Shown piece by piece: positions 1-64,000 of a stretch of 64,000 nucleotides of DNA. Where the stretch lies: positions 15,743-79,742 of the forward strand of contig NZ_WUUS01000004.1 of assembly GCF_009831625.1 (NCBI RefSeq), given 5' to 3'. The notes under the pieces were generated by a model. The model was not told the origin of the DNA. It was given only the letters and a program-made list of their open reading frames with translations, and searched no databases. The stretch is from Halobaculum saliterrae. GTDB lineage: Archaea > Halobacteriota > Halobacteria > Halobacteriales > Haloferacaceae. Both the position numbers and the translations under genes were made by a program. Position 1 is the stretch's first letter. Each line of letters begins with the position of its first letter.

Positions 1-104
1 TCGCTCCTTCGGCAACGCGCGGTTCGTGGGCGGGGCGGCACGAGGACCGCCCCGCCGTGGTCCGTTGCCTCAGTCGCTCGCTCCGCTCGCTCCTTCGGCA
101 ACGC
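1..104. repeat. 18-bp direct repeat around a GC hairpin
   Basis: The 18 bases at 1-18 (tcgctccttcggcaacgc) recur exactly at 87-104. Between them, 30-38 (gcggggcgg) and 47-55 (ccgccccgc) form a perfect 9-bp inverted repeat with an 8-nt loop. The second repeat copy lies inside the last codons of the S9 peptidase gene, so the hairpin is just downstream of that gene's stop. No T-run follows the hairpin on the minus strand, so a canonical terminator is not supported. The repeat is made of the gcgagc/ggagcga-type sequence also seen beside the tRNA genes. Confidence 0.6.
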
Positions 105-2217
105 CCGGATCGTGCGTCTCGAACCACTCCGTCAACTCCTCGATCCGATGCGTCGCCCGCTCGGGGGTCCCGATGTTGTGGTGCTCGTCCGGGTAGATCA
201 CGAGCTTCGCGTCGATCCCCTGCTTGCGGACGCTGACGTACAACTGCTCGGCCTGGGTCGGCGGACACCGCCAGTCCTCCTCGCCCGCGGTGATGAGCAG
301 CGGGGTGTCGATGTCACCGACGCGGGTGATCGAGGAGATATCGCGGTACAGCGCCTCGTTCTCCCACGGCATCCCGAACTCCCATTGGTGCCAGTTGTGG
401 TTGTCGTCGGTCCCGAAGTTGCTGTAGAAGTCGTAGACGCCGTGCTCGGGCGCCGCGGCCGCGAACATGTCCGTCCGCGTGACGACGTGCGCGGTCGTGA
501 TCCCGCCGTAGCTGAACCCGGTGCAGAACAGGCGGTCGGGATCGGCGACCCCCTCGTCGACGAGGTGCTCCATCGCCGAGATCACGTCGTCGGACTCCAG
601 CTCCCCGCGTGTCCCCTTCAGCGACTCCGAGAACGCGCGGCCGTAGGAGGTCGACCCGCGGTAGTTCGGCTTCGCGACGACGTACCCCCTGCTCGTCCAG
701 TAGGCCACGTCGAACCGGAACCCGGGCGCGTCGTAGCTCATCGGCCCGCCGTGGATCGAACAGATCGTCGGCGCCGGTTCGTCGGCGTCGACGTCGAAGT
801 CGCTCGGGTAGTAGACGACCGCCTCGATCTCCTCGCCGTCGCCGTTCTCGTAGGCGACGACCCCGCAGTCGGGCAGCCCCTCGGCGCGCTCGTCGAGCCA
901 CTCGTCGTTGAGCGTCGAGAGGCGCCGCGTCGGGCCGCCGGCGTCGTCCTCGCGAAGCTCGGCGCCGGGGACGGCGTACACGTCCGGCGGCTGGTCGGCG
1001 CCCGTGAGGCCGAGCGCGACCGTGTCGCCCGCGAGATCGAACGCCGCGATGGTTCGGTCGCGACCCTGTCGGGTGAACGCCCGCCGCGGCTCGCCGTCGA
1101 CCGGACACACCGCGAGGCGCGTCCATGCCTCGTCGGCGATCGGGACGACGACCGTCTCGCCGTCCAGCCAGCGCGGCGCCCCCGAGCGAGCGAGCGTGCG
1201 GTCCAGTTCGGCGGAGACCGACTCGAACGCCGCGCCGGCCTCGTCGGGCGCGACGTACGCCTCGTTGGGTTCGTACCAGTTGTCGTAGTTGCTGCCGTCG
1301 AACGCGAGGCGGTCGCCGTCGGGCGACCACGTCGGCGACCCGCACCGGAGGCTCCCGTCGGTGACGACCCGACGGTCCGAACCGTCGGGCGCGATCGTGC
1401 ACACGTCGTAGGCGCCGCTGTCGTCGGGGTCGTCGTCGACGCAGGTCGTGAACGCGATCCGGCCGGTCGGCCCCCACGCGGGCTGGAGCCCCGCGAGCGG
1501 CTCGGACGAGCCCGCGCCGTAGGCGTCGTCGAGCCGGTCGAACGACTCGGCGTCGGCGTCCTCCGCGTCCAGCCCGCCGACGAACAGGTACGTCGTCACG
1601 TCGTCGAGCCAGCCGGCGCCGTCGCGCTTGTGCTGGAGTCGCGTCACCTCGATGGGGCCCCCGTCCTCGCGCTGTTCGAGGTACCCCTCCTCCTCCTCGG
1701 TCGGGTCGCGGGCGGCGACGACGAGGCGGTCTCCGTCGGGCGCGAGGTCGAACTCCTTGATCCCGTGCTCGAAGGCGGTGAGCTGACGCGCGTCGCCGCC
1801 GCGGGCGAGGTCGAACGCCCACACCTGCGGCTTCCCGTCGCTGTTCTCGCCGTTGCTGCCGTTCCCACCGTTCCCGTCTCGCTCGGCGTCCTCGTCCGCG
1901 TCCGTCTCGTCCGGTTCCCCGTCGGCCTCGTCGGCGCGCCCGCGCCTGCGATCGAGGTCGGTGTCGCGAGCGGCCAGAAACGCGAGCGTGACGCCGTCGG
2001 GGCCCCACGTCGGCGACGACGCCGTGGACGCGCGGGTGAGGCGGTGCGGATCGCGGCTCCCGTCCGTCGGCGCCACGTACAGTCCCGTCCGGTGTTCGTC
2101 GGCCGCGGGATCGGACTCCTCCGCGGTGAACGCGACGCGCTCGCCGTCGGGCGACACCGACACCTCCGCGAGCAGTCGCAGGTCGTAGTAGGACTCGATA
2201 TCGACTCCGTGCTGCAT
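70..2217 (-). CDS. S9 family prolyl oligopeptidase / acylaminoacyl peptidase
   Basis: A cytoplasmic serine peptidase of about 715 aa, expected to cleave short peptides or N-acylated residues. The N-terminal two thirds carry TolB/WD-like beta-propeller repeats (SVSPDGERVAF, TWSPDGDRLAF). The C-terminal third is an alpha/beta hydrolase with HGGP (oxyanion region), nucleophile in GFSYGG (about Ser569), Asp in EEDWR (about 648) and His in DEHHN (about 679), so the triad looks intact. I chose the ATG at 2217 (MQHGVDIESYYDL) because it matches the usual start of haloarchaeal relatives; an in-frame GTG lies 24 nt upstream. An acidic low-complexity insert (about residues 110-140) is typical of halophiles. 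The last dozen residues (GVAEGASGASD) are encoded by the repeat DNA described at 1-104 and are probably not structural. No signal peptide is visible. Confidence 0.92.
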   Translation of the reverse strand: MQHGVDIESYYDLRLLAEVSVSPDGERVAFTAEESDPAADEHRTGLYVAPTDGSRDPHRLTRASTASSPTWGPDGVTLAFLAARDTDLDRRRGRADEADGEPDETDADEDAERDGNGGNGSNGENSDGKPQVWAFDLARGGDARQLTAFEHGIKEFDLAPDGDRLVVAARDPTEEEEGYLEQREDGGPIEVTRLQHKRDGAGWLDDVTTYLFVGGLDAEDADAESFDRLDDAYGAGSSEPLAGLQPAWGPTGRIAFTTCVDDDPDDSGAYDVCTIAPDGSDRRVVTDGSLRCGSPTWSPDGDRLAFDGSNYDNWYEPNEAYVAPDEAGAAFESVSAELDRTLARSGAPRWLDGETVVVPIADEAWTRLAVCPVDGEPRRAFTRQGRDRTIAAFDLAGDTVALGLTGADQPPDVYAVPGAELREDDAGGPTRRLSTLNDEWLDERAEGLPDCGVVAYENGDGEEIEAVVYYPSDFDVDADEPAPTICSIHGGPMSYDAPGFRFDVAYWTSRGYVVAKPNYRGSTSYGRAFSESLKGTRGELESDDVISAMEHLVDEGVADPDRLFCTGFSYGGITTAHVVTRTDMFAAAAPEHGVYDFYSNFGTDDNHNWHQWEFGMPWENEALYRDISSITRVGDIDTPLLITAGEEDWRCPPTQAEQLYVSVRKQGIDAKLVIYPDEHHNIGTPERATHRIEELTEWFETHDPGVAEGASGASD

Positions 2218-2319
2218 ACCCGCCGGTGTGGTGACGGGCACTTGACCGTTCGGGAACCAGCGGGCTCGGGGGCGGTCCTTCGGTTCGACGACCGTGCCGG
2301 GAAGCGCGGCCGCCGTCGT

Positions 2320-2334
2320 GGCAAGCTACTTGCC
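2320..2334. promoter_or_regulatory. inverted repeat upstream of the glutaredoxin-like gene
   Basis: GGCAAG-cta-CTTGCC is a perfect 6-bp inverted repeat with a 3-nt spacer. It sits 23-37 nt before the ATG at 2357, which is where the TATA/BRE region of a leaderless haloarchaeal gene would be, in the intergenic space shared with the divergent S9 peptidase gene. It could be an operator or simply part of the core promoter; no bound protein is known. Confidence 0.35.
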
Positions 2335-2356
2335 GCAGGCGACCCTCGGTTCGAGC

Positions 2357-2596
2357 ATGTCCGTAACGCTGTACGCGCTGGACGGCTGTCCCTGGTGTGA
2401 GAAGGTTCACGACGCGCTCGAGGAGGCGGGCGTCGAGTACGAGACCGTCTGGACGGAGGCCCTCCACTCGAAGCGCGACGAGGTCGCCCGCGTCAGCGGG
2501 CAGCGGGGCGTTCCCGTGCTCGTCGACGAGGAGCACGGCGTGACGATGAACGAGTCGGCGAACATCCTCGAGTACGTCGAGCGAACGCTCGCCTGA
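2357..2596 (+). CDS. Glutaredoxin-like thioredoxin-fold protein (GST N-terminal-like)
   Basis: A small protein of about 79 aa with a thioredoxin-fold core and an intact redox motif CPWC near residue 11, in the context LYALDGCPWCEKV. The later GVPVLVDEEHG segment supplies the cis-Pro, and MNESANILEYVE resembles the glutathione/thiol-binding edge of glutaredoxins and GST N-terminal domains. Its likely role is thiol-disulphide exchange in the cytoplasm; haloarchaea use gamma-glutamylcysteine rather than glutathione, so the partner thiol is uncertain. I start at ATG 2357, where the conserved fold begins. The next gene (cobalamin adenosyltransferase) begins 11 nt after the stop, so co-transcription is likely. 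Confidence 0.85.
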   Translation: MSVTLYALDGCPWCEKVHDALEEAGVEYETVWTEALHSKRDEVARVSGQRGVPVLVDEEHGVTMNESANILEYVERTLA

Positions 2597-2607
2597 GCCT
2601 CGATCCG

Positions 2608-3144
2608 ATGCCAATCTACACCGGCCGCGGCGACGAGGGGAAGACCGACCTCCGCGACATGTCGCGGGTCTCGAAGACCTCCCGTCGCATCGAGGCGTAC
2701 GGCACCGTCGACGAGGCGAACGCGCTGATCGGCACGATCCGGCCGACGGGGTACGACGACGTGGACGAGATGCTCCGCGCCGTGCAGGACCACCTCCACG
2801 TCCTGCAGGCGGACTTCGCCAACCCCGACCCCGAGGAGGGCGATCCCGTCGTCCGCGAGGACCACACCGAGCAGCTGGAGGACTGGATCGACGAACTGGA
2901 CGAGGAGCTGGAGCCGCTCACGAGCTTCGTGCTCCCCTCGGGAAGCGAGGCGGGCGCGAAGCTCCATCACGCGCGGACGGTCGTCCGCCGCGCCGAGCGT
3001 CGCGCGGTCGAGCTCGCGGACGACGAGCCCGTCAACGCCGAGGCGGTGGCGTATCTCAACCGCCTGTCGGACGCCCTGTTCACCTTCGCGCGCGCCGTCA
3101 ACGCTCGCGACGGCGTCCCCGAGGACGCCCCGGACTACGAGTAG
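2608..3144 (+). CDS. pduO: Cob(I)alamin adenosyltransferase, PduO type
   Basis: Transfers the adenosyl group of ATP to cob(I)alamin to make adenosylcobalamin. At 178 aa it has the usual length of single-domain PduO-type enzymes. The ATP-binding N-terminus is IYTGRGDEGKTDL, followed by RIEAYGTVDEANA and the C-terminal RTVVRRAERRAVEL helix that contributes conserved Arg residues. ATG 2608 lies directly before the conserved motif. It follows the glutaredoxin-like gene by 11 nt in the same direction, so the two probably share a transcript. No other cobamide genes are in the window. EutT and CobA-type transferases are unrelated in sequence, so the PduO assignment is firm. Confidence 0.93.
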   Translation: MPIYTGRGDEGKTDLRDMSRVSKTSRRIEAYGTVDEANALIGTIRPTGYDDVDEMLRAVQDHLHVLQADFANPDPEEGDPVVREDHTEQLEDWIDELDEELEPLTSFVLPSGSEAGAKLHHARTVVRRAERRAVELADDEPVNAEAVAYLNRLSDALFTFARAVNARDGVPEDAPDYE

Positions 3145-3165
3145 CCGGCATCCGGGCGAGGCGAC

Positions 3166-4230
3166 TCAGTCCTCCCCCGGCACGTCGTCCGGCCGTCCAC
3201 GCTTCCCGGTGACCGCCGTGATCCTGTCCTCGTCGAACACGACGTGGATGAAGTTCTGCTCGCCGTACTCGGTCGAGACCGGATCGAAGGTCGGGCTGCC
3301 GTCGTCGTCGAGCTTCACGGGCGGCAAGAACAGGTCGGTCTGGTGGTCGCGTCCCAGGTACGCGTCGGCTTCCGACAGTGGGAGGTCGGGCGTGATCGCG
3401 AGTTCGTAGTCCTCGTTGCGCACGATCTGACTGGTCTTGATTCGGACCAGCCGGTCCTCGTCCTCTACGTCGCCGTCGATCAGTAGGTCACAGACTCCCC
3501 ACACCGCGCCGAGGGCGAGCTGGCGCGGTTCGAGGGGCGTCCCCGTTCCGGTTATCCCGTTGATGTAGTTGCCGAGCAGGACGCCGCCTCCGGTCTCGTA
3601 GTTGGGGTACGGTGGCTCATAGACCGAGTCGAAGTCGATCTCGTACTCGGTGTCGTTCGGGTCCTCGAACTCGACGGCGATATCGGACTCGTCGTCCGAA
3701 TCGCCCGGATCCTGCTCCAGATCGTACGGCTGGCGGTCCTGATACACGACCCGTAGTCGGCCGTCGACCTCCTCGGCGTCGTCGCTGAACGGCGTCTCGA
3801 AGTCCGTCTCGACGAACTCGCCTCCGTCTTCGTCACGGCTCTCCAGGGGGACACCCGCGACGGGGAGCTCCTCCTGGTTGTCCTCGAGCAGGTCCGCGAT
3901 ATCTCCGTCGGCGATATCGATCCAGTGATCGGGCACCATGTAGGGGTCGTCCGGCGTCCCGAACGTGTACTCGCTGAGCCGACGCTTCCCCGGTCGGATC
4001 CAGTGGACGCTCCGGTTCGGCGTCTGCTGGACCCGCAGGGTGAGATCCGGGAAGTAGAACGAGTCTCTCCGTCCACTACCCTCGCCGCTCTCGTGGGGCG
4101 TCGCGGCGGCCGTTTCGGAGAGTCCGGCCACGCCGCCTCCCGCGGCCAGTGCGCCGGCGCTCTTCCGCATGAACGACCGTCGAGTGTCCTCATCAACGAA
4201 TGACAATATCTTGTCCAACCCGGTTGTCAT
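3166..4230 (-). CDS. Tat-exported protein of unknown function
   Basis: About 354 aa from ATG 4230. A twin-arginine signal starts near residue 17 (DTRRSFMRKSAGALAAGG) and is followed by a short hydrophobic stretch and an AAATP cleavage-like region, so the protein is probably folded in the cytoplasm and exported. There is no lipobox Cys. The mature part is very acidic and rich in beta-type segments (HWIRPGKRRLSEYTFG, LPLSEADAYLGRDHQTDLF), without a motif I recognise. A TATA-like element (gaatatacgg on the minus strand, about 4286-4295) is 55-65 nt upstream, which implies a short 5' UTR. An upstream extension to 4536 is open but would bury the Tat signal, so I reject that start. It is convergent with the cobalamin adenosyltransferase gene. 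Confidence 0.75.
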   Translation of the reverse strand: MTTGLDKILSFVDEDTRRSFMRKSAGALAAGGGVAGLSETAAATPHESGEGSGRRDSFYFPDLTLRVQQTPNRSVHWIRPGKRRLSEYTFGTPDDPYMVPDHWIDIADGDIADLLEDNQEELPVAGVPLESRDEDGGEFVETDFETPFSDDAEEVDGRLRVVYQDRQPYDLEQDPGDSDDESDIAVEFEDPNDTEYEIDFDSVYEPPYPNYETGGGVLLGNYINGITGTGTPLEPRQLALGAVWGVCDLLIDGDVEDEDRLVRIKTSQIVRNEDYELAITPDLPLSEADAYLGRDHQTDLFLPPVKLDDDGSPTFDPVSTEYGEQNFIHVVFDEDRITAVTGKRGRPDDVPGED

Positions 4231-4645
4231 ACCTGGTAACACGCGCCGGTGGCGGTAGAGTTGATCCTTGAATACGAAAGCCGTATATTCGGATCGGCCG
4301 GCGACATCGCCCGCTTGGTCGTCTATACCGGGTATGTGCCCGCGGGCGACGAACGGTTCGTCCCCCGGAACAACTGGGCCGGCGACGAACGAACGACGGA
4401 TCCTCCCGATCACTTCGAAGGTTCGCCGGTCTCGTCCGCCTGCGCCGCTCCGTCCGTTCTCCTTGTCGGTGAGAACGCCCGTGACACGACGATCTCCGAC
4501 AACGGACCGGAGTTGAGCAGTCGCCTGGGGTCCCACTCACGTGGGCTACACCGAGCGCGAGGACCTCGGTTCCCCGGGATCCCTCGTTCCCTTCGACGTC
4601 GATCTCCCCACAAACGGTTTATTCGTCCTTCGACAAGGGACAGGT
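4231..4645. other. 415-bp intergenic region between divergent genes
   Basis: This region separates the Tat-exported gene (minus) from the small coiled-coil gene (plus). I see a minus-strand TATA-like element near 4286-4295 and a plus-strand TTTATT at 4618-4623. Long reading frames cross it on both strands but have the arginine-rich composition of out-of-frame high-GC DNA and no recognisable protein, so I annotate no gene here. Confidence 0.5.
4618..4623 (+). promoter_or_regulatory. TATA-like element of the coiled-coil gene
   Basis: TTTATT stands 23-28 nt before ATG 4646. That spacing places transcription initiation at or next to the A of the start codon, the usual leaderless arrangement in haloarchaea, and it helps fix the start of the gene. 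Confidence 0.55.
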
Positions 4646-4912
4646 ATGTCCAAGCACTTCGAGGACGCGCGATACTACCTCGGTCGCGCGGCGGACCACG
4701 CGAAGGCCGGGGTCAAGGAGGAGCTCGAGCCGGTCGAGGAGCGGGTTCGCGAGATCGTCGGACTCGAGACGGAGCCGGAGCCCTCGCGGCTCGACCGCCT
4801 CGAGGCCGACCTGACGGAGCTGTCGAAGCGCGCGGAGGGGGAAGCGAAGGAGGCCGTCCAGCAGGCCCGCGAGAAGGTCGACGAGTATCGGGCGGGGCGG
4901 AGCGAGGAGTAG
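4646..4912 (+). CDS. Small acidic coiled-coil protein (haloarchaeal hypothetical)
   Basis: An 88-aa protein, almost entirely helical, with heptad-like spacing (LEPVEERVREIVGLE, RLDRLEADLTELSKRAE, VQQAREKVDEYRAG). No signal peptide, membrane segment or catalytic motif is visible. I place the start at ATG 4646 because a TATA-like box is correctly spaced for a leaderless transcript. I recall similar small proteins as a DUF family restricted to haloarchaea, but not the function. A structural or partner-binding role is the most that can be said. Confidence 0.7.
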   Translation: MSKHFEDARYYLGRAADHAKAGVKEELEPVEERVREIVGLETEPEPSRLDRLEADLTELSKRAEGEAKEAVQQAREKVDEYRAGRSEE

Positions 4913-5009
4913 CGTCGGTCGTCGACGGTCGGACGCGGACGGAGGGCGGCCGGACCGGGCGTGGGCCGGTCGTCGACTCACGGCGACCGCCTCGTGAGAA
5001 TCGTCCGGA

Positions 5010-5261
5010 TCAGAACGTGGGCTCGTCGCCCATGTCGTCGTCGAGCGCGGCGGGATCCTGTTGCTCGTCGATAGCGTCGGTGAAGAGGTCGCCGTCGGCC
5101 TCCCCCTCGGTCGTCGTGTCGCTCTCCACGTCGTACGCCTGCAGGCCGCGCGTGAGGAAGTCCTCGACGGCCTCGTTGCGGTTGAGGAACTCCCCCTGCT
5201 CGGCGAGGCGAGAGATCTCGCTGTCGATTCGGTCGGGCAGGTCGACTTCGATCTTCGTCAC
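5010..5261 (-). CDS. Ribbon-helix-helix (CopG-like) DNA-binding protein
   Basis: About 83 aa from GTG 5261. The N-terminal half is a ribbon-helix-helix: strand VTKIEVDLP, helix RIDSEISRLAEQGEF and helix NRNEAVEDFLTRGLQAY, as in CopG/Arc-type repressors that bind DNA as dimers with the paired N-terminal strands in the major groove. The C-terminal half is an acidic tail. An upstream extension to 5321 is possible, but the strand that should begin the fold starts at the GTG. A ggattaatcc element is centred about 30 nt upstream of the GTG, fitting a leaderless start. The target is unknown; there is no toxin partner next to it, so it is more likely a transcription factor than an antitoxin. Confidence 0.75.
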   Translation of the reverse strand: MTKIEVDLPDRIDSEISRLAEQGEFLNRNEAVEDFLTRGLQAYDVESDTTTEGEADGDLFTDAIDEQQDPAALDDDMGDEPTF

Positions 5262-5364
5262 GCTCGCTCGTCGGTCGTCGGACGGGATTAATCCTCGGGT
5301 CGACCTCGGAGGGACCGTCACGGACGGTAAGCCTTAAGCGTGCGACCGGGGTACGGTCTGGTGC

Positions 5365-5439
5365 GGGTTGGTGGTCTAGTCCGGTTATGACGGCTCCTTC
5401 ACACGGAGCAGGCCGGCGGTTCGAATCCGCCCCAACCCA
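5365..5439 (+). tRNA. tRNA-Val (anticodon CAC)
   Basis: A complete cloverleaf. Acceptor GGGTTGG (5365-5371) pairs with CCAACCC (5432-5438), and A73 is the discriminator. Anticodon stem GCTCC/GGAGC encloses loop TTCACAC, giving anticodon CAC (valine, GUG codons). T-arm is GGCGG-TTCGAAT-CCGCC. No intron and no encoded CCA. A ccttaagcg element at about 5331-5339 is suitably placed as a TATA box. A degenerate copy of its 3' end lies about 115 bp downstream. Confidence 0.96.
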
Positions 5440-5505
5440 TTCCGTCGACACACCGACCACGAGCGACAGCGAGGAGTTCGGCTCGGCGGAACCGTCCTCG
5501 GGCGC

Positions 5506-5574
5506 GATTCGAAGCAGGGAACGAAGCGAGTGTCAGCGAGCGAAGCGACCGAGGTTCGAGTCCCCTTCAACCCA
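5506..5574 (+). repeat. tRNA-Val 3'-end pseudo-copy with inverted T-loop arm
   Basis: The stretch 5553-5574 (ggttcgagtccccttcaaccca) resembles the T-loop-to-A73 end of tRNA-Val; over the last 20 nt 16 positions match. It is preceded at 5506-5513 by GATTCGAA, the reverse complement of the T-loop of the true tRNA, and by a 41-nt spacer containing gaacgaagcgag and agcgagcgaagcgaccg. The same arrangement occurs beside tRNA-Met and tRNA-Arg. There is no intact cloverleaf, so this is not a second tRNA gene. Confidence 0.65.
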
Positions 5575-5656
5575 CGCCTCCGCGACCCAGCGCCGGCGAG
5601 CGGCGTGTGGAGCGAACGCAACGGGCGTCTCGATGTGAACGGGCCGGTTCCCGGGG

Positions 5657-6019
5657 TCAGGACGCGAGCGCGCTCTCGACTTCCGACCGCAGGGTGTCCT
5701 CCTCGACCGGCTTGGTGACGTAGCCGTCGGCGCCGGCCTTCACCGCCTTCCGCATCTGGTCGCGCTGTTCGACGCTGGTGCACATCACGACCCGCGTCCC
5801 GGGGTCGCGCTCCTTGATGTCGTTGGTCGCCTCGATACCGTTCACCTCCGGCATCATGATGTCCATCGTGACCAGGTCCGGCCGCGTCTCCTCGAACAGG
5901 TCGACCGCCTCCGAGCCGTTCTCGGCCTCGCCGACGACCTCGAAGTCGTCCTCGAGGATCCCGCGAATGAGCGTGCGCTGGAACCCTGAGTCGTCCACGA
6001 TGAGGATCCGTCTCGTCAT
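5657..6019 (-). CDS. CheY-like response regulator receiver protein
   Basis: A single receiver domain of 120 aa with no output domain. The acidic pocket is in ILIVDDSGF, the phosphoacceptor Asp is in LVTMDIMMPEVNG, the switch Thr/Ser is in VVMCTS and the conserved Lys is in GYVTKP, so all catalytic residues are present. It should be phosphorylated by a histidine kinase and act through protein contacts, as CheY does on the archaellum motor adaptor CheF. The start ATG 6019 directly precedes the first strand. No che genes are adjacent, so it may be a stray CheY or the receiver for another kinase. Confidence 0.88.
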   Translation of the reverse strand: MTRRILIVDDSGFQRTLIRGILEDDFEVVGEAENGSEAVDLFEETRPDLVTMDIMMPEVNGIEATNDIKERDPGTRVVMCTSVEQRDQMRKAVKAGADGYVTKPVEEDTLRSEVESALAS

Positions 6020-6260
6020 GGCTGAGACTCCGTCGTCCCGCAAATAAGCGTTCACCCGCCGGATCCGGACGTGATAATCACGGCACGAGGAGCCCCGCCG
6101 CCTCGCGGACTGCTCGGCGACCGCTCGCAGCCGTCGCGACCGAGCCACCTCCGTCGAGCGTGTCCGCTTCGACCGCCTCAGCGAGTCCGTCGATCGACTC
6201 GCCGACGAGTTCGCCAGCTGATACGGAAGGCTTAGTAATTTCTGCCGTCTGTGTTAATAC

Positions 6261-6680
6261 ATGGGCGTCGTCAGCGTCTCCATGCCGGACAGCCTCGTCG
6301 AGCGGATCGACGAGTTCACCGAGGAACACGGCTACACCGGCCGCAGCGAGTTCCTCCGGGAGGCCGCCCGGGACCTCCTCGGGGAGTTCGAGGACCGCAA
6401 GCTGGAGGACCGCGAGCTGATGGGCATCGTCACCGTCGTGTTCGACTACGAGGGGACCACGGTCGAGGAGCGCATGATGCAACTGCGCCACGAGCACGAG
6501 GACATCGTCGCCTCGAACTTCCACAGCCACGTCGGCGACCACAACTGCATGGAGCTGTTCATCCTCGAGGGGAACCTGGAGCAGATCTCGACGTTCGTCG
6601 GGAAGATCCGCGCGACGACCGACACCAAGACGGTCGACTACTCGGTCACCCCGATCGGCGACGGCGAGGGCATCGTCTGA
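6261..6680 (+). CDS. nikR: Nickel-responsive regulator NikR
   Basis: A transcriptional regulator of 139 aa. The N-terminal ribbon-helix-helix ([17 protein letters not shown], then [16 protein letters not shown]) binds DNA. The C-terminal ACT-like domain holds the high-affinity nickel site: the [11 protein letters not shown] segment supplies the His-x-His and Cys ligands, and another His comes from the MQLRHEHED helix of a neighbouring subunit. Length and order match NikR from other archaea. Translation begins at ATG 6261; ttagtaatttc lies about 25 nt upstream, pointing to a leaderless transcript. No nickel transporter gene is adjacent, so the regulated target is elsewhere. Confidence 0.93.
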
Positions 6681-6848
6681 GCGCCGACCGCGCCGTCGAT
6701 ACCGGAGCGGAACTCTCGGCGGATCGACACCTCTGAACCCCCCGAAACGGCGTTCGGATCGAATCGATCGCCGCGCCGTCCTGCGATAATTTCGTGTGGA
6801 TTGCTGACAATCGTCATGGACTCAGTGCGTGGGATCCGAACCAAGCTT

Positions 6849-6878
6849 CAATACACGGGGGATCGTACCCCCGTATTG
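6849..6878. promoter_or_regulatory. Hairpin-forming inverted repeat before the CBS-HPF gene
   Basis: The left arm caatacacggggg (6849-6861) and right arm cccccgtattg (6868-6878) pair through 11 bp with a 2-nt bulge around a 6-nt loop. It ends 5 nt before ATG 6884, so it either overlaps the core promoter as an operator or forms a 5' UTR hairpin that occludes the start codon. Nothing similar precedes its neighbours. Confidence 0.5.
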
Positions 6879-6883
6879 GAGTT

Positions 6884-8026
6884 ATGGACATCTCAGATAT
6901 CGCCGTGCCGGAGTTCGTAGAGGTGGACGCGGGCGAACGACTCGGAAAGATCCGCTCCATCTTCGATCGCGAGAACCCGAAGGGCATCATCGTGATGGAG
7001 GACGGCGAGTACGCGGGCGTCATCGGCGAGCGCGAGCTGATCAACTCGCGCGTCGACGACGACACCCGCGCGGCAGCGCTGATGACGGCCGCCCCGGAGG
7101 TCGACCGGACGGAGGACGTGCGGGAGGTGGCGCGCCTGCTGGTCGAGGGCAACGTGAAGGTGGCGCCCGTCTACCAGGGCGAGAAGCTGTACGGGATCGT
7201 CACCGTCGACGACATCCTCGCCGCGGTCCTCGACAACCTCGACGCGCTGACGGTCGAGGACATCTACACCGAGGACGTGGTCACCGTCGTCGAGGACGCC
7301 CACGTCGGAAAGGCGATCAACCGCCTGCGCGAGAACGGCATCTCGCGGCTCCCGGTCGTCAACGAGAACGGTCGCCTGGGGGGTATCCTCACGACCCACG
7401 ACATCGTGGACTTCGTCGTCCGGGACGACGACCGGCAGACGCGCGGCGACCGCAGCGGCGATATCGATCGCATGCTCGACCTGCCGGTGTACGACATGAT
7501 GTCGTCGCCGGTGCTCACCGTCACCGCCGGAGAGTCGGTCCACGATGCGGTCGAGCTGATGATGGACAACGACATCAGCGGGCTCGTGGTCACCCCCGAG
7601 GAGCGCGACGACCTCGTCGCGGGCGTGCTCACCAAGACCGACGTGCTCCGCGCGCTCACCTTCACCGAGGAGGACGCGATGGACGTCCAGGTGACGAACG
7701 TCGCCCTGCTCGACACGCTCTCGCGCGAGGACATCCGCGAGGCGATCGGACAGGTGTCGGACAAGTACCAGGAGATGCGCGTGCTCCACGCGCACGTCCG
7801 GTTCCACGAGCACAAGGAGAAGCTCCGCGGCACGCCGCTCATCCAGGCGCAGATCCGCCTGCGCACCACCCACGGACAGGTCGGGGGCTCGGGCGAAGGG
7901 TACGGCGCCGAGCACGCCTTCCACGTCGCGCTCGACAAGCTGGAGCGCAACGTCCTCGAAGTGAAGGGCGTCACCGCCGACGAGCGCTACCGCGGCCAGC
8001 TCCTCCGGAAGCTCGGCGAGCTGTGA
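6884..8026 (+). CDS. Four-CBS-motif protein with C-terminal HPF-like ribosome-associated domain
   Basis: A protein of 380 aa. Four CBS motifs occupy about residues 1-56, 64-115, 125-180 and 200-262 (for example GIVTVDDILAAVLD and GGILTTHDIVDFVV); such pairs bind adenine nucleotides. The last 110 residues resemble the bacterial HPF/RaiA (S30EA) fold: MRVLHAHVRFHEHKEK, AQIRLRTTHGQ and EHAFHVALDKLERNV, where DKLER is the characteristic closing helix. The inferred role is a ribosome hibernation or stress factor that senses ATP/AMP. ATG 6884 follows an unusual inverted repeat. Archaeal CBS proteins that inhibit ribosomes have been described, but I cannot confirm orthology. Confidence 0.82.
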   Translation: MDISDIAVPEFVEVDAGERLGKIRSIFDRENPKGIIVMEDGEYAGVIGERELINSRVDDDTRAAALMTAAPEVDRTEDVREVARLLVEGNVKVAPVYQGEKLYGIVTVDDILAAVLDNLDALTVEDIYTEDVVTVVEDAHVGKAINRLRENGISRLPVVNENGRLGGILTTHDIVDFVVRDDDRQTRGDRSGDIDRMLDLPVYDMMSSPVLTVTAGESVHDAVELMMDNDISGLVVTPEERDDLVAGVLTKTDVLRALTFTEEDAMDVQVTNVALLDTLSREDIREAIGQVSDKYQEMRVLHAHVRFHEHKEKLRGTPLIQAQIRLRTTHGQVGGSGEGYGAEHAFHVALDKLERNVLEVKGVTADERYRGQLLRKLGEL

Positions 8027-8164
8027 GCCGGTAGCGCTCCCGTCACGCCGAAACCAGCACGGCGAACCCACGGCGCCGCGGTCTCTCGTTTTCGACGGAT
8101 TTCGTTCCCGTCGTCTCCCCGTCATCCACGGCTCGCGTCCATGGCGGCCTCGAGTGTTCCCGCT

Positions 8165-9106
8165 CTACCGACCGAGCAGCCGCCGCAGCGTCCCGCTCGC
8201 GGGTTCGTCGTCGACGCCGACCTCCGTGCGGAACCGGTCCACCGCGTCGTCGTCGACGCCGCCGGCGGAGAGCCGGAGCGTGTCGGCCTCGCCCTCGGTC
8301 TCGACGACGATCTCGCGGCCGCGAGTGGCCGCGTAGACGCCCAAAAGCGCCGCTCCAAGCAGCAGCGAGAGCGCGCCGGCGACCCGGAGGACGTCGTCGA
8401 CGAGCGAGAGCACCGAGAGCACGCCGCCGATCATCGAGAGGAGCCCGCCGAGGCCCGTCGCCCCGGCCGAGTCGGGCATCGACGCGCTCATCGAGTCGAA
8501 CGACACGACCGAGCCGCCGAGGACCATCGCCAAGCCGCCGATGACCGTGTACGCGATGGGCCGAACGAGCCAGTCGGTCGCGGTCGACGACGAGGACACG
8601 TCCGTCACGTTGACGCGGTGGACCGAGCGCATCGTCGCCCGCTCGTCGGCCGTCGGGGTGTGCGCGAGCACGCGGTGGCTCGTCGCGACGAGGCGACCGT
8701 CCGCGACGGGGAGGCTCGCGCGGACCTCCTCGCCGGCGTACAGCAGCGACTCGATCCCGGCGGTGTCCGTGACCGCGTCGGCGTCCGCCGTGGTTCCGGC
8801 GACCGCGCTGTCGTCCGCCGCGGTGGCTGTGACGGCGTCCGTGTCCGCCGCTGTGTCGGCAACCGAGCCGTCGTCCGCTACGCCGTCCGTGACCGCGCCG
8901 TCCCCGGGACGGTCACCGGGGGCGGTGCGGCCGCTCGCGGTATCGTCGGTCGAACCGAGAGAACCGGGGTCCTCGAGCGGCGACGGCTCGGCGGGCGAGA
9001 CGACCGTGTCGGCGTCGTCGACGCCGTCGGCGCCGAAGGAGACGCCGTCGTCCGCCGGCGAGTCGCGGTCGTCGTCCGCGTCGCCCTCGAAGTCGAAGCC
9101 GCCCAT
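8165..9106 (-). CDS. PH-like domain membrane protein in the actin operon
   Basis: A protein of 313 aa. Residues 1 to about 115 are a disordered, Asp/Thr/Ala-rich tail with repeated VTD, VAD and TAADTDAV units. Residues about 118-165 look like a short bacterial PH-type domain (LLYAGEEVRASLPVADGRLVATSHRVLAHTP). Two or three hydrophobic segments follow (YTVIGGLAMVLGG; LLSMIGGVLSVLSLV; VAGALSLLLGAALLGVYAA), then a cytoplasmic strand-rich tail. It starts 7 nt after the stop of the actin gene, so they are co-transcribed. It could tether the actin filament to the membrane; that is inferred from the context only. Confidence 0.7.
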   Translation of the reverse strand: MGGFDFEGDADDDRDSPADDGVSFGADGVDDADTVVSPAEPSPLEDPGSLGSTDDTASGRTAPGDRPGDGAVTDGVADDGSVADTAADTDAVTATAADDSAVAGTTADADAVTDTAGIESLLYAGEEVRASLPVADGRLVATSHRVLAHTPTADERATMRSVHRVNVTDVSSSSTATDWLVRPIAYTVIGGLAMVLGGSVVSFDSMSASMPDSAGATGLGGLLSMIGGVLSVLSLVDDVLRVAGALSLLLGAALLGVYAATRGREIVVETEGEADTLRLSAGGVDDDAVDRFRTEVGVDDEPASGTLRRLLGR

Positions 9107-9113
9107 CGGCCCC

Positions 9114-10187
9114 TTACTGACCCGCGAGCTTCTCGGCGATGCGCCGAGCGCCCTCGGCGGCCGCGAGATCGGGCTCGTCGGGCACGACCACGTTCACGTC
9201 GCGGTCGAGTTCCTCGCACAGTCGGCGCTCGAACTCCTCGGCGAGGCCGGGGATGCACGCCATGCCGCCGGTGACGGCGATGTCGTTGTTCAGCGAGAGC
9301 TGGTACACCTTCATGTAGTCGTTGGCGAGCTCCGGCAGGAACTCGTTGGCGACCTCGTTCACGGCGGCGTCGAGGTACCAGTCGAGCGCGTCGACGACGC
9401 TGTCCTCGATGGTGTACTCGTGGGAGCCGCCGCCGGGCTGCTGGATCACGTCCGAGAACGGCTCGAAGTTCCCGACGTTTCCGTGCTCCTCCTTGTACTC
9501 GCGTGCGGTCGTCAGGTCGACGTGGACGCGCCCCTGCGTCTCCTCCTCGACGTTGGCGACGATGCGCCGGTCCACGTCGTTGCCCGTCACCGATCCGGTG
9601 GAGAACGGGACGAGCTGGTCGCCGCGGCGGTACGCGCACGCCTCGAGGTTCGTCGACCCCATGTTCACGGAGATGAACACGTCGTCGACGGCCTCGACGC
9701 CGTCGCCCATCGCGGGGATGGCGCCACACAGCGACTCGGGGTACGCCCGCATCGTGTGTGCGCCGATGTTCGAGGACTCGATGACCTCGGTGAGGTTCTC
9801 CAGCCCGGCGTCGTTGTCCATCGTCGGGATGGCGTACACGACCGCCGAGTCGGAGGGAACGCCGTTGGCCGAGAGCAGTTCTCGGAAGAACCGTCCGGCG
9901 AGCTCCGCGCGCTCGTCGTCCTCCGGGAGCCCGGAGCGGAGCATGTACTGGACCCGGTCGGGGTACTCGGCGGCGGCCTGCTCCCCGAACAGGGCCTTCT
10001 CCTCCCCCGTGATCGCGTCCTCGTACAGCGCGAGACACGTGAGCGTTCGCACCGTCGTGAGCTCGTCGCTGTCGGCGTTCTCGAAGTATCGAAGCACGGT
10101 CCGGGTGGAGCCGAGCTTCACGCCGATCGGGGTCGGGTTACTGGACTCGAAGCTGTCGTCGTCTGCGGATTCGGATTCTGCTGCCAT
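9114..10187 (-). CDS. Haloarchaeal actin-family ATPase (volactin/salactin-like)
   Basis: A protein of 357 aa with the layout of the actin/MreB/ParM superfamily. Residues 21-30 (IGVKLGSTRT) take the phosphate-1 position, 173-182 (SVNMGSTNLE) phosphate-2, 198-212 (TGSVTGNDVDRRIVA) corresponds to the GGxxhD connect segment, and 304-314 (AVTGGMACIPG) is the adenosine motif. The usual Asp of phosphate-1 is Lys24-like and that of phosphate-2 is Asn, a divergence to note. Filament-forming actins with roles in cell shape are known in Haloferax and Halobacterium, and this looks like a member of that group. It begins 2 nt downstream of the ArlD/E-like gene and is followed 7 nt later by the PH-like gene. 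Confidence 0.85.
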   Translation of the reverse strand: MAAESESADDDSFESSNPTPIGVKLGSTRTVLRYFENADSDELTTVRTLTCLALYEDAITGEEKALFGEQAAAEYPDRVQYMLRSGLPEDDERAELAGRFFRELLSANGVPSDSAVVYAIPTMDNDAGLENLTEVIESSNIGAHTMRAYPESLCGAIPAMGDGVEAVDDVFISVNMGSTNLEACAYRRGDQLVPFSTGSVTGNDVDRRIVANVEEETQGRVHVDLTTAREYKEEHGNVGNFEPFSDVIQQPGGGSHEYTIEDSVVDALDWYLDAAVNEVANEFLPELANDYMKVYQLSLNNDIAVTGGMACIPGLAEEFERRLCEELDRDVNVVVPDEPDLAAAEGARRIAEKLAGQ

Positions 10188-10189
10188 GG

Positions 10190-10648
10190 TTATCGGAGCG
10201 CGGCGAGGCGGGCGACGAACAACAGGCTCGTCCGGTGGTGGCCGACGGAGAGCCGCGATCCCTCGGTGTCGTCGAAGGCCTCGAGGTACGCCGCGAGGGC
10301 GTCCTCGACGGACTCGTCGAGCCACTCCACGTCCCGATAGAAGGCGAGCGCCTCGCGGGCGCGTTCGCGCCCGCCGACGCCGACGAGGTAGCGTAACCAG
10401 TCGAGCACGAGGTGGGTCCCGACCGCCGAGTCCGGAAGACTCGGGAGGTAGGGCCTGCTCGCGCCGCCGGCCGCCGCCTGAAGGAGGAAGGCGTCTTCCA
10501 CCTGCGCCGCCCGCACGCGCGCATCCGCTCGACCGAGGAAATCGTCCGGTTCCGTCCACCGGTCGGGCTCCTCGTCGGCGTGCGTCGGCGCCGCCGCTCC
10601 CGTCAACGCTCGCAACTCCTTCGGGTCGTAATCGCTCGGTCTGAGCAT
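10190..10648 (-). CDS. Archaellum ArlD/E (FlaD/E)-type domain protein
   Basis: About 152 aa from ATG 10648. The C-terminal 95 residues match the FlaD/E family of archaellum accessory proteins: RPYLPSLP, then HLVLDWLRYLVGVGG, ALAFYRDVEWLDESVEDAL and the closing LSVGHHRTSLLFVARL, which parallels the HHxxSLxYI ending of haloarchaeal FlaCE proteins. In the archaellum these proteins form the cytoplasmic ring linking the motor to chemotaxis signals. Here there are no arl genes; instead the gene leads an operon with an actin homologue (2-nt gap) and a membrane protein. The frame is open to 10774, with GTG alternatives at 10666 and 10687; the TATA-like element at 10702-10714 favours a start at or below 10680. 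Confidence 0.78.
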   Translation of the reverse strand: MLRPSDYDPKELRALTGAAAPTHADEEPDRWTEPDDFLGRADARVRAAQVEDAFLLQAAAGGASRPYLPSLPDSAVGTHLVLDWLRYLVGVGGRERAREALAFYRDVEWLDESVEDALAAYLEAFDDTEGSRLSVGHHRTSLLFVARLAALR

Positions 10649-10701
10649 GTCCTGGTTCGTCCGCACTCCCTGTGCCGCTACGCTCACCTTCCCCGAACCG
10701 T

Positions 10702-10714
10702 CGTAAATATGTAC
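10702..10714 (-). promoter_or_regulatory. TATA-like element of the ArlD/E-actin-PH operon
   Basis: On the minus strand the sequence reads gtacatatttacg. With the usual 26-27 nt spacing it predicts transcription start near 10681 and a leader of about 30 nt before ATG 10648. It lies within a frame that is open further upstream, and it therefore argues against the longer protein start. Confidence 0.5.
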
Positions 10715-10797
10715 CCTCCCGAATATCACGGCTGAAACCGGGGCCTCGGTGCCGGTCGCCGCGTCCGCCGACACAACGACTGGCGGGGGCGCTATCC

Positions 10798-11640
10798 TCA
10801 GGTGTCCGCGAGGGTGAACTCGACGCGCTCCTTCTCGCCGCCCTGCGTCGTCCGACCCTCGACGGTCACCTCGCCGATCGCGTCGGTGTTCCCGACGTGG
10901 GTGCCGGCGCAGGCGGTGCGGTCGAACGGGTCGTCCGCGTCACCCGCTCGCGGGTCGGTCCCCTCCGCGCTCGCGTTCCCGGGGGCGCTTCGCGCCCCGC
11001 CGATCTCCACGATCCGAAGTTCCGTGATCGAGCTCGGGAGCAGGTCGATCCGCGTGCGCTCGGTGTCCAGTTCCGCCTCGGCGACCTCCCGGTCCATCGT
11101 GTAGTGGCGTACGGGGAGCGCGTCGTCGACGAGGGCGTTCATGTGCGCCTCGACGTCGGCGAGGTCGGTCTCGGAGAACTTCGAGTGCTCGGCGTCGAGG
11201 CGCGCGCGGTCGGCGTACAGTTGGTTCCCGACCGTTCGGGCGTCGAACTCGTCGAGGAGGACCGCCGAGAGGAGGTGCTGGGCGGTGTGATACCGCATGT
11301 GGGCGTGTCGACGGTCCCAGTCGAGGACGCCGCGGACGCGCGCGCCCTCGGGCGGCGCCGCGCCGTCGAGGTGGTGGTACACGGTGTCCGTCTTCTCCAC
11401 GTCGGTGACGGCGAGCTCGGCGTCGACCGCGTCGCTCGCGGCGTCACCGCCCCCGTCCGCGTCGACAGTACCGTTGCCGCCGGCGTCAACGACGTGAAGG
11501 GTTCCCGTGTCGTTGGGCTGACCGCCGCCGGTCGGGTAGAAGTGCGTCCGGTCGAGGACGACGCGCTCGTCGAGCGACCGCTCGACGGTCGCCTCGAACT
11601 CGCCGACAGTGCTGTCCGCGAGGTACAGCTGATCGGTCAC
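10798..11640 (-). CDS. alaX: Alanyl-tRNA editing protein AlaX
   Basis: A trans-editing hydrolase that removes Ser or Gly mischarged onto tRNA-Ala, homologous to the AlaRS editing domain. About 280 aa from GTG 11640. Zinc ligands are visible as the HxxxH of RYHTAQHLL and the CxxxH of ACAGTHVG; FYPTGGGQPNDTG is the conserved N-terminal glycine-rich motif. Acidic inserts (for instance GNGTVDADGGGDAASDAVDA) account for part of its length relative to AlaX-M proteins of 210-240 aa. A longer frame up to 11838 exists but the family starts at VTDQLYLADS. It ends 23 bp upstream of the open frame of the ArlD/E-like gene on the same strand. Confidence 0.92.
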   Translation of the reverse strand: MTDQLYLADSTVGEFEATVERSLDERVVLDRTHFYPTGGGQPNDTGTLHVVDAGGNGTVDADGGGDAASDAVDAELAVTDVEKTDTVYHHLDGAAPPEGARVRGVLDWDRRHAHMRYHTAQHLLSAVLLDEFDARTVGNQLYADRARLDAEHSKFSETDLADVEAHMNALVDDALPVRHYTMDREVAEAELDTERTRIDLLPSSITELRIVEIGGARSAPGNASAEGTDPRAGDADDPFDRTACAGTHVGNTDAIGEVTVEGRTTQGGEKERVEFTLADT

Positions 11641-11852
11641 GCCCGACCGTGGGCGGCGGGCGCACTTAGCGGTTCGCGACGCGGCGGTCCGGACCGGCCG
11701 ACCCCCGATCTCGGTGGTCCGGGGCGACCGCTCCGATTCGTCTCGCCCGCCCCGACCTGTCGTAACGACTAAGGACGGAACAGGCCGTATCGTTCCGTAA
11801 TGAGAACGACATTCGTCTCCTTCGGACTCGATCGGCACAGGGGGTGGCCGCT

Positions 11853-12548
11853 GTGGGCGTCGAAATAAAGGGCTCGCGCGTCGCCGCCGAGGAGTTCACC
11901 GACATGGAGCACTTCGTCCGCGAGTACCTCGTCGCGTCAGTCGAGAGCGAGGACGACGGGGGCCGGATGCGGTGGTACCCGTGGCACTCCGCGGAGTACC
12001 GCTTCAACCACATCCTGAACGTCGTCGACATCGCCGAGACGATCGCTGCCAAGGAGGGTGCCGACACCGACGTGGTGCGGGTGGCCGCGCTGTTTCACGA
12101 CGTGTCGAAGCTGGAGGCCGAACAGGACGTCCACGCCGAGGAGGGCGCCCGCGTCGCCCGGCAGTACCTCGAGACGCACGGCGACTACCCGGAGTCGTTC
12201 GTCGCGGAGGTGTGTTCGGCCGTCGAGGACCACTCCTATCAGGGGCCGCTGTCGGACCTCGCGCTGGAGACCCGGTGTCTCATCGAGGGTGACCTGCTCG
12301 ACAAGGTCGGCGCCAACGGCACCGCGCTCATGATCCTCCGAATGGGCTACGAGGCGCGCACCCACATGGACGCCGCCGAGATGGTCCAGCGCGTGCTGGA
12401 GCGCGGCCGCGAGCACGCCTCGCGCGTCGAGAGCGACGCCGCCGAGTCCATCGCCCACGAGCGCATCAAGCGCGTGAAGTGGTTCCGCGAGTGGCTCGAG
12501 GACGAGGTGAGCGAGATGAGCCACGAGCGGGACTTCGACGGCGAGTAA
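11853..12548 (+). CDS. HD domain phosphohydrolase
   Basis: A metal-dependent HD-superfamily hydrolase of about 231 aa. The metal motif runs from His in FNHILNVVDIAETIA to the HD pair in AALFHDVSKLE and on to VCSAVEDHSYQGP and the later Asp in GDLLDKVGANG. It resembles the archaeal group of predicted nucleotide or 5'-nucleotidase-type HD proteins; the natural substrate is not known. Both GTG 11844 and GTG 11853 are in frame; I prefer 11853 because relatives begin (M/V)GVEIK. ATG 11904 is a further possibility. It is divergent from alaX. Confidence 0.82.
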   Translation: MGVEIKGSRVAAEEFTDMEHFVREYLVASVESEDDGGRMRWYPWHSAEYRFNHILNVVDIAETIAAKEGADTDVVRVAALFHDVSKLEAEQDVHAEEGARVARQYLETHGDYPESFVAEVCSAVEDHSYQGPLSDLALETRCLIEGDLLDKVGANGTALMILRMGYEARTHMDAAEMVQRVLERGREHASRVESDAAESIAHERIKRVKWFREWLEDEVSEMSHERDFDGE

Positions 12549-12608
12549 CCCGCTGGGGCGCCGAGCCGAAGCCGACCCCGTCCCACCGACGGCGGGAGCG
12601 CCGATTCC

Positions 12609-13601
12609 CTACAGCGTGTCGAGCACGCCGAGCACGCGCTCCTCCGCCTCGCGGCCGGGGTCGTGTTCGCTCCCGTCGCGGTCGCTCTCGCGGTGTTCGG
12701 CGACGGTGCGCTCCATCGCCTCGGCCAGCGGCGTCGACTCCCATCCGAGCGCGGCCAGCTTGTTCGTGTCGAGGACGTGCGGGTAGTCGCGGTAGAGAAT
12801 GAAGTCGTCCGCCGCGAGGTCGGCGGCCCCGAGCTCCCGGTCGCCCGCATGGACGACCTCCACGTCGGTGTCGGCCGCCTCGGCGATCAGGTCGACCATC
12901 TCCTCCATCGTGACCAGCGTGCGGTCGCCGACGTTGTACGCCTCGCCGGGCTCGCCCTCCTCGGCGACGATCCGCAGCGCGCTCGCCACGTCCTCGGCGT
13001 ACGCGCGGTGCCAGAGGTTCTGGCCGTCGCCGGGGACGACCACGCGGTCGTGGTTCAGCACGCGGTCGATCCAGTAGTCGAGGCGTTCGGTGTAGTCGTG
13101 GGGCCCGTAGACGATGCACGGGCGGACGCTCATCGCGTTGACGCCGTCCTCGGCTGCCGCGGCGATCGCGCGGTCCCCCTCGGCCTTGCGCGGGCCGTAC
13201 GAGTCGTGTGAGTCGTCGGTCGCCTGCTCGTCGGTGCACGCACACAGCTCGGTCTCACCCTCGCGCTTGGGGATCTCCTCGACGCCGTAGGCCGCCCCCG
13301 AGGAGATGTACACGTACCCGTCCACGTCGGCGAACACGTCGGTGGCGACGCGCACGTCCTCGGGGTAGTAGGCGACGCAGTCGATCACGACGTCGGGCTT
13401 CACGGAGAGGGCTGCCGCCTTCAGGTCGGTGTCGTCCCGGCGGTCGCCCTCGATGTGGCTCACCTCCTCGACGTCCGCGAAGGGGTTCTCGTGGTTCCCG
13501 CGGTTGAATATCGTGACCTCGTAGCCGTTGGCGAGCAGGTCGTCGACGACGTGTCGCCCGATGAATCGGGTGCCGCCGACGACGAGCGCGGTGTCTGCCA
13601 T
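12609..13601 (-). CDS. NAD-dependent epimerase/dehydratase (extended SDR), copy A
   Basis: A protein of 330 aa. The Rossmann motif is LVVGGTRFIGRHVV, the variant GGTxFIG found in the CSP41/RNA-binding-like and atypical extended SDRs. Later, YISSGAAYGV stands in the place of the catalytic Ser and YGPRKAEGDRA gives the YxxxK. YNVGDRTLVTMEEMVDLIAE is the substrate-side motif. The enzyme probably acts on a nucleotide sugar or another sugar derivative. The start ATG 13601 (MADTALVVGG) is immediately before the first strand. The next gene upstream (13696-14709) is a close paralogue in the same orientation, so the pair arose by tandem duplication. Confidence 0.87.
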   Translation of the reverse strand: MADTALVVGGTRFIGRHVVDDLLANGYEVTIFNRGNHENPFADVEEVSHIEGDRRDDTDLKAAALSVKPDVVIDCVAYYPEDVRVATDVFADVDGYVYISSGAAYGVEEIPKREGETELCACTDEQATDDSHDSYGPRKAEGDRAIAAAAEDGVNAMSVRPCIVYGPHDYTERLDYWIDRVLNHDRVVVPGDGQNLWHRAYAEDVASALRIVAEEGEPGEAYNVGDRTLVTMEEMVDLIAEAADTDVEVVHAGDRELGAADLAADDFILYRDYPHVLDTNKLAALGWESTPLAEAMERTVAEHRESDRDGSEHDPGREAEERVLGVLDTL

Positions 13602-13695
13602 ACGCGGGGTCTCGTGTGCGGCGGCCGAAAACCTCGCGGTCCGCGGCGGGATCACCGGTTCCTCGCGGTCGGTGGGTGCAGGCGAACGCGAGACG

Positions 13696-14709
13696 CTATT
13701 CGTCGCCCCCGCCGCGCTCGTCGTGTAGGGCCGCGATCACCGCCTCCGTCGCCTCGCGGTCCGGCGCCTCCTTGGGACCGGTGACGCCCGCGTCGACGTG
13801 CACCCGCGCCGTCTCGGCGACGTACTCCGCCGGCGGTGTCGATTCCCACCCCAGCGCCGCGAGCTTCCCGGTCGAGGCGAGCATCGGCGACGGGGTGTAC
13901 AGCGGGAACGCGCCCGGCTCGACGCCGTGGGCGGCGAGCTCCCGTTCGCTCGCGTGGACCGGCGTCACGTCCGTGTCGAGCCCGTCGGCGATCAGCTCCA
14001 GCGAGCGATCGAGGGAGTACGCCGACCGGTCGGCGGCGTTGTACGCCTCGCCGGGCTCGCCCTCCTCGGCGACGAGCAGGAGCGCCCGGGCGAGGTCTTC
14101 CACGTACACGCGGTGGAGCAGCGATCCCCCGTCGCCGGGGACGAGCACCTCGTCGTGTTCGGCGACGCGGTTCACCCAGTACCCGAAGCGCTCGGTGTAG
14201 TCGTGGGGACCCTGAACGAGCATCGGCCGGACCGCCATCGCCTCGATCCCCCGCTCGGCGGCCGCGAAGACGGCACGGTCGCACTCGGCCTTGCGCGGCC
14301 CGTACGTCTCGGCGCCGTCGTCGTCCTCCTGCTCGGGCTCGCAGGGGTGCAGGTCCGTCGCGCCCTCGCGCATCGGCACGTCCTCCGGGACGTACGCCGA
14401 CCCGGAGGAGACGAACACGTACCGGGCGTCGGCGAACACGTCGGTCGCCTCGCGGACCTCCCCGGGATGGAGCCCGACGAAGTCGACGACGACGTCCGGT
14501 TCGACCGCGTCGCGGGCGGCCTCAAGGTCCTCGCCGAGGGTCCGGTCGCCGGTCCGGTTGGTCACGCCCTCCCGATCCGCGAAGGGGTCGGCGTGTTGGC
14601 CACGCGTGACGGTCGTGACCTCGTAGCCGGCCTCGAGGAACGCCTCGACGGTGTGGCGGCCGATGAACCGGGTGCCGCCGACGAACAGCGCGGTGTCGTA
14701 GCTGGCCAT
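13696..14709 (-). CDS. NAD-dependent epimerase/dehydratase (extended SDR), copy B
   Basis: A protein of 337 aa and a tandem paralogue of the preceding gene; blocks such as LFVGGTRFIGRHTVEAF, YGPRKAECDRA, RPMLVQGPHDYTERFGYW and LGWESTPPAEYV align residue for residue. The nucleotide-binding GGTxFIG motif, the Ser (VFVSSGSAYV) and the YxxxK are all kept, so both copies look active. The start ATG 14709 directly precedes the first beta strand. The 94-bp gap between the copies holds no other feature. The substrate is unknown; divergence in the C-terminal half suggests the two act on different sugars. Confidence 0.87.
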   Translation of the reverse strand: MASYDTALFVGGTRFIGRHTVEAFLEAGYEVTTVTRGQHADPFADREGVTNRTGDRTLGEDLEAARDAVEPDVVVDFVGLHPGEVREATDVFADARYVFVSSGSAYVPEDVPMREGATDLHPCEPEQEDDDGAETYGPRKAECDRAVFAAAERGIEAMAVRPMLVQGPHDYTERFGYWVNRVAEHDEVLVPGDGGSLLHRVYVEDLARALLLVAEEGEPGEAYNAADRSAYSLDRSLELIADGLDTDVTPVHASERELAAHGVEPGAFPLYTPSPMLASTGKLAALGWESTPPAEYVAETARVHVDAGVTGPKEAPDREATEAVIAALHDERGGGDE

Positions 14710-14820
14710 GGGAACTCGTGCGCGAGAACGGTGAAAGCGGTTCGCCTCCCGGCGGTTCGGGAGCGACCGGACGGGGACGGGGGTGGCCGCAGGGCCGTTG
14801 CGGGGCCCCGTGCGGGGACC

Positions 14821-15273
14821 TCAGACGATCGAGCTCCAGAGCGGCTCGATGACGAAGAACAGCGCCTGGTAGCCGGCGTACGCGATCACCAGCACCGAGG
14901 CGACGATGGCGCTGTTGGGCTTGTCCATCTCCAGGTTGTTCCGGGCCTCGACCCGGCGGGACTCGTACTCGAAGAAGTCCGAGATGACCATCCCGATGAC
15001 GAGCACGGACAGCACCATCCCCCCGTGAGGTTCGACGACCATGAACGCGAACGACAGCAGGACGAGCAGGACGTTCACGATCTCGTGGGGGAGATACCGG
15101 CTCAGGGCGTCGTCGTCGTCCCCTTCGGCGGCCGCGCGCTCGAAGCTCCGCTGTGCGAGCAGCCGAGTGACCACGTTCACGAGCACGACAACGAGGATGA
15201 CGTACGGCAACACCCCCGCCACGGACTCCAGCGCCCCGAGCGGGACGAGGAACTCCAGCGGTGACGCTAACAT
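14821..15273 (-). CDS. Four-helix membrane protein of unknown function
   Basis: About 150 aa from ATG 15273. Hydrophobic segments are visible at VAGVLPYVILVVVLVNVV, EIVNVLLVLLSFAFMVV, GMVLSVLVIGMVISDFF and SAIVASVLVIAYAGYQALFFV. The loop after the first segment is acidic (AAAEGDDDDALSRYLPHEI) and the loop after the third is charged (EYESRRVEARNN). No transport or enzymatic motif is evident; I recall it as a haloarchaeal DUF. A cttctaatga-like element (minus strand, about 25 nt upstream) supports a leaderless start. It stands between the SDR pair and the NAD-kinase-like gene, all on the minus strand but with wide gaps. Confidence 0.72.
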   Translation of the reverse strand: MLASPLEFLVPLGALESVAGVLPYVILVVVLVNVVTRLLAQRSFERAAAEGDDDDALSRYLPHEIVNVLLVLLSFAFMVVEPHGGMVLSVLVIGMVISDFFEYESRRVEARNNLEMDKPNSAIVASVLVIAYAGYQALFFVIEPLWSSIV

Positions 15274-15416
15274 AGTGGCAGATCGGTCCACGACTCATTA
15301 GAAGCTTTCCAATCCCGTGCGGGGGGACGGCTGGACGGGGCGGACCGGGCTGTGGAGGACGAGATGCGGGCAGGTCGACCCGAGAACCGCCGAGCGAACG
15401 GCGGGCGCGGTTCGGG

Positions 15417-16139
15417 TCAGCGTCGCCGTCGCGACGACACGGCCGACGGCGACACCCGGAGGAACGGAACGTGGCCGTCGACGGCGACCCGGACGTCCGC
15501 CTTCGGCGGGACGACGCCGGCGGTCTCGCCGTCGACGATCAACTGTACGTCGCAGTCGTCGCGCTCGACGCGCACCACCGCCTCGTCGTCGACCACCCAC
15601 GTGTCGACGGTGGTCGCGAACGGCGAGACGGGGACCACGGACAGTCCGGTCCCCGGCGCGAGCACGGAGCCGCCGGCGGCGCGCGCGTAGCCGCTCGACC
15701 CGGCGGGCGTCGCGACGACGACGCCGTCGGATCGGACCCGGGCGATCGGCTCGCCGTCGCCCTCGCTGACGGCGTACTCGGAGATCCGCGCCGGTTCGAC
15801 CGTCATCAGGGTGGCGTCCAGCGCCGCCCGCGCACGACGGTCGCCGTCGACCGTCACCGAGAGCGTCGCCCGCGACTCCGTCCGCCCGCGCCCGTCCGCC
15901 AGCGCGGCCAGCGCGGCCTCCGCGTCGACCCGGCGAACGGCGTGCCGTCCGTCGCCGGCGTCGATCGGGAGGACCGGCGCGGACGGGTTCCCGAGGGCGG
16001 TCTCGACGAGCGCGCGCTCGCCCAGAGTGACGACCGCGTCCGGGTCGGCGTCGCCGGCGACGACCCTCCCGCCGGCGGCCTCGACCGCCCCGCGGAGGGT
16101 GCCGTCGTCGCCCGCCAGCGCCGCGCGGAACTCGGTCAT
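15417..16139 (-). CDS. NAD kinase-like protein lacking the GGDGT motif
   Basis: A protein of 240 aa. Its second half is recognisably the all-beta NAD(H)-binding domain of NAD kinases: DGVVVATPAGSSGYARAAGG corresponds to the DGxxxSTPTGSTAYxxSAGGP motif, followed by VVPVSPFATTVDTWVV. In the N-terminal half, where NAD kinases carry the GGDGT phosphate-binding loop, it has AVVTLGERALVETAL with no GGDGT. It may be an inactive or regulatory paralogue, or have a changed phosphoryl donor. The start at ATG 16139 is the first in the frame. The M28 peptidase gene ends 103 nt upstream on the same strand. Confidence 0.8.
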   Translation of the reverse strand: MTEFRAALAGDDGTLRGAVEAAGGRVVAGDADPDAVVTLGERALVETALGNPSAPVLPIDAGDGRHAVRRVDAEAALAALADGRGRTESRATLSVTVDGDRRARAALDATLMTVEPARISEYAVSEGDGEPIARVRSDGVVVATPAGSSGYARAAGGSVLAPGTGLSVVPVSPFATTVDTWVVDDEAVVRVERDDCDVQLIVDGETAGVVPPKADVRVAVDGHVPFLRVSPSAVSSRRRR

Positions 16140-16242
16140 GGTGCCGGAGGTTGACCCGGCCCGGACTTAACGAACGGGGTATCGAGTGCCGGGAACCGGG
16201 GGCCGGAGACCGGGCGGTCGGTGCCCACGGCGACGCGCGCCG

Positions 16243-17589
16243 CTACTCGATGACGGTGCCGTCCTCGTCGTACGGCCAGTCGCCGATCACCTTCATGCCG
16301 GTCGCCTTGTCCTCCGCCTCCAGCGCGGCGGCGATCTCGCTCGGCTCGCGGCGTGCCACGTCGGTGTCGGCGTCGGCCAGGTCCGCGACCAGCGCGGTCA
16401 GGAGGATCGCCTGCTCGCGGAGGTTGCGCGGCTCCAGTTTCTCCAGGGTGTCGGCCTCGGTGTGCCCCCAGCCGCGACCGCGACCCTCCGTCTCGCCGGA
16501 GACCATGTAGCCCGGAACGCCGTGGATCACGAACGGCCAGTGGTCGCTGTGGGGGACCTGCTCCTCGCTGGTCGACACGGGGTGATCGAAGCGGTCCGCC
16601 AGTCGCTCGGCCGCGGCGGTCAGGTCGTCGAAGCCGTGCGTCGACAGCGACAGCGTCCGGCCGAAGACGTTGGAGTCGACGTTGACGATCGCCTCGATCG
16701 CGTCGCGGTCGGCGCGCTCGGCCTCGACGCCGGAGCCGACGAGGCCGACCTCCTCGGCGCCGTAGGCGACGAACCGGACCCGGGTGTCGAGTTCGTCCTC
16801 CATCCCCGCGAGCGCGGTCGCGACCTCGACGATCGTGGCGGTGCCGGCGCCGTTGTCCATCGCGCCCTCCGCGATGTCGTGGGCGTCGACGTGCGAGGAG
16901 ACGAGGACTTCCTCGTCCGTGTCCGGCCCCAACTCGGCCATCGCGTTCCCGCTCGTGGCCTCCGGCGTCTCGCAGTCGACGTCGACGGTGACGGAGTCGC
17001 CCTCCGCCCGGCGGGCGAGGCGGGCGCCGACCTCCGCGCTCACGCCGACGGCGGGGATGTCGCCGATGGGGTCGTCGTCGGTGCCGACCGAGCCGGTCGG
17101 CGGGAGACACCCCTCGACGTGGTTGCGGAAGACGAACGCGGCGGCGCCGTGGTCGACGGCGTAGTAGTACTTCTCCGTGCGGTGGATGAACCGGTCGAAG
17201 TCGTCGGGCGTGTCGGAGGACACCATCACGACCTTCCCCTCCACGTCGGCCTCCTCGAAGTCCGAGGGGACGCCGTAGCCGAGGTCGACGAGGTCGGCGG
17301 TCGCCGTCCCGCTCGGCGAGCGCGGCAGCGCGATGCACGGCTCGCGGCGGCGCCCGTCGGCGATCCCGGCGTCCCCTCGCTCCCAGCCCTGTAGCTCGAA
17401 CTCGTCGATGCGCGCGTTCCGACAGCCGGCGTCGGCGAGGGCGTCGCGGACGAGCTCGAGCCCCTCGCGCTCGCCGGGCTGACCCGCCATGCGGTTGCCC
17501 ACGTCCACGAGGTCCTCGAGGAGGCTCCACCCCGCGTCGCTCGTGAACGCGTCGCCGATCCAGTCGGTCCGCTCGGAGAGATCCGTCAC
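16243..17589 (-). CDS. M28 family zinc aminopeptidase
   Basis: About 448 aa from GTG 17589. The di-zinc M28 ligands are present: His and Asp in SSHVDAHD and GAMDNGAGT, the catalytic Glu pair in AYGAEEVGLVG, a later Asp in NVDSNVFG and the final His in GWGHTEADT. A protease-associated insert runs between about residues 120 and 220 (GKVVMVSSDTPDDF; HGAAAFVFRNH). No signal peptide is visible, so it probably degrades peptides in the cytoplasm. The frame is open to 17616, but VTDLSERTDWIGDAF matches the family start. Confidence 0.88.
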   Translation of the reverse strand: MTDLSERTDWIGDAFTSDAGWSLLEDLVDVGNRMAGQPGEREGLELVRDALADAGCRNARIDEFELQGWERGDAGIADGRRREPCIALPRSPSGTATADLVDLGYGVPSDFEEADVEGKVVMVSSDTPDDFDRFIHRTEKYYYAVDHGAAAFVFRNHVEGCLPPTGSVGTDDDPIGDIPAVGVSAEVGARLARRAEGDSVTVDVDCETPEATSGNAMAELGPDTDEEVLVSSHVDAHDIAEGAMDNGAGTATIVEVATALAGMEDELDTRVRFVAYGAEEVGLVGSGVEAERADRDAIEAIVNVDSNVFGRTLSLSTHGFDDLTAAAERLADRFDHPVSTSEEQVPHSDHWPFVIHGVPGYMVSGETEGRGRGWGHTEADTLEKLEPRNLREQAILLTALVADLADADTDVARREPSEIAAALEAEDKATGMKVIGDWPYDEDGTVIE

Positions 17590-17722
17590 GCCCGCCCGGT
17601 CCGCGGGTTCGACCAAAGAGGTTCGGGAGGCGGCCGCGGGGGCCGGAAGTCGGCGGTGCGGGCCGGAAGTCGGCGACCCGGATCGGGAGTCGTCGGATGC
17701 GGGGCGCCCTCGATCGCCCGTG

Positions 17723-18364
17723 CTATCGGGCGACGCGGACGAACTCGTAGGCGTACACCCAGTTGAGCAGTACGTAGGTGACGACGCCGAGCGAGAGCGA
17801 GACGATCCACGTGCCCGCGGCGATCCGCCCGACGCGCCTGTGGGGGGTTTCGGTGCGGAGTTCCTCGGGCGTGTGGGTCGCCCCGAGGACGAGCGCGTAC
17901 AGGACGACCGGCACCGTCACCACCGACAGCAGGACGTGGATCGCGAGCATCGCGAGGTAGGTGATCTCGACGGCGCCGGCGTACGCGCCGAGGAACGCGG
18001 TCTCGCGGACGACGATGTGCTTCTCGCCGGGGCCGCCGCCGACCCTGATGAGGTACATGACGAGGAACACCATGATCAGGCCGAACGACGCGCTCATCGC
18101 GGCGGCGTGCTTGCGCACCTCGCCGGCGCGGATCCAGCGCCACCCCACCACGAGCAGCACCGTCGTCACGGTGTTGACCGCGGCGATGGCGTGGCTCAGG
18201 AGGTTCACCTGTCCCTCCGTGAGCGACGGGAACACCGACTCCGGGACGACGCCCGCGAACGTCCCGATGACGAGCGCGTAGCCGACGACCGACACTACGG
18301 CGACCGTGGCGCGCGGGTACTCCCTCACGGTGCCAAGCGGCCCGCTCGCGTCCGCTGTTGCCAT
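17723..18364 (-). CDS. DUF420 membrane protein (cytochrome oxidase assembly-type)
   Basis: About 213 aa from ATG 18364 with five or six transmembrane helices (for example AVVSVVGYALVIGTFAGV, LIMVFLVMYLIRVGG, MLAIHVLLSVVTVPVVLYAL, WIVSLSLGVVTYVLLNWV). Conserved His residues occur in LLSHAIAAVN, KHAAAMSA, AIHVLL and GATHTPEEL, the pattern of the DUF420/CtaM family, which in bacteria assists haem-copper oxidase maturation. No oxidase subunit genes are nearby. It shares a 109-bp intergenic region with the divergent Nudix gene. Confidence 0.82.
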   Translation of the reverse strand: MATADASGPLGTVREYPRATVAVVSVVGYALVIGTFAGVVPESVFPSLTEGQVNLLSHAIAAVNTVTTVLLVVGWRWIRAGEVRKHAAAMSASFGLIMVFLVMYLIRVGGGPGEKHIVVRETAFLGAYAGAVEITYLAMLAIHVLLSVVTVPVVLYALVLGATHTPEELRTETPHRRVGRIAAGTWIVSLSLGVVTYVLLNWVYAYEFVRVAR

Positions 18365-18473
18365 TGGGCGCGATTGGGGCGGCGCCGACTTGCGTCTTCG
18401 GGTTCGGGCGCCGGCGTCGACCACGTCGACCGACACGGGCGGGCTTTTGTGGCCCCGACCGCCACCGGCGCCC

Positions 18474-18989
18474 ATGGTCACTGACGCCTCCCGCGCCGTC
18501 GTCGACGACGCGATCGCTCGCCTGCGCGAGGAGTGGGGCGACTGCCCGCTCGCGGAGCCCCACTGGGAGGTGACGCCCGCCGAGTGGGAGCGGGACCGGG
18601 AACGCTTCGCCGCCGACACCCTCGGCGGAGCCGGTGCATGGGTCCGCCGCGACGACGGCGCCGCGCTGATGGTCAGGCACGAGGGCGAGTCGGCGTGGTC
18701 GGAACCCGGCGGAAAGGACGAACCGGGGGAGTCGATCGCGGAGGCGGCCGTTCGGGAGACGCGCGAGGAGGCCGGCGTCGAGGTCGACCTCCGCGGGCTG
18801 GTGATGCTCCACCGCGTCGCGGTCGACGCCCCCGACAGGCCGACCCTGTTCCGGCTGATCGCCACCTTCGACGCCGACTACGTCGCCGGCGATCCAGAAC
18901 CCCGGGAGGGCGAGATCGCGGCGGTCCGCTGGGTCCACGACCATCCGAACGACCTCATGTACCCGGAGGTGGCGGAGTACCCGCTGTGA
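18474..18989 (+). CDS. Nudix hydrolase
   Basis: A protein of 171 aa. The Nudix box is complete from GGKDEPGESIAEAAVRETRE through EAGVEV, giving the G-x5-E-x7-REUxEExGU pattern that binds Mg2+ and the pyrophosphate of nucleoside diphosphates linked to another moiety. An N-terminal extension of about 55 residues precedes the domain (DDAIARLREEWGDCPL). The substrate is not predictable. ATG 18474 is the first reasonable start after the divergent DUF420 gene. Confidence 0.9.
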   Translation: MVTDASRAVVDDAIARLREEWGDCPLAEPHWEVTPAEWERDRERFAADTLGGAGAWVRRDDGAALMVRHEGESAWSEPGGKDEPGESIAEAAVRETREEAGVEVDLRGLVMLHRVAVDAPDRPTLFRLIATFDADYVAGDPEPREGEIAAVRWVHDHPNDLMYPEVAEYPL

Positions 18990-19037
18990 TCCGATCCCGG
19001 GGAAAAGCCTACACTCGCGGACGCGGACTCGACTGGT

Positions 19038-19817
19038 GTGGTTTCCCTCCCACCGGTGCCGTCGCCGGCGTTCCCCTCCGTGCTGTCGACCGCCCTCGCG
19101 TGGGCGGGCGACTGGTGGGAACTGTGGGCGCTCATCGCGGCCGGCTTCCTCGGGGTTCGACTCGCCCCGGCGCTCGTCGCCCGCACCGAGCGTCCGGCCG
19201 CGCTCCCCGACGATGTCGCCCGCGCGGTCGAGCGCGCCGGCGTCCCCGCCGACCGCGTCGGCGTTCTCCGACGTGACGGGCGGGTGGTCGCCTACGCGGC
19301 CGGACTGACGGCCGTTCACGGTCGGGTGTTCGTCTCGACCGGGCTGTTGCGCGAACTCGATCCCGCGGGGGTCGCGGCGGTCGTCCGCCACGAGCACGCC
19401 CACCTCGCACGGGGTCACGTTCCGCTCCGGGTGGGGATCCCCTGCGCGTACGCCGTCGCGTGGGCCGTCGACGCGACGCTGTTCGGGCGGGCGGGGCTCG
19501 TCGCCGGCGCGGTGCTGGCGGTCCCGCTGGCGTACCTCTCGGTTCGCGTCGCGCGCTGGAGCGAGTACGACGCCGACGCGGTCGCCGCCCGCGGAACGGG
19601 CGAGGACTACCGCGACGCGCTCGCCCGGCTCGCCGCCGGGGGTCACCTCGGCCGGACGGTCCCGACAGGGGGCCGGCTCCGTCGACTGCTCGCGTCGCTG
19701 TCGATGCACCCGCCGCTCGGAGCGCGGCTCGGGCGGCTCGACGAACGACCGGACGACGGGACGAACGCTCGACCGTCCGACGGACCGTCGACGCGCGCGG
19801 CTCGCGGAGACGATTGA
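19038..19817 (+). CDS. M48 family membrane zinc metalloprotease (HtpX-like)
   Basis: A protein of 259 aa. It has an N-terminal transmembrane segment (WWELWALIAAGFLGVRLA), the zinc motif HEHAH within VVRHEHAHLARGH, two more hydrophobic segments (CAYAVAWAVDATLF; AGAVLAVPLAYLSV) and the third-ligand region RWSEYDADAVAA, which matches the ExxxD motif of M48. The C-terminus is a charged tail of low complexity. Relatives such as HtpX degrade misfolded membrane proteins. I use GTG 19038 because it precedes the first hydrophobic segment. It is convergent with the G1P dehydrogenase gene, ending 40 bp away. Confidence 0.85.
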   Translation: MVSLPPVPSPAFPSVLSTALAWAGDWWELWALIAAGFLGVRLAPALVARTERPAALPDDVARAVERAGVPADRVGVLRRDGRVVAYAAGLTAVHGRVFVSTGLLRELDPAGVAAVVRHEHAHLARGHVPLRVGIPCAYAVAWAVDATLFGRAGLVAGAVLAVPLAYLSVRVARWSEYDADAVAARGTGEDYRDALARLAAGGHLGRTVPTGGRLRRLLASLSMHPPLGARLGRLDERPDDGTNARPSDGPSTRAARGDD

Positions 19818-19856
19818 ATCGCGAGACGCACCGGGCCCCCGAGATCGCCGTCGACC

Positions 19857-20903
19857 TCAGATGACGCCGGTGAACGTGGCGACCTCGACGGCCGCGTCCT
19901 CGTTGACGCCGTCGCCGAGGATGGTGTATCGGTCGCGGATGGTGTGTGCGGTCGTGAGCGCCTCGATCACGGTCTCGTCGTCGATGCCGAGTTCGGCCGC
20001 GGTCGTGGGGGCGCCGATCGCCTCCAGCGCGTCGCGGATGGCGCGCCACTGGCCGTTCTCGCCCGTGTGGAGGAACTCCGTGAGGATGGACCCGACGCCG
20101 ACCTGGTGGCCGTGGAGCCCGGGGGAGTCCGCGATCCGGTCGAGCTGGTGGGAGAACAGGTGCTCGGCGCCGGAGGCCGGCCGCGAGGAGCCGGCGATCG
20201 ACATGGCGACGCCGGAGGAGACGAGCGCCTTCGAGACGATCCACGAGGACTCCTCGAGGCCCTGTTTGATCGAGTCGGCGCTGTCGACGAGCATCTCGGC
20301 GGTCATCTCCGAGAGCGCGCCCGCGTACTCGCTGTACTCGACGTTCTTCAGCCGGCGCGCCAGCCGCCAGTCCTTGACGGCGGTGTAGTTCGAGATGATG
20401 TCGGCGCAGCCGGCGGTGGTGAGCTCCCACGGCGCGTTCGCCATGATCTCCGTGTCCGCGATGACCGCGAGCGGCGGGTCGGCGGCGACGGAGTGGCGCG
20501 TGTCCCCCTCCGGGATCGACGACCGGCCGGAGACGATCCCGTCGTGGCTCGCGGCCGTCGGCACCGAGACGAACCCGACGCCGAGCTCGTCGGCGGCCAT
20601 CTTCGCGAGGTCGATCGGCTTGCCGCCGCCGAGCGCGACGAGGAACGTCGCGTCGGCGGCCTCGGCGGCCTCGACGATCTCCGCGACGGCGCCGAAGCTG
20701 GCCGAGCCGACCGTGACGGTCTCGACGTCGTCGAACTGCGCGCGCAGGCGGTCGCCGGCGAGGTCGTTCGGCGTCGGCGAGGTGACGAGCAGGGGTGTGC
20801 CGGCGAGCGACAGCTCCGAGACGGCCGTCCCCACGTCGTCGAGCACGCCGTGCCCGACGAGGACGTTCCGCGGGAGCTTGATCCACGTCGACTTCTCGAA
20901 CAT
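19857..20903 (-). CDS. egsA: NAD(P)-dependent glycerol-1-phosphate dehydrogenase
   Basis: Makes sn-glycerol-1-phosphate from dihydroxyacetone phosphate, the step that fixes the stereochemistry of archaeal ether lipids. At 348 aa it has the family length. LVALGGGKPIDLAKMAA is the iron-alcohol-dehydrogenase-type nucleotide motif, VSVPTAASHDGIVSG follows, and the metal ligands are in AGCADIISNYTA (Asp), SGAEHLFSHQLD (His) and LHGHQVGVG (His). ATG 20903 is the natural start. This is one of the clearest archaeal markers in the window. No other lipid gene is adjacent; a prenyl diphosphate synthase is at 53230. Confidence 0.95.
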   Translation of the reverse strand: MFEKSTWIKLPRNVLVGHGVLDDVGTAVSELSLAGTPLLVTSPTPNDLAGDRLRAQFDDVETVTVGSASFGAVAEIVEAAEAADATFLVALGGGKPIDLAKMAADELGVGFVSVPTAASHDGIVSGRSSIPEGDTRHSVAADPPLAVIADTEIMANAPWELTTAGCADIISNYTAVKDWRLARRLKNVEYSEYAGALSEMTAEMLVDSADSIKQGLEESSWIVSKALVSSGVAMSIAGSSRPASGAEHLFSHQLDRIADSPGLHGHQVGVGSILTEFLHTGENGQWRAIRDALEAIGAPTTAAELGIDDETVIEALTTAHTIRDRYTILGDGVNEDAAVEVATFTGVI

Positions 20904-21164
20904 GGCGGCTGGTTCCGGGTCGGGATGTAAAGGGGTTGCCGTGTCGCCGGGACCCTCAGCGACGGTGTGGGCGGCCGGCGCCCACGACCGCGGAGGCGAG
21001 CGTTCACATAGGGAGACGGAACCATTGTCGCCGATGCGTTGACGACGAACCCGGCGCGTCGGCGGGTGCGCGACCACGCGCGTCGGGGAGGAACCGGTCG
21101 CCTGTCCGCCCCGAACTCCCCTAGCGACTGCGCCGGAATCGGTCCGGGAGCCGACGCCAACGGC

Positions 21165-21851
21165 TCACACTAACGGGCCGAGCGTCCGCGCGGCATCGAA
21201 CAGGAAGGCGACGCCGAAGCCACCCAACAGCAGCGCCGACAGCGCGGCGACGACCGGCGCGAGCGCCTCGACCCGACGCTTGGCGGCGATGAGCGCCCCG
21301 GGGAAGCCGGTTATCCACAGGCCGATGCCGGCGAAGAAGCCGATCACCAGCGCGGGGCTTCCGGTTTCGACGACGAGCGTTCCCGCGAGCTCCGTCACGT
21401 CGGCCGCGTCGAACACGTCGATCTCCCCCGGTTCGAGCAGCCCGACGCCGACAGTGAGCCAGAACAGCACCTGATAGGGGTTCGTCAGCGCGAGCACCAG
21501 CGCCTTCCGGAACCCCGCGGACTCCTCGTCTATCAGGTCGGCGTCGACCGCGAGGAAGGAGCCCCGGACCTCCCGTGCAGCGCCGTACGCGTAGTACAGC
21601 ATGAGCACGCCGCCGACGCCGACCATGAGGCCCTTGACGAGCGGCGCGTCGTTCAGGAAGCCGACGACGCCCACGAGCGAGAGCACGAGGAAGATCCCGT
21701 CGGCGGTCGCGGCGCCGAGCCCGGCGCGGAAGCCGGCCGTCCACCCGCGGAGCACGCTCTCCTCGGCGATGACGGCGTTCATCGGTCCCGGCGGCGCGGC
21801 CAGCGCGAGACCGAAGGCGACACCGGCGACCAACGAGGCGACGACTGACAC
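21165..21851 (-). CDS. LysE/RhtB family exporter
   Basis: A protein of 228 aa with six hydrophobic segments. The family signature at the N-terminus is present (GLALAAPPGPMNAVIAEESV), as is the conserved ALTNPYQVLFWLTVGVG segment of the fourth helix. LysE-type exporters pump amino acids or similar solutes out by proton exchange. It is followed 91 bp downstream of the DtxR-GDT1 pair on the same strand, but the gap suggests its own promoter. The substrate cannot be read from the sequence. Confidence 0.87.
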   Translation of the reverse strand: MSVVASLVAGVAFGLALAAPPGPMNAVIAEESVLRGWTAGFRAGLGAATADGIFLVLSLVGVVGFLNDAPLVKGLMVGVGGVLMLYYAYGAAREVRGSFLAVDADLIDEESAGFRKALVLALTNPYQVLFWLTVGVGLLEPGEIDVFDAADVTELAGTLVVETGSPALVIGFFAGIGLWITGFPGALIAAKRRVEALAPVVAALSALLLGGFGVAFLFDAARTLGPLV

Positions 21852-21942
21852 TGTCCGTACGGAGGCGCGCTGCCGTGAATAACGCCGCGGTTCACGCTGG
21901 GTCCGTACGCCGTCGCGGGTCGCACCGCCGTGGCCGACGGCG

Positions 21943-22644
21943 CTACACCAGCGACAGCACGGCCGTCGAGACCGTGTCGACGACCGTCTCCCAGACCGAG
22001 AAGCCGGTCGCCAGCGCCAACACCGTGTCGAGCCCGAAGAACGCGAACAGCGCCGCGCCGGCGAGGTGCGCCTTCCGGAGGTCGAAGCGATGGCTGAAGC
22101 GGTGGAAGAGGTACGCGTTCGCGAGACTCACCGGGAGGATCACCGCCATCTCCCCGAACCAGATGGCCGAGGTCGCCCCGTACTGCGCGGCGAGACTGAT
22201 CGTCACCAGCTGGGTCTTGTCGCCGAACTCGCCGGCGGCCATCATCGAGAAGATGGAGAGGAAACTGCCGGCCCGTCCGGAGACCTCGTGGCCGAACAGG
22301 CTCACCGAGCCGTCGATGCCGGGCATCACCTCCCCGCCGTCGGGCTCCGCGGAGGGCAGACCCCCGCCGCCGTCGGGCGCCGACCGGAGGAGCAGCACGG
22401 CGAACGTGAGGAACATCACGGCGGTGAACGCGTCCAGCATCGCTCCCGACAGCACGGACTGGATCGCGGCGCCGAACCAGATCTCGAGCGCCGTCCAGCC
22501 GGCGAACGCCGTCCCCGCGGCGCCGACGACGATCGCCGGCCGATACCGCGTCGACAGCCCAGCGATGATGAACTGGACCTTCTCGCCGGGAAGCACCGCG
22601 AGCTGTGCGACCGCCGCGACGACGACGATCTCCCAGAAACTCAC
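21943..22644 (-). CDS. GDT1/TMEM165 (UPF0016) family cation exporter
   Basis: A protein of 233 aa with six transmembrane helices in two homologous halves. The second half keeps the family motif as AAGEFGDKTQLVTISLAA (ExGDK[ST]); the first half has LAVLPGEKVQFIIAGLST, a degenerate form in which GEK replaces GDK. Members move Mn2+ or Ca2+ out of the cytoplasm by antiport. It starts within the stop of the upstream DtxR-family repressor gene (4-nt overlap, ATGA), so the two are translationally coupled. That context strongly favours Mn2+ (or another divalent metal) as the substrate. Confidence 0.88.
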   Translation of the reverse strand: MSFWEIVVVAAVAQLAVLPGEKVQFIIAGLSTRYRPAIVVGAAGTAFAGWTALEIWFGAAIQSVLSGAMLDAFTAVMFLTFAVLLLRSAPDGGGGLPSAEPDGGEVMPGIDGSVSLFGHEVSGRAGSFLSIFSMMAAGEFGDKTQLVTISLAAQYGATSAIWFGEMAVILPVSLANAYLFHRFSHRFDLRKAHLAGAALFAFFGLDTVLALATGFSVWETVVDTVSTAVLSLV

Positions 22645-23423
22645 GCACCTCCCACCCCGGCGTCAGTCGCGACGGTGTCGGTCGCGCCGTCGACTGGCCG
22701 GACCCGGACGGACGCGGCGATCGCCTCGGGAAGGCTCTGTTCGCGGCCGGCGTCGGAGTCGGTAGCGGTGCCGTCGACGTCGCCGGCGTCGGTGTCGGTG
22801 TCGGTGTCGCCTCCGTCGGCTTCCGGATTCACTTCGACGGTCACCATCCCGAACGGCGCGATGTCCAGCACCTCGATGGCCGTCCCGGGCGTGATGCCCG
22901 CGCGGTCGAGATACTCCAGTTCCTCGTCGTCGCGGTCGCTGACGCGCGCGATGACGGCCCGGTCGCCGACCGCGACCTCCGTGAGCGGACGGACGTCGTC
23001 GTCGACCGGCGGTTCGAGGTCCTCCCCCGGGATGGGATCGCCGTGCGGATCGACGGCGGGATCGCCCAGCACCGCGGCGACGCGGCGCTCGAACTCCTCG
23101 CTGATGTGGTGTTCGAGCGCGTCGGCCTCGTCGTGGACCTCGCTCCACGAGTAGTCGAGGTGTTCGGCGAGGTACGCCTCCAGCAGGCGGTGATGGCGGA
23201 GCACCTCCAGCGCGACCGTTCGACCCTCCGCCGTCAGCTCGGTTCCCTTGTACTTCTCGCGTTCGACGAGCCCGTGCTCCTCGAGCGTCTCGAGCATGCT
23301 CGTCACCGTCGGCGGCGTCTTCCCGACGCGCTCGGCGATCGACGAGGTCGACACCGGCGGTCCGTCCTCGGTTTGGAGCACGTAGATCGCCTTCAGATAG
23401 TCCTCCATCACGTCGCTCAGCAT
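22641..23423 (-). CDS. DtxR/MntR-family metal-dependent transcriptional regulator
   Basis: A protein of 260 aa. The N-terminal winged helix is MEDYLKAIYVLQTEDG, SIAERVGKTPPTVTSMLETL and GLVEREKYKGTELTAEG; the dimerisation and metal-binding domain follows with RHHRLLEAYLAEHL, VHDEADALEHHISEEF. A C-terminal FeoA/SH3-like domain includes VGDRAVIARVSDRDDEELEYL and GITPGTAIEVL, interrupted by an Asp/Thr-rich linker. It should bind Mn2+ or Fe2+ and then DNA. A perfect palindrome at 23437-23450 lies over its own promoter. It overlaps the GDT1 exporter gene by 4 nt and probably controls it. Confidence 0.92.
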   Translation of the reverse strand: MLSDVMEDYLKAIYVLQTEDGPPVSTSSIAERVGKTPPTVTSMLETLEEHGLVEREKYKGTELTAEGRTVALEVLRHHRLLEAYLAEHLDYSWSEVHDEADALEHHISEEFERRVAAVLGDPAVDPHGDPIPGEDLEPPVDDDVRPLTEVAVGDRAVIARVSDRDDEELEYLDRAGITPGTAIEVLDIAPFGMVTVEVNPEADGGDTDTDTDAGDVDGTATDSDAGREQSLPEAIAASVRVRPVDGATDTVATDAGVGGA

Positions 23424-23436
23424 CGGTTTGAGAGAA

Positions 23437-23450
23437 TTAGACGAGTCTAA
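23437..23450. promoter_or_regulatory. Palindromic operator TTAGAC-N2-GTCTAA
   Basis: TTAGACgaGTCTAA is a perfect 6-bp palindrome with a 2-nt spacer, located 14-27 nt before the ATG at 23423. For a leaderless transcript this covers the region between the TATA box and the start site, so occupancy would block transcription. Its form resembles operators reported for haloarchaeal DtxR/Idr/SirR-type repressors (TTAGGC-like half sites), which makes autoregulation likely. Confidence 0.75.
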
Positions 23451-23529
23451 CGGAAGTACTTCACGGCTCGAACGCCGGCGGGAAACCGACGACCGGCGTC
23501 GGCACGGCGCCGGTCGGGCATCCGTCCCG

Positions 23530-24729
23530 TCAGATGCCCTTCCCCATCAGGTGGCTCCGGAGCACGTCGGGCGCCTTGACTCCGGCGTCCGGGTTCACCA
23601 CGACGACCTCGTCGTCGCCGCCGAGGGCGCCGGACTCGGCGAGGCGCCACGCTCCCGCCAGCGCGACGCCGCCGGCGGCGCCGAGCTCGATGACCTCGGA
23701 CTGTGCGACGGTGACGGCGCTCTCCAGCGCGTCGTCGTCCTCGACGGTGAGCGCGTCGCCGTCCGCCTCGCGCAGCGCCGCGAGCGCGCGGTCGCCGCCG
23801 GCCGGATCCTCGATCTCCAACTCGCCCACGATGGTGTCGGGACCGCTCCAGGGTTCGACCGCGTCGGCGCCGGACTCGAACGCGGTCGCGATCGGCGCAC
23901 AGCCGGCGGGCTGTACGGCGTACACGTCCGGGACCGCCTCGGCGAGTCCGAGGTCGACGAGGTCCTCGAACCCCCGTACGGTCCCGACGACGAGCTCGCC
24001 GGTGCTCGCGGGGAGGACGACCGCGTCGGGGAGGGAGGCGGCGGCGTCCTCGCCGTCGAGCGCGTCGAGCAGCTCGTAGGCGATCGTCTTCGCCCCGTCG
24101 TGGCGGTACGGCGTCGTGAACTCCTGCAGCGAGTGGTACTCCGCGGCCAGTTGCTCGTCGACCGCGGCGGCGGCGTCGCCGTAGCGCCCGCCGACCACGC
24201 GCATCTCGCCGCCGTGGACGTTCACCATCGCCTTGTTCGAGAACGCCGTCCGGGAGGGGACGAACGCGTACGAGCGCAGGTCGGTTCGCCCGGCGTAGGC
24301 GGCGGCCGACTGCCCGGCGTTGCCGGCGGCCGCGAGCGCGAGCGGTTCCAGTCCCCGCTCGGCGGCCGCGGTCATCGCGAGGCTCATTCCGCGGTCGATG
24401 AAGGTCCCCGTGGGGTTGCGACCCTCGTCTTTCACGTACGCGGCGGCGACGCCGAGCTCGTCGGCGAGGCGGTCCGTCCGCACGAGGGGCGTGTCGCCCT
24501 CGCCGGCGGTGATCGCGGTCTCCGCCGGGAACGGCAGGAGGTCGCCGAAGCGGTACTGTCCCGCCCCCCGACCGTCGCGGTCGCCGAGGGCGTCGGCGTC
24601 GACCGCCTCGAGGTCGTACGTCGGCGACAGCGGCGCCCCGCAGTCGGGACAGCGGCCGTGCTCGTCGACGCCGAACGACTCCCCGCAGTCGGTACACGAC
24701 AGGCCGTCGAACGCGTCCGTCGTCTGCAT
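23530..24729 (-). CDS. Threonine synthase-like protein without the PLP lysine
   Basis: About 399 aa from ATG 24729. An N-terminal zinc ribbon (Cys12, 15, 27 and 30: CTDCG, CPDCG) precedes a fold-type II PLP domain, as in archaeal threonine synthases. The motif that should read NPTGSFKDRG is NPTGTFIDRG: the Schiff-base lysine is Ile111 (codon ATC, 24397-24399). Other cofactor motifs are also changed (AAGNAGQS for SSGNTGAS; PASTGELVVG for the glycine-rich phosphate loop). It is therefore likely a non-catalytic paralogue or has a different chemistry. The frame itself is intact and acidic, so it is maintained as a protein. Divergent from the FAD oxidoreductase gene. Confidence 0.85.
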   Translation of the reverse strand: MQTTDAFDGLSCTDCGESFGVDEHGRCPDCGAPLSPTYDLEAVDADALGDRDGRGAGQYRFGDLLPFPAETAITAGEGDTPLVRTDRLADELGVAAAYVKDEGRNPTGTFIDRGMSLAMTAAAERGLEPLALAAAGNAGQSAAAYAGRTDLRSYAFVPSRTAFSNKAMVNVHGGEMRVVGGRYGDAAAAVDEQLAAEYHSLQEFTTPYRHDGAKTIAYELLDALDGEDAAASLPDAVVLPASTGELVVGTVRGFEDLVDLGLAEAVPDVYAVQPAGCAPIATAFESGADAVEPWSGPDTIVGELEIEDPAGGDRALAALREADGDALTVEDDDALESAVTVAQSEVIELGAAGGVALAGAWRLAESGALGGDDEVVVVNPDAGVKAPDVLRSHLMGKGI

Positions 24730-24828
24730 TCGTCCACGATTGGGACCGCCGCCGCATGGATGTGCTGGTTCGAGATCGGATCCGGACGCGGTCGGCGATG
24801 CTTTGTGTCGCGCGGTCCAAGCGCGGGT

Positions 24829-26151
24829 ATGTCGGATTCGCCGAACGTCGTCGTCGCGGGCGCGGGACTGGCGGGGCTGGTCGCCGCGCGCCACCTCGCC
24901 GACACGGGCGCGGACGTCACCGTCTACGAGCGCCGCCCGGAGGTCGGCGGACGCGTTCGCACGCGTCACGAGGACGGGTTCACGCTGGACCGCGGCTTTC
25001 AGGTGTTGTTCACCGGCTATCCCGCGGTGCGTCGGGAACTCGACGTGGGGGCGCTCGACCTGCGAGGGTTCCGGCCCGGGGCCGTCATCTGTTCGACGGA
25101 GGAGGGCACCCGCAGCGTGCTCTCGGATCCGCTTCGCGACCCGCGGTCGCTGGTCGAGTCGGCGTTCAACCGCCGGGTGACGACGACCGACAAGCTGCGG
25201 ACGCTCGCGCTCCGGCAGGACCTCTCGAAGCGCGACGAGTCGTGGTTCTTCTCCGGTCCGGACGCGAGCATCCGCGAGTACCTTCGCGACTGGGGCTTCT
25301 CAGAGAAGTACGTCGAGAACTTCGTCGCGCCCTTCTACGGGGGCATCACGCTCGATCGCTCGTTGTCGACCTCGAAGCACGTGTTCGCGTACACCTTCCG
25401 CGCGCTCTCGAACGGCCGGATCGGCGTCCCCGCGGCGGGAATGGGCGCCATCGCGGAGCAACTCCGCGCGTCCGCGGAGGCGGCCGGCGCGACGGTCGTC
25501 ACCGGGGAAGGCGTCGAGGGGATCGACCGCGCCGGGACGACCCGAGCGGACGACGGCGCCGGCAGCGCGAACGGTGGCGTCACCGTCGAGACGACCGACC
25601 GTGCCGTCGACGCCGACGCGGTCGTCGTCGCCACTGATCCGAAGACGGCGCGCGACCTGACCGACGTGGCGGCGATCCCGACGGAGGGCGTCCCGTCGAC
25701 GACGCAGTACTACCGGCTGTCGGACTCGACGCCGGTCTCGACGGGGAGGAAGATCCTCCTCAACAGCGACGAGTCCTCGCCGAACGTGGTGGTCCCGCTG
25801 ACGGAAGTGGCCCCCGAGTACGCGCCCGACGGCGAGCAGTTGCTGTGTGCGACGTTCCTCGGCGACGACGCGCGCTTCCGCGACGCCGACGACCTCGCGT
25901 CAGACACGCGTGCGGCGCTGTCCGCGTGGTACCCCGAGCGCAGTTTCGACGGGCTGGAGGCGATCCACACCGACCGGATCGAGTTCGCACAGTTCGCCCA
26001 ACCGCCGGGCGTCCACGGGGAGTTGCCGGACGCGGGCGACCCCGAGGGGCCGGTGTACCTCGCCGGCGACTACACCGAGTGGTCGTCGATCCAGGGCGCG
26101 ATGGAGAGCGGGCGCGTCGCCGCCGACGCCGTCTCCGCGGACCTGCGATAA
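24829..26151 (+). CDS. FAD-dependent oxidoreductase (protoporphyrinogen oxidase/phytoene desaturase-like)
   Basis: A protein of 440 aa. The dinucleotide-binding motif VVVAGAGLAGLVAARHLA and YERRPEVGGRVRTR define the GR2 family of flavoproteins; the closing FAD motif is GPVYLAGDYTEWSSIQGAMESG. The middle carries WFFSGPDASIREYLRDWGF and FYGGITLDRSL, typical of amine-oxidase-like carotenoid or haem enzymes. Probable substrates are an isoprenoid (carotenoid or quinone-type) or a porphyrin precursor. ATG 24829 is placed directly before the nucleotide motif; the frame is open far upstream, over the antisense of the threonine-synthase-like gene, and that extension is rejected. Confidence 0.88.
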   Translation: MSDSPNVVVAGAGLAGLVAARHLADTGADVTVYERRPEVGGRVRTRHEDGFTLDRGFQVLFTGYPAVRRELDVGALDLRGFRPGAVICSTEEGTRSVLSDPLRDPRSLVESAFNRRVTTTDKLRTLALRQDLSKRDESWFFSGPDASIREYLRDWGFSEKYVENFVAPFYGGITLDRSLSTSKHVFAYTFRALSNGRIGVPAAGMGAIAEQLRASAEAAGATVVTGEGVEGIDRAGTTRADDGAGSANGGVTVETTDRAVDADAVVVATDPKTARDLTDVAAIPTEGVPSTTQYYRLSDSTPVSTGRKILLNSDESSPNVVVPLTEVAPEYAPDGEQLLCATFLGDDARFRDADDLASDTRAALSAWYPERSFDGLEAIHTDRIEFAQFAQPPGVHGELPDAGDPEGPVYLAGDYTEWSSIQGAMESGRVAADAVSADLR

Positions 26152-26175
26152 GCGAGCGCCCGCGGTCGACCGGGA

Positions 26176-27861
26176 CTACTCTTCGAGCGGCTTCGGCGAC
26201 ACGTCGAACGTCGTGAGGAAACGCTGGACCGACTCGTCGCTCCCGACGATCACCAGCCGGTCCCCGGCCGCGATCGTTCGCTCCGGGTCGAGGCTGGTGG
26301 TGAGTTCGCCCTCGTGCTCGATGGCGATGACGCGACAGCCGGTTCGCGCGGAGATCCCGCTCTCGGCCAGCGTCTTCCCCGCGAACGGATCGGCGGACAC
26401 CCGGTCGATCCGGATCTGGCTGCCGGCGCCGAGCACCTCCTCGCCGCGGAGCTCCCGAGCGACCATCCGGGCGCTGATTCGGGGGACCGAGAGCACGTAG
26501 TCGGCGCCGGCACGCAACGCTTTCGTCGTCGCCTTCGCGTCGCTCATCCGCACGAGGATCTCGATGTCGGGGTTCAGCGACCGCGCGAGCACCGTCGTCA
26601 GCAGCGCCGTCGAGTCGTCCGGGACGCACACGAGGATCACCCCGGCGTCCTCGACGCCCGCCTCGCGGAGCGTCTCCCGGGAGCTCACGTCGCCGACAAC
26701 GTCGACGTCCGGGCTGTCAACCACGTCGACGGTCGTCGTCGGCACGTCGGCCTCCTCCTCAACGACCGACAGCGCCGCGTGCCCGACTTCCCCGAGTCCC
26801 GCGACGACGACGCCCTCCTCCCGGCGGCGCCGCCTGACCGGCCGTGCCGTCTCCCCGAGCTCCTCCAGCGCGTCGTGGTCGCCGGACACGAGCAGGACCG
26901 TGTTCGCGCCGATGACGGCGTCGGGGTCCGGTGGAAGCTGGAGCTCGCCGTCGATCCACGCGCCCGCGACGTTGGCGCCGGTCCGCTCGCGGATGCGCGA
27001 GTTCCGGATGCTGACGCCCTCGAGGGGACTGCCGTGGCTGACGGATATCTCCGTCACTTCCAGCCCCTCGGCGATACCGACCGTGTCGTGGAGCTCCGAG
27101 GTGTACAGCGACATCGCCTTTCGGGCGAGACGCTCGCCGAGGACGGCACGCGGAGACAGCACGCTGTCGGCGCCGGTGGCGAGCAGCACGTCCCGCAGGG
27201 AGCTGTCGTCCGTCAGCGTGATGATCTCCACATCGGGCCGGAGCGACCGGACCGTGAGAACGGTGTCCACGTTCGCCTCCCCCGCGTCCGTGATGACCGC
27301 CCGGGCGTTCCCGATGCTCGCTCGCTCGAACGCGCTCGTCTCCTGCGGGGAGCCGTGGATCGCCGAGTACCCCTCGTCCGAGAGGTCGATCGCCTCCTCC
27401 TCGTCCGAGGAGATGAGGACGTAGTCGATCTCGAGGTGTTCGAGCTCCTCGAGCAGAACGGCGGAGTCGCGGTCGTACTCACAGATGACGACGTGGTCGC
27501 TCTTCCGCGACAGTCGGCTGTCGAGGTCGACCTCCGCGCCGGTGAACAGCGGGATGACGATCACCCGAAGGGTGAAGAAGCCGACGCCGATGCCGCTCAA
27601 CTGCATGAACACCATGAAGAGGTTCATCCACGGGGACTCCCACGGCGAGTCGGCGCCGTAGCCGGTGGTCGTCATCGTCTCCGTGACGGTCTGGAACGAG
27701 CGGAATATCGACTGTGGACGCCCCTCCAACGCCCGCATCCCGGTGTTGTAGAGGACGGTGTACAGCAACACGAGCGCGGCCAGGCCGGCCACGTAGTAGA
27801 TGATGAGCCGGCTTCGGCGCGAGAGATCGTCGGTCCGCGACGACCACGGGATCCTGGACAT
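26176..27861 (-). CDS. Potassium channel with two RCK (TrkA-N/TrkA-C) modules
   Basis: A protein of 561 aa. Two N-terminal transmembrane helices (IIYYVAGLAALVLLYTVLY; MNLFMVFMQLSGIGVGFFTL) flank a pore loop with K+ filter TTGYG at residues 65-69. Then come two RCK units: TrkA-N at about 108-230 and TrkA-C, a second TrkA-N beginning GVVVAGLGEVGHAAL, and a final TrkA-C ending at the C-terminus. The first Rossmann motif is degenerate (VVICEYDRDSAVLL lacks GxGxxG) whereas the second is intact, so only one nucleotide site per subunit may work. The gene lies downstream of trkH (123-bp gap, same strand), forming a potassium transport cluster. Confidence 0.9.
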   Translation of the reverse strand: MSRIPWSSRTDDLSRRSRLIIYYVAGLAALVLLYTVLYNTGMRALEGRPQSIFRSFQTVTETMTTTGYGADSPWESPWMNLFMVFMQLSGIGVGFFTLRVIVIPLFTGAEVDLDSRLSRKSDHVVICEYDRDSAVLLEELEHLEIDYVLISSDEEEAIDLSDEGYSAIHGSPQETSAFERASIGNARAVITDAGEANVDTVLTVRSLRPDVEIITLTDDSSLRDVLLATGADSVLSPRAVLGERLARKAMSLYTSELHDTVGIAEGLEVTEISVSHGSPLEGVSIRNSRIRERTGANVAGAWIDGELQLPPDPDAVIGANTVLLVSGDHDALEELGETARPVRRRRREEGVVVAGLGEVGHAALSVVEEEADVPTTTVDVVDSPDVDVVGDVSSRETLREAGVEDAGVILVCVPDDSTALLTTVLARSLNPDIEILVRMSDAKATTKALRAGADYVLSVPRISARMVARELRGEEVLGAGSQIRIDRVSADPFAGKTLAESGISARTGCRVIAIEHEGELTTSLDPERTIAAGDRLVIVGSDESVQRFLTTFDVSPKPLEE

Positions 27862-27984
27862 GAGGACTGTGCCCCGCTTGCGGGGCCTCCTACGAATCAG
27901 TTTCTGCCGAACTCACCGAGGGATCGGAGGCCGGACCGCCGACGGCGGGCGCGTCGAGCGGGGAGTCGCGAGCGCCGACAGCCC

Positions 27985-29532
27985 TCACCGGCTCCAGAAC
28001 GCCGGCGTGAACACGACCAACACCGAGAGGACCTCCAGCCGGCCGACCCACATCAGGAACACCATGTAGAGCTTCGCCGGCACCGAGAACGGAAGGAAAC
28101 TGTTCATCGGCCCGACGGGACCGAAGCCCGGTCCGACGTTCCCCAGCGTCGCGATCGCGACGCTCATCGCCTCCAGCCCGGTCAGCGAGACGCCGGGCGT
28201 CCGGAGGCTGTCGAGGTACAGCAGGACCGTCGAGAGCGCGAACAGCAGGAGGAACAGTACGATGAACACGAACACGTCCCGGATGGTGTCGTCGTCGACG
28301 ACCTCCCTCCCGAGCCGGATCGGCCTGACGGCCTCGGGGTGAACGGAGGTGAACAGCGCCCGTCCGATGTCCTTCCGAACCAGCACCCAGCGGACGATCT
28401 TGATCGAGCCCGCGGCCGACCCCGCCGAGCCGCCGAGGAAGTACGCGAACAGCAGGACCGTCTGTGCGGAGGCGTCCCACGTGTTGAAGTCCATGCTCGC
28501 GTACCCGGTCGTGGTCACGATGGCGATCACCTGAAACAGGCCCTGTCGGAGGGCGTCTTCGAGGTTCCCCGGGATAGCGCCGATGCTGGCCGGCACCTCG
28601 GCGAGGCCGACGCCGAGATACAGCAGCGCCGAGACGACCGCCCCGACGGCGACCATCGCGAGCAGGTACCCACGGAACTCCGCGTTGTCGACCAGCCGGC
28701 GGGGCTCCCCCCGAAGGACGTACCAGAACAGCGCGAAGTTCGTCCCCGCGACGATCATGAACGGCATCATCGCCCACTGGATCGCCGGAACGAACGCCTC
28801 GGCGCTCCGTGCCTCCGGCGAGAAGCCGCCGGTGGGCAGGGTCGTGAGTGCGTGGGCGACCGCGTTGTAGAGACCCATGTTCGGCGCCACGCCGGTCAGG
28901 TGGAGGACGTAGTAGACGAGGGCCGCGAGGAGCGTGAAGCCGACGTAGATGCCCCACAGCGCGCGCGCCGTCTCCTGGATACGCGGCGTCAGCTTCTCCA
29001 GCGACGGCCCCGGCGCCTCCTGCCGCATGACCTGAGCCCCGCCGACCGACAGCTGCGGCAGGATGGCGATCATCAACACGAGGATCCCCATCCCGCCGAG
29101 CCACTGGGTGAGCTGGCGCCACATGAGCATCGCGCGCCCGTGGCGCTCGACTGAGATCTCCCCGAGCACGGTCGCGCCCGTCGTCGTGAACCCGCTCATG
29201 CTCTCGAACAGGGCGTTGACCGGACTCGCGACGGTTCCCGTCCCGGCGACGAGGTACGGCACGGTCCCGGCGACAGGCACGAGCAGCCACGCGAGGCTGA
29301 CGAGGAGGAAGCCCTCCCGATTCCCCAGCTCGCCGTCGTCGCGAACTCGTTCCATGAGGGTGCCCGCCCCGACCATGACGACGGTCGTCGCCACGAACGG
29401 GAGGGGGTCCTCGCCGTAATAGAGGGCGAGGACGAGCGGGAACAGCGGGGTGACGCCGATGTACTTGAGGACTGTCCCGACGTAGGCGACGCTTACCCGG
29501 TAGTCGACGTGCGTGGTCGGCAGGTTGACCAT
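27985..29532 (-). CDS. trkH: TrkH family K+ uptake protein
   Basis: A protein of 515 aa with about ten transmembrane helices and four pore loops, each with a central Gly: SGFTTTGATV, TTLPTGGFSPE, IVTTTGYASMD and ATLGNVGPGFG. That is the four-repeat filter of the Trk/Ktr/HKT superfamily, which imports K+; potassium at molar concentrations is the main osmolyte of haloarchaea. ATG 29532 starts just before the first helix. TrkA-type partners are needed for gating, and the RCK channel immediately downstream supplies related domains, although it is itself a channel. Confidence 0.93.
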   Translation of the reverse strand: MVNLPTTHVDYRVSVAYVGTVLKYIGVTPLFPLVLALYYGEDPLPFVATTVVMVGAGTLMERVRDDGELGNREGFLLVSLAWLLVPVAGTVPYLVAGTGTVASPVNALFESMSGFTTTGATVLGEISVERHGRAMLMWRQLTQWLGGMGILVLMIAILPQLSVGGAQVMRQEAPGPSLEKLTPRIQETARALWGIYVGFTLLAALVYYVLHLTGVAPNMGLYNAVAHALTTLPTGGFSPEARSAEAFVPAIQWAMMPFMIVAGTNFALFWYVLRGEPRRLVDNAEFRGYLLAMVAVGAVVSALLYLGVGLAEVPASIGAIPGNLEDALRQGLFQVIAIVTTTGYASMDFNTWDASAQTVLLFAYFLGGSAGSAAGSIKIVRWVLVRKDIGRALFTSVHPEAVRPIRLGREVVDDDTIRDVFVFIVLFLLLFALSTVLLYLDSLRTPGVSLTGLEAMSVAIATLGNVGPGFGPVGPMNSFLPFSVPAKLYMVFLMWVGRLEVLSVLVVFTPAFWSR

Positions 29533-29628
29533 CGAGTTGCCGTATCAATCCACGGGCGAGTGATGGTCGTTTCGGGTCGGCCCGGCCGACGGCGACGGCG
29601 TCTCCCGCTTCGTTCTACCGGATTCCGC

Positions 29629-30828
29629 TTACTCCTCGCGAAGGAACGCGTCCTCGCCGTGGCGCTCGATCGCCGCCAGCAACCCCTCCCTCTGACGCTC
29701 CAGTTCGGGGGTCGTCTCCGCGTACACGTCGTCGAACATGCTCGCCGGGTCCGCCTCGAAGCGTTCCGCGGCGTCGATGACCTCGGCGACCCGGTCGTCC
29801 GCCTCCTCGCGCACCGACTCGATCAGGTCGTCATCGGCGATGCCCTCGCGCCGGAGGAACCCCTCCATGCGGGGGATCGGGTCCCACGCGCGCCAGGGCT
29901 CGGCCTCCTCGTCGTCGCGGTAGACGCTCGGGTCGTCGGCGGTCGTGTGGGCGCCGAAGCGGTACTCGACCGTCTCGATCAGCGTGGGGCGGTGGTCGTA
30001 GCCCGAGCCGTCGTCCGCGTCCCCCGCGGCTCCCTCGTCGGCGCCGTCCTCTCCGTCCCCGGCGGTCCGTGCCTTCCGGGCCGCCTCCGCGACGACCGCG
30101 TACACGGCGAGGGGATCCATCCCGTCGACGCGGACCCCCTCGAAGCCGTACGCCTCGGCCTTCGTCGCCAGCGTCGGGCTCGCGGTCTGGTCCTCTCGGG
30201 GGATCGAGATGGCCCACTGGTTGTTGTGACAGACGAACACGCCCGGCGCGTCGAACACGCCCGCGAAGTTCATCGCCTCGTGGAAGTCGCCCTCCGAGGT
30301 CGCGCCGTCGCCGAAGTGGGCGCACGCGACGCGGTCGTCGCCGCGGTAGTCGGACGCCATCGCCGCGCCGACGGCGTGCGGGAGGTGCGCCCCGATGCCG
30401 ATGTTGAGCGGGAACACGTCGATGTCCGCCAGTCCGGCGGTGCCCGACTCGTGACCCATCCAGTAGGCGAGGTACTCGGCGGGGAACCCGCGGGCGATCA
30501 CCGCGCCGTGCTCGCGGTACTGATAGAAGATCGGGTCGTCGTCGTGCAGCGCGTGCGTGGCGGCGACGGAACTCGCCTCCTGCCCCTCGATGGCGGCGTA
30601 GGTCCCGATCCGTCCCTGTCGCTGGAGGCTGATCGCCCGCTCGTCGAAGCGGCGGGCGGTCACCATGTCGCGGTAGATGTCGACCAGCGTCTCGTCGGGG
30701 AGGTCCGGGACCTGTCCGACGACCTCCCCGTCGGGGCCGAGCACGCGATACACGTCGCCCATCGGGTCCGCCGGCGGGTCGCCGTCCGTCGCCTCCCCCG
30801 CCCCGGATCCGGCGTCGGCGTCGCTCAT
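29629..30828 (-). CDS. 2-oxoacid dehydrogenase E1 component, alpha subunit
   Basis: A thiamine-diphosphate enzyme subunit of 399 aa. The ThDP/Mg2+ motif is GDGATSEGDFHEAMNFAGVF followed by FVCHNNQWAIS, and RFDERAISLQRQGRIG matches the N-terminal region of pyruvate or branched-chain E1-alpha. HTTADDPSVYR is the phosphorylation-loop-like region. An acidic insert (about residues 265-285) is lineage-specific. No E1-beta, E2 or E3 gene is adjacent, which is unusual because these genes are normally clustered; the partner must be elsewhere. The start ATG 30828 is followed by an acidic, disordered tail. Confidence 0.88.
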   Translation of the reverse strand: MSDADAGSGAGEATDGDPPADPMGDVYRVLGPDGEVVGQVPDLPDETLVDIYRDMVTARRFDERAISLQRQGRIGTYAAIEGQEASSVAATHALHDDDPIFYQYREHGAVIARGFPAEYLAYWMGHESGTAGLADIDVFPLNIGIGAHLPHAVGAAMASDYRGDDRVACAHFGDGATSEGDFHEAMNFAGVFDAPGVFVCHNNQWAISIPREDQTASPTLATKAEAYGFEGVRVDGMDPLAVYAVVAEAARKARTAGDGEDGADEGAAGDADDGSGYDHRPTLIETVEYRFGAHTTADDPSVYRDDEEAEPWRAWDPIPRMEGFLRREGIADDDLIESVREEADDRVAEVIDAAERFEADPASMFDDVYAETTPELERQREGLLAAIERHGEDAFLREE

Positions 30829-31007
30829 AGGGGCGTGTCAGGGTGCAACATGGTAGCCGTTTCGGCAGCGGCAGCGCCATCGGTCGTGGGAGAAACGCGG
30901 CGGTGACGAGTACCGTGGTGCGGCGAGACGGCGGCGACGACGGAACCGCGGCGCGACTGGACGGCGGCCGCGGGTGTCGTGGAGGACGGGAGGGTCCGAC
31001 CCTCGCC

Positions 31008-32048
31008 TCAGGGAGTGATCACCGCCCGTCCGTCGATCTCGCCGTGTTCGAGGCGTTCGGCGACGGTGTTGATCTCCGAAAGCGGGTAGCGACTCGTGTG
31101 CAGGTCGACCTCGCCGCGGTCGACGAGCGCGACCAACTCCTGCAGTTCGGTGTATCGGCCGACCAGCGTCCCCTTGTAGCTGAACTCGCCGTCGACCAGC
31201 GACTGTGCCGGTTCGTGAACGTGGCCGCCGTAGCCGATCACGTGGTGGTCGCCGCCGGCGGCGACGATGTCGGGCGCGAGCGCCGTCGTCTCGTCGGCGC
31301 CGACGAAGTCGAGCACCTGCTGTGCGCCCACGTCGTCGGTGAGGTCGGCGATCACGCTCGCCACGTCCTCGGTTCCCGGGTCGATGGTGTGGCGGGCGCC
31401 CAGATCGGCGGCCATGTCGCGCGCCGACTCCTTCAGGTCGAGCGCGACGATGTCGGCGGCGCTCATCGCGTCGAGACACTGGAGGCCGATGTGACCGAGC
31501 CCGCCGACGCCGATGACGACCGCGGTGTCGCCGGGGTTCAGCTCCCGGACCGCCTTCTTGGTCGCGTGGTACGCCGTGATCCCGGCGTCGGCGTGGGGAG
31601 CGATGTCCGTGGTGTCCACGTCGCCCGGCAGCGGGACGACCGCGCGCTCGTTCGTGTGGAGGAACTCCGCGAACCCGCCGTCGTGTGTGAGTCCCGGGAA
31701 TCGGACGTTCTCGCAGTACATGTCCTCGCCCTGGCGGCACGGGCGACACGTCCCGCAGGTCATCACCGGGTGACAGATCACGCTGTCGCCCGGTTCGACG
31801 GTGTTCACCTCCGAACCGACCTCGACGACGGTGCCGGCGTTCTCGTGGCCGAGTGTGAGCGGCAGCTCCTGTGGGACGTACTCCTGCCACATGCCCTCGA
31901 TCACGTGGTTGTCGGTCTGACACCAGCCGGCGCCCTCGACCTCGACGATCACGTCGTCGGACGCCTCGGCGGTCGGGCGGTCGACCTCGTCGATGCTGAG
32001 GGCGTTCGCCATGTCGTCGGTGTACTCGTGGAGTCTGGCTGCGCGCAT
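31008..32048 (-). CDS. Zinc-dependent alcohol dehydrogenase (MDR family)
   Basis: A protein of 346 aa. Catalytic zinc ligands are in GWCQTDNH and LGHENAG; the structural zinc has four Cys in CGTCRPCRQGEDMYC. The NAD(P) fold has VVIGVGGLGHIGLQC followed by VALDLKES with an acidic residue after strand 2, suggesting NAD preference. Substrate is an alcohol or aldehyde. I use ATG 32048 (MRAARLHEY), the usual family start; the open frame upstream is not conserved-looking. It lies between the orphan E1-alpha and the phosphoesterase genes, each with gaps over 125 bp, so no operon is evident. Confidence 0.92.
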   Translation of the reverse strand: MRAARLHEYTDDMANALSIDEVDRPTAEASDDVIVEVEGAGWCQTDNHVIEGMWQEYVPQELPLTLGHENAGTVVEVGSEVNTVEPGDSVICHPVMTCGTCRPCRQGEDMYCENVRFPGLTHDGGFAEFLHTNERAVVPLPGDVDTTDIAPHADAGITAYHATKKAVRELNPGDTAVVIGVGGLGHIGLQCLDAMSAADIVALDLKESARDMAADLGARHTIDPGTEDVASVIADLTDDVGAQQVLDFVGADETTALAPDIVAAGGDHHVIGYGGHVHEPAQSLVDGEFSYKGTLVGRYTELQELVALVDRGEVDLHTSRYPLSEINTVAERLEHGEIDGRAVITP

Positions 32049-32178
32049 CGTCCGTGATATTACGGCATGCGACCAAAAAGTCACGACCGTTCGACGGGAA
32101 CGCGATCATTCGACGGGAACGGGGAGGACGCGCTCCGATCCCGAGAGAACCCGGCCCGCGACGGTCCGGATCGGACCC

Positions 32179-32934
32179 TCACAGCAGTCGGCGGAACTCG
32201 CCGAGCGGGGGGAACTCCACGGCGTCGCCGTCCTCGCGGGCCACGATCGGGCGGAGCGCGTCGGCGTCGGTGACGAACGGCGACTGGAACTCGCGGGCGG
32301 TCATGTCGTTCACCGCGACGCCGGCGGCGAGCCGAGTGAACGCCGGCAGCATGAGCACGTCGGCCCCGCGGAACGCGCGCTCGGCGTACAGCCAACAGGG
32401 TCTGCGCTTCCCCTCGATCTCGATCGCCGGGTGGTCGTGACCGACGACGTACAGGCCGGCCGACTCGTGCTCCGGCGGCGCCTCGTGCCCGTGTCGGACG
32501 ACGACCGGCGCGTTCCGAACGCTCGCGTCGAGCTCGTACCCGTCGTGGACGCGACCATCCCACGCCCCGGACGGCGCCGTCTCGCCGGGAGCGGTGTCGC
32601 CGAGAGTCGTCTCGTCGAGCGCCGTGTCGTGGTTGCCGCGGACGAACACGGGGCGGGCACCGGCGTCGAGACAGGCGTCGACGAGTTCCGAGAGCGCCCG
32701 CTCGTCGGCGACCGCGACCCGATCGAACCGATGGACTGCGTCCCCCGCGATCACGACTTCCCCCGGATCGAAGCGGTCGATCAGGGACCGGAGCCGGTCG
32801 GACAGGTCCGCGGCCTCGCCCAGCGGGTACGCCACGTCCGAGGCTTCCGCCCGGCCGACGTGGAGGTCCGCGACGACGAGCGCGTCCGCCTCCGGAAGGT
32901 AGACGCCGCGGTCGCGGAACTCGGCGTTCAACAC
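32179..32934 (-). CDS. Calcineurin-like metallophosphoesterase (PdeM-like)
   Basis: About 251 aa from GTG 32934. All metal motifs are present in order: ADLHVGR (DxH), IAGDAVHRF (GDxxH), VRGNHD, VVRHGHE and VVGHDHP. The layout resembles the archaeal/bacterial PdeM-type nuclease-phosphodiesterases, which in bacteria accompany a ligase and an Lhr-type helicase; neither is adjacent here. The frame is open upstream to 33051 but that part is a proline-rich stretch overlapping the previous gene by 53 bp, while VLNAEFRDRGVYLPEADA is the family-like start. Confidence 0.85.
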   Translation of the reverse strand: MLNAEFRDRGVYLPEADALVVADLHVGRAEASDVAYPLGEAADLSDRLRSLIDRFDPGEVVIAGDAVHRFDRVAVADERALSELVDACLDAGARPVFVRGNHDTALDETTLGDTAPGETAPSGAWDGRVHDGYELDASVRNAPVVVRHGHEAPPEHESAGLYVVGHDHPAIEIEGKRRPCWLYAERAFRGADVLMLPAFTRLAAGVAVNDMTAREFQSPFVTDADALRPIVAREDGDAVEFPPLGEFRRLL

Positions 32935-32998
32935 GGCCGTCCCTCCGGCGCGCTCGGGTGTAGCGTTGACGGCTTCCGGCGTCGGCGTCGGTGCCCGC

Positions 32999-33508
32999 TC
33001 ACCCGCTCTCGTTCGGTCCCCCGACGGACTCCCGTTCGGGGGCCGGCGCATCCTTCCCGTCGGCGAACGGGTCCGGGACGGCCTCCCCGGTCTTCACCCG
33101 GCGGACGACGAAGTACGCGGCGACCAGCACCGCGAGCAGGAGGGAGAACGCGGTCGCCGCGACGAACGCGTCGTCGATGCTGGCGTACTCGCCGGGCCGG
33201 AAGGAGATGACCTTCCGGGTGATCGCGATCAGCGCCGCGCTGATGACGATCCGGACGACCGGCTCGTTGCGGGAGAACGCGACCACCGTCTGGTGGATCT
33301 CGACGATGATCAGCAACACGAGCACGGTGTCGATGATGTCGATCACCTGGTTCGGGTCCGTGAACTCGCCGCTCAGTAGCAACTCCACCAGAACGAGCAG
33401 GAGGTCGATGAACCCGATGGCGAACAGGACCATCAGGAAGTACGCCGTACCGACCTCCAGCAGCTTCATCCCCTGTTCGGACGGTTCGACGGCGTCCTCG
33501 ATTCGCAC
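32999..33508 (-). CDS. PsiE-like (phosphate-starvation-inducible) membrane protein
   Basis: About 169 aa from GTG 33508. Four hydrophobic helices are visible: AYFLMVLFAIGFIDLLLVLVE, IIDTVLVLLIIVEIHQTVV, VVRIVISAALIAITRKVI and FVAATAFSLLLAVLVAAYFVV. VEIHQTVVAF and the RKVISF pair match the PsiE family, whose function is unknown although it is induced by phosphate starvation in Escherichia coli. The C-terminal 35 residues are a charged tail. It is followed closely by the phosphoesterase gene on the same strand; a phosphate link is possible but not shown. Confidence 0.78.
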   Translation of the reverse strand: MRIEDAVEPSEQGMKLLEVGTAYFLMVLFAIGFIDLLLVLVELLLSGEFTDPNQVIDIIDTVLVLLIIVEIHQTVVAFSRNEPVVRIVISAALIAITRKVISFRPGEYASIDDAFVAATAFSLLLAVLVAAYFVVRRVKTGEAVPDPFADGKDAPAPERESVGGPNESG

Positions 33509-33594
33509 ACCGACGCATGGGCGTCCGCCCGCGTAAACGCTTGGACGGTCCACGAAGCGACACGGGCTTGGCCCTCGGGCCGGTTCCCACGACC

Positions 33595-34452
33595 ATGACC
33601 GAGCGCGACGACGAACGCGACGCCGTCGACCCGTGGGCCGGCGACGGCGACGACGACTGGGTCGAGTCCGCGGACGACGCGCCCGACCCTCCGGCATCGA
33701 ACTCCGGCGAGGCGACGGACGACGCGGCCGGCGACGGCGCGAGTGTCGACGCCGAACCCGACACCGACGGACGCTCCACGACCTCCGACGCCGACGGCCT
33801 CGGCCCCCGTCGCTACCGCGTGCTCGACCGCGGCGACGACTCGCTGGTGTTCGTCGACCTCGACACCCCCGAGCCCGGGCCCGGACCGAAGCCCGACGAG
33901 GGGTTCGAGCCGGTCCGGGTCGCGGCCGACGGCTACGACGACGAGGACGTCGCCGACGCCGTCGCGGCGCTGGAGCCGGGGTACGTGCTCACGGGGACGC
34001 TGCGGTGGCCCGACATCGCAGCCGGGGAGGATGGGGACGGCGACGGCGACAGCCCGCTCGCGCGCGTCGAGTCGCTGACGGTCGAGCGCGAGAGCCGATA
34101 CCGGTTCATCGACGACGCCGAGCCGATGTTCGAGGCCGCCCGGGACGCGTGGCGCGACGCCAGCGCCGCCGGCGACGGGATGGGCTCGCGCGTCACGCGC
34201 GACACCGACGGCGAGCCGAACGGCGCGCTGTACGTGTTCAGCGAGGCCGGCGCGCGCGACCTGCTCGGTGAGTTCCGGTCGGGGACGACGCCGCTGGAGC
34301 CGCTGGTCGAGCGCGTGAACGACGACCTGGACGACGGCGCCCCCCGGGAGGTGTTCGTCCTCCGTCCGCCCGACGGGGCGTTCGTCGCCGTCTACATCGC
34401 CTTCGAGAAGGACGGCCTGCTCGCGAGAACCGTCCGCGACACCTATCTCTGA
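33595..34452 (+). CDS. Haloarchaeal hypothetical protein with acidic N-terminal tail
   Basis: About 285 aa from ATG 33595. Residues 1-70 are an extremely acidic, disordered tail (DPWAGDGDDDWVESADDAPD). The remaining part is compact: PRRYRVLDRGDDSLVFVDLD, YVLTGTLRWPDI, YRFIDDAEPMFEAARDAWRDA and the C-terminal EVFVLRPPDGAFVAVYIAFE. No signal, membrane segment or known motif is visible. I recall related proteins only in haloarchaea, under a DUF number I cannot state with confidence. It is convergent with the D-2-hydroxyacid dehydrogenase gene, 19 bp apart. Confidence 0.75.
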   Translation: MTERDDERDAVDPWAGDGDDDWVESADDAPDPPASNSGEATDDAAGDGASVDAEPDTDGRSTTSDADGLGPRRYRVLDRGDDSLVFVDLDTPEPGPGPKPDEGFEPVRVAADGYDDEDVADAVAALEPGYVLTGTLRWPDIAAGEDGDGDGDSPLARVESLTVERESRYRFIDDAEPMFEAARDAWRDASAAGDGMGSRVTRDTDGEPNGALYVFSEAGARDLLGEFRSGTTPLEPLVERVNDDLDDGAPREVFVLRPPDGAFVAVYIAFEKDGLLARTVRDTYL

Positions 34453-34471
34453 GGGGACGCGGGCGTCGCCG

Positions 34472-35446
34472 TCACAGCCAGTCGGCCTCGGGGTCGACCA
34501 GTCCGTCCGGTTCCTCGCCCCGGAACGCCCGCCGAATGTCCCGCGCCAACGACTCGTTCAGGTCGCGTCTCGCGTCCGCCGAGTACCAGCCGACGTGCGG
34601 GGTGACGACGACGTCCTCGCGGCCGAACAGCGGGTGGTCATCCTCCGGCGGTTCCGTCTCCAGAACGTCGAGGCCGGCGGCGGCGATATCGCCGTCGTCG
34701 AGGGCGGTCGCCAGGGCGGCCTCGTCGACGACGCCCCCGCGGCCGGTGTTGACGACAACCGCGTGTGGGGGGAGAGTCGCGAACGCGTCCGCGCCGACCA
34801 TCCCCCGCGTCTCGTCGGTCAGCGGCGCGTGCACGGAGAGGTGGTCGGCGCGCCGGCACAGCGCCTCGAACGACGCCGCCGGTTCGACGCCCCGCTCGCG
34901 CATCTCCTCCGGGTCGACGTACGGGTCCGCCGCGATCACCTCGTCGACGAGCGGATCGATCCGCGCGGCGAACCGCCGGGCGATGGGACCGAAGGAGACG
35001 AGTCCGACGGTGCAGTCGGCGAGGCGCGCGACCGGATACGGCGGATCCCAGTCCCACGCGCCCGCCGCCGCACGGTCGGCGTACGCCGAGACGCCGCGCG
35101 CGAGCGACGTGAGCAGGCCGACCGCGTGGTCGGCGACCTCGTCGAGGCAGTAGTCGGGCACGTGGATCACCCGCACGCCGTGGTCGGCGGCCGCTTGCAC
35201 GTCGATGCCGTCGAGGCCGACCGCGCCGCGGGCGAGCACGCGCAGGTCCAGATCCGCCAGCACGTCCGCGCCGACGGAGACGCCGACGTTCACGACTGCG
35301 GCGTCCGCGTCGGCGGCGTGTTCGCGCAGCGCCGCCGGCGTCGAGAGGTCGGCAGTCTCCACGCGGCAGCCCACCACGTCGCGCAGGCGGTCCGGGTCGT
35401 ACCTCGGGTCGTCGTCGACGACGATCAGCTCGTCGGCGGCGCTCAC
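34472..35446 (-). CDS. D-2-hydroxyacid dehydrogenase family protein
   Basis: About 324 aa from GTG 35446. The family fold is clear: VGLDGIDVQAAADHGVRVIHVPDYCLDEVADHAVGLL, catalytic Arg in NTGRGGVVDE, Glu in LDVLETEPPEDDHPL and His in VVVTPHVGWYS. The nucleotide motif is weakened: VGLVSFGPIARRFAA has Ser and Ala at the second and third Gly positions of GxGxxG. It may still bind NAD(P), as relatives with partial motifs do. The substrate is unknown (glyoxylate-, phosphoglycerate- or lactate-type). Downstream on the minus-strand side is the hypothetical gene; upstream lie the tRNA-Met repeats. Confidence 0.86.
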   Translation of the reverse strand: MSAADELIVVDDDPRYDPDRLRDVVGCRVETADLSTPAALREHAADADAAVVNVGVSVGADVLADLDLRVLARGAVGLDGIDVQAAADHGVRVIHVPDYCLDEVADHAVGLLTSLARGVSAYADRAAAGAWDWDPPYPVARLADCTVGLVSFGPIARRFAARIDPLVDEVIAADPYVDPEEMRERGVEPAASFEALCRRADHLSVHAPLTDETRGMVGADAFATLPPHAVVVNTGRGGVVDEAALATALDDGDIAAAGLDVLETEPPEDDHPLFGREDVVVTPHVGWYSADARRDLNESLARDIRRAFRGEEPDGLVDPEADWL

Positions 35447-35550
35447 GGTCGTTCCTCCGTCATGAGTGACTCCATGGACGACGGCGGGAAAAGCCGCCGG
35501 CCCGATTCCCAGTCGAGCGGGAACCGGACCGACCGCACGTCCCCCGTCGC

Positions 35551-35624
35551 GCCGCGAGAACTGGGCCCAGAGGGATTCGAACCACGGTCGTTTCGCTCGC
35601 TTCACTCCCTGATTCGAATCCCTC
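35551..35624 (-). repeat. tRNA-Met 3'-end pseudo-copy with inverted T-arm
   Basis: 35551-35583 is an exact 33-bp copy of 35723-35755, the region that holds the 3' end of the tRNA-Met gene (T-loop to A73, 20 nt at 35562-35581 in this copy) plus 11 nt of its downstream flank. On the tRNA-sense (minus) strand the copy is preceded by GAGGGATTCGAA (35613-35624), which pairs perfectly over 12 bp with the TTCGAATCCCTC of the copy across a 31-nt spacer containing gtgaagcgagcgaaacgaccg. The spacer closely resembles the one beside tRNA-Val. Confidence 0.8.
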
Positions 35625-35722
35625 GATGCCGGACACGCGGCACGGACTCGCCGCTTCCCTCGCGGCTCGTACCACTCTCCGTTCGCATCGCGGCCTCGCG
35701 GCCGTGCGTTCCTCGTCGTTGT

Positions 35723-35755
35723 GCCGCGAGAACTGGGCCCAGAGGGATTCGAACC
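35723..35755 (-). repeat. 33-bp direct repeat overlapping the tRNA-Met 3' end
   Basis: This is the partner copy of 35551-35583, identical over 33 bp and 172 bp away. It includes the last 22 nt of the intact tRNA-Met gene and 11 nt of flank (minus-strand order: T-arm, acceptor, then ttctcgcggc). Duplication of a tRNA 3' end is the typical mark left by tyrosine integrases, although only 139 bp separate the copies. Confidence 0.85.
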
Positions 35756-35837
35756 CTCGACCGCCCGGTGTCCCATCCGGCGGCCGAAACCGGCCGGAGT
35801 ATGAGCCGGGTGCTATACCAGACTAAGCTATGGGCCC
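35734..35837 (-). tRNA. tRNA-Met (CAT), intron-containing, probably elongator
   Basis: The gene is 104 nt with a 74-nt mature tRNA. Acceptor GGGCCCA pairs with TGGGCCC, with A73. Anticodon stem CCCGG/CCGGG; anticodon CAT. A 30-nt intron lies after position 37. The exon-intron junctions form a canonical bulge-helix-bulge: central helix CTCA/TGGG, 5' bulge TAC cut after TA, 3' bulge ACA cut after AC, and inner helix TCCGG/CCGGA. Elongator tRNA-Met of haloarchaea is known to carry an intron here; tRNA-Ile2 (CAT, agmatidine-modified) is the alternative, and the initiator is excluded because the acceptor and anticodon stem differ. Confidence 0.92.
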
Positions 35838-35938
35838 TCGTCGGCGTGATTTTCGGGCCGCGGTCAAGTAGTTTCCTTTCCGATGACGTGAGTGTTCCGA
35901 ACAGGGGCGAAGCTAGGGAGCGAAACGGAACGAAGAAG

Positions 35939-36041
35939 CGCCGAAGCCAGGACTCGAACCTGGGACCACCTCGTTTCTGCGGGAGACAGGGGACCTGAAT
36001 CCCGTAACAGCGAGGCGCTCTACCAGCTGAGCTACTTCGGC
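35939..36041 (-). tRNA. tRNA-Asn (GTT), intron-containing
   Basis: The gene is 103 nt with a 73-nt mature tRNA. Acceptor GCCGAAG/CTTCGGC, discriminator G73, D-arm GCTC/GAGC, anticodon stem CCTCG/CGAGG, anticodon GTT, T-arm CCAGG/CCTGG. A 30-nt intron follows position 37. Its junctions form a canonical bulge-helix-bulge (central helix CTGT/GCAG, bulges TAC and AAA, inner helix GGGA/TCCC), and the intron also folds CAGG/CCTG around tcc. A tttcaaattcac element about 25 nt upstream may be the TATA box. Downstream I see no 3'-end pseudo-copy, unlike the other three tRNAs. Confidence 0.93.
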
Positions 36042-36200
36042 TCGCAACTGCATGTACTGGAGTGAATTTGAAAGTGCTTTCGTTTCGCCCCGGAGCAAGC
36101 GGGTGATTCGCACACCCGGCAGTCCTTCCAGATCCGTCCGCCGTCGCCGTCACCGTTCGGGACCGACACGCTCGTTACCCGCCCGACGGAACCCCGTCGT

Positions 36201-37691
36201 ATGACCGACCCGGACGCCGACATCGACGGCGACGCCGACGACCGCGATGACACGGCCGTCGCCGGCGACGACCTCGACGCGGTGCTCGCGACGGTGCGCG
36301 AACGGGTCACCCCCGACGCCGACGAGCGCGAGCGACTGGACGCGGCCGCCGCCGACCTCACCGAGCGCGCCCGCGACGCCGTCGCGGAACTCCCGTCGCC
36401 CGCCGACGGGGCCGACGTGCTCACCGTCGGGTCGACGGCCCGCGGCACGTGGCTCGCGGGCGACCGAGACATCGACCTCTTCGTCCGGTTCCCGACGGAT
36501 CTGCCCCGCGAGGAGTTGGAGCGGTTCGGCCTGCGCGTCGGCCACGCCGTGCTCCCCGACGGCGAGGAGGAGTACGCCGAACACCCGTACGTCGTCGGCA
36601 CGGCCGACGGCTTCGACGTGGATCTGGTCCCCTGCTACGGCGTCGAGGCCGCGACCGAGATCCGAACGGCCGTCGACCGCACCCCGTTCCACAACGAGTA
36701 CCTCCTCGACCGGCTGACCGACGACCTCGCGGGCGACGTTCGCGTCCTCAAGGCGCTCCTGAAGGGCGTCGGGGTCTACGGCAGCGACCTCCGCACGCGG
36801 GGGTTCTCTGGGTATCTCGTCGAGCTGCTCGTGCTCGAACACGGCGGCGCCCGCGAGACGCTCGAGGCCGTCGCCGACTGGCACCCGCCGGTGGAGTTCG
36901 ACCCCGAAGCCCACGGGACCGCGGAGTTCGACGACCCGCTCGTCGTCGTCGACCCCACCGACCCCGAGCGCAACGTCGCGGCCGTGCTCTCGGGCGACAA
37001 CCTCGCGCGGCTCCAGCACCACGCACGCGACCTGCTCGCGGACCCGAGCACGGACCCGTTCTTCCCGACGGATTCGGCGCCGCTCGACGCGGCGGCGGTC
37101 CGCAGGCACGTCGACCGCCGCGGGACCGACCCGCTCGCGGTCGTCCTCGACGCGCCCGACATCGTCGACGACCAACTGTACCCGCAGCTTCGTCGGTCGC
37201 TGTCGGGGGTCGAACGCGAACTCGACGGGATGGGGTTCGACGTGCTCCGCACCGCGACGTTCGCGGCCGAACGAGACGAGAGGAAGGATGGAGACGACGG
37301 CGACGATGGAGACGGGGGTGAACGCCGCCGGCGTGCGGTGCTACTCGTCGAACTGGCCGACCGCGAACTCCCGGCGATCGAACGCCACGAGGGACCGCCG
37401 GTCCACGTCCGCGATCACGCCGCCGGCTTCCACGGGAAGTACGCCGACGACCCCGACGCGTACGGCCCGTTCGTCGCCGACGGCCGCTACGTCGTCGAGC
37501 GCTCCCGTCCCCCAGCCGAACGCGACGCCGTCGCCGTCCTCGAGTCCGATCGGATCCTCGACGCGGCCCTCGGCGCGCGCGTCGAGTCCGCGCTCGAACG
37601 CGGCTACGACGTTCTCGCGGGGGAGGAACTCGCGACGCTGACGGACGAGTTCGGCGCGGACCTGCGCGAGTACTTCGAGCCGTCGGTGTGA
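36201..37691 (+). CDS. cca: CCA tRNA nucleotidyltransferase (archaeal class I)
   Basis: Adds the 3'-terminal CCA to tRNAs, needed here because the tRNA genes in the window do not encode it. A protein of 496 aa. The nucleotidyltransferase motif is VLTVGSTARGTWL, followed by the metal Asp pair in GDRDIDLFVRFP and the third Asp in GFDVDLVPCY; RVLKALLKGVGVYGS and GFSGYLVELLVLEHGG belong to the central domain. An acidic, repetitive insert (about residues 355-375) is lineage-specific. ATG 36201 begins an acidic tail before the fold. It is divergent from tRNA-Asn and tRNA-Met. Confidence 0.95.
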   Translation: MTDPDADIDGDADDRDDTAVAGDDLDAVLATVRERVTPDADERERLDAAAADLTERARDAVAELPSPADGADVLTVGSTARGTWLAGDRDIDLFVRFPTDLPREELERFGLRVGHAVLPDGEEEYAEHPYVVGTADGFDVDLVPCYGVEAATEIRTAVDRTPFHNEYLLDRLTDDLAGDVRVLKALLKGVGVYGSDLRTRGFSGYLVELLVLEHGGARETLEAVADWHPPVEFDPEAHGTAEFDDPLVVVDPTDPERNVAAVLSGDNLARLQHHARDLLADPSTDPFFPTDSAPLDAAAVRRHVDRRGTDPLAVVLDAPDIVDDQLYPQLRRSLSGVERELDGMGFDVLRTATFAAERDERKDGDDGDDGDGGERRRRAVLLVELADRELPAIERHEGPPVHVRDHAAGFHGKYADDPDAYGPFVADGRYVVERSRPPAERDAVAVLESDRILDAALGARVESALERGYDVLAGEELATLTDEFGADLREYFEPSV

Positions 37692-37718
37692 CTCCGATCT
37701 ACGTGGAACGCGGGTCGC

Positions 37719-38726
37719 CTACTCCAGATCGAACCGCCCGCGGAGCTTCTCGACCAGCGGGACGCTCTTGTCCTCGGGCTCCTTGTCCGGGTCGATCGGC
37801 GGCCGACCGTCGAACGTCTCGTGGACCATCGCGACGCCCTCCGCGAGCGTGTCGAGTCCGTAGCCGCCCTCCAGCACGAACCCGAGCCCCGAGTCGACGT
37901 CCTCCGCGAGCGTGCGAACGCGGTCGGCCATCAGCGCGTACCCCTCCGAGGAGACCCGCATCCGCGAGATGGGGTCGTGACGGTGCGCGTCGAAGCCGGC
38001 CGAGACGAGCAGGAGGTCGGGGTCGAAGCGGTCGAGCACGGGTGCGAGCAGGTCGTCGATGGCGAGGAGGAAGTCGGCGTCGCCCGCGCCCGCCGGCAGC
38101 GGAACGTTCAGCGTCGTCCCCTCGCCGTCGCCCTCGCCGACCTCGGTCTCGTCGCCGGTGCCGGGATAGAGGCCGTCCTCGTGGATCGACGAGTAGAGCA
38201 CGTCGCCACGGTCGTAGAAGATGTCCTGCGTCCCGTTCCCGTGGTGGACGTCCCAGTCGAAGATCGCGACCCGGTCGGCGCCGCCGTCGTCGAGCGCCGA
38301 CTGGGCGGCGACCGCGGCGTTGTTGACGAAACAGAAGCCCATCGCGTCGTCGTAAACGGCGTGGTGGCCCGGGGGGCGACCGAGCGCGAACGGGGTGTCG
38401 CGACCGGGAGACCCCGCGAGCGCCTCCTCGGCGGCCCACTGGGCCTGTCCGGCGGCCGCGCGTGCGGCGTCCCAGGTTCCGCCCGAGGCGACCGTGTCGG
38501 GGTCCCAGTTGCCGCCGCCGGACGCACAGAAGTCGACGACCTCGTCGACGTAGCCGGACTCGTGAACCGCGTCGATCGCGGCGCGCGGGGCCGGGTCAGC
38601 CTCGACGTACTCGACGCCGTGTTTGCGCTTGAGTCCCTCCTTGATCGCGCGGAGCCGATCGGGGTTCTCGGGGTGTCGGTCGCCGGTGTCGTGGTCGAGA
38701 CACGCCTCGCTGTAGCCGAACCGCAT
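37719..38726 (-). CDS. hdaI: Histone deacetylase family protein
   Basis: A zinc-dependent class I/II-type deacetylase of 335 aa from ATG 38726. The signature is complete: ALGRPPGHHAVYDDAMGFCF (tandem His), FDWDVHHGNGTQD (zinc Asp and His), SAGFDAHRHDP (second zinc Asp) and LEGGYGLD (Gly and catalytic Tyr). Substrates may be acetyl-lysines on chromatin or metabolic proteins, or acetylpolyamines. It begins 2 nt after the stop of the histone gene, so they form one operon. The Haloferax protein HdaI is its likely orthologue and, as I remember, is encoded near the histone gene there too. Confidence 0.93.
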   Translation of the reverse strand: MRFGYSEACLDHDTGDRHPENPDRLRAIKEGLKRKHGVEYVEADPAPRAAIDAVHESGYVDEVVDFCASGGGNWDPDTVASGGTWDAARAAAGQAQWAAEEALAGSPGRDTPFALGRPPGHHAVYDDAMGFCFVNNAAVAAQSALDDGGADRVAIFDWDVHHGNGTQDIFYDRGDVLYSSIHEDGLYPGTGDETEVGEGDGEGTTLNVPLPAGAGDADFLLAIDDLLAPVLDRFDPDLLLVSAGFDAHRHDPISRMRVSSEGYALMADRVRTLAEDVDSGLGFVLEGGYGLDTLAEGVAMVHETFDGRPPIDPDKEPEDKSVPLVEKLRGRFDLE

Positions 38727-38728
38727 CG

Positions 38729-39163
38729 CTATCCCTCGAAGAGCGCGAAGTACGTCTCGATGTCGTCGGCCTGAACGGTTCGCCGGTCGGCGTGGCGCGC
38801 GAGCAGGGCGGCCGCCCGCGCCACGTTGTCGGCGTAGTCCTCGAGGACGTCCGCGAGCGCGACGCGGGCGTCCATCGAGACGCGGTAGGAGTCGTCGATG
38901 TCGAGGCGCGCGATCCGGTCGACGGGCGCGATGGGGAGCGTCAGGGTCGAGCGGTCGACCACCTGCTCGACGCCGAAGTCGGCCGGCATCAGGGTCTTTC
39001 GCCCGTCCGCGGCCGCCCGCTCGGCCGCTTCGGCCGCCAGCGACGCCCCGTGCCGCTGGACGCGCCCGGCCAACTCCTCGGCCGCGCCGGCGCTGACGCG
39101 GAGGTCGCCCGCGTTCCGTCGGATGACGTCGTCGACGGGCGCGAACGGCAACTCGACAGTCAT
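38729..39163 (-). CDS. hstA: Double histone fold protein (haloarchaeal histone)
   Basis: A protein of 144 aa holding two histone folds in tandem, an intramolecular dimer. The first is LPFAPVDDVIRRNAGDLRVS, then LAGRVQRHGASLAAEAAERA and RKTLMPADFGV; the second repeats the pattern with LPIAPVDRIARLDIDDSYRVS, ALADVLEDYADNVARAAALLA and RRTVQADDIETYF. Both have the loop-paired R-T/D motif. It is acidic overall, unlike most histones, which is normal in haloarchaea, where the role seems closer to that of a transcription factor than of a packaging protein. ATG 39163 starts with a taacgc promoter region upstream. It shares an operon with the HDAC gene. Confidence 0.93.
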   Translation of the reverse strand: MTVELPFAPVDDVIRRNAGDLRVSAGAAEELAGRVQRHGASLAAEAAERAAADGRKTLMPADFGVEQVVDRSTLTLPIAPVDRIARLDIDDSYRVSMDARVALADVLEDYADNVARAAALLARHADRRTVQADDIETYFALFEG

Positions 39164-39266
39164 ACACATACGCCGGTGTGTGGCGTGTATAACGCTTTCC
39201 GTTGCCGTGGTTCGTGCCCACGTGTGGTCCGCGGTGGGGAGTCGGGCGGGGAGCGATGGACGCCCG

Positions 39267-40727
39267 TCAGAACACGTCGTCCGCGTCGATGGTGCCGTCG
39301 CGGTCGACGCCGCGGACGGTGACCTCCTCCCCGAGACGGAGCTTCGCCGACGTCTCCACCGACCGGGTCTGTGTCCCGTCGTCGAGAACGACCGGGTCGC
39401 CCGCCTGCACGACGGTCCCGGTGAACTCGACGACGCCGCCCTCGTCCGGGTCGCCGCCGTCGGCGTCGCTGGCGGCGGCCCCGTCGGCGGTCGCGGCGGC
39501 GGCCGATCCGCCGGCGCCGTCAGAGTCCGCCGATCCACCCGAGCCGCCGTCGAAGGAATCGAGACCGCCCTGTCCGGCGTCGCGATCCGCCGCTCCGGCG
39601 GCGCTCCCGGCGCCGCCGCCGCTCGCCCGTTCGAGCACGGAGACGGAGGACCGCCACCCGGCGGAGGCCTCGAGGTCGTCCTGCCAGCCGTCCTGGATCT
39701 CCACGTCGGTGAACGCGACCCGGTCCGCGAGGTCGATGTCGCGGTCGGCCTTGTCGCCCCACAGCGCCACGCGGATCTCGCCGGACTCGTCCTTGATTCG
39801 GACGTTGCGAACCTGCCCCTGCGAGCCGTCGTCGCGGTCGAACGTCCGCTTCTCGCTCGTCTCGATGACGCCGCCGGCGATGTCGGCCACGTCCTCGAGT
39901 TCCAGGTCCGCGATGTCGGTGGTCTCGGGAACGTACTCCACGTCGGCGTCGACCTCCTCGATCGCGCCGCGCGACCCGACGTGGAGCTCGAGATCGCCGT
40001 CGCGTTCGCGGACGTAGCCGTCCACGATCTCGACGGTCTGGTCCGCCTCCAGTTCCTCGACGCGGTCGGCCGTGTCGTCCCACATGGTGACGCGCACGCG
40101 ACCGGTCTCGTCGCCGACGGTCAGGTTCGACACCTTCCCCTCGGAGCCGTCGTCGCGGTCGAAGGTGCGGACGGTGTCGACGTCGAGGATCACACCGAGC
40201 AGGTCCACGTCCGATGCACCCATCGTGAGGTCCTCGACGCGGTACTCCTCGACGGCCTCCACGTCGACCTCGGCGTCCGGGTCGGGCTCGACCTTGTCGA
40301 CGGCGACCTCCAAGCCGCTGTAGCCCTCCTTCGGGCGGCCCATGATCCGGAGCACGTCGCCCGTCTGGAGGTTCTCCTTCGCGTCGACGGCCACTTGGTC
40401 CCACAGCGAGATCGTGACGCGGCCGGACTCGTCGGCGACCTCGACGTTGAGGACGTGACCGTCCTCGTCCTCGCCGTCGCGCTCGAAGGTGCGCACCTCG
40501 CCGACGGCCATCACCTTCGCGAGGAACTTCACGTCGTCCATCCCGGGCTCGATGTCGGCGACGCTGTTGACCTCCTCGTCGCGCAGCTCGTGGGCGATGA
40601 GCATCGCCGCGGTCTCCTCGTCGGCTAGCCCGCCCATGTCCTCGACCTTCTGCTCGACGGCGGCCTCGAACTCCTCGAAGGGGACGTCGGCGTCCAGGTC
40701 GTCGTAGACGTCCTCGATAGCGCCCAT
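39267..40727 (-). CDS. rpaC: Replication protein A (single-stranded DNA-binding, multi-OB fold)
   Basis: About 486 aa from ATG 40727. An N-terminal helical region (VYDDLDADVPFEEFEAAVE) precedes at least three OB folds, each with the pattern V(R/L)TF(E/D)RD-(D/G)-x-V-x-N(V/L)-x-x-(D/E)-(E/S)-(S/T)GxxRVxxW (about residues 80-150, 185-255, 290-360). A Gly/Ser/Ala/Asp linker of about 90 residues follows and a short OB-like C-terminal strand region (EEGGVVEFTGTVVQAGDPVV). It protects ssDNA in replication and repair. No RPA-associated protein gene follows it, as in the RpaC type. Upstream of histone and HDAC on the same strand (103-bp gap). Confidence 0.9.
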   Translation of the reverse strand: MGAIEDVYDDLDADVPFEEFEAAVEQKVEDMGGLADEETAAMLIAHELRDEEVNSVADIEPGMDDVKFLAKVMAVGEVRTFERDGEDEDGHVLNVEVADESGRVTISLWDQVAVDAKENLQTGDVLRIMGRPKEGYSGLEVAVDKVEPDPDAEVDVEAVEEYRVEDLTMGASDVDLLGVILDVDTVRTFDRDDGSEGKVSNLTVGDETGRVRVTMWDDTADRVEELEADQTVEIVDGYVRERDGDLELHVGSRGAIEEVDADVEYVPETTDIADLELEDVADIAGGVIETSEKRTFDRDDGSQGQVRNVRIKDESGEIRVALWGDKADRDIDLADRVAFTDVEIQDGWQDDLEASAGWRSSVSVLERASGGGAGSAAGAADRDAGQGGLDSFDGGSGGSADSDGAGGSAAAATADGAAASDADGGDPDEGGVVEFTGTVVQAGDPVVLDDGTQTRSVETSAKLRLGEEVTVRGVDRDGTIDADDVF

Positions 40728-40952
40728 AGTCGTATCCGGATTCAGGCAACTCCCGCGCATAAGGGTTCTCGTTCGTTCGGATCCCGCCAGTTCTCCCCCG
40801 GCCGCATCGCCCGGCCCCTCGGCGGATCCCTCTCGGGTCCGCTCACCCGTTCCCGTCGCCTCCTCCGTCGCGTCCCCGACCGCCGGCGTGTCACCCGTCA
40901 CACGTCGGCTGTGTCGGGATCGTATTTGAGGCTTCGCCGGAGCCGGACCCGC

Positions 40953-41474
40953 TCACTGAGTCACGTCGGTCACGGTCCGCACCTCGCCCATCGACTCGTG
41001 CTCGACGACGACGGACCCGGGGTGGCCGCCGGCGAACTCGACGGCCGCCTCGTAGCCGCGATAGACGATCTGCTGGGTACAGGTGTCACCGCCCTCGCGG
41101 ACGGTCTCCACGCGGACGCGGAGTTCGTTCGCGTCCCGGTCGTACTCGGCGGCCTTCAGCGACGCCTGCATGCAGCCGTTGTTGCCACGGATGACGCCGG
41201 TGACGGTCACGAGGTCGGTCCCGAAGGAGACGGTCGCGGACTCGCCCGGTTCCGCCGCGTCACCCGTCCGCTCGAACGATCGGTCCGTGATCCGCGGGAA
41301 CTCGCCCTCCTCGTTCGGCGTCTCGGTTGCGGTCTCGGTCGCGGTCGGCTCCGGTCCCTCGTCCGTCTCGTCGTCGTCGCCCCCGCCGTTGGTTCCTCCG
41401 CCTCGACCGGTACAGCCCGCCAGCGCGGCCGCTCCGACGCCGGCCGCGAGCGAGAGGACGGTGCGTCTGTCCAT
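40953..41474 (-). CDS. Tat-exported lipoprotein of unknown function
   Basis: A protein of 173 aa. The twin-arginine signal (MDRRTVLSLAAGVGAAALAGC) ends in a lipobox with Cys21, so it is probably exported folded and anchored by a lipid. A Gly/Asp/Thr linker (GGDDDETDEGPEPTATETAT) leads to a small domain with FGTDLVTVTGVIRGNNGCMQA, RVRVETVREGGDTCTQQIVY; the two Cys in this domain (NGC and DTC) could form a disulphide outside the cell. Proteins with this domain are common in haloarchaea; the function is unknown. ATG 41474. Confidence 0.82.
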   Translation of the reverse strand: MDRRTVLSLAAGVGAAALAGCTGRGGGTNGGGDDDETDEGPEPTATETATETPNEEGEFPRITDRSFERTGDAAEPGESATVSFGTDLVTVTGVIRGNNGCMQASLKAAEYDRDANELRVRVETVREGGDTCTQQIVYRGYEAAVEFAGGHPGSVVVEHESMGEVRTVTDVTQ

Positions 41475-41604
41475 GTTTCAGGGAACGACAACTGAACGCA
41501 AAAGTCCAGCGTAGACGCAAGGGCGCGTTTGTGTCACGGTGGTCGGTCGCACGGGCCGATCGGATCGGAATCCCTTTACGTGGTCCGGGCGTCGGTTGAA
41601 TCGA

Positions 41605-41677
41605 GTCCGGGTAGGGTAGTGGACTATCCTCTTGGCTTGCGGAGCCAGGGACCGGAGTTCAAATCTCCGTCCGGACG
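41605..41677 (+). tRNA. tRNA-Arg (anticodon GCG)
   Basis: A cloverleaf of 73 nt: acceptor GTCCGGG (41605-41611) with TCCGGAC (one G-T pair) and discriminator G73; anticodon stem TTGGC/GCCAG with loop TTGCGGA, giving GCG (arginine, CGC codons); T-arm CGGAG-TTCAAAT-CTCCG. No intron. Its 3' end is part of a 97-bp repeat and is copied twice more within 360 bp downstream. Confidence 0.95.
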
Positions 41678-41761
41678 TTTTCAAGGCGCAACGACGACGA
41701 GCGAAGCGAGTCGTCCGTGCCGACTTCGAGTCTATATGTGGAGATTTGGGCAGCGAACGAG
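41665..41761 (+). repeat. 97-bp repeat, copy 1 (contains the tRNA-Arg 3' end)
   Basis: Starts with the 3'-terminal 13 nt of tRNA-Arg (ctccgtccggacg) and continues 84 bp downstream, including a gacgac-gagcgaagcgag-tcgtc hairpin and GGAGATTTG (41740-41748). It is colinear with 41934-42030 without gaps; 92 of 97 positions are identical. The two copies are 269 bp apart. Confidence 0.9.
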
Positions 41762-41830
41762 CGAGCGATAGCGAGCGAAGTGAGTGAGTTCAAATCTCCG
41801 TCCGGACGTTCCTTCACTCACTTCGTTCGT
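41740..41830 (+). repeat. tRNA-Arg 3'-end pseudo-copy with inverted T-arm
   Basis: 41786-41810 repeats exactly 25 bp of the tRNA-Arg T-arm/acceptor end. It is preceded by GGAGATTTG (41740-41748), a 9-bp exact reverse complement of CAAATCTCC (41791-41799), across a 42-nt spacer of gcgaacgagcgagcgatagcgagcgaag. On the other side, tcactcacttcg mirrors cgaagtgagtga, so the pseudo-copy is also bracketed by a 12-bp inverted repeat. Same architecture as at tRNA-Val and tRNA-Met. Confidence 0.82.
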
Positions 41831-41933
41831 TCAGTCACGACCGGCCGGTTCACGTTCGCTCGTTCACGGGTCGCTTCGCTCCCCGTTCACGGTCACGGTC
41901 TCACTGCGTTCGACCGCGCACCGCTCACGTGAA

Positions 41934-42030
41934 CTCCGTCCGGACGTTTTCAAGGCGCAACGACGACGAGCGAACCGAGTCGTCCGCGCCGACTTCGAGT
42001 CTATATGCGGAGATCTGGGCGGCGAACGAG
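41934..42030 (+). repeat. 97-bp repeat, copy 2 (upstream of the DUF309 gene)
   Basis: The second copy of 41665-41761, with 5 mismatches. It begins with the 13-nt tRNA-Arg end and ends 46 nt before the GTG at 42077, so it forms the upstream region of the DUF309 gene. Its reverse T-arm is degenerate (GGAGATCTG) and no tRNA end follows it. Confidence 0.9.
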
Positions 42031-42076
42031 CCGCCGCCACGGACAGACTGAAACGCCCGCCCGCCCGAGGTTCGTT

Positions 42077-42754
42077 GTGACCACCAGCGACGCCCCGGAG
42101 GAGTCCGCACGCGTCGCGGCGCTCCGCGCCGGCATCGCCCTCTACACGGTCGGCGAGTTCCACGCCGCCCACGACCCCTGGGAAGCCGTCTGGCTCGACC
42201 TGAAGGACACGACCGCCGCCGGCGACACCCCCGAAGCCGTCGTTCGGGACGAGGCGCTGTTCCACGGCCTGATCCAGTTCACCGCCGCACAGTACCACGC
42301 CCGCGACCGGAACTGGTCGGGCGCGGTCGGCCTCGCCGAGAGCGCTCGGGGGTATCTCGCCGACGTGCCCGACGACTACCGCGGCGTCGACGTGGCCGAC
42401 ACGCGCACCGCCCTCGCCCGTCTATCCGCGGACCCCGAGCGCGTCGAACGCGCGCCCGAGCCGCCGCTGCCGTACGACGACGGCCGTATCGCTCCCGAGG
42501 CACTGTCGCTGGAGGCCGCCGGACTCGCGGCTGAGGCGCTCGCGGAGGAGCACGGCCTCGACGCCGACGCCGTCGCCGACGCGGCGCGGTTCGCCCGCGA
42601 GGAGGAGCGGGCGGGCCGATCACGCTTCGCGGCGCTGCTGTTCGACCTGCTGCGCGTCGAGGAGCCTCAGGAGCGGCGACTGGTGTTCGACCGCCTGACG
42701 GGGCTGGTGGCGAAGGAACGCCGCAAGGAGGAGGACGTGGAGGGGCTGTTCTGA
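42077..42754 (+). CDS. DUF309 domain protein
   Basis: About 225 aa from GTG 42077. The DUF309 signature is clear near the N-terminus: YTVGEFHAAHDPWEAVWLDLKD and, later, ALFHGLIQFTAAQYHARDRN, an all-helical fold with conserved His and Glu residues whose function is unknown. The C-terminal half is helical and acidic (LSLEAAGLAAEALAEEHGLD, FAREEERAGRSRFAALLFDLL). The frame is open to 42005, but that part is repeat DNA, so the GTG is the better start. It is not linked to tRNA-Arg functionally, as far as can be seen. Confidence 0.82.
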   Translation: MTTSDAPEESARVAALRAGIALYTVGEFHAAHDPWEAVWLDLKDTTAAGDTPEAVVRDEALFHGLIQFTAAQYHARDRNWSGAVGLAESARGYLADVPDDYRGVDVADTRTALARLSADPERVERAPEPPLPYDDGRIAPEALSLEAAGLAAEALAEEHGLDADAVADAARFAREEERAGRSRFAALLFDLLRVEEPQERRLVFDRLTGLVAKERRKEEDVEGLF

Positions 42755-42844
42755 TCGAGCCGGGCTCGCTCGGCCGCTCGCCCGGATCCGCCCGAGCGGT
42801 CCGAACACGACAGGGATTTCAGCCGACGCACACGGCGGGAAGAC

Positions 42845-43363
42845 GTGAACCGACGTCGAACGGGAACGAGCCTGTACGCGGGGATGCTGTTCCTGGTGCT
42901 CGGACTCGTTGCGTGGGCCAGCGGCCAGCCGTTCGTCTTCCCCAGCCTCGGGCCCTCGGCGTTCGTCCTCGCGTTCGAGCGTCGGGGCGAACGAACCCGT
43001 ATCTACCGTATCGTCGGGAGCCACGTCATCGGCGGGGTCGCCGGACTCCTCGCGTACACGCTCCTGGCCGACGGCGTGGCGATCACGGCCACGCCGGGGG
43101 CGTTCTCCCCGGACGGCCTCCGACTCGCCGCGAGCGGGGTGCTCTCGATCGTGGCGACGAGCTGGGCGATGGTCGCCACCGACACGAACCACGCCCCCGC
43201 GTGTGCGACGACCCTCATCGTCTCGCTGGGCCTGCTCTCGACGCCCCTGCAGGTGGGCGTCATCGTCGCGAGCGTCGTGATCCTCGTGGAGGTGCACCGG
43301 GCGGTCGTCTACGCGTACAGACGCGCCGTCGCCGGGACGCACCCCCGGTTCGACGAGAACTGA
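42845..43363 (+). CDS. HPP family membrane protein
   Basis: A protein of 172 aa with four hydrophobic segments (SLYAGMLFLVLGLVAWA; IVGSHVIGGVAGLLAYTLLA; GVLSIVATSWAMVATDTNHAPAC; LQVGVIVASVVILVEVHRAVV). PFVFPSLGPSAF is the N-terminal family motif and NTHAP-like DTNHAPACATTL matches the HPP region. In cyanobacteria and plants members transport nitrite across membranes; here the substrate is unknown. The start GTG 42845 precedes the first helix. It is 90 bp downstream of the DUF309 gene in the same direction. Confidence 0.82.
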   Translation: MNRRRTGTSLYAGMLFLVLGLVAWASGQPFVFPSLGPSAFVLAFERRGERTRIYRIVGSHVIGGVAGLLAYTLLADGVAITATPGAFSPDGLRLAASGVLSIVATSWAMVATDTNHAPACATTLIVSLGLLSTPLQVGVIVASVVILVEVHRAVVYAYRRAVAGTHPRFDEN

Positions 43364-43391
43364 TCCGGACTGACGGCTCGACCGTGGTCGC

Positions 43392-44204
43392 TTACCGCGG
43401 CGTCCGCCCGTCCGCCTCCACACTCTCGCGCGGTTCCCCGTCGAAGGTGTACTCCGCGGAGTTGTCCTGCGGGTCGTAGCCGAGCGCCTCCCGCGCCCGC
43501 TCGATGGAGTAGTACTTGCGGTCGTTGTCGGAGATGCCGTAGACGATCTCGTAGCCGTAGTCCGCGAGGAGACAGCGGTCGAAGAGGTGCGCGCAGTCGC
43601 GGTGGGAGAGCCACATCGCTTGCCCGCGTTCGTACTCCTTGGGCGGGTGGCCCTCGGTGAGGTTTCCGATGCGGACGCACGCCACCGAGAGGTCGTGGTG
43701 GTCGTGGTAGTAGCGCCCGAGCGTCTCGCCGGCCGCCTTCGAGACGCCGTAGAGGTTCGACGGGCGGGGAAGCTCCGAGCCGTCGAGGCGGAACTCGTCG
43801 TCCTTGCGGTACATGTGGGGCGTGCGGTCGTCGGTCTCGTATGCCCCGACCGCGTGGTTCGAGGAGGCGAAGACGAGCCGGTCGACGCCGGCGTCGACGG
43901 CGGCCTCGAACACCGTCCGCGTGCCGTCGATGTTGTTCGTGAGGACGGAGTCCCACGGCGCGTTCGGACGGGGGTCGCCGGCGAGGTGGACGACCGCGCC
44001 GACGCCCGCTGCGGCCTCCCGGACTTCGTCCTCGTCGGTCACGTCCGCGACGACCACGTCGTCGTCGGTGACGCCGTCGGGCAGCGCGTCGGCGCCGATC
44101 GGCTCGCGATCGAGGAGGCGCCAGTCGTACGCCTCGCCGATGCCGGCCAGGATCGCGCGGCCGACGCGTCCGCCCGCCCCGGTGAGCAGTACCGGTTCGT
44201 CCAT
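43392..44204 (-). CDS. azf: NAD-dependent glucose-6-phosphate dehydrogenase, Azf type (extended SDR)
   Basis: A protein of 270 aa. The Rossmann motif is VLLTGAGGRVGRAIL, the catalytic Ser is in VFASSNHAVGAY and YGVSKAAGE is the YxxxK. NNIDGTRTVFEAA and RIGNLTEGHPP match the uronate-dehydrogenase-like subgroup of SDRs, to which the haloarchaeal Azf enzyme belongs. That enzyme oxidises glucose-6-phosphate at the entry to the oxidative pentose phosphate pathway. Its closeness to the rpaC-histone-HDAC block fits the location I remember for azf in Haloferax. A ccttacttacc element 28-36 nt upstream of ATG 44204 is promoter-like. A uronate dehydrogenase is the alternative. Confidence 0.8.
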   Translation of the reverse strand: MDEPVLLTGAGGRVGRAILAGIGEAYDWRLLDREPIGADALPDGVTDDDVVVADVTDEDEVREAAAGVGAVVHLAGDPRPNAPWDSVLTNNIDGTRTVFEAAVDAGVDRLVFASSNHAVGAYETDDRTPHMYRKDDEFRLDGSELPRPSNLYGVSKAAGETLGRYYHDHHDLSVACVRIGNLTEGHPPKEYERGQAMWLSHRDCAHLFDRCLLADYGYEIVYGISDNDRKYYSIERAREALGYDPQDNSAEYTFDGEPRESVEADGRTPR

Positions 44205-44408
44205 TCGGTCGTGTCTCCGCCGAGCGCGGGTAAGTAAGGTACGGTTCGGTCGGTGTTGTCATCGGAACTGACAGGTCGCTCGGGGAGTCGCTCGAACGTC
44301 CGTCCGCACGTCCCAGCAGCGATCGCGGAACGGCCACACCGACGCAGTGCGGCACGTCCACACGCCGCCACTCGGTACGCCTTTGCCCGACCGCGTCGAC
44401 GATCGACC

Positions 44409-44759
44409 ATGCCCACCGACGCCCAGCAGGCGTGTTTCGAGGCCGGTATCAAGTTCGGGTCGCTGTATCACCAGTTCGCGGGGACGCCCGTGTCCCCGCG
44501 GAGCACGCGTTCGCTGGAGACGGCGATCGCCGAGTCGATCGAGAACCAGCCGTACTGCGAGTCGGTGGCCGTCGACATCGACGACGAGGCGGTCGCCGCC
44601 GACATCGACCACGAGAACGGCTACACCGAGCTGTCGGGGCACCTGATGGAGATCGACATGCGCGTCGCGTACGACGGGATCACCGTCCGCACCCGCATGG
44701 AGATGGAGGACGGCTATCCGCTGATGAAGCTCGTGGAGGTCGTCGATCGGGACGAGTGA
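44409..44759 (+). CDS. mptD: Dihydroneopterin aldolase, archaeal MptD type
   Basis: About 116 aa from ATG 44409. The archaeal family pattern is present: CFEAGIKFGSLYHQFAGTPVS, AIAESIENQPYCESVAVDI and HLMEIDMRVAYDGITVRTRME. MptD cleaves dihydroneopterin to 6-hydroxymethyl-dihydropterin and glycolaldehyde in the tetrahydrofolate/methanopterin pathway. Length matches the family (about 115-120 aa). It is divergent from azf, and no other pterin gene is adjacent. Confidence 0.87.
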   Translation: MPTDAQQACFEAGIKFGSLYHQFAGTPVSPRSTRSLETAIAESIENQPYCESVAVDIDDEAVAADIDHENGYTELSGHLMEIDMRVAYDGITVRTRMEMEDGYPLMKLVEVVDRDE

Positions 44760-44939
44760 GCGACCGAACGTGTGAGCGACCGAACGCGTGACCGCACGGG
44801 TGTGTCGCCGAGGGGGTCGGTTCCTCTCTTCCGGTGGCGACGACGAGGGTCGGATTCGACCGGCTCGGTCCGCGCCGCAGTCGATTCCACTTTCACTTTC
44901 GGGCGACCGCTTAAGAAGGTCCCCGGCGAACGCGCGGAC

Positions 44940-45377
44940 ATGGCACAGTCTACCTTCGACGACGACGATCTGTTCGGGGAAGCGGCCGACGAGATGCGCA
45001 CCGACGTGGAGGCGCACCTCCGCGCGGCGAAGGCGACGCTTCCGGAGGCGGACGCGGTCTGGGAGACGGACGCGGACAACGTTCTCGGCGCGCTCAACGG
45101 CCTCCGCTCGGCGCTGGACACCGGCGACGCCGTCGAGGAGCTCCGACAGGCGAAGAAACAGTACGTGCTCGGCGAGCGCGCCGGCGCGTTCGAGGACGAC
45201 GAGGAGCTCGCCGCGGAGATCGAGGACCTGCAGGAACTGGTCGAGACCCTCGAGGAGACGCACGAGCAGGTCGGCGACCTCACGAGCGTCGTCCCACAGA
45301 TCAAAAGCGATCTCGAGGACGCCCACGCGGAGGGCGTCGACCCGGACGCCGACGACGCCGAGGAGGCGGAGGCGTAG
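44940..45377 (+). CDS. Haloarchaeal helical protein (DUF5790-like)
   Basis: A 145-aa acidic protein, mostly helical, with a likely coiled coil in the second half (AAEIEDLQELVETLEETHEQVGDLTSVV). The N-terminus DDDDLFGEAADEMRTDVEAHL and the DADNVLGALNGLRSALD segment match a haloarchaeal family that I recall as DUF5790; its function is unknown. An element cttaagaa 27-33 nt before ATG 44940 supports a leaderless start. No membrane or signal sequence. Confidence 0.75.
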   Translation: MAQSTFDDDDLFGEAADEMRTDVEAHLRAAKATLPEADAVWETDADNVLGALNGLRSALDTGDAVEELRQAKKQYVLGERAGAFEDDEELAAEIEDLQELVETLEETHEQVGDLTSVVPQIKSDLEDAHAEGVDPDADDAEEAEA

Positions 45378-45491
45378 TCGTCCGTTCGGCCGTCGATTCC
45401 CGGTCGACGATCCCTGGCGTCCGTTCCCGGTCGCCCGTTCTCGGTCGCCAGTTCCCGTCGCCTCGTCCCGAACCGCTCGTCTCCGTCGACC

Positions 45492-46283
45492 TCAGCGGTC
45501 CCGTTCGACGATCGCCCGCGACACGTCACACAGCGCCTCGCTCGCGCGATCGAGCAGCGTCTCCCCGAGGTCGGCGGTCCCCCCCGTGGGGTCGCCGACG
45601 ACGCCGTTCCCGGTGAACTCGTCGCTGTCGTGCGCGAGGTTCACCCCGCGAACCCACTCCCCCCAGCGCGGGCTCCCGCCGTCGCGACCCTCCTCGATGC
45701 GGTCCTCGCGAACGAGATCGGGCGCGACGTGGCGCAACAGTGCGGTCTCCAGCGGGCCGCCGTGGCCCATCCGGCTCGCGTGTTCGCCGACCGCCTCGAA
45801 CCACGTGAACGACACCGCGTAGGCGTCGGTCGCGTCGTCGCGCGAGACGCGCCGGGCGACCTCCGCGAGCGCCTCCACGTTGCCGCCGTGGCCGTTGACG
45901 AGGACCACGCGGTCGATCCCGTGGTGTGCGAGACTCTCGACGGTCTCGCGGACGTACGCGCGGAACGTGTCCGGCGACACCCACAGCGTGCCGTCGAACG
46001 CGCGGTGTTCCTCGGCGACCCCGACGTGAACGGGGGGCGCGACGAGGAGGTCGCCCGCGGCGACACGGTCGCCCGCATCGTCCGAATCGTCCGAATCGTC
46101 CGAATCGCCCGCGTCGGCGTCCGTCCACTCGTCGGCGGCGGCCTCGGCGACGGCCGCCGCCGTCAGCGCGTCGGTCCCCAGCGGAGCGTGCGGGCCGTGT
46201 TGTTCGGTGCTCCCGACGGGGAGCAGCGCGGCGTCGACGTCGGCGTCGCGGACCTCCGTCCACGTCGCCTCCGAGAGGTTCAT
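45492..46283 (-). CDS. Creatininase family amidohydrolase (possible ArfB)
   Basis: A protein of 263 aa. Metal ligands are visible as Glu in LPVGSTEQHGPHAPLGTDAL, His in the same motif, Asp in GTDAL and VLVNGHGGN with the C-terminal Glu in GGPLETALL. Family members include creatininase and the archaeal formamide hydrolase ArfB, which acts early in riboflavin and F420 synthesis; haloarchaea need the latter, so it is a candidate. An acidic insert (DSDDSDDSDD) in a loop is encoded by three 9-bp repeats of tccgaatcg near 46081-46107. ATG 46283. Confidence 0.82.
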   Translation of the reverse strand: MNLSEATWTEVRDADVDAALLPVGSTEQHGPHAPLGTDALTAAAVAEAAADEWTDADAGDSDDSDDSDDAGDRVAAGDLLVAPPVHVGVAEEHRAFDGTLWVSPDTFRAYVRETVESLAHHGIDRVVLVNGHGGNVEALAEVARRVSRDDATDAYAVSFTWFEAVGEHASRMGHGGPLETALLRHVAPDLVREDRIEEGRDGGSPRWGEWVRGVNLAHDSDEFTGNGVVGDPTGGTADLGETLLDRASEALCDVSRAIVERDR

Positions 46284-46403
46284 GGGGGTCGATCCGTCCC
46301 GGGGTGACTTGTAGTCGGCTATGCCGGCGTCCCCGAGTCGCCGGCGAGGGAGCCGCCCGGGGTTCCGTGGGGGTTATGACCGGCCCGCCCCAACGCGAGC
46401 ACA

Positions 46404-47093
46404 ATGGGTATCCTCGAGGACAAGGACAACGCTCGGCTGTTCTACCGGTACTTCTCGCGCGTCTACGACACGATCAACCCATACATCTGGGACGACGGGA
46501 TGCGCAACCAGGCGCTGGAGTGGTTCGACGCCGACCGCGACGACCGCGTGCTCGACGTGGGCGCCGGCACCGGATTCGCCACCGAGGGGCTGCTCAACCA
46601 TGTCGACGAGGTGTACGCGCTCGACCAGTCGCGCGGGCAGTTCGAGCAGGCGTTCCGCAAGTTCGGCAAGCACGGGAAGGTCCGCTTCCACATGGGCGAC
46701 GCCGAGCGACTCCCGTTCAAGGACGACAGCTTCGACAAACTCTGGTCGTCGGGATCCATCGAGTACTGGCCCGACCCCGTCGCCGCGCTCCGCGAGTTCC
46801 GGCGCGTCGTCAAGCCCGGCGGAACCGTGCTCGTCGTCGGTCCGGACTACCCGAAGCTCCGGGTGTTCCAGAAGCTCGCGGACGCGATCATGCTGTTCTA
46901 CGACGCCGAGGAGGCGGAGGAGATGTTCCGCGAGGCGGGCTTCGAGGAGACCCGACACTTCATCCAGCAGCGCCACCGCGGGTCGCCGCGAGCGATCACG
47001 AGCGTCGCGACGGTACCCGAGTCGGACGGCCCGTCCGACGATCCGGGCGTCGAGGCGGACCGCGACGCGGACAGCGACGCGAACGACGACTGA
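46404..47093 (+). CDS. Class I SAM-dependent methyltransferase (MPBQ/UbiE-like)
   Basis: A protein of 229 aa. SAM motif I is VLDVGAGTGFATEGLL, followed by YALDQSRGQFEQA (acidic loop), HMGDAERLPFKDDSFD and WSSGSIEYWPDPVAALRE. The N-terminus ARLFYRYFSRVYDTINPYIW and the later FRRVVKPGGTVLVVGP resemble plant and cyanobacterial methylphytylbenzoquinol methyltransferases and UbiE. In a haloarchaeon the plausible substrate is a menaquinone or methylmenaquinone precursor, but that is inference. A disordered acidic tail ends the protein. ATG 46404; divergent from the creatininase gene. Confidence 0.82.
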   Translation: MGILEDKDNARLFYRYFSRVYDTINPYIWDDGMRNQALEWFDADRDDRVLDVGAGTGFATEGLLNHVDEVYALDQSRGQFEQAFRKFGKHGKVRFHMGDAERLPFKDDSFDKLWSSGSIEYWPDPVAALREFRRVVKPGGTVLVVGPDYPKLRVFQKLADAIMLFYDAEEAEEMFREAGFEETRHFIQQRHRGSPRAITSVATVPESDGPSDDPGVEADRDADSDANDD

Positions 47094-47117
47094 CGCGACG
47101 GAAGCGACCGTCCGCCC

Positions 47118-47675
47118 TCAACCGGCGACCGCGGTCGTCACCGTCAGTCGTTGTGAGTCGACGAACAGCGACACCTCGACGCTCACCCCCGGTCGGATCG
47201 CCGGGCGGTTCGTTCCGGCGGGCGTCACGGTCGTGGACTCGCCGGCCGACCACGCGTGATCGCTCGCGTGGTTAAACGGTCCCGTCGGCCCGCTTTCGAA
47301 CCCCCGAGCGGCGAAGAAGGGGATCGGCGGCTGGTGGTGGAGGCGCTCCCCGCCGACGCGGATCACGACGCGGAGTCGGCGAACGTCGAGGGTGTCGCCG
47401 CCGCGGTGCGTGAGGGTGATCGCCCCGTCCGTGACGACGAGGTCGACGACGGCCGCGGTCGGTCCCGACGGCGGCGCCGACCCGACCGTTCCCTGTGTTC
47501 TGTCGCCCGAGCGTGTCGCCTCCGTCGCCGACAGCGTCGCGGCGCCCACTGCCGCCGAGAGCGCGACCGTGACGAGCACCAGTAGGGCGACCCCGACGGG
47601 GACAGCCACGGCTCGCTGCTCAGGGGCCGTCGACGATCGGCGTCTGGTCGGGTCCCCGCACGTGTCTCGCCCCAT
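47118..47675 (-). CDS. Type IV pilin-like protein (archaeal pilin N-terminal domain)
   Basis: A protein of 185 aa. Residues about 18-46 (EQRAVAVPVGVALLVLVTVALSAAVGA) match the N-terminal helix of archaeal type IV pilins, after a positively charged leader (GDPTRRRSS), although the exact prepilin peptidase site (A/G before xE) is not obvious. The remainder is a beta-rich globular part (VVDLVVTDGAITLTHRGGDTLDVRRLRVVIRV), as in the archaeal pilin-N DUF family. It is probably secreted and membrane-anchored. The start cannot be fixed; later Met/Val codons are absent before the helix. On the same strand as the secreted protein upstream. Confidence 0.72.
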   Translation of the reverse strand: MGRDTCGDPTRRRSSTAPEQRAVAVPVGVALLVLVTVALSAAVGAATLSATEATRSGDRTQGTVGSAPPSGPTAAVVDLVVTDGAITLTHRGGDTLDVRRLRVVIRVGGERLHHQPPIPFFAARGFESGPTGPFNHASDHAWSAGESTTVTPAGTNRPAIRPGVSVEVSLFVDSQRLTVTTAVAG

Positions 47676-47755
47676 CGACGACGGGAAGTGTCCGCGTCAT
47701 CGGTGATAAACGCTCGTCGTGGGACGGACCGGACCGCCCCGTTCGAGGCGGGCTG

Positions 47756-49099
47756 TCACCCGCTGGCGTTCCGTGAACCGGTCCCGTCCGAGGAGTCGAA
47801 CGCCCCCTCGACGGTCACGGGATCGGTCGGCGTGACGCTGATCGTGGAGACCTCCGTCGAGCCGACCTCGACGACGGTGACGACGAACTCGCCGCGCGGG
47901 GAGACGGTCCAGAGGACGCCGTCGTCGCCCGTCGTCCCGACGTCCACGCTCTCGCCGCCCTCGCGGCCGATCTTCACGACCGCGTCGACGGACTCGCCGG
48001 TTCGTGGGTCGGTGACGGCGACGCGAAGCGGGCCGCCGGGGAACGTCCGGTTCACCGTCAGGGTGAGATCGAGCGTCCGCGTGGTTGACTCGCCCGGGGA
48101 GACCGCGTCGAGGTCGACGCGCTGTCGTTCCATGAACACGCGCTCGGCTCCCCCTCCGACGAACGCGGTCAGCGTTCCGTTCGGGTACGCGAGGTCGAAC
48201 AGGAACGTCCCGCCCGACCCCTGCCCCGCGACCGAACCGCCGGTCGCGGCCCACACTTCGGGATAGCTCCGCGACGTGACGTTCTGGGCGGTCTCCTCGT
48301 CGATTCCCGTGCCGTCGCGCTCACGAAGGTCCCCGCGGAACGCCTCGCGGACGAACTGTCCGTCGGCAACCGTCGAGAGAACGATCCCCGACTCGGTCGT
48401 CGCGACGTACACCCGTGTCGACGCCCCGGGATCGCCACCGAGCGCGGCGGCGGTCCGCGAGCGGACCGGCCCGTCGAACGTGCGAAGGTCGTACACCACG
48501 GGATAGATGCGACTGTCGTCCAGCGTGAAGTCGTCCGTCCCCTCGGCGAGCCGCTCGAGCATGAGGACCCGCTCCTCGAGCACCGCGGCGCTCACGCGGA
48601 TCCGCGCCAGTTCGACGAGGAACTCGCTCGCGGAGAGTTCGCCCGCGTGATAGGCGGCGATCGCCTCGCGGTGCCGGCTGTGGAGCGTGACGACCTCCTT
48701 GTCTACCTCGTTCAGCCCGTCGAGGATGCGGATCTGGCGTTCGTCGTTGGTGGTCGCGTTCGTGACGCGCTTGCGGAGGGCGATCGTCTCGATCCGCTCG
48801 GCGGACGCGTTCGCGCCGAACGCGGTCGCGGTGCCCGCGTCGACGGTCACCACGTCGGTTCCGGAGGCGACGCTGCCGTTCCCACCGAGCGAGAGGACGC
48901 GGATCGGCGCCGAGCCGTTGATCGCGGCCACGGCCGTCTCGGGGGCCGAGGCGGACGCTCCGGGCGGACCGACCGCCGGCGACGTGGAGGGGCCGACGGC
49001 GGCCCCGCCCGCAGATCCGCCCCGCTCGGGGGCGGCGAACGCGCCGCCGACACCGGCGGACACGAGGAGGACCACGACGAGGACGGGGATTGCTCGCAT
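47756..49099 (-). CDS. Secreted protein of unknown function, divergent from a membrane regulator
   Basis: About 447 aa from ATG 49099. A Sec signal peptide (MRAIPVLVVVLLVSAGVGGAF) is followed by a low-complexity spacer. A helical middle part is next (RILDGLNEVDKEVVTLHSRHREAIAAYH; EFLVELARIRVSAAVLEER), then beta-rich domains (YPVVYDLRTFDGPVRSRT; STTRTLDLTLTVNRTFPGGPL; Ig-like LWTVSPRGEFVVTVVEVG). No C-terminal transmembrane anchor is evident. A TATA box (TTTTTTAT, 49124-49131) indicates a leaderless transcript. Its divergent neighbour is a membrane-bound winged-helix protein, so the two could function together. Confidence 0.75.
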   Translation of the reverse strand: MRAIPVLVVVLLVSAGVGGAFAAPERGGSAGGAAVGPSTSPAVGPPGASASAPETAVAAINGSAPIRVLSLGGNGSVASGTDVVTVDAGTATAFGANASAERIETIALRKRVTNATTNDERQIRILDGLNEVDKEVVTLHSRHREAIAAYHAGELSASEFLVELARIRVSAAVLEERVLMLERLAEGTDDFTLDDSRIYPVVYDLRTFDGPVRSRTAAALGGDPGASTRVYVATTESGIVLSTVADGQFVREAFRGDLRERDGTGIDEETAQNVTSRSYPEVWAATGGSVAGQGSGGTFLFDLAYPNGTLTAFVGGGAERVFMERQRVDLDAVSPGESTTRTLDLTLTVNRTFPGGPLRVAVTDPRTGESVDAVVKIGREGGESVDVGTTGDDGVLWTVSPRGEFVVTVVEVGSTEVSTISVTPTDPVTVEGAFDSSDGTGSRNASG

Positions 49100-49123
49100 G
49101 GGAGGCCAGTAGCGAACCACCGG

Positions 49124-49131
49124 ATAAAAAA
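49124..49131 (-). promoter_or_regulatory. TATA box of the secreted-protein gene
   Basis: TTTTTTAT on the minus strand, 25-32 nt before ATG 49099, is one of the strongest AT-rich elements in the window and defines a leaderless start. Confidence 0.6.
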
Positions 49132-49322
49132 CCGTCCACACGCGAGACGCGTGCGTCGGGTACGCGACGATCGCCGACGTCAGCCACCGACGGATCGATC
49201 GCGACGAGTCGGCGAACGGGAGCGAGGACACCGGCGATGGCTCCAGAAGTCGGTGCTGGCGGCACGATCGCGACATCCGATGGAAAGGGTTTTGCCAAAA
49301 CGCCAAGAGTCGCATACACAGC

Positions 49323-50654
49323 ATGCGGTACGTCGCCCTCCTCGCCGCGCTCGTCGTTCTCGCCTCGGTCGCCCCGAGTGCGGCGGCCGCGGCGGCCGTC
49401 CAGCCGGCGGCACCCCTCGCGACCGCGGACCGGCCGACCGGCGCGGTCGACGCCGGTCCCCGAGCGATCGCTCCCGCGACCGACAGCGCGTCCCCACAGG
49501 TCGCCTCCTCCGTCGGCGCACCGCGCACGAACTTCACCGTCTCCCTCCGAGAGGACGGCTCCGCCCGGTGGACCGTCGAGACGCGGATCCCCCTCGACGA
49601 CGAGAACGACCGCGACGCCTTCCGGGAGTACGCCCGCTCATACGAGGCGGGCGACGCGACGGGCGGACCGACGGTCGAGCCGTTCAGAAACGCCGCGGAG
49701 GCCGCCTCGGAGGCGACGGGACGGGAGATGGCGATCGAGCGGGTGAACCGCACGGCGACGCTGACGAACCGCTCGGGCGTCCTCCGGCTTCGGTTCACCT
49801 GGACCGGGTTCCTCGAACCGGGCGACGACGGCGTCCTCGCGCTCGGCGACGCGTTCCGGACCCCGGACAACGGGACGTGGTTCGGCTCGCTGTCGGGGTC
49901 GCAGCGACTCGTCATCGAGCCGCCCGCGGACTACGGCGTGAGCGACGTGTCACCGCGGTTCAGCTACTCGATCAGCGACCGTCGGATCGTCGCCGAGGGC
50001 CCACAGCGGTTCGAGGCCGGCGACATCGCGGTCCGATACGAGCCCGGCGGAGCGCCGCCCACCGACTCGTCGTATCTGTTCGAACTGCTCGCGGGCGCGG
50101 GCGTCGTCCTGCTGCTCGCCGTCGTGGTGTTGGTGTACCGCCGGGGGAACGCCGCCCCCGCGGGCACCGGCGGGAGCGCCGACGCCGATACGGGGACGGA
50201 ACCGACCGACGACGGGTCCCGTCGTGGGGAGCCTGAGGCGTCCTCCGGCACCCACGACGGCGCAGCCACGGGGACGGGATCCGATCGAGCGGGAGACCAC
50301 GGCGAGTCGCCGGGTGTCGCCGCCGGTGCCGCCGGGGTCGACACGACCGCGCCGGACGACGGCGCTTCCGAGTCCGAGGAGGAGCTGGAACTGCTCTCGG
50401 ACGAGGAACGGGTCGAACGACTCCTCGAGAAGCATGACGGCCGGATGCGGCAGGGAGCGATCGTGGAGGAGACCGGCTGGTCCGACGCGAAGGTGTCGCA
50501 GCTACTGTCGGCGATGGCCGACGACGGACGGGTCGAGAAGCTGCGGCTCGGCCGCGAGAACCTCATCTCGCTGTCCGACGGCGGCGGGGCCGACGGCGAT
50601 GAGGGCGACGACAACGCTCTCAACGGCGGTTCCGCCCCCGACGACGTGTCGTAA
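49323..50654 (+). CDS. Membrane-anchored winged-helix regulator with extracytoplasmic domain
   Basis: A protein of 443 aa. Residues 1-25 form a Sec signal peptide (MRYVALLAALVVLASVAPSA). The outer part (about 70-245) is beta-rich, with NFTVSLREDGSARWTVETRIPL and a helix-turn pattern typical of haloarchaeal DUF7345-like domains. A single transmembrane segment is YLFELLAGAGVVLLLAVVVLVYRRG. The cytoplasmic part holds a 100-residue acidic linker and a winged helix (ERVERLLEKHDGRMRQGAIVEE, WSDAKVSQLLSAMADDGRVEK). It would act as a one-component transmembrane sensor; DNA binding is inferred. ATG 49323. It probably regulates the divergent secreted protein gene or itself. Confidence 0.85.
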   Translation: MRYVALLAALVVLASVAPSAAAAAAVQPAAPLATADRPTGAVDAGPRAIAPATDSASPQVASSVGAPRTNFTVSLREDGSARWTVETRIPLDDENDRDAFREYARSYEAGDATGGPTVEPFRNAAEAASEATGREMAIERVNRTATLTNRSGVLRLRFTWTGFLEPGDDGVLALGDAFRTPDNGTWFGSLSGSQRLVIEPPADYGVSDVSPRFSYSISDRRIVAEGPQRFEAGDIAVRYEPGGAPPTDSSYLFELLAGAGVVLLLAVVVLVYRRGNAAPAGTGGSADADTGTEPTDDGSRRGEPEASSGTHDGAATGTGSDRAGDHGESPGVAAGAAGVDTTAPDDGASESEEELELLSDEERVERLLEKHDGRMRQGAIVEETGWSDAKVSQLLSAMADDGRVEKLRLGRENLISLSDGGGADGDEGDDNALNGGSAPDDVS

Positions 50655-50743
50655 CCCCGGGGGTCCACCGACCGCAACCGACGCGTCGCCCGTTGCCCGC
50701 GGTTTCGAAACTGTTTACCTCCGACCGTGGCAAGGCTTGCGCG

Positions 50744-51535
50744 ATGAAGATCCTCGTCACGGTCAAGGAGGTCGCGGAGGCGGCCGACGACTTCGAGATC
50801 GAGGGGACGGACATCGGGGAGCAGTACCTCGAGTACGACCTCAACGAGTGGGACGACTACGCCGTCGAGGCGGCCGTTCAGCTCTCGGAGACGTACGACG
50901 ACGTGGAGGTCGTCTCCGCGACGATCGGTCCCGAGCGCGCCGAGGAGACGATACGAATGGCGCTCGCGAAGGGCGTCGACCGCTCGATCCGCGTGTGGGA
51001 CGACGACGTCGCCGCCGCCGACCTCGACGTGGCGGCCAAGACGCGGCTGTTCGCGGCTGTCGTCGAGGAGGAGGACCCCGACCTCGTGCTCTCCGGCGTG
51101 CAGGCGGCCGACGACGGCTTCGGCGCCACCGGCGTCTCGTTGGCCGACGAGATCGGCTTCGACTGGGCGGCGGTCGTCAACGATCTGGAGACCGAGGACG
51201 ACCTCTCCATGGCGCACGTCCACCGCGAACTGGAGGGGGGCATCGAGGAACTGACCGACGTGGACTTCCCCGCGGTGCTCACCATCCAGACGGGGCTGAA
51301 CGAGCCTCGGTACGCCAGCCTCCGCGGCATTCGCCAGGCCCAGAGCAAGGAGATCGCCGAGTTCGGACTCGCGGACCTGGGGCTCGACGCCGACGCGGTC
51401 GCCTCGCCCATCTCGCGCACCGGGATGTACGAGCCGGAGACGGAGTCGGACGCGACGTACCTCGACGGGGCGGCCGACGAGCAGGCCGGGCAGTTGGCTG
51501 ACGTGCTCCGTGAGAAGGGGGTGGTGTCGGAATGA
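50744..51535 (+). CDS. etfB: Electron transfer flavoprotein, beta subunit
   Basis: A protein of 263 aa. The N-terminus MKILVTVKEVAEAAD and the AMP/ADP-binding region ALAKGVDRSIRV, LVLSGVQAADDGFGATGVSLAD match EtfB, as does the C-terminal GLNEPRYASLRGIRQAQSKEI. It forms a heterodimer with EtfA that carries electrons from acyl-CoA and other dehydrogenases to the quinone pool. A tttac element about 30 nt before ATG 50744 is the likely TATA box. Its stop overlaps the etfA start by 4 nt, so the two are coupled. Confidence 0.95.
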   Translation: MKILVTVKEVAEAADDFEIEGTDIGEQYLEYDLNEWDDYAVEAAVQLSETYDDVEVVSATIGPERAEETIRMALAKGVDRSIRVWDDDVAAADLDVAAKTRLFAAVVEEEDPDLVLSGVQAADDGFGATGVSLADEIGFDWAAVVNDLETEDDLSMAHVHRELEGGIEELTDVDFPAVLTIQTGLNEPRYASLRGIRQAQSKEIAEFGLADLGLDADAVASPISRTGMYEPETESDATYLDGAADEQAGQLADVLREKGVVSE

Positions 51536-52485
51536 GCGACGTGCTCGCGGTCGCCGACCACCGCCGCGGCGCCGTGCGCGACGTGAGCTTCGAGATCGTC
51601 CGCGCCGGCCGGGAGCTGGCCGACGACCTCGACGGCGACCTCCACCTCGCGGTGATCGCCGGCGACGTGGACGCCTTCGCGGACCGCCTCTCGCTCGCGG
51701 GCGTCGACGCGATCCACACGGTCGAGGCGGGCGAGGAGTTCAACCACGACCTGTACGCCGGCGCGACCGCCGCGCTGTTCGAGGAACTCGCGCCGACGGC
51801 CGTCCTCATGCCGAACTCGGTCAACGGGCTCGACTACGCGCCGGCGGTGGCGAACCGCCTCGACCTCCCGCTGGTCGCCGACGCGGTCGACCTCGCGTAC
51901 GACGACGGGCTGGAGGCGACCCGCGAGATGTACGGCTCGAAGGTCGAGACGACCGTCGAGGTGAGCGAGGAGCCGTTCGCCGTCACCGTCCGCGGCGGCG
52001 AGTGGGCGGCCCTCGAGGAGCGGGCCGACGTGCCCGTGGAGGCGTTCGAGTACGAGTTCGACGAGTCGGCCTCCGGCGCCCGCGTTCAGGGGTTCGAGGA
52101 GGTCGGCGCCGGCGACGTGGACATCGCGGACGCGGAGTTCCTCGTGTCGGTCGGCCGCGGCATCGAGGAGGAGGAGAACCTCGAACTCATCGAGGAGCTG
52201 GTCGAGGTCACCGGCGCGACGATGTCCTCGTCCCGGCCCATCGTCGACAATGGCTGGCTGCCGAAGAACCGGCAGGTCGGACAGTCGGGCAAGCAGGTCA
52301 CGCCGGACGTGTACCTCGCGATCGGCATCTCCGGGGCCGTCCAGCACGTCGCCGGGATGAAGGGCGCCGAGACGATCATCGCGATCAACACGGACCCGAA
52401 CGCGCCGATCTTCGACATCGCCGACTACGGGATCGTCGGCGACCTGTTCGACGTGGTTCCCGCGCTGATCGAGGAGTTCGAGTAG
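51532..52485 (+). CDS. etfA: Electron transfer flavoprotein, alpha subunit
   Basis: A protein of 317 aa. The N-terminal domain is followed by the C-terminal FAD domain with LVSVGRGIEEEENLELIEEL, ATMSSSRPIVDNGWLPKNRQVGQSGKQVTPDVYLAIGISGAVQHVAGM (in order) and the closing AINTDPNAPIFDIADYGIVGDLF. Those residues bind FAD. It overlaps etfB by ATGA. No acyl-CoA dehydrogenase or EtfQO gene is adjacent. After the stop is a 23-bp tandem repeat. Confidence 0.95.
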   Translation: MSDVLAVADHRRGAVRDVSFEIVRAGRELADDLDGDLHLAVIAGDVDAFADRLSLAGVDAIHTVEAGEEFNHDLYAGATAALFEELAPTAVLMPNSVNGLDYAPAVANRLDLPLVADAVDLAYDDGLEATREMYGSKVETTVEVSEEPFAVTVRGGEWAALEERADVPVEAFEYEFDESASGARVQGFEEVGAGDVDIADAEFLVSVGRGIEEEENLELIEELVEVTGATMSSSRPIVDNGWLPKNRQVGQSGKQVTPDVYLAIGISGAVQHVAGMKGAETIIAINTDPNAPIFDIADYGIVGDLFDVVPALIEEFE

Positions 52486-52546
52486 CGCCCCGATCGCTTC
52501 CTCCTCGCGTCCGTTCTCGGCGGTCCCGTTGCTCACGCCAGGAGCG

Positions 52547-52644
52547 CGCGCTATCGTCCTCCCGTTCCGTTCGGACGCGATAGCCGTCCCGTTCGGGGCG
52601 CGCTATCCGTCCCGTCCGGGGCGCGCTATCCGTCCCGTTCGAGG
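52547..52644. repeat. Four tandem copies of a 23-bp unit
   Basis: Units of the form cgcgctatccgtcccgtccgggg lie head to tail at 52576-52598, 52599-52621 and 52622-52644, with a degenerate, longer copy at 52547-52575. Between the second and fourth copies only a few positions differ. The array occupies most of the 178 bp between the convergent etfA and CBS genes. Outer ends are GC-rich and contain no T-tract, so no terminator is obvious. Confidence 0.8.
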
Positions 52645-52663
52645 TCCGCCGCTCGCCGTGCGA

Positions 52664-53038
52664 TCAGGAGAGGTAGGCGGTGACGTCGGTCGAGGAGACC
52701 ATCCCGACGTAGTCGTCGTCGACGACGGGAAGGTGTTTGATGCCGTACGTCGTCATCATCTCGGCGACCTCCTCCATGTAGAGGTCCGGGGTGACGGTCT
52801 CGACGTCGGTCGTCATCACGTCCGCAACCCGCAGCTCGGCGACGTTCCGGCCGTCGGCGACGGCCTCGATCACGTCGGTGCTGCTGACGATCGCCCGCGG
52901 GGAGGTCAGGACCACCAGCGCGCTGATCTCCTTCTCCCGCATCGTCCGAGCCGCCTCCTGTACCGTCGCGTCGCTCTCGATCGTCTCCAGCGGCGACGAC
53001 ATCACGTCCCTGACGGTCCTTCTCTCGGTGGAACTCAT
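52664..53038 (-). CDS. CBS domain pair protein
   Basis: About 124 aa from ATG 53038 with one CBS pair: VRDVMSSPLETIESDATVQEAA and EKEISALVVLTSPRAIVSSTDVIEA, then VADVMTTDVETVTPDLYMEEVAEMM and GIKHLPVVDDDYVGMVSSTDVTA. Such pairs bind adenosine nucleotides and regulate partner proteins. With no fused output domain, the target is unknown. A catacatcc element about 25 nt upstream of the start is a possible TATA box. It is convergent with etfBA. Confidence 0.85.
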   Translation of the reverse strand: MSSTERRTVRDVMSSPLETIESDATVQEAARTMREKEISALVVLTSPRAIVSSTDVIEAVADGRNVAELRVADVMTTDVETVTPDLYMEEVAEMMTTYGIKHLPVVDDDYVGMVSSTDVTAYLS

Positions 53039-53229
53039 ACCGAGACGAACGGAAACGGGATGTATGGGTGTTTCCCCTCCCCGAACCGTCGAGCGGGGAT
53101 TCGTCGCGGACGGACGGTCCGGATGTCCCGGACGGCCCGAACGGCCCGGATGAGTCAGTGGGGGTTCCGGGTCGTGACAGTCACCGCCATCCGGTACCCT
53201 CTTTTCCGCCCGGGCCCGAACACTGGTCA

Positions 53230-54072
53230 ATGGAGTATCTGGAGCGTCGGGTCGCGATGGCGAACGAGCGCCTCACCGAGGTGACCGGAGCGGTCGACCC
53301 GCCGCAGCTCTCCGAGGAGATCGAACACGTCGTGCTGGCGGGCGGCAAGCGGGTCCGTCCCACCGTGACGCTCCTCGCGTGCGAGGCCGCCGGCGGCGAC
53401 CCCGAGGAGGCCGTCGACTTCGCGGTCGGCGTCGAGCTCGTCCACAACGCCTCGCTGGTCATCGACGACATCATCGACCGCTCGGACGTGCGCCGGGGAA
53501 CGCCCTCGGCGTGGGCGGAGTTCGGCTACGGCCCGGCCATCATCGGCTCGGACGGGATGCTCGGCGAGGCGTTCGCGCTGTTCTCGTCGGACGAGCAGGC
53601 GATGCAGGTCGTCGCCGAGGCGATGGTCGAGTTGGGCGAGGGCGAGGCGACGGAACTCGTCGCGAAGCCGACGAACGAGGAGGAGTACATGACGCTCGCG
53701 CGCCGCAAGACGGGCGCGCTGTTCCGGGCGGCCGCCGAGCTCGGCGCCGTCGCCGCCGGCGCCGACGGCTTCACGATCGAGGCGTTCGGCGACTACGCGG
53801 AGCGCGTCGGCGTCTCCTTCCAGATCCGCGACGACGTGCTCGACGCGACCGCCGACGCCGACGAGCTCGGCAAGCCGACCGGCGTCGACGAGGCGGTCGA
53901 TCGTCCGTCGCTGCTTCAGGTGACGGACCTCACGCCCGAGGAGGCCGACCAGCGCGCCCGCGATCAGGCCGACGCCGCGCTGGAGGCGCTGGAGACCGCC
54001 GGGATCGGCGAGTCGGACGCGCGGGGCTACCTCCGCGATCTGGCGGAGTTCGTGGTCGTTCGGGAGCGATAG
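53230..54072 (+). CDS. Polyprenyl (geranylgeranyl-type) diphosphate synthase
   Basis: About 280 aa from ATG 53230. It carries GGKRVRP, the first Asp-rich motif DDIID in LVIDDIIDRSDVRRG and the second DDxxD in QIRDDVLDATADADELGKPTG, so it should be active. It elongates allylic diphosphates, giving C15-C20 or longer chains for archaeal ether lipids, carotenoids or quinones; the chain length cannot be set with confidence. It is somewhat shorter than typical GGPP synthases (about 320-350 aa) because of a compact N-terminus. It is divergent from the CBS gene. Confidence 0.88.
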   Translation: MEYLERRVAMANERLTEVTGAVDPPQLSEEIEHVVLAGGKRVRPTVTLLACEAAGGDPEEAVDFAVGVELVHNASLVIDDIIDRSDVRRGTPSAWAEFGYGPAIIGSDGMLGEAFALFSSDEQAMQVVAEAMVELGEGEATELVAKPTNEEEYMTLARRKTGALFRAAAELGAVAAGADGFTIEAFGDYAERVGVSFQIRDDVLDATADADELGKPTGVDEAVDRPSLLQVTDLTPEEADQRARDQADAALEALETAGIGESDARGYLRDLAEFVVVRER

Positions 54073-54344
54073 CTCGCGACGGTCGCGACGATCGCTGGAG
54101 CGGGTGCGCCGTCGGCCGCTCGAGAAACGCGGACTCATCGAACGGGGGTTCGCACGGATTCCTCGACGCGGAGCAGTACCCCGTTCTCCGCTCACATCGC
54201 GAGCGACTCCCTACGGACGCGGTTCGCAGAGGGGTTGTACCGCGATCGAGCCGGCCGACAGGCTGGCGAGCGAGCGGACTCCGATCATGAACGGGTTTTG
54301 GCGGGGGTTGACGAGCGGGCGAGGAGGACCCCGTTAAAGGAGGT
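54073..54344. other. 272-bp intergenic region between convergent genes
   Basis: Separates the prenyl synthase gene (plus) from the 2-oxoacid oxidoreductase operon (minus). I see no gene, tRNA or repeat in it. Short reading frames here have the arginine-rich look of non-coding high-GC DNA. No obvious terminator hairpin is present. Confidence 0.4.
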
Positions 54345-55211
54345 TCAGTAGAACTCCCGGACGAGATCCGTCGCGCCCTCGGGAGCGCCCTCGTGGTCGA
54401 TCTCGGCCATGCTGGAGTCGAGACCGTGCGTCTCCTCGTACGGAACCGAGTTCTCGTCCTGGTAGAGGACGCCCATGTACTCCTTGTCGGCGTCGAGGAC
54501 CTTCTCCTTGGCCGCCTCGCGGTCGGTCGGGTCGTAGTCGGTGTCCGCCAGGTCGACCAGCGAGTCGCGGAAGTAGTCGTAGGTGTCCACGTCGTTGAAC
54601 GTCACGCACGGCGAGAACACGTTCACGAAGCCGAAGCCGTCGTGCTCGATGGCCTGCTGGACGATCTCCTGGTGACGCAGGGCGTCGCTGGAGAACGACT
54701 GCGCGATGAACGTCGCGCCTGAGGCGAGCGCGAGCGCGAGCGGGTTGACGGGGGGCTGCTGGGGCCCCTCGGGCGTCGTGGAGGTCTCGAAGTCCTCCCG
54801 GCTGGTCGGGGAGGCCTGCCCCTTCGTCAGCCCGTAGATGCGGTTGTCCATCACGATGTAGCTCATGTCGACGTTGCGACGGACGGCGTGGACGAAGTGG
54901 CCCGCGCCGATGGAGTAGCCGTCGCCGTCGCCGCCCGCGACCATCACCTCGAGGTCGGGGTTGGCCATCTTCACGCCCGCGCCCACCGGCAGCGCGCGGC
55001 CGTGGACGCCGTGGATCGCGTAGCTGTGCATGTACGTGCCGATCTTGCCCGAGCAGCCGATGCCGGCGACGACGAAGGTGTTGTCGGGGTCGTTGCCCGT
55101 CTCCGCGAGCGCCTTCATCATCCCGTTCATCGTCCCGAAGTCGCCGCACCCGGGACACCACGTGGGCTGCTTGTCGGATTTGAAGTCGGTGAACCTGACC
55201 TCTGAACTCAT
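54345..55211 (-). CDS. korB: 2-oxoacid:ferredoxin oxidoreductase, beta subunit
   Basis: A thiamine-diphosphate subunit of 288 aa. The ThDP motif is AGGDGDGYSIGAGHFVHAVRRN followed by VMDNRIYGLTKGQASPTSR; the N-terminal Cys pair in TWCPGCGDFG and GIGCSGKIG contribute a [4Fe-4S] cluster, and SPCVTFND contributes a further Cys. With the alpha subunit it oxidatively decarboxylates 2-oxoglutarate (or pyruvate) with ferredoxin as acceptor. Haloarchaea use this instead of the NAD-linked complex. Its start overlaps the stop of the alpha gene by 4 nt. Confidence 0.92.
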   Translation of the reverse strand: MSSEVRFTDFKSDKQPTWCPGCGDFGTMNGMMKALAETGNDPDNTFVVAGIGCSGKIGTYMHSYAIHGVHGRALPVGAGVKMANPDLEVMVAGGDGDGYSIGAGHFVHAVRRNVDMSYIVMDNRIYGLTKGQASPTSREDFETSTTPEGPQQPPVNPLALALASGATFIAQSFSSDALRHQEIVQQAIEHDGFGFVNVFSPCVTFNDVDTYDYFRDSLVDLADTDYDPTDREAAKEKVLDADKEYMGVLYQDENSVPYEETHGLDSSMAEIDHEGAPEGATDLVREFY

Positions 55212-56974
55212 GCTTCCACCTCCTGGCCCGAAGCCAGGGTCCGCTTGATGTCGTCGGCGAGCTCGTCCGCCTTGAACTGCACGCCGTTGTACTTGTTGAC
55301 CCGCTTCACCCGCTGGAGCGTGTCGTGCTCGACGACGTCCGCGAACTGCCCCGTCGCGTTACACTCGACGACGACGACGTCGTCGGCCGCCTCGAACTCC
55401 TCCGTGAGGTCCGGTCGCGGGAACAGGTACGGAACCGAGAGGATGCGCACGTCGATGTCCTCCTCCTGGAGGAACTCGAGCGCCTCCACGAGCGTCCCCT
55501 CGTTGGACCCCCACGAGACGACGAGGTTGTCGGAGTCGGGGTCGCCGAACTCCCGCGGGGAGAAGTCCTCGCGCTCGCGGGCGGTCTGGATCTTCCGGTT
55601 GCGCTTGTCGACCTGCTCGACGCGCATCTCGGTGTCCTCCGTCCGGCGGCCCTGCTCGTCGTGCTCCAGCCCGGTGGACATGTGGGCGCCGCCCTCGGTT
55701 CCGGGGATCGCGCGCGGTGAAACGCCGTCCTCGGTGATCTCGTGGGGCTTGAACCCGCCCGACTCGGTCTGGTGGTCGGCGATGGACTCCTCGTCGACGA
55801 CCTTGCCGCGGTCGATCTCGACGGCGTCCATGTCGAACGCGTCCGGCTCGAACGTCTGCTCGGTGACCGCCATCGCGAGGTCGGCCGCGAGGTACACCGG
55901 CGTCTGGTACTTCTCGGCGAGGTTGAACGCCTCGACGGTCTTCCAGAAGCACTCCTCGACGGTGGTCGGCGCGAGGACGAACCGCGGGATCTCGCCGTGT
56001 CCGCCGTACAGCATCATGTTGAGGTCGCCCTGCTCCTGCTTGGTCGGCATCCCCGTCGAGGGCCCCGAGCGCATCACGTCGACGACGACCAGCGGCGTCT
56101 CCGAGGTCGCCACCAGGCCGAACGTCTCGGCCATCAGGTCGATGCCCGGACCGGACGTGGCGGTCATCGACCGCGCGCCGGCGCGTGCGGCGCCGAGCGC
56201 GAGGTTGATCGCCGCGAGCTCGTCCTCCGCCTGCACGACGTGGCCGCCGAACTGCTCGATGCGACCCTTCAGGTACGTCATCACGTCCGTCGCGGGCGTG
56301 ATGGGATAGCCGGCGTAGTACTTGCAGCCGGCGGCGATGGCGCCCATGCCGATCGCCTCGTCCCCGTTGAGCAGGACGTAGTCGTTGTCCGTCGTCTCCA
56401 GGTCGTACTGGAGGTCGGCGTCGGGGTAGTTGTCCCGGACGTACTCCTGACCGAGCCGGGCCGCCTGCTTGTTGTTGTCGACGATCGCCTGCCCCTTGCC
56501 GCCGAAGTGCTTCTTCAGCGAGGAGTCGAGGTGCTCGATGTCGAAGCTCGTCGCCTCGCAGGCGGCGCCCAGCGCGACGACGTTGCGCATCACGGCGCCG
56601 CCGGCGTCCTCGGCGAGGCTCTTGAGCGGGACGTCGAGCCCGATCATCCCCTCGGGGATCTCGACGTCGGCCATCGTGGTCCGCTCGCCGTCGTAGATGA
56701 TGATCGAGCCCTCGTGGAGCTCGTCGAGGTTCTCCTCGATCGTTCGGGGGGTGAGCGCGACGAGGACGTCCAGCCGGTCGACGACCGACCGGACCTTCTC
56801 CGTGGACGTACGCACCTTGTACGCGGTGTAGCCGCCCCGGATCCGGGAGGCGAAGTCCTTCGACGTGAAGACGTGTCGACCCGCCCGGGAGAGCGCCTGC
56901 GCGAAGACCTTCCCGGTGGAGTCGATGCCATCGCCGGCCTCCCCGCCGATGGCCCAGTTGAAGTCCGCTGGCAT
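55208..56974 (-). CDS. korA: 2-oxoacid:ferredoxin oxidoreductase, fused gamma-alpha subunit
   Basis: About 588 aa from ATG 56974. The gamma domain (about 1-190) starts FNWAIGGEAGDGIDSTGKVFA and has SRIRGGYTAYKVR. The alpha domain follows with GDEAIGMGAIAAGCKYYAGYPITPATDV, TSGPGIDLMAET, PTKQEQGDLNMMLYGGHGEI and a C-terminal transketolase-like part (VVSWGSNEGTLVEALE). I assign the Kor rather than the Por paralogue because its N-terminus matches the 2-oxoglutarate enzyme as I remember it in haloarchaea. An AGGAG Shine-Dalgarno core stands 8 nt upstream of the ATG, which is unusual in this window. It overlaps the beta gene. Confidence 0.9.
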   Translation of the reverse strand: MPADFNWAIGGEAGDGIDSTGKVFAQALSRAGRHVFTSKDFASRIRGGYTAYKVRTSTEKVRSVVDRLDVLVALTPRTIEENLDELHEGSIIIYDGERTTMADVEIPEGMIGLDVPLKSLAEDAGGAVMRNVVALGAACEATSFDIEHLDSSLKKHFGGKGQAIVDNNKQAARLGQEYVRDNYPDADLQYDLETTDNDYVLLNGDEAIGMGAIAAGCKYYAGYPITPATDVMTYLKGRIEQFGGHVVQAEDELAAINLALGAARAGARSMTATSGPGIDLMAETFGLVATSETPLVVVDVMRSGPSTGMPTKQEQGDLNMMLYGGHGEIPRFVLAPTTVEECFWKTVEAFNLAEKYQTPVYLAADLAMAVTEQTFEPDAFDMDAVEIDRGKVVDEESIADHQTESGGFKPHEITEDGVSPRAIPGTEGGAHMSTGLEHDEQGRRTEDTEMRVEQVDKRNRKIQTAREREDFSPREFGDPDSDNLVVSWGSNEGTLVEALEFLQEEDIDVRILSVPYLFPRPDLTEEFEAADDVVVVECNATGQFADVVEHDTLQRVKRVNKYNGVQFKADELADDIKRTLASGQEVEA

Positions 56975-56982
56975 ACTGGTAA

Positions 56983-56987
56983 CTCCT
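56983..56987 (-). promoter_or_regulatory. Shine-Dalgarno core of korA
   Basis: AGGAG (inside ggaaggagtt, 56981-56990 on the minus strand) lies 8 nt before ATG 56974. Most genes here look leaderless, so a well-placed ribosome binding site marks this operon as having a 5' UTR. A possible TATA (ggcttttcc, about 57002-57010) is upstream. Confidence 0.6.
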
Positions 56988-57267
56988 TCCCGCGGTCGGT
57001 GGAAAAGCCTTCTGAATGGGGTGAGAACAGATTTCCGCCCGTTCCTCTGTCGATACGGAAGATCGTGGTATGAACGTCCATATAGACGGCCGTACATCGG
57101 CAAACTAGCAGACGATCGATCGGTTCCTTCGCCCGCCCCGGCAGTAATTGCGTCGACCGTCGCCGCGCGGACCCGGCTACGACAGGCGTACGACGGCGAT
57201 TCGACGAGCGACGACTGCCGGTTCCCGAAGCGACAGGTTCGGGTACCCGGCGCGGGAACCGGTCCGC

Positions 57268-57894
57268 ATGGACGCCACAGTCGCGGTGCGGTCGGTCGCG
57301 GAGGTCGGTCCCGACACGGTCGCGGTGACGCTCGACTCGCCCGACGGGTTCGACGGCAAGCCGGGACAGTTCGTCCGGTTCACCGCCGTCGTCGGCGGCG
57401 AGGAGGAGTCGCGGTTCTACACGATCTCCTCGCCCGACACCGAGGGGTCCTTCGAGACGACCGTCGGCCTCGACGGCGGCGACTTCGCCGCACACCTCGC
57501 GGGGCTGTCGGAGGGCGACGAGATCGAGATGACCGGTCCCTTCGGCGACGACTACTACGAGGGTGAGTCGCGCGCGGTCGTCCTCGCGGGCGGCCCGGGC
57601 GTCGGCCCCGCGGTCGCCATCGCGGAGGCCGCGCTCGCGGCGGGGAACGAGGCCGCCGTCGTCTACCGGGACGGCGAACCGGCCCACGGAGAGCGCCTCG
57701 ACGACCTGCGCGAGCGAGGCGCCAGCGTCGTCATCGCCGACGGTCCCATCGCCGACGCGGTCGCGGCGGCGGTGACGGGCGCCGACGGCGAGCAGGCGTT
57801 CGTCTACGGCTTCGCGGACTTCGTCGACGAGGCGGTCGCGGCGCTGGAGGCGGCGGGATACGCGGGCGACGCGAAGGTCGAGAACTTCGGATAG
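57268..57894 (+). CDS. FAD-binding ferredoxin reductase-type protein
   Basis: About 208 aa from ATG 57268. An FAD-binding beta barrel (VTLDSPDGFDGKPGQFVRF; RFYTISSPD, a variant of the RxYS motif; GDFAAHLAGLSEGDEIEMTGPFG) is followed by the NAD(P)-binding lobe (VVLAGGPGVGPAVAIAEAAL; VYRDGEPAHGERL; AFVYGFADFVDEAVAAL). It is short but complete for the FNR superfamily and probably moves electrons between NAD(P)H and ferredoxin or another carrier; being divergent from korAB makes a ferredoxin link plausible. Confidence 0.85.
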   Translation: MDATVAVRSVAEVGPDTVAVTLDSPDGFDGKPGQFVRFTAVVGGEEESRFYTISSPDTEGSFETTVGLDGGDFAAHLAGLSEGDEIEMTGPFGDDYYEGESRAVVLAGGPGVGPAVAIAEAALAAGNEAAVVYRDGEPAHGERLDDLRERGASVVIADGPIADAVAAAVTGADGEQAFVYGFADFVDEAVAALEAAGYAGDAKVENFG

Positions 57895-57934
57895 GCGGTC
57901 GCGCGGGCCGCGACGAGCGGGTCGCGCGGGCGAG

Positions 57935-59281
57935 TCAGACGAGACTGGCGCCGTCGAAGTCGCCGCGGGCGCGGTCCACGTCCATCAGCTCGAGGATCGT
58001 CGGCGCGATGTCGAACAGGTCCGCGTCGGCGATGGTCGCGTCGGGGTCGTCGACGAACAGCGTCGCGTTCTCGAAGCTGTGCATCCCGTTGCGCGGTCCC
58101 GTCGAGAAGACGCCGTCGTCGTGCGGCTTGAACTTCGACTTCAGGTCGAACCCGTGGTTCGGGATGATCGTCAGGTCCGGCGCGATGTCGTCGTGGTCGC
58201 CGCGGAACGCGTCCTGCTTCTCGACGACGCGCTTGGCGACGGGCGTGCCGTCGGGGCCCTCGAGCGACTCGATGTCGGCCTTCAGCTCGTCGCGGACGGC
58301 CTCGTAGTCGGACTGGGGCACCGAGCCGCGGGGCTCGCGCCCCTCGAGGTTGATGTAGAGACGACCGGGAATGAGCGAGTACGCGCGCGCGTCGTCGTCG
58401 ATGTCGCTCAACTCCTCGTGGTCGTCGTCCTCGAAGGAGAGCCACCCCTCGTCCTGGAGCCACTGGTTGATCTCGACCTCGTAGTCCTGCACGGTGAAGC
58501 CGTGGTCGGAGGCGACGACGAGCGTGACGTCGTCCGGGAGCATCTCGCGGATCTCGCCGACGTAGTCGTCGACCTTCTCGTAGAACTCCATGAACTCCTC
58601 GTAGTACTCGCCGTCGCGGGCGTAGTCCTCGAACAGGAAGTGGTTCACCCGGTCGGTCGTCATGAAGACGCCGAAGAACAGGTCCCAGTCGTCCTGCTTG
58701 AGGTAGTGACTGAACGCCTCGAACCGCCTGTCGAGGGTCTCGTGGGAGACGTCGAGGAACTCCGATTTGTCGTCCTTGTGCCCGAGCTTCGCGTTCGTGT
58801 CGATGCGGTAGTCGATCGACTCCAGATACTCCCGGAGGTCGTCGGGGTAGGCGGCCTTGTCGACGCCCGGCGAGAGGAACCCGGAGACCATGCGCTGGAC
58901 GTTGCGCTGGGGCGGGAACGTCACCGGAACGTTCAGGACCGTCGCGTCGCGGCCGTCGTCGGCGATCCGGTCCCAGATGCGCGTCGCCTGCACGTCGCGA
59001 CCCATCGGAACGTACGTGTCGTAGCTCCCGATCTCACGGTCCTGAAAGCCGTAAACGCCCGTCTCGCCCGGATTCACGCCCGTCGTGAGCGCCGGCCAGC
59101 AGGCCGACGACTCCGGCGGCACGATCGAGTCGATGGCGGCGGCCGATCCCTCGTCGGCGAGCGCGGCGAAGTTCGGGAACCGGTCGGGGTGTTCGGCGAG
59201 CAGCGAGTGGGGTACCCCGTCGATACCGATGAACGCGACCCGCGGGTCGTCGTCCCCGCGGAGCCGATCGAATAGTCCCAT
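57935..59281 (-). CDS. Alkaline phosphatase-superfamily phosphodiesterase
   Basis: A protein of 448 aa. Metal-binding Asp is in VAFIGIDGVPHSLL, the nucleophile region is PPESSACWPALTTGVNPGETGVYGF, then FGVFMTTDRVNHFLF (Asp, His) and VVASDHGFTVQDYEV (Asp-His) complete the two-metal site; a late His is in RNGMHSFENATLFV. Relatives hydrolyse phosphodiesters, nucleotide-sugar or lipid-linked phosphates. No signal peptide is present, so it acts in the cytoplasm. An AGGAG sequence 5 nt before ATG 59281 resembles the leader of korA. Confidence 0.9.
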   Translation of the reverse strand: MGLFDRLRGDDDPRVAFIGIDGVPHSLLAEHPDRFPNFAALADEGSAAAIDSIVPPESSACWPALTTGVNPGETGVYGFQDREIGSYDTYVPMGRDVQATRIWDRIADDGRDATVLNVPVTFPPQRNVQRMVSGFLSPGVDKAAYPDDLREYLESIDYRIDTNAKLGHKDDKSEFLDVSHETLDRRFEAFSHYLKQDDWDLFFGVFMTTDRVNHFLFEDYARDGEYYEEFMEFYEKVDDYVGEIREMLPDDVTLVVASDHGFTVQDYEVEINQWLQDEGWLSFEDDDHEELSDIDDDARAYSLIPGRLYINLEGREPRGSVPQSDYEAVRDELKADIESLEGPDGTPVAKRVVEKQDAFRGDHDDIAPDLTIIPNHGFDLKSKFKPHDDGVFSTGPRNGMHSFENATLFVDDPDATIADADLFDIAPTILELMDVDRARGDFDGASLV

Positions 59282-59286
59282 GGGAA

Positions 59287-59291
59287 CTCCT
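59287..59291 (-). promoter_or_regulatory. Shine-Dalgarno core of the phosphodiesterase gene
   Basis: AGGAG on the minus strand, 5 nt before ATG 59281, within cgcggaaggagttccc. The leader resembles that of korA (cgcgggaaggagttacc). It fixes the start codon and implies a leadered mRNA. Confidence 0.55.
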
Positions 59292-59443
59292 TCCGCGGGG
59301 GCGGGTAAAGTAATTCAGGTTCCGTCGGCCGGTGACGGCTGTCTCCGACGGCGGCAACGTCTGCCGTCCGGCGGGTGTGGCGGGCGACGACTGCCGCGCG
59401 CTCGTCGGTACCGTTTTGTCGGCGCCGCTCGCAGGCACCCCGA

Positions 59444-60805
59444 ATGCCGGACGACGGCCGTGCTCCGACCGACGTCCGTCGCGACAACGAGCGGACCGAC
59501 CGCCCCGGCGACGACGCCGACCCCGACCCGTTCGACGCGTTCCGGCAGCTCCGGGCGCTCCCCGGCGACGTGCTCGTGTTGTCGCTGGCGATGTTCGCGT
59601 TCAGCCTCGGCTTTCAGGCGACCGGCCGGTACCTCCCGCAGTACCTCGCGGTGCTCGGCGCGTCCAGCCTCGCGCTCGGGGCGTTCGGATCCGTCGGCAA
59701 CCTCGTCTCGGCGGTGTTCCCGTACCCCGGCGGCGCGCTGTCGGATCGCCTCGGCTCGCGCACGTCGCTCACGCTGTTCGGGTTCGCCTCGACGCTCGGC
59801 TTCCTCGTGTGGTGGGCGGCGGACCCGTTCCGGAGCGTGGCGGTCGGCCCGACGAACCTCGCGGTCGTCATGGTGTTTCTGGGGCTGTTCCTCTCACAGG
59901 CGTGGAAGTCGTTCGGCCTCGGCGCGACCTTCGCGATCGTGAAGCAGTCCGTGCCCGCGGACCGACTCGCCTCCGGCTTCGCGGCCACCGAGACGTTCCG
60001 ACGGACGGCGTTTCTCCTCGGCCCGCTGCTCGTCGCCGCCGTCCTCTCGGCGTACGCGTTCACCGAGGGCTTTCGGCTCGTGTTGTTGGGGGCGGCGGTC
60101 GTCGGGGGGATCGCAACGGTCGCGCAGTTCGCCCTCTACGACGCCTCCAACGACTCCATCGGGGACTCCTTCGAGGGCGTCGCCTCGGTTGTCGATGACC
60201 TCCGGTCGCTCCCGGACACGCTCCGCCCGTTGCTGGTCGGCGACACGCTGGTGCGGTTCGCCAACGGAATGGTGTACGTGTTCTTCGTGCGCGTCGTCGT
60301 CGACGTGCTCGCCGTGGGCGCGACACTCCCGGTCGTCGGCGACCTCTCGCCGGAGGCGTACTTCGGCGTCCTGCTCGGCGTCGAGATGGCCGTCGCCCTG
60401 CTCACGATGGTGCCGGTCGCGCGGCTCGCGCGGTCGGTCGGCCTCAAGCCGGTGGTCGCGCTCGGCTTCGCCGTCTACGCCGTGTTCCCCGCGATGCTGA
60501 TCTTCGCGCCGCCGGACGCGACGGTGCTGGCGGCGATGTTCGCGTTCTCCGGGCTCCGCTTCGCGGGACTCCCCGCCCACAAGGCGCTCATCGTCGGGCC
60601 GGCCGAGGCCGACGCCGGCGGACGGGTCACCGGGACCTACTACCTCGTTCGGAACGTGATCACGATCCCGAGCGCCCTCGTCGGCGGCTGGATCTACGGG
60701 CGCTCGCCCGAGACGGCGTTCGCCCTCGCGACGGCCGTCGGACTCGTCGGCGTGGCGTACTTCCTCCTGGAGGGTCGAGAGTTCGCGGCGTACTCGAACG
60801 GGTGA
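59444..60805 (+). CDS. Major facilitator superfamily transporter
   Basis: About 453 aa from ATG 59444 with about twelve transmembrane helices after a 45-residue acidic N-terminal tail. The MFS loop 2-3 motif is GGALSDRLGSRTSLTLFGF and a related one appears after helix 8 (VARLARSVGLKPVVALGF). The transport substrate cannot be told; the drug/metabolite efflux type is likely. An accgttttgtcgg element 25-33 nt upstream suggests a leaderless start. It is divergent from the phosphodiesterase gene. Confidence 0.9.
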   Translation: MPDDGRAPTDVRRDNERTDRPGDDADPDPFDAFRQLRALPGDVLVLSLAMFAFSLGFQATGRYLPQYLAVLGASSLALGAFGSVGNLVSAVFPYPGGALSDRLGSRTSLTLFGFASTLGFLVWWAADPFRSVAVGPTNLAVVMVFLGLFLSQAWKSFGLGATFAIVKQSVPADRLASGFAATETFRRTAFLLGPLLVAAVLSAYAFTEGFRLVLLGAAVVGGIATVAQFALYDASNDSIGDSFEGVASVVDDLRSLPDTLRPLLVGDTLVRFANGMVYVFFVRVVVDVLAVGATLPVVGDLSPEAYFGVLLGVEMAVALLTMVPVARLARSVGLKPVVALGFAVYAVFPAMLIFAPPDATVLAAMFAFSGLRFAGLPAHKALIVGPAEADAGGRVTGTYYLVRNVITIPSALVGGWIYGRSPETAFALATAVGLVGVAYFLLEGREFAAYSNG

Positions 60806-60924
60806 CCGCCCAGCGATCAGGATCGCGGACCGACCGAATCGGGTCGGAGAGTGAAGAGTGAGCAATCGGGGAGCGGAACGACCGGTGCCCGAGCGATGTC
60901 GGCGCGGTTCCCGAGTGCGGTCGC

Positions 60925-61356
60925 TCAGGCTCCGTCGGCCGCCTCGACCGCCCGCGACAGGAGGTCGACGACCGAATCGAGCGCGTCGAGCCCGTCCCGT
61001 TTCGCCACGGCCCCGGCGACGTCGGGCCCCGAATCGAGGTCGTCGACGGCGCCCGAGAGCACCACGACCGGGACGTCCGTCTCGACCTGATGGACCGCGG
61101 TCGCCACCTCGGCGGCGTCGGTCAGTGGCGGCCGGTGGTCGGTGACGACGGCGTCGGCTCCGGACCGGACCGCCGAGGCGGCGTCGTCGGCCCCGTCCGC
61201 GTTGACGACGTCGATCCCGGAGTACGACCGCCGGAGATAGGCGTCCGCCAGCCCGGCGAAATCGTCGTCCGGCTCGACGTGGACGACCCGGAGGTCTCCC
61301 GGGTCGTCGTCGCGGTCTCGATCCCCCCCTGTCCGGTACGAGTCGTGTGTCGACAT
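60925..61356 (-). CDS. Receiver-domain protein (divergent response regulator)
   Basis: A protein of 143 aa. After a charged 20-residue tail, the fold is LRVVHVEPDDDFAGLADAYL (acidic pair), AVVTDHRPPLTDAAEVA (phosphoacceptor Asp in place), VPVVVLSGA (switch Ser) and GAVAKRDGLDALDSVVDLL (Lys). The loop after the Asp departs from the usual PGxxG. No output domain is attached; haloarchaea have many such stand-alone receivers. A clear TATA (61384-61391) precedes it. Confidence 0.78.
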   Translation of the reverse strand: MSTHDSYRTGGDRDRDDDPGDLRVVHVEPDDDFAGLADAYLRRSYSGIDVVNADGADDAASAVRSGADAVVTDHRPPLTDAAEVATAVHQVETDVPVVVLSGAVDDLDSGPDVAGAVAKRDGLDALDSVVDLLSRAVEAADGA

Positions 61357-61383
61357 CCTCGCGTCGCGACGTGCACAATGGCA

Positions 61384-61391
61384 CTATTTAA
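61384..61391 (-). promoter_or_regulatory. TATA box of the receiver gene
   Basis: TTAAATAG on the minus strand, 28-35 nt before ATG 61356, in an AT-rich stretch that stands out from its surroundings. It fits the haloarchaeal TATA consensus and implies a leader of only a few nt, or none. Confidence 0.65.
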
Positions 61392-61530
61392 CATGAACGA
61401 TGCCGTCAACGGCTGCGGGATCGTCCGATGGCGGACACCCAGCGCTCGGCCCCCAGGGATCGACGCGTGACTGTCGGCGCCCGACGCCGCGTGGCGATGG
61501 GGATTTGAGGTGGGGGCGCCAACACCGACC

Positions 61531-61869
61531 GTGAGCGAGGAGTCACGCGACGGCGCCGACGGGTCCGTTCCCTCCGAGTCGCGTCCCGACCGTCCCCCGA
61601 TCGCGGGGCTGCTGGAGACGTTGTCGGTGAAGCGCAACGCGGCGGTCGGGGCGGTCGTCGGCGTCGCGCTCGCCGTCGCCGTGTACGCGGTCCGGGCGCT
61701 CGAACTGCTCGGGCCGGCGGGCGGCACCCGCGAGTACCCGGTGCTCGGCCCGGACGGCTACTTCCTCCTGCTCGCGTTCGTGCTCGCGTCGGCGACGACG
61801 CTGTTCGTCGTCTCGGTGCTGACGGTCGTCTCCGCGATCCGGGCTCTCCGCGCCGACGACGCGCCCTGA
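61531..61869 (+). CDS. Two-helix membrane protein of unknown function
   Basis: About 112 aa from GTG 61531. A charged N-terminal tail (SEESRDGADGSVPSESRPD) precedes helix one (AAVGAVVGVALAVAVYAVRAL) and helix two (YFLLLAFVLASATTLFVVSVLTVVSAI). I recall similar short proteins in many haloarchaea under a DUF number; no function is known. GTG 61510 is an alternative start; a gatttgagg element about 27 nt upstream of 61531 favours the shorter one. Confidence 0.68.
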   Translation: MSEESRDGADGSVPSESRPDRPPIAGLLETLSVKRNAAVGAVVGVALAVAVYAVRALELLGPAGGTREYPVLGPDGYFLLLAFVLASATTLFVVSVLTVVSAIRALRADDAP

Positions 61870-61927
61870 GCGACGGGTCGGTTCGGCACCGAAACCGTCG
61901 ACTTCGTGCGAAACGTGACCGATCCGT

Positions 61928-62151
61928 ATGGTCGTGCTCGCCGGCGGTCCGGTCGTTCGGCCGCTGCTGACTGGAGTGCTGTTCTCGTCCCGACGCTCGC
62001 GTTCCTCTGGCTGCCTCGTCTCCTCGACCGGCTCCGGATCGACGTGCTCGTCGAGCACACGGTGCGGATGGCCGCGGACGACGGCGCGACCGCCGAGGAC
62101 GTCGTGAGGCGAGCGGACCCGGCCGTCACGGTCGGCTCCCGACGCCCGTGA
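61928..62151 (+). pseudogene. Possible frameshifted short membrane-protein gene
   Basis: From ATG 61928 the frame reads MVVLAGGPVVRPLLTGVLFS, a plausible start of a hydrophobic protein; the next part that looks protein-like (VLVPTLAFLWLPRLLDRLRI, then DVLVEHTVRMAADDGATAED) is in another frame and runs to 62151. Joined, they would give about 75 aa. Either a single frameshift (biological or sequencing) broke a small gene or the resemblance is chance. Low confidence. Confidence 0.25.
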
Positions 62152-62158
62152 GTCCGTC

Positions 62159-63481
62159 TCAGTTGGTGTCGAACTCCTCGGGGGACCCGGCCAGCGCCGT
62201 GAACCGCTCGGCGCCCGCGCGGGTTCCCTTCGCGATGAGCACGTCGCCGACGCGCAGTCGCGTTCCCGCTCCCGGCGAGACGATCCACTCGCCGTCCTCG
62301 TCTTGGGTCTCGCCGTCGTTCCCGTCCTCCGCGGCGGCTGGGTCGTCCCGGGCCCCCTCCTCGTCGGCGCGACCGTCGCCCTCCTCCCGGCGACCGCGAC
62401 GGACGGCGATGACGCGCATGCCGGTCTCCGTCTTCACCTCGCGGTCTCCCAACGTCGCACCGGCGAGCCCCGACTCCGGTGCGACGACCGTGCGGACGAT
62501 GACCTCGTCGGACTCCTCGACGGCCTCCGCGACGACCGGGTGCGCCTCCAGCCCGCGGAGGACGCCCTCGCTGATCTCGAGGGCGGCGTCGCTGATCACC
62601 TCGGTCGCCGACGCGAGGTGGACCAGCCCCCGCAGCGACACCGGGTCGTCGACGCCGGCGGCCGCCCGGAGCGTCCACGCCTCGAAGCGGGACTGCAGGG
62701 CGTCAACCTCCGCCTCCAGCTCGGCGACCTCCTCGGCGACGCCCCGGCTGTCGAACAGCACGGCGCCGTAGGCCAGATCGACCGCGAGCTCGCTCATGTT
62801 CTTCATCAGGACGATGGAGTCGACGGCGCGTTCGAGGTCGGCGACGGCCGGCTCGGGCGACGCCGGGGGCTCGTACGCCTCCCCCGAGGCCGCCTCGTAC
62901 ACCTCGCTCAGTCCCTCGTCGAACCCCCGGAGGATCAGCGCGTCGCCCGCGCGGAGCTCGGTCTCGCGGTCCGGGTTGGTGATCCAGCGGGCCTTGCCGG
63001 TCGCCTGCTCGCGGCGGACGGCGATGACGCGCACCCCCGTCTCGGTCTCCATGTTGATGCCGGCGAGGGTCCGGCCGACGTACGGCGAGTCGTCGGCGAC
63101 GGGGACGCGCACGAGCGTCTCGACGGCCTCCGGCAGCGCCGCCCGCATCGCGTCGGGGAGGCCCACCTCCTCGAGCACGACCTTCGCGATGTCGCCCGCG
63201 GCGTCGCTGATCTTCTCGGCGGCGCCGACGACGCCCAGCACGGGCGCCAGATCCTCCACGTCCTCGGGCGAGCGCGCGGCCATCATCACGCTCATGCGCG
63301 CCTGCAACTGGAGCACGTCCATCCGCGACTCCAGCGCCAGCACCTCCGCCGCGAGGTCCGGGCTCCCGTGCAGCACCGCCGAGTACGACAGGTCGATGAG
63401 CAGCTCCGCGGTGTCCTTCATCTCGGCCAGCACGGCCTTCACGCTCGTCGGCTCGTACTCGACGGGCTCGTCTCGGTGCAT
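62159..63481 (-). CDS. Tandem PhoU-like and RCK_C (TrkA-C) domain protein
   Basis: About 440 aa from ATG 63481. The protein consists of two repeats of the same unit: a PhoU-like helical domain (VLAEMKDTAELLIDLSYSAVLHGS; VLMKNMSELAVDLAYGAVLFDS) followed by a TrkA-C domain (GRTLAGINMETETGVRVIAVRR; GATLGDREVKTETGMRVIAVRR). The ligand-binding TrkA-C parts usually sense a cation or nucleotide and gate a transporter; a potassium or cation channel partner is probable, though no transporter is adjacent. The insert RREEGDGRADEEGARDD in the second half is acidic and variable. Internal duplication is clear. Confidence 0.88.
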   Translation of the reverse strand: MHRDEPVEYEPTSVKAVLAEMKDTAELLIDLSYSAVLHGSPDLAAEVLALESRMDVLQLQARMSVMMAARSPEDVEDLAPVLGVVGAAEKISDAAGDIAKVVLEEVGLPDAMRAALPEAVETLVRVPVADDSPYVGRTLAGINMETETGVRVIAVRREQATGKARWITNPDRETELRAGDALILRGFDEGLSEVYEAASGEAYEPPASPEPAVADLERAVDSIVLMKNMSELAVDLAYGAVLFDSRGVAEEVAELEAEVDALQSRFEAWTLRAAAGVDDPVSLRGLVHLASATEVISDAALEISEGVLRGLEAHPVVAEAVEESDEVIVRTVVAPESGLAGATLGDREVKTETGMRVIAVRRGRREEGDGRADEEGARDDPAAAEDGNDGETQDEDGEWIVSPGAGTRLRVGDVLIAKGTRAGAERFTALAGSPEEFDTN

Positions 63482-63531
63482 CCGGTCGGGGAACGGTTCG
63501 ACGGGCCGGCCCAAAAGGGTTGCTCGGGCGC

Positions 63532-64000
63532 CTACTCCCGGTCGGCGTCCCGGAACAGCCGGTAGGAGGTCCGACCGACGGCGACGTCCTTCTGCTCGCC
63601 GTCGGGGGCGACGCTGGAGACCAGCGTGTCGGTGAAGCCCATCGAGCCGCCGGCTCGCAACACCTCGGCCTCGACGCGGAGGTCGTTGGTGGCGGGGCGG
63701 AGGTAGGTGACGTTGAGGTCGGTCGTCGCCAGCGACCCGGTGGTCGGCTCGTCGAACGTCGACCGCAGGGCGAACCCGGAGGCGGTGTCCACGAGCGTCG
63801 CCGCGATGCCGCCGTGGACCGATCCCACCGGCGACCCCGGGTTGATCAGCTTCTCGTCGTACGGGACGGACATGACGATCCGGCCGCGATCGAGCTCCTC
63901 GACGGTCAGATCGAGCCACGAGAGGAAGCCGTGGCTCTCGATGAACGCCTGCAGGAGCTCGACGTGGTCGGCGTCGATCGGATCGGATCCGTCGGTCGGG
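63532..64000 (-). CDS. PaaI family hotdog thioesterase (partial, start beyond window)
   Basis: The frame stays open through the right edge of the window; its 5' end is not seen. Read from the edge, residues are PTDGSDPIDADHVELLQAFI, then ESHGFLSWLDLTVEELDRGR, IVMSVPYDEKLINPGSPVG, and the hotdog core SVHGGIAATLVDTASGFALRS (Asp/His active region) and LNVTYLRPATND. It ends with SSVAPDGEQKDVAVGRTSYRL. It hydrolyses acyl-CoA or hydroxyaryl-CoA thioesters. A start at the internal Met (63873) would remove the first helix of the fold, so the partial call is preferred. Confidence 0.88.
   Translation of the reverse strand, partial: PTDGSDPIDADHVELLQAFIESHGFLSWLDLTVEELDRGRIVMSVPYDEKLINPGSPVGSVHGGIAATLVDTASGFALRSTFDEPTTGSLATTDLNVTYLRPATNDLRVEAEVLRAGGSMGFTDTLVSSVAPDGEQKDVAVGRTSYRLFRDADRE

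Follow-up and report, generated by a model that had tools for sequence, protein, structure and literature searches.

The 3′ trailers of tRNA genes in Halobacteria carry a family of short repeat units, and this family is real, abundant and strictly tied to the tRNA genes of the class. In this study, units in a window of 64,000 nucleotides of Halobaculum saliterrae DNA (the whole stretch analysed) were compared with those of other genomes. We read the units as Halobacteria-wide small non-coding DNA modules that spread by an insertion duplicating the tRNA tail, a reading to which we give somewhat less than an even chance. The idea of a shared element family using the host tRNA 3′ end, put forward in the original prediction, is retained, and the integrase attachment scars offered with it as one possible explanation are not. 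A miniature mobile element, also among those explanations, is the leading, though unproven, reading of the units. The units may also be a source of small RNAs antisense to the T-arm, the remaining explanation offered there.

Architecture of the tRNA-Arg(GCG) locus and its relatives in the window

The gene for tRNA-Arg(GCG) occupies positions 41605-41677 (ARAGORN; Rfam RF00005), and its positions 53-73 (41657-41677) form the tail that is duplicated downstream; the gene and all features of this locus are given on the plus strand. Unit 1 begins with a trailer hairpin, H1 (GCGC..GACGACgagcgaagcgaGTCGTC.., 41685-41721, defined by folding). It continues with an inverted T-arm arm (41739-41751) that forms the 5′ side of the stem of a second hairpin, H2, and with a variable H2 tip of the GAGCGAGCGATAGCGAGCG type (41752-41787; folding and tip classes). 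The unit ends in a direct copy of tRNA-Arg positions 53-73, GTTCAAATCTCCGTCCGGACG (41788-41808; boundary statistics), the first half of which supplies the 3′ side of the H2 stem. The repetition of the tRNA 3′ end that had been noticed earlier was borne out, with an exact 25-nt copy at 41786-41810 and a truncated 13-nt copy at 41934-41946, and the duplicated block of 97/98 nt was recovered at 41665-41762 and 41934-42031 with 95% identity. The inverted pieces described with it were likewise present: GGAGATTTG, inside the arm at 41740-41748, is the exact reverse complement of CAAATCTCC at 41791-41799 across a spacer of 42 nt, and the bracketing arms cgaagtgagtga and tcactcacttcg lie at 41772-41787 and 41814-41829.

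Unit 1 is followed by a second module (41809-41933, TTCACTCACTTCG...) with a GAGCGAAG motif in the opposite strand polarity, which is common to the Arg loci of genomes G003, G005, G007, G008 and G010. Behind the truncated tail copy lies a partial second unit (41947-42031), identified through the 97-bp repeat, in which H1 is repeated, the inverted arm has decayed (GGAGATCTG, 42009-42017) and a tail copy is absent. H1 of unit 1 is swapped for other hairpins under the same plan in sibling genomes, and the Arg-GCG modules are reordered as mosaics among G000, G005, G007, G009 and G010. A GAGCGAAGCGAGC-type repeat with GCGNAGC mini-hairpins was also observed on the opposite strand at 41860-41926 of the window. 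This repeat is dispersed over intergenic regions throughout the genus; one sibling genome has a regular tandem array of it with 77-bp spacing (G008:C1:1995020-1995468).

The structure at the Arg locus exceeds chance. The sense strand of the H2 region (41736-41803) folded with z = -4.1, a value equalled by none of 200 shuffles, and the whole unit (41678-41808) formed two hairpins on the sense strand (z = -2.75; antisense, z = +1.1). Folding of the whole Arg unit with DNA parameters was no better than that of shuffles. A covariance model of H2, termed R1, matched the Arg hairpin at 41739-41800 (E 6e-6) and also matched the units beside tRNA-Met and tRNA-Val, where the original prediction had placed the same plan. 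Behind the intron-containing tRNA-Met(CAT) gene (35734-35837, minus strand), H2 lies at 35570-35624 (minus strand; 68.9 bits, E 7e-15), with an inverted arm at 35613-35624 and a tail copy at 35562-35582 on the same strand; this hairpin folded with z = -4.8 and was also better than shuffles with DNA parameters. Behind tRNA-Val(CAC) (5365-5439, plus strand), a decayed unit has its H2 at 5502-5566 (plus strand; 45.2 bits, E 5e-9) and its tail copy at 5554-5574 (plus strand), and the fold of this H2 by itself was no better than that of shuffles. Once these three units and the reverse-strand match at the Met unit are set aside, the best R1 match in the window has an E-value of 0.45. The Arg, Met and Val loci of the window are members of one family.

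Distribution and linkage to tRNA genes

Every tRNA gene of the own genome was surveyed with its surroundings. About 12 of the 43 chromosomal tRNA genes are followed, at a distance of 46-150 nt, by a second copy of their 3′ end, and the longest tail match upstream of tRNA genes was 9 nt. The common plan in this genome runs from the tRNA through H1, a GGGATTTGAA-like arm, (T/G)CAG and the tip to GGTTCRAATCC with the acceptor half of the same tRNA. A scan of 84,980 bacterial and archaeal species with a pattern of inverted arm and T-arm returned at least 120 stretches; among those listed, 119 came from haloarchaea spread over many families and genera, and the other was a chance match. Among 80 listed loci, approximately 75 sat 32-414 nt behind a tRNA with a matching tail, and the match was perfect in 50.

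Model R1 matched all 11 genomes of the genus (1-25 copies each) and 51 of 53 haloarchaeal genomes; elsewhere in the phylum, it matched none of approximately 242 genomes. G109 and G129 are among the few haloarchaeal genomes without units. When the CAG motif was dropped, a looser pattern matched 50 of 53 haloarchaeal genomes and 1 of 242 others, and its reversed control returned no match in any genome. This pattern also revealed further tip families on the same arm plan, of the ACGGCAGACC...GGTCTGGCATCGG and CCTGCCAGTCGCG...CTGGCTCCGG types (G295:C1:653056-653117, G221:C1:1382705-1382759 and G018:C1:1884039-1884099), and because such families escape model R1, the counts based on that model are lower bounds. 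Units are also present in Haloferax genomes. No earlier description of the units was found in the open-access literature.

The original prediction had set placement beside tRNA genes against placement at random sites. Of the 64 R1 matches in four genomes of the genus, 63 lay 20-425 nt behind a tRNA gene on the same strand (approximately 0.7% expected), and the 64th had been displaced by a 3.4-kb integrase element. With this concentration, and with bodies shared among tRNA species as described below, the family idea withstood the refuting condition set for it. The placement behind tRNA genes was the same at 58 of 60 additional loci (minus-strand loci reversed). Of the 187 tRNA genes checked in the genus, 49, about a quarter, bear units. 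Viruses were considered as carriers and rejected, as six of seven matches in IMG/VR look like chance (no tRNA, mostly low G+C); the seventh was a haloarchaeal contig. This contig, classified as viral, has tail-protein-like genes and, near its end, a complete tRNA-Glu with a unit (L196:13740-13920), and is probably a provirus plus host flank.

Anatomy of the units

The units follow the order H1, inverted T-arm arm (GGGATTYGAA type), variable tip and 21-nt copy of tRNA positions 53-73, and the arm and the tail copy together form H2. Unit bodies are 43-454 nt long (median 103). The tail copy is sharply bounded, with an identity of 0.93-1.0 at tRNA positions 53-73 and of 0.27 at position 51. The H2 stem has 12-15 bp with an invariant bulged G (77/77), a G-C pair and purine mismatches (GA/GA), and the tips fall into size classes, with total lengths of 46, 50, 58, 61, 67 and others. 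Pairing in the H2 alignment reached 91%, compared with 81% in shuffled and 24-50% in slid alignments, where the informative columns are T-stem positions 63-65 and the tip because the search pattern had fixed much of the stem. A reading of H2 as a k-turn was rejected, as its internal loop is unlike a simple k-turn, and so was a tRNase Z minihelix, as H2 has no acceptor stem. Comparison of the units with Rfam returned tRNA only, and a sub-threshold mascRNA match falls on the tRNA itself.

The sense strand outfolds the antisense strand in 73 of 75 units with RNA parameters and in 71 of 75 with DNA parameters; the asymmetry of G-U and A-C in the arm stem was too weak for a strand decision. Better folding of the sense strand and the placement of units on the tRNA strand would suit selection of the unit as RNA. 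Under this explanation, tRNA and unit would share one transcript, which tRNase Z would cleave at the 3′ end of the tRNA and possibly a second time at the copy. The product would be a stable, structured trailer RNA with a regulatory or protective role, and recombination would be incidental. Stable RNAs from pre-tRNA 3′ trailers have been reported in a haloarchaeon, Haloferax volcanii, where 10 of the 11 tRNA-derived fragments that one research group found came from such trailers (PMC3544259), and Haloferax genomes bear units. We nevertheless regard selection as RNA as unlikely. The H2 stem ends at the T-stem and offers tRNase Z no acceptor stem, and the presence of units is patchy among sibling species. 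In units with a mutated tail copy, the arm does not compensate and still fits the original tRNA sequence, by 30 to 6. The tips are, moreover, rich in RC-GNA-GY triloops (138 of 220, compared with 36 in shuffles), and GNA loops on G-C stems form an extraordinarily stable DNA mini-hairpin (PMC4686876). Such tips hint at a role as single-stranded DNA and do not prove it.

Match to the resident tRNA and sharing between tRNA genes

Sharing was analysed in 246 distinct units behind 33 tRNA types. An arm was present in 230 of the 246. This figure is inflated by selection, as part of the set was gathered with a pattern in which positions 52-62 and the initial bases of the arm were fixed; neither the own-genome set nor the test on T-stem bases 63-65 is affected. 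The complementarity of the arm to resident T-stem bases 63-65 exceeded all of 500 shuffles and fell to background in the acceptor stem, and the match at 63-65 was found again on 230 units. That the arm follows the tRNA even where the copy has mutated indicates that arm and copy were both made from the tRNA and decay later; the two do not coevolve tightly.

The bodies, as had been expected of a family, are shared among different tRNA species. For 136 of 222 units, the nearest body relative adjoins another tRNA. Among 166 cross-tRNA pairs of near-full length, the sites at which the two tRNAs differ agree with the resident tRNA by 1771 to 49 in the copy and by 327 to 92 in the inverted arm, counts in which related sequences enter repeatedly. 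A unit behind tRNA-Asp of Halorubrum salipaludis is 92% identical over 103 bp to a Ser-GGA unit of Hrr. trapanicum, the Trp and Ser-TGA units of Natronococcus jeotgali share 83% over 96 bp, and an Arg-CCG unit of Halorientalis shares 84% over 99 bp with a Ser-TGA unit of Natronococcus. Such near-identical bodies behind different tRNAs suggest that units are copied from tRNA gene to tRNA gene. In some cross-tRNA relatives, the tip or part of H1 alone is shared (G236 Lys/Leu; Asp/Ser-GGA).

Gain, loss and spread

Arrays comprise one to five units, some of them identical, such as the four identical 111-bp units behind Lys-TTT of G236. Precise empty sites were found in sibling genomes for Gly-CCC (84% over 157 bp), Val-TAC (91% over 144 bp), Ser-CGA (97% over 63 bp) and, for unit 1, Arg-GCG; these sites fit deletion as well as insertion. 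The distance of the first unit is kept per tRNA across species (62 nt for Arg-GCG, 20-21 nt for Leu-GAG). No fresh insertion was found for which the same genome had a near-identical donor, the best candidate reaching 81%. In G216 (L234:1241-1931), whole tRNA-Asp genes are tandemly duplicated with units in between.

We infer that the body is copied between tRNA genes via an insertion that would duplicate the 21-nt tail of the target, with one break where the T-stem meets the T-loop and the other at the mature 3′ end. Since the tail would be duplicated, the tRNA would be left intact at any target. The near-universal T-loop has its complement in the inverted arm, which may act as the guide; alternatively, the arm may fold with the T-loop and so present it to a putative recombination enzyme acting in trans. 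By way of the hairpin, the arm would later be corrected to match the resident tRNA, and recombination between the 21-nt tails would delete, multiply and reshuffle established units.

A reading without dedicated mobility starts from an ancient tail repeat at many tRNA genes that is duplicated and deleted through unequal crossing-over at the 21-nt tails and whose bodies are exchanged among tRNA loci and among species by ordinary homologous gene conversion. Tails would stay local because conversion ends within the body, and the arm would be corrected by template switching in the hairpin. Tips and H1 shared as mosaics with differing histories, tandem identical units, the conserved distance of the first unit and a copy that tracks the resident tRNA with almost no exceptions all agree with it. 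As the shared modules are sometimes the tip or H1 alone, some equally simple parts of the data fit conversion and unequal crossing-over of an ancient repeat, and sharing of this kind looks like module conversion, not whole-unit insertion. Near-full-length sharing across tRNAs and families, however, would need conversion through the arm and then rewriting of the arm, and the exact start at position 53 and the absence from non-haloarchaea are left unexplained. We consider this ancient-repeat account somewhat doubtful.

Returning to tail-duplicating insertion, a more specific proposal can be put forward tentatively, as possible: the units would be a new mobile module confined to Halobacteria that crosses anticodons by means of its T-loop-complementary arm, duplicates the 21-nt tail and rewrites the arm. 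If this proposal is true, one element could use every tRNA gene harmlessly. The units are relevant to why tRNA genes are hot spots for change in the genome. They are also a naturally occurring example of an element with ends fitted to the individual host site, and they may be where the unexplained trailer-derived RNAs of Haloferax come from. Their spread and function are directly testable because laboratory-tractable Haloferax species bear units.

Comparison with known systems

Attachment sites of tyrosine integrases (SNJ2, pNOB8 and SSV types; PMC8371274) likewise duplicate the tRNA 3′ end and keep the gene intact. The tRNA 3′ ends are classic sites of this kind, and the copies in the units have the length of a tail, so scars of tRNA-targeting integrases had to be weighed; we consider them very improbable. 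The units differ from such sites in being approximately 100 nt long and in having no integrase, a fixed 21-nt copy from position 53 and an inverted arm. Bodies of this size hold no integrase gene or remnant between the tails, and a single hairpin plan recurs at 33 tRNA types. The integrases of the own genome lie elsewhere: of nine PF00589 matches, one was seen beside a chromosomal tRNA, the unit-less Thr-GGT. A true element is present at tRNA-Gly(CCC) of G007 (L253:440-3990), where 3.4 kb with a PF00589 tyrosine integrase sit between the tRNA and a displaced, ordinary unit. Its attachment site is at least 46 nt long and spans the tRNA from the anticodon arm onwards, up to the 3′ end, and the entry of this element beside an old unit sets the units apart from integrase scars. 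As a separate observation, five tRNA genes lie within 3.6 kb beside an integrase on a small contig of the own genome (G000:C14:33851-39975, L060), probably a virus or plasmid with its own tRNAs, and contig C2 of G007 has a similar tRNA cluster.

Insertion of the casposon or CRISPR type at tRNA or leader ends produces a target-length duplication and leaves the target intact. The units share both features; no terminal inverted repeats were seen in them. Across the genus, PD-(D/E)XK endonuclease genes (PF11645) were observed immediately after tRNA-Pro(TGG) and tRNA-Asp, on the tRNA strand (G000:C6:67476-68240; G000:C9:44934-45323; siblings L263-L268; L233:1946-2443), and in G201 one lies between two full tRNA-Asp copies. 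This PDDEXK_5 endonuclease was considered as the driver of the units and set aside, since such a gene is lacking near most units and the control genomes, Haloferax volcanii included, do not have the family.

The attC sites of integrons have the arm consensus RYYYAAC / GTTRRRY. The units resemble them in the imperfect hairpin with its invariant bulged G and in the variable tip between the arms, and unit arrays resemble cassette arrays in growing behind a fixed anchor. An attC identity was rejected on the consensus, as most units have T or G after GATTYGAA and the fourth base of GTTCRAATC is C. In contrast to integrons, there is no integron integrase nearby and there are no cassette genes, and the copy in a unit is always that of the resident tRNA.

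The MITEs, PATEs and SMRs of Haloquadratum (PMC3119063) are, like the units, short, non-coding, palindrome-rich and variable among strains. Those elements are dispersed and target other mobile elements or have terminal repeats, whereas the units are bound to tRNA genes and have ends matched to the target. Terminal inverted repeats independent of the target, as in MITEs and SMRs, are absent, the only inverted repeat of the units being the one that matches the resident tRNA tail. Off-target insertions of the MITE or SMR type were absent among the 64 R1 matches, the single outlier having been displaced by the integrative element.

The closest plan is that of the RtT repeats, 178-bp units of the Escherichia coli tyrT operon that are known from one bacterial operon. 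Both are tandem repeats directly behind a tRNA gene, each with a copy of the tRNA 3′ end, and we class the units with tRNA-tail repeats of the RtT kind because they follow this plan. Unlike RtT, the units occur at many tRNA genes per genome, have an inverted arm matched to the resident tRNA and interchangeable hairpins, and extend over a whole archaeal class. There is a fair chance that they represent a new kind of mobile module.
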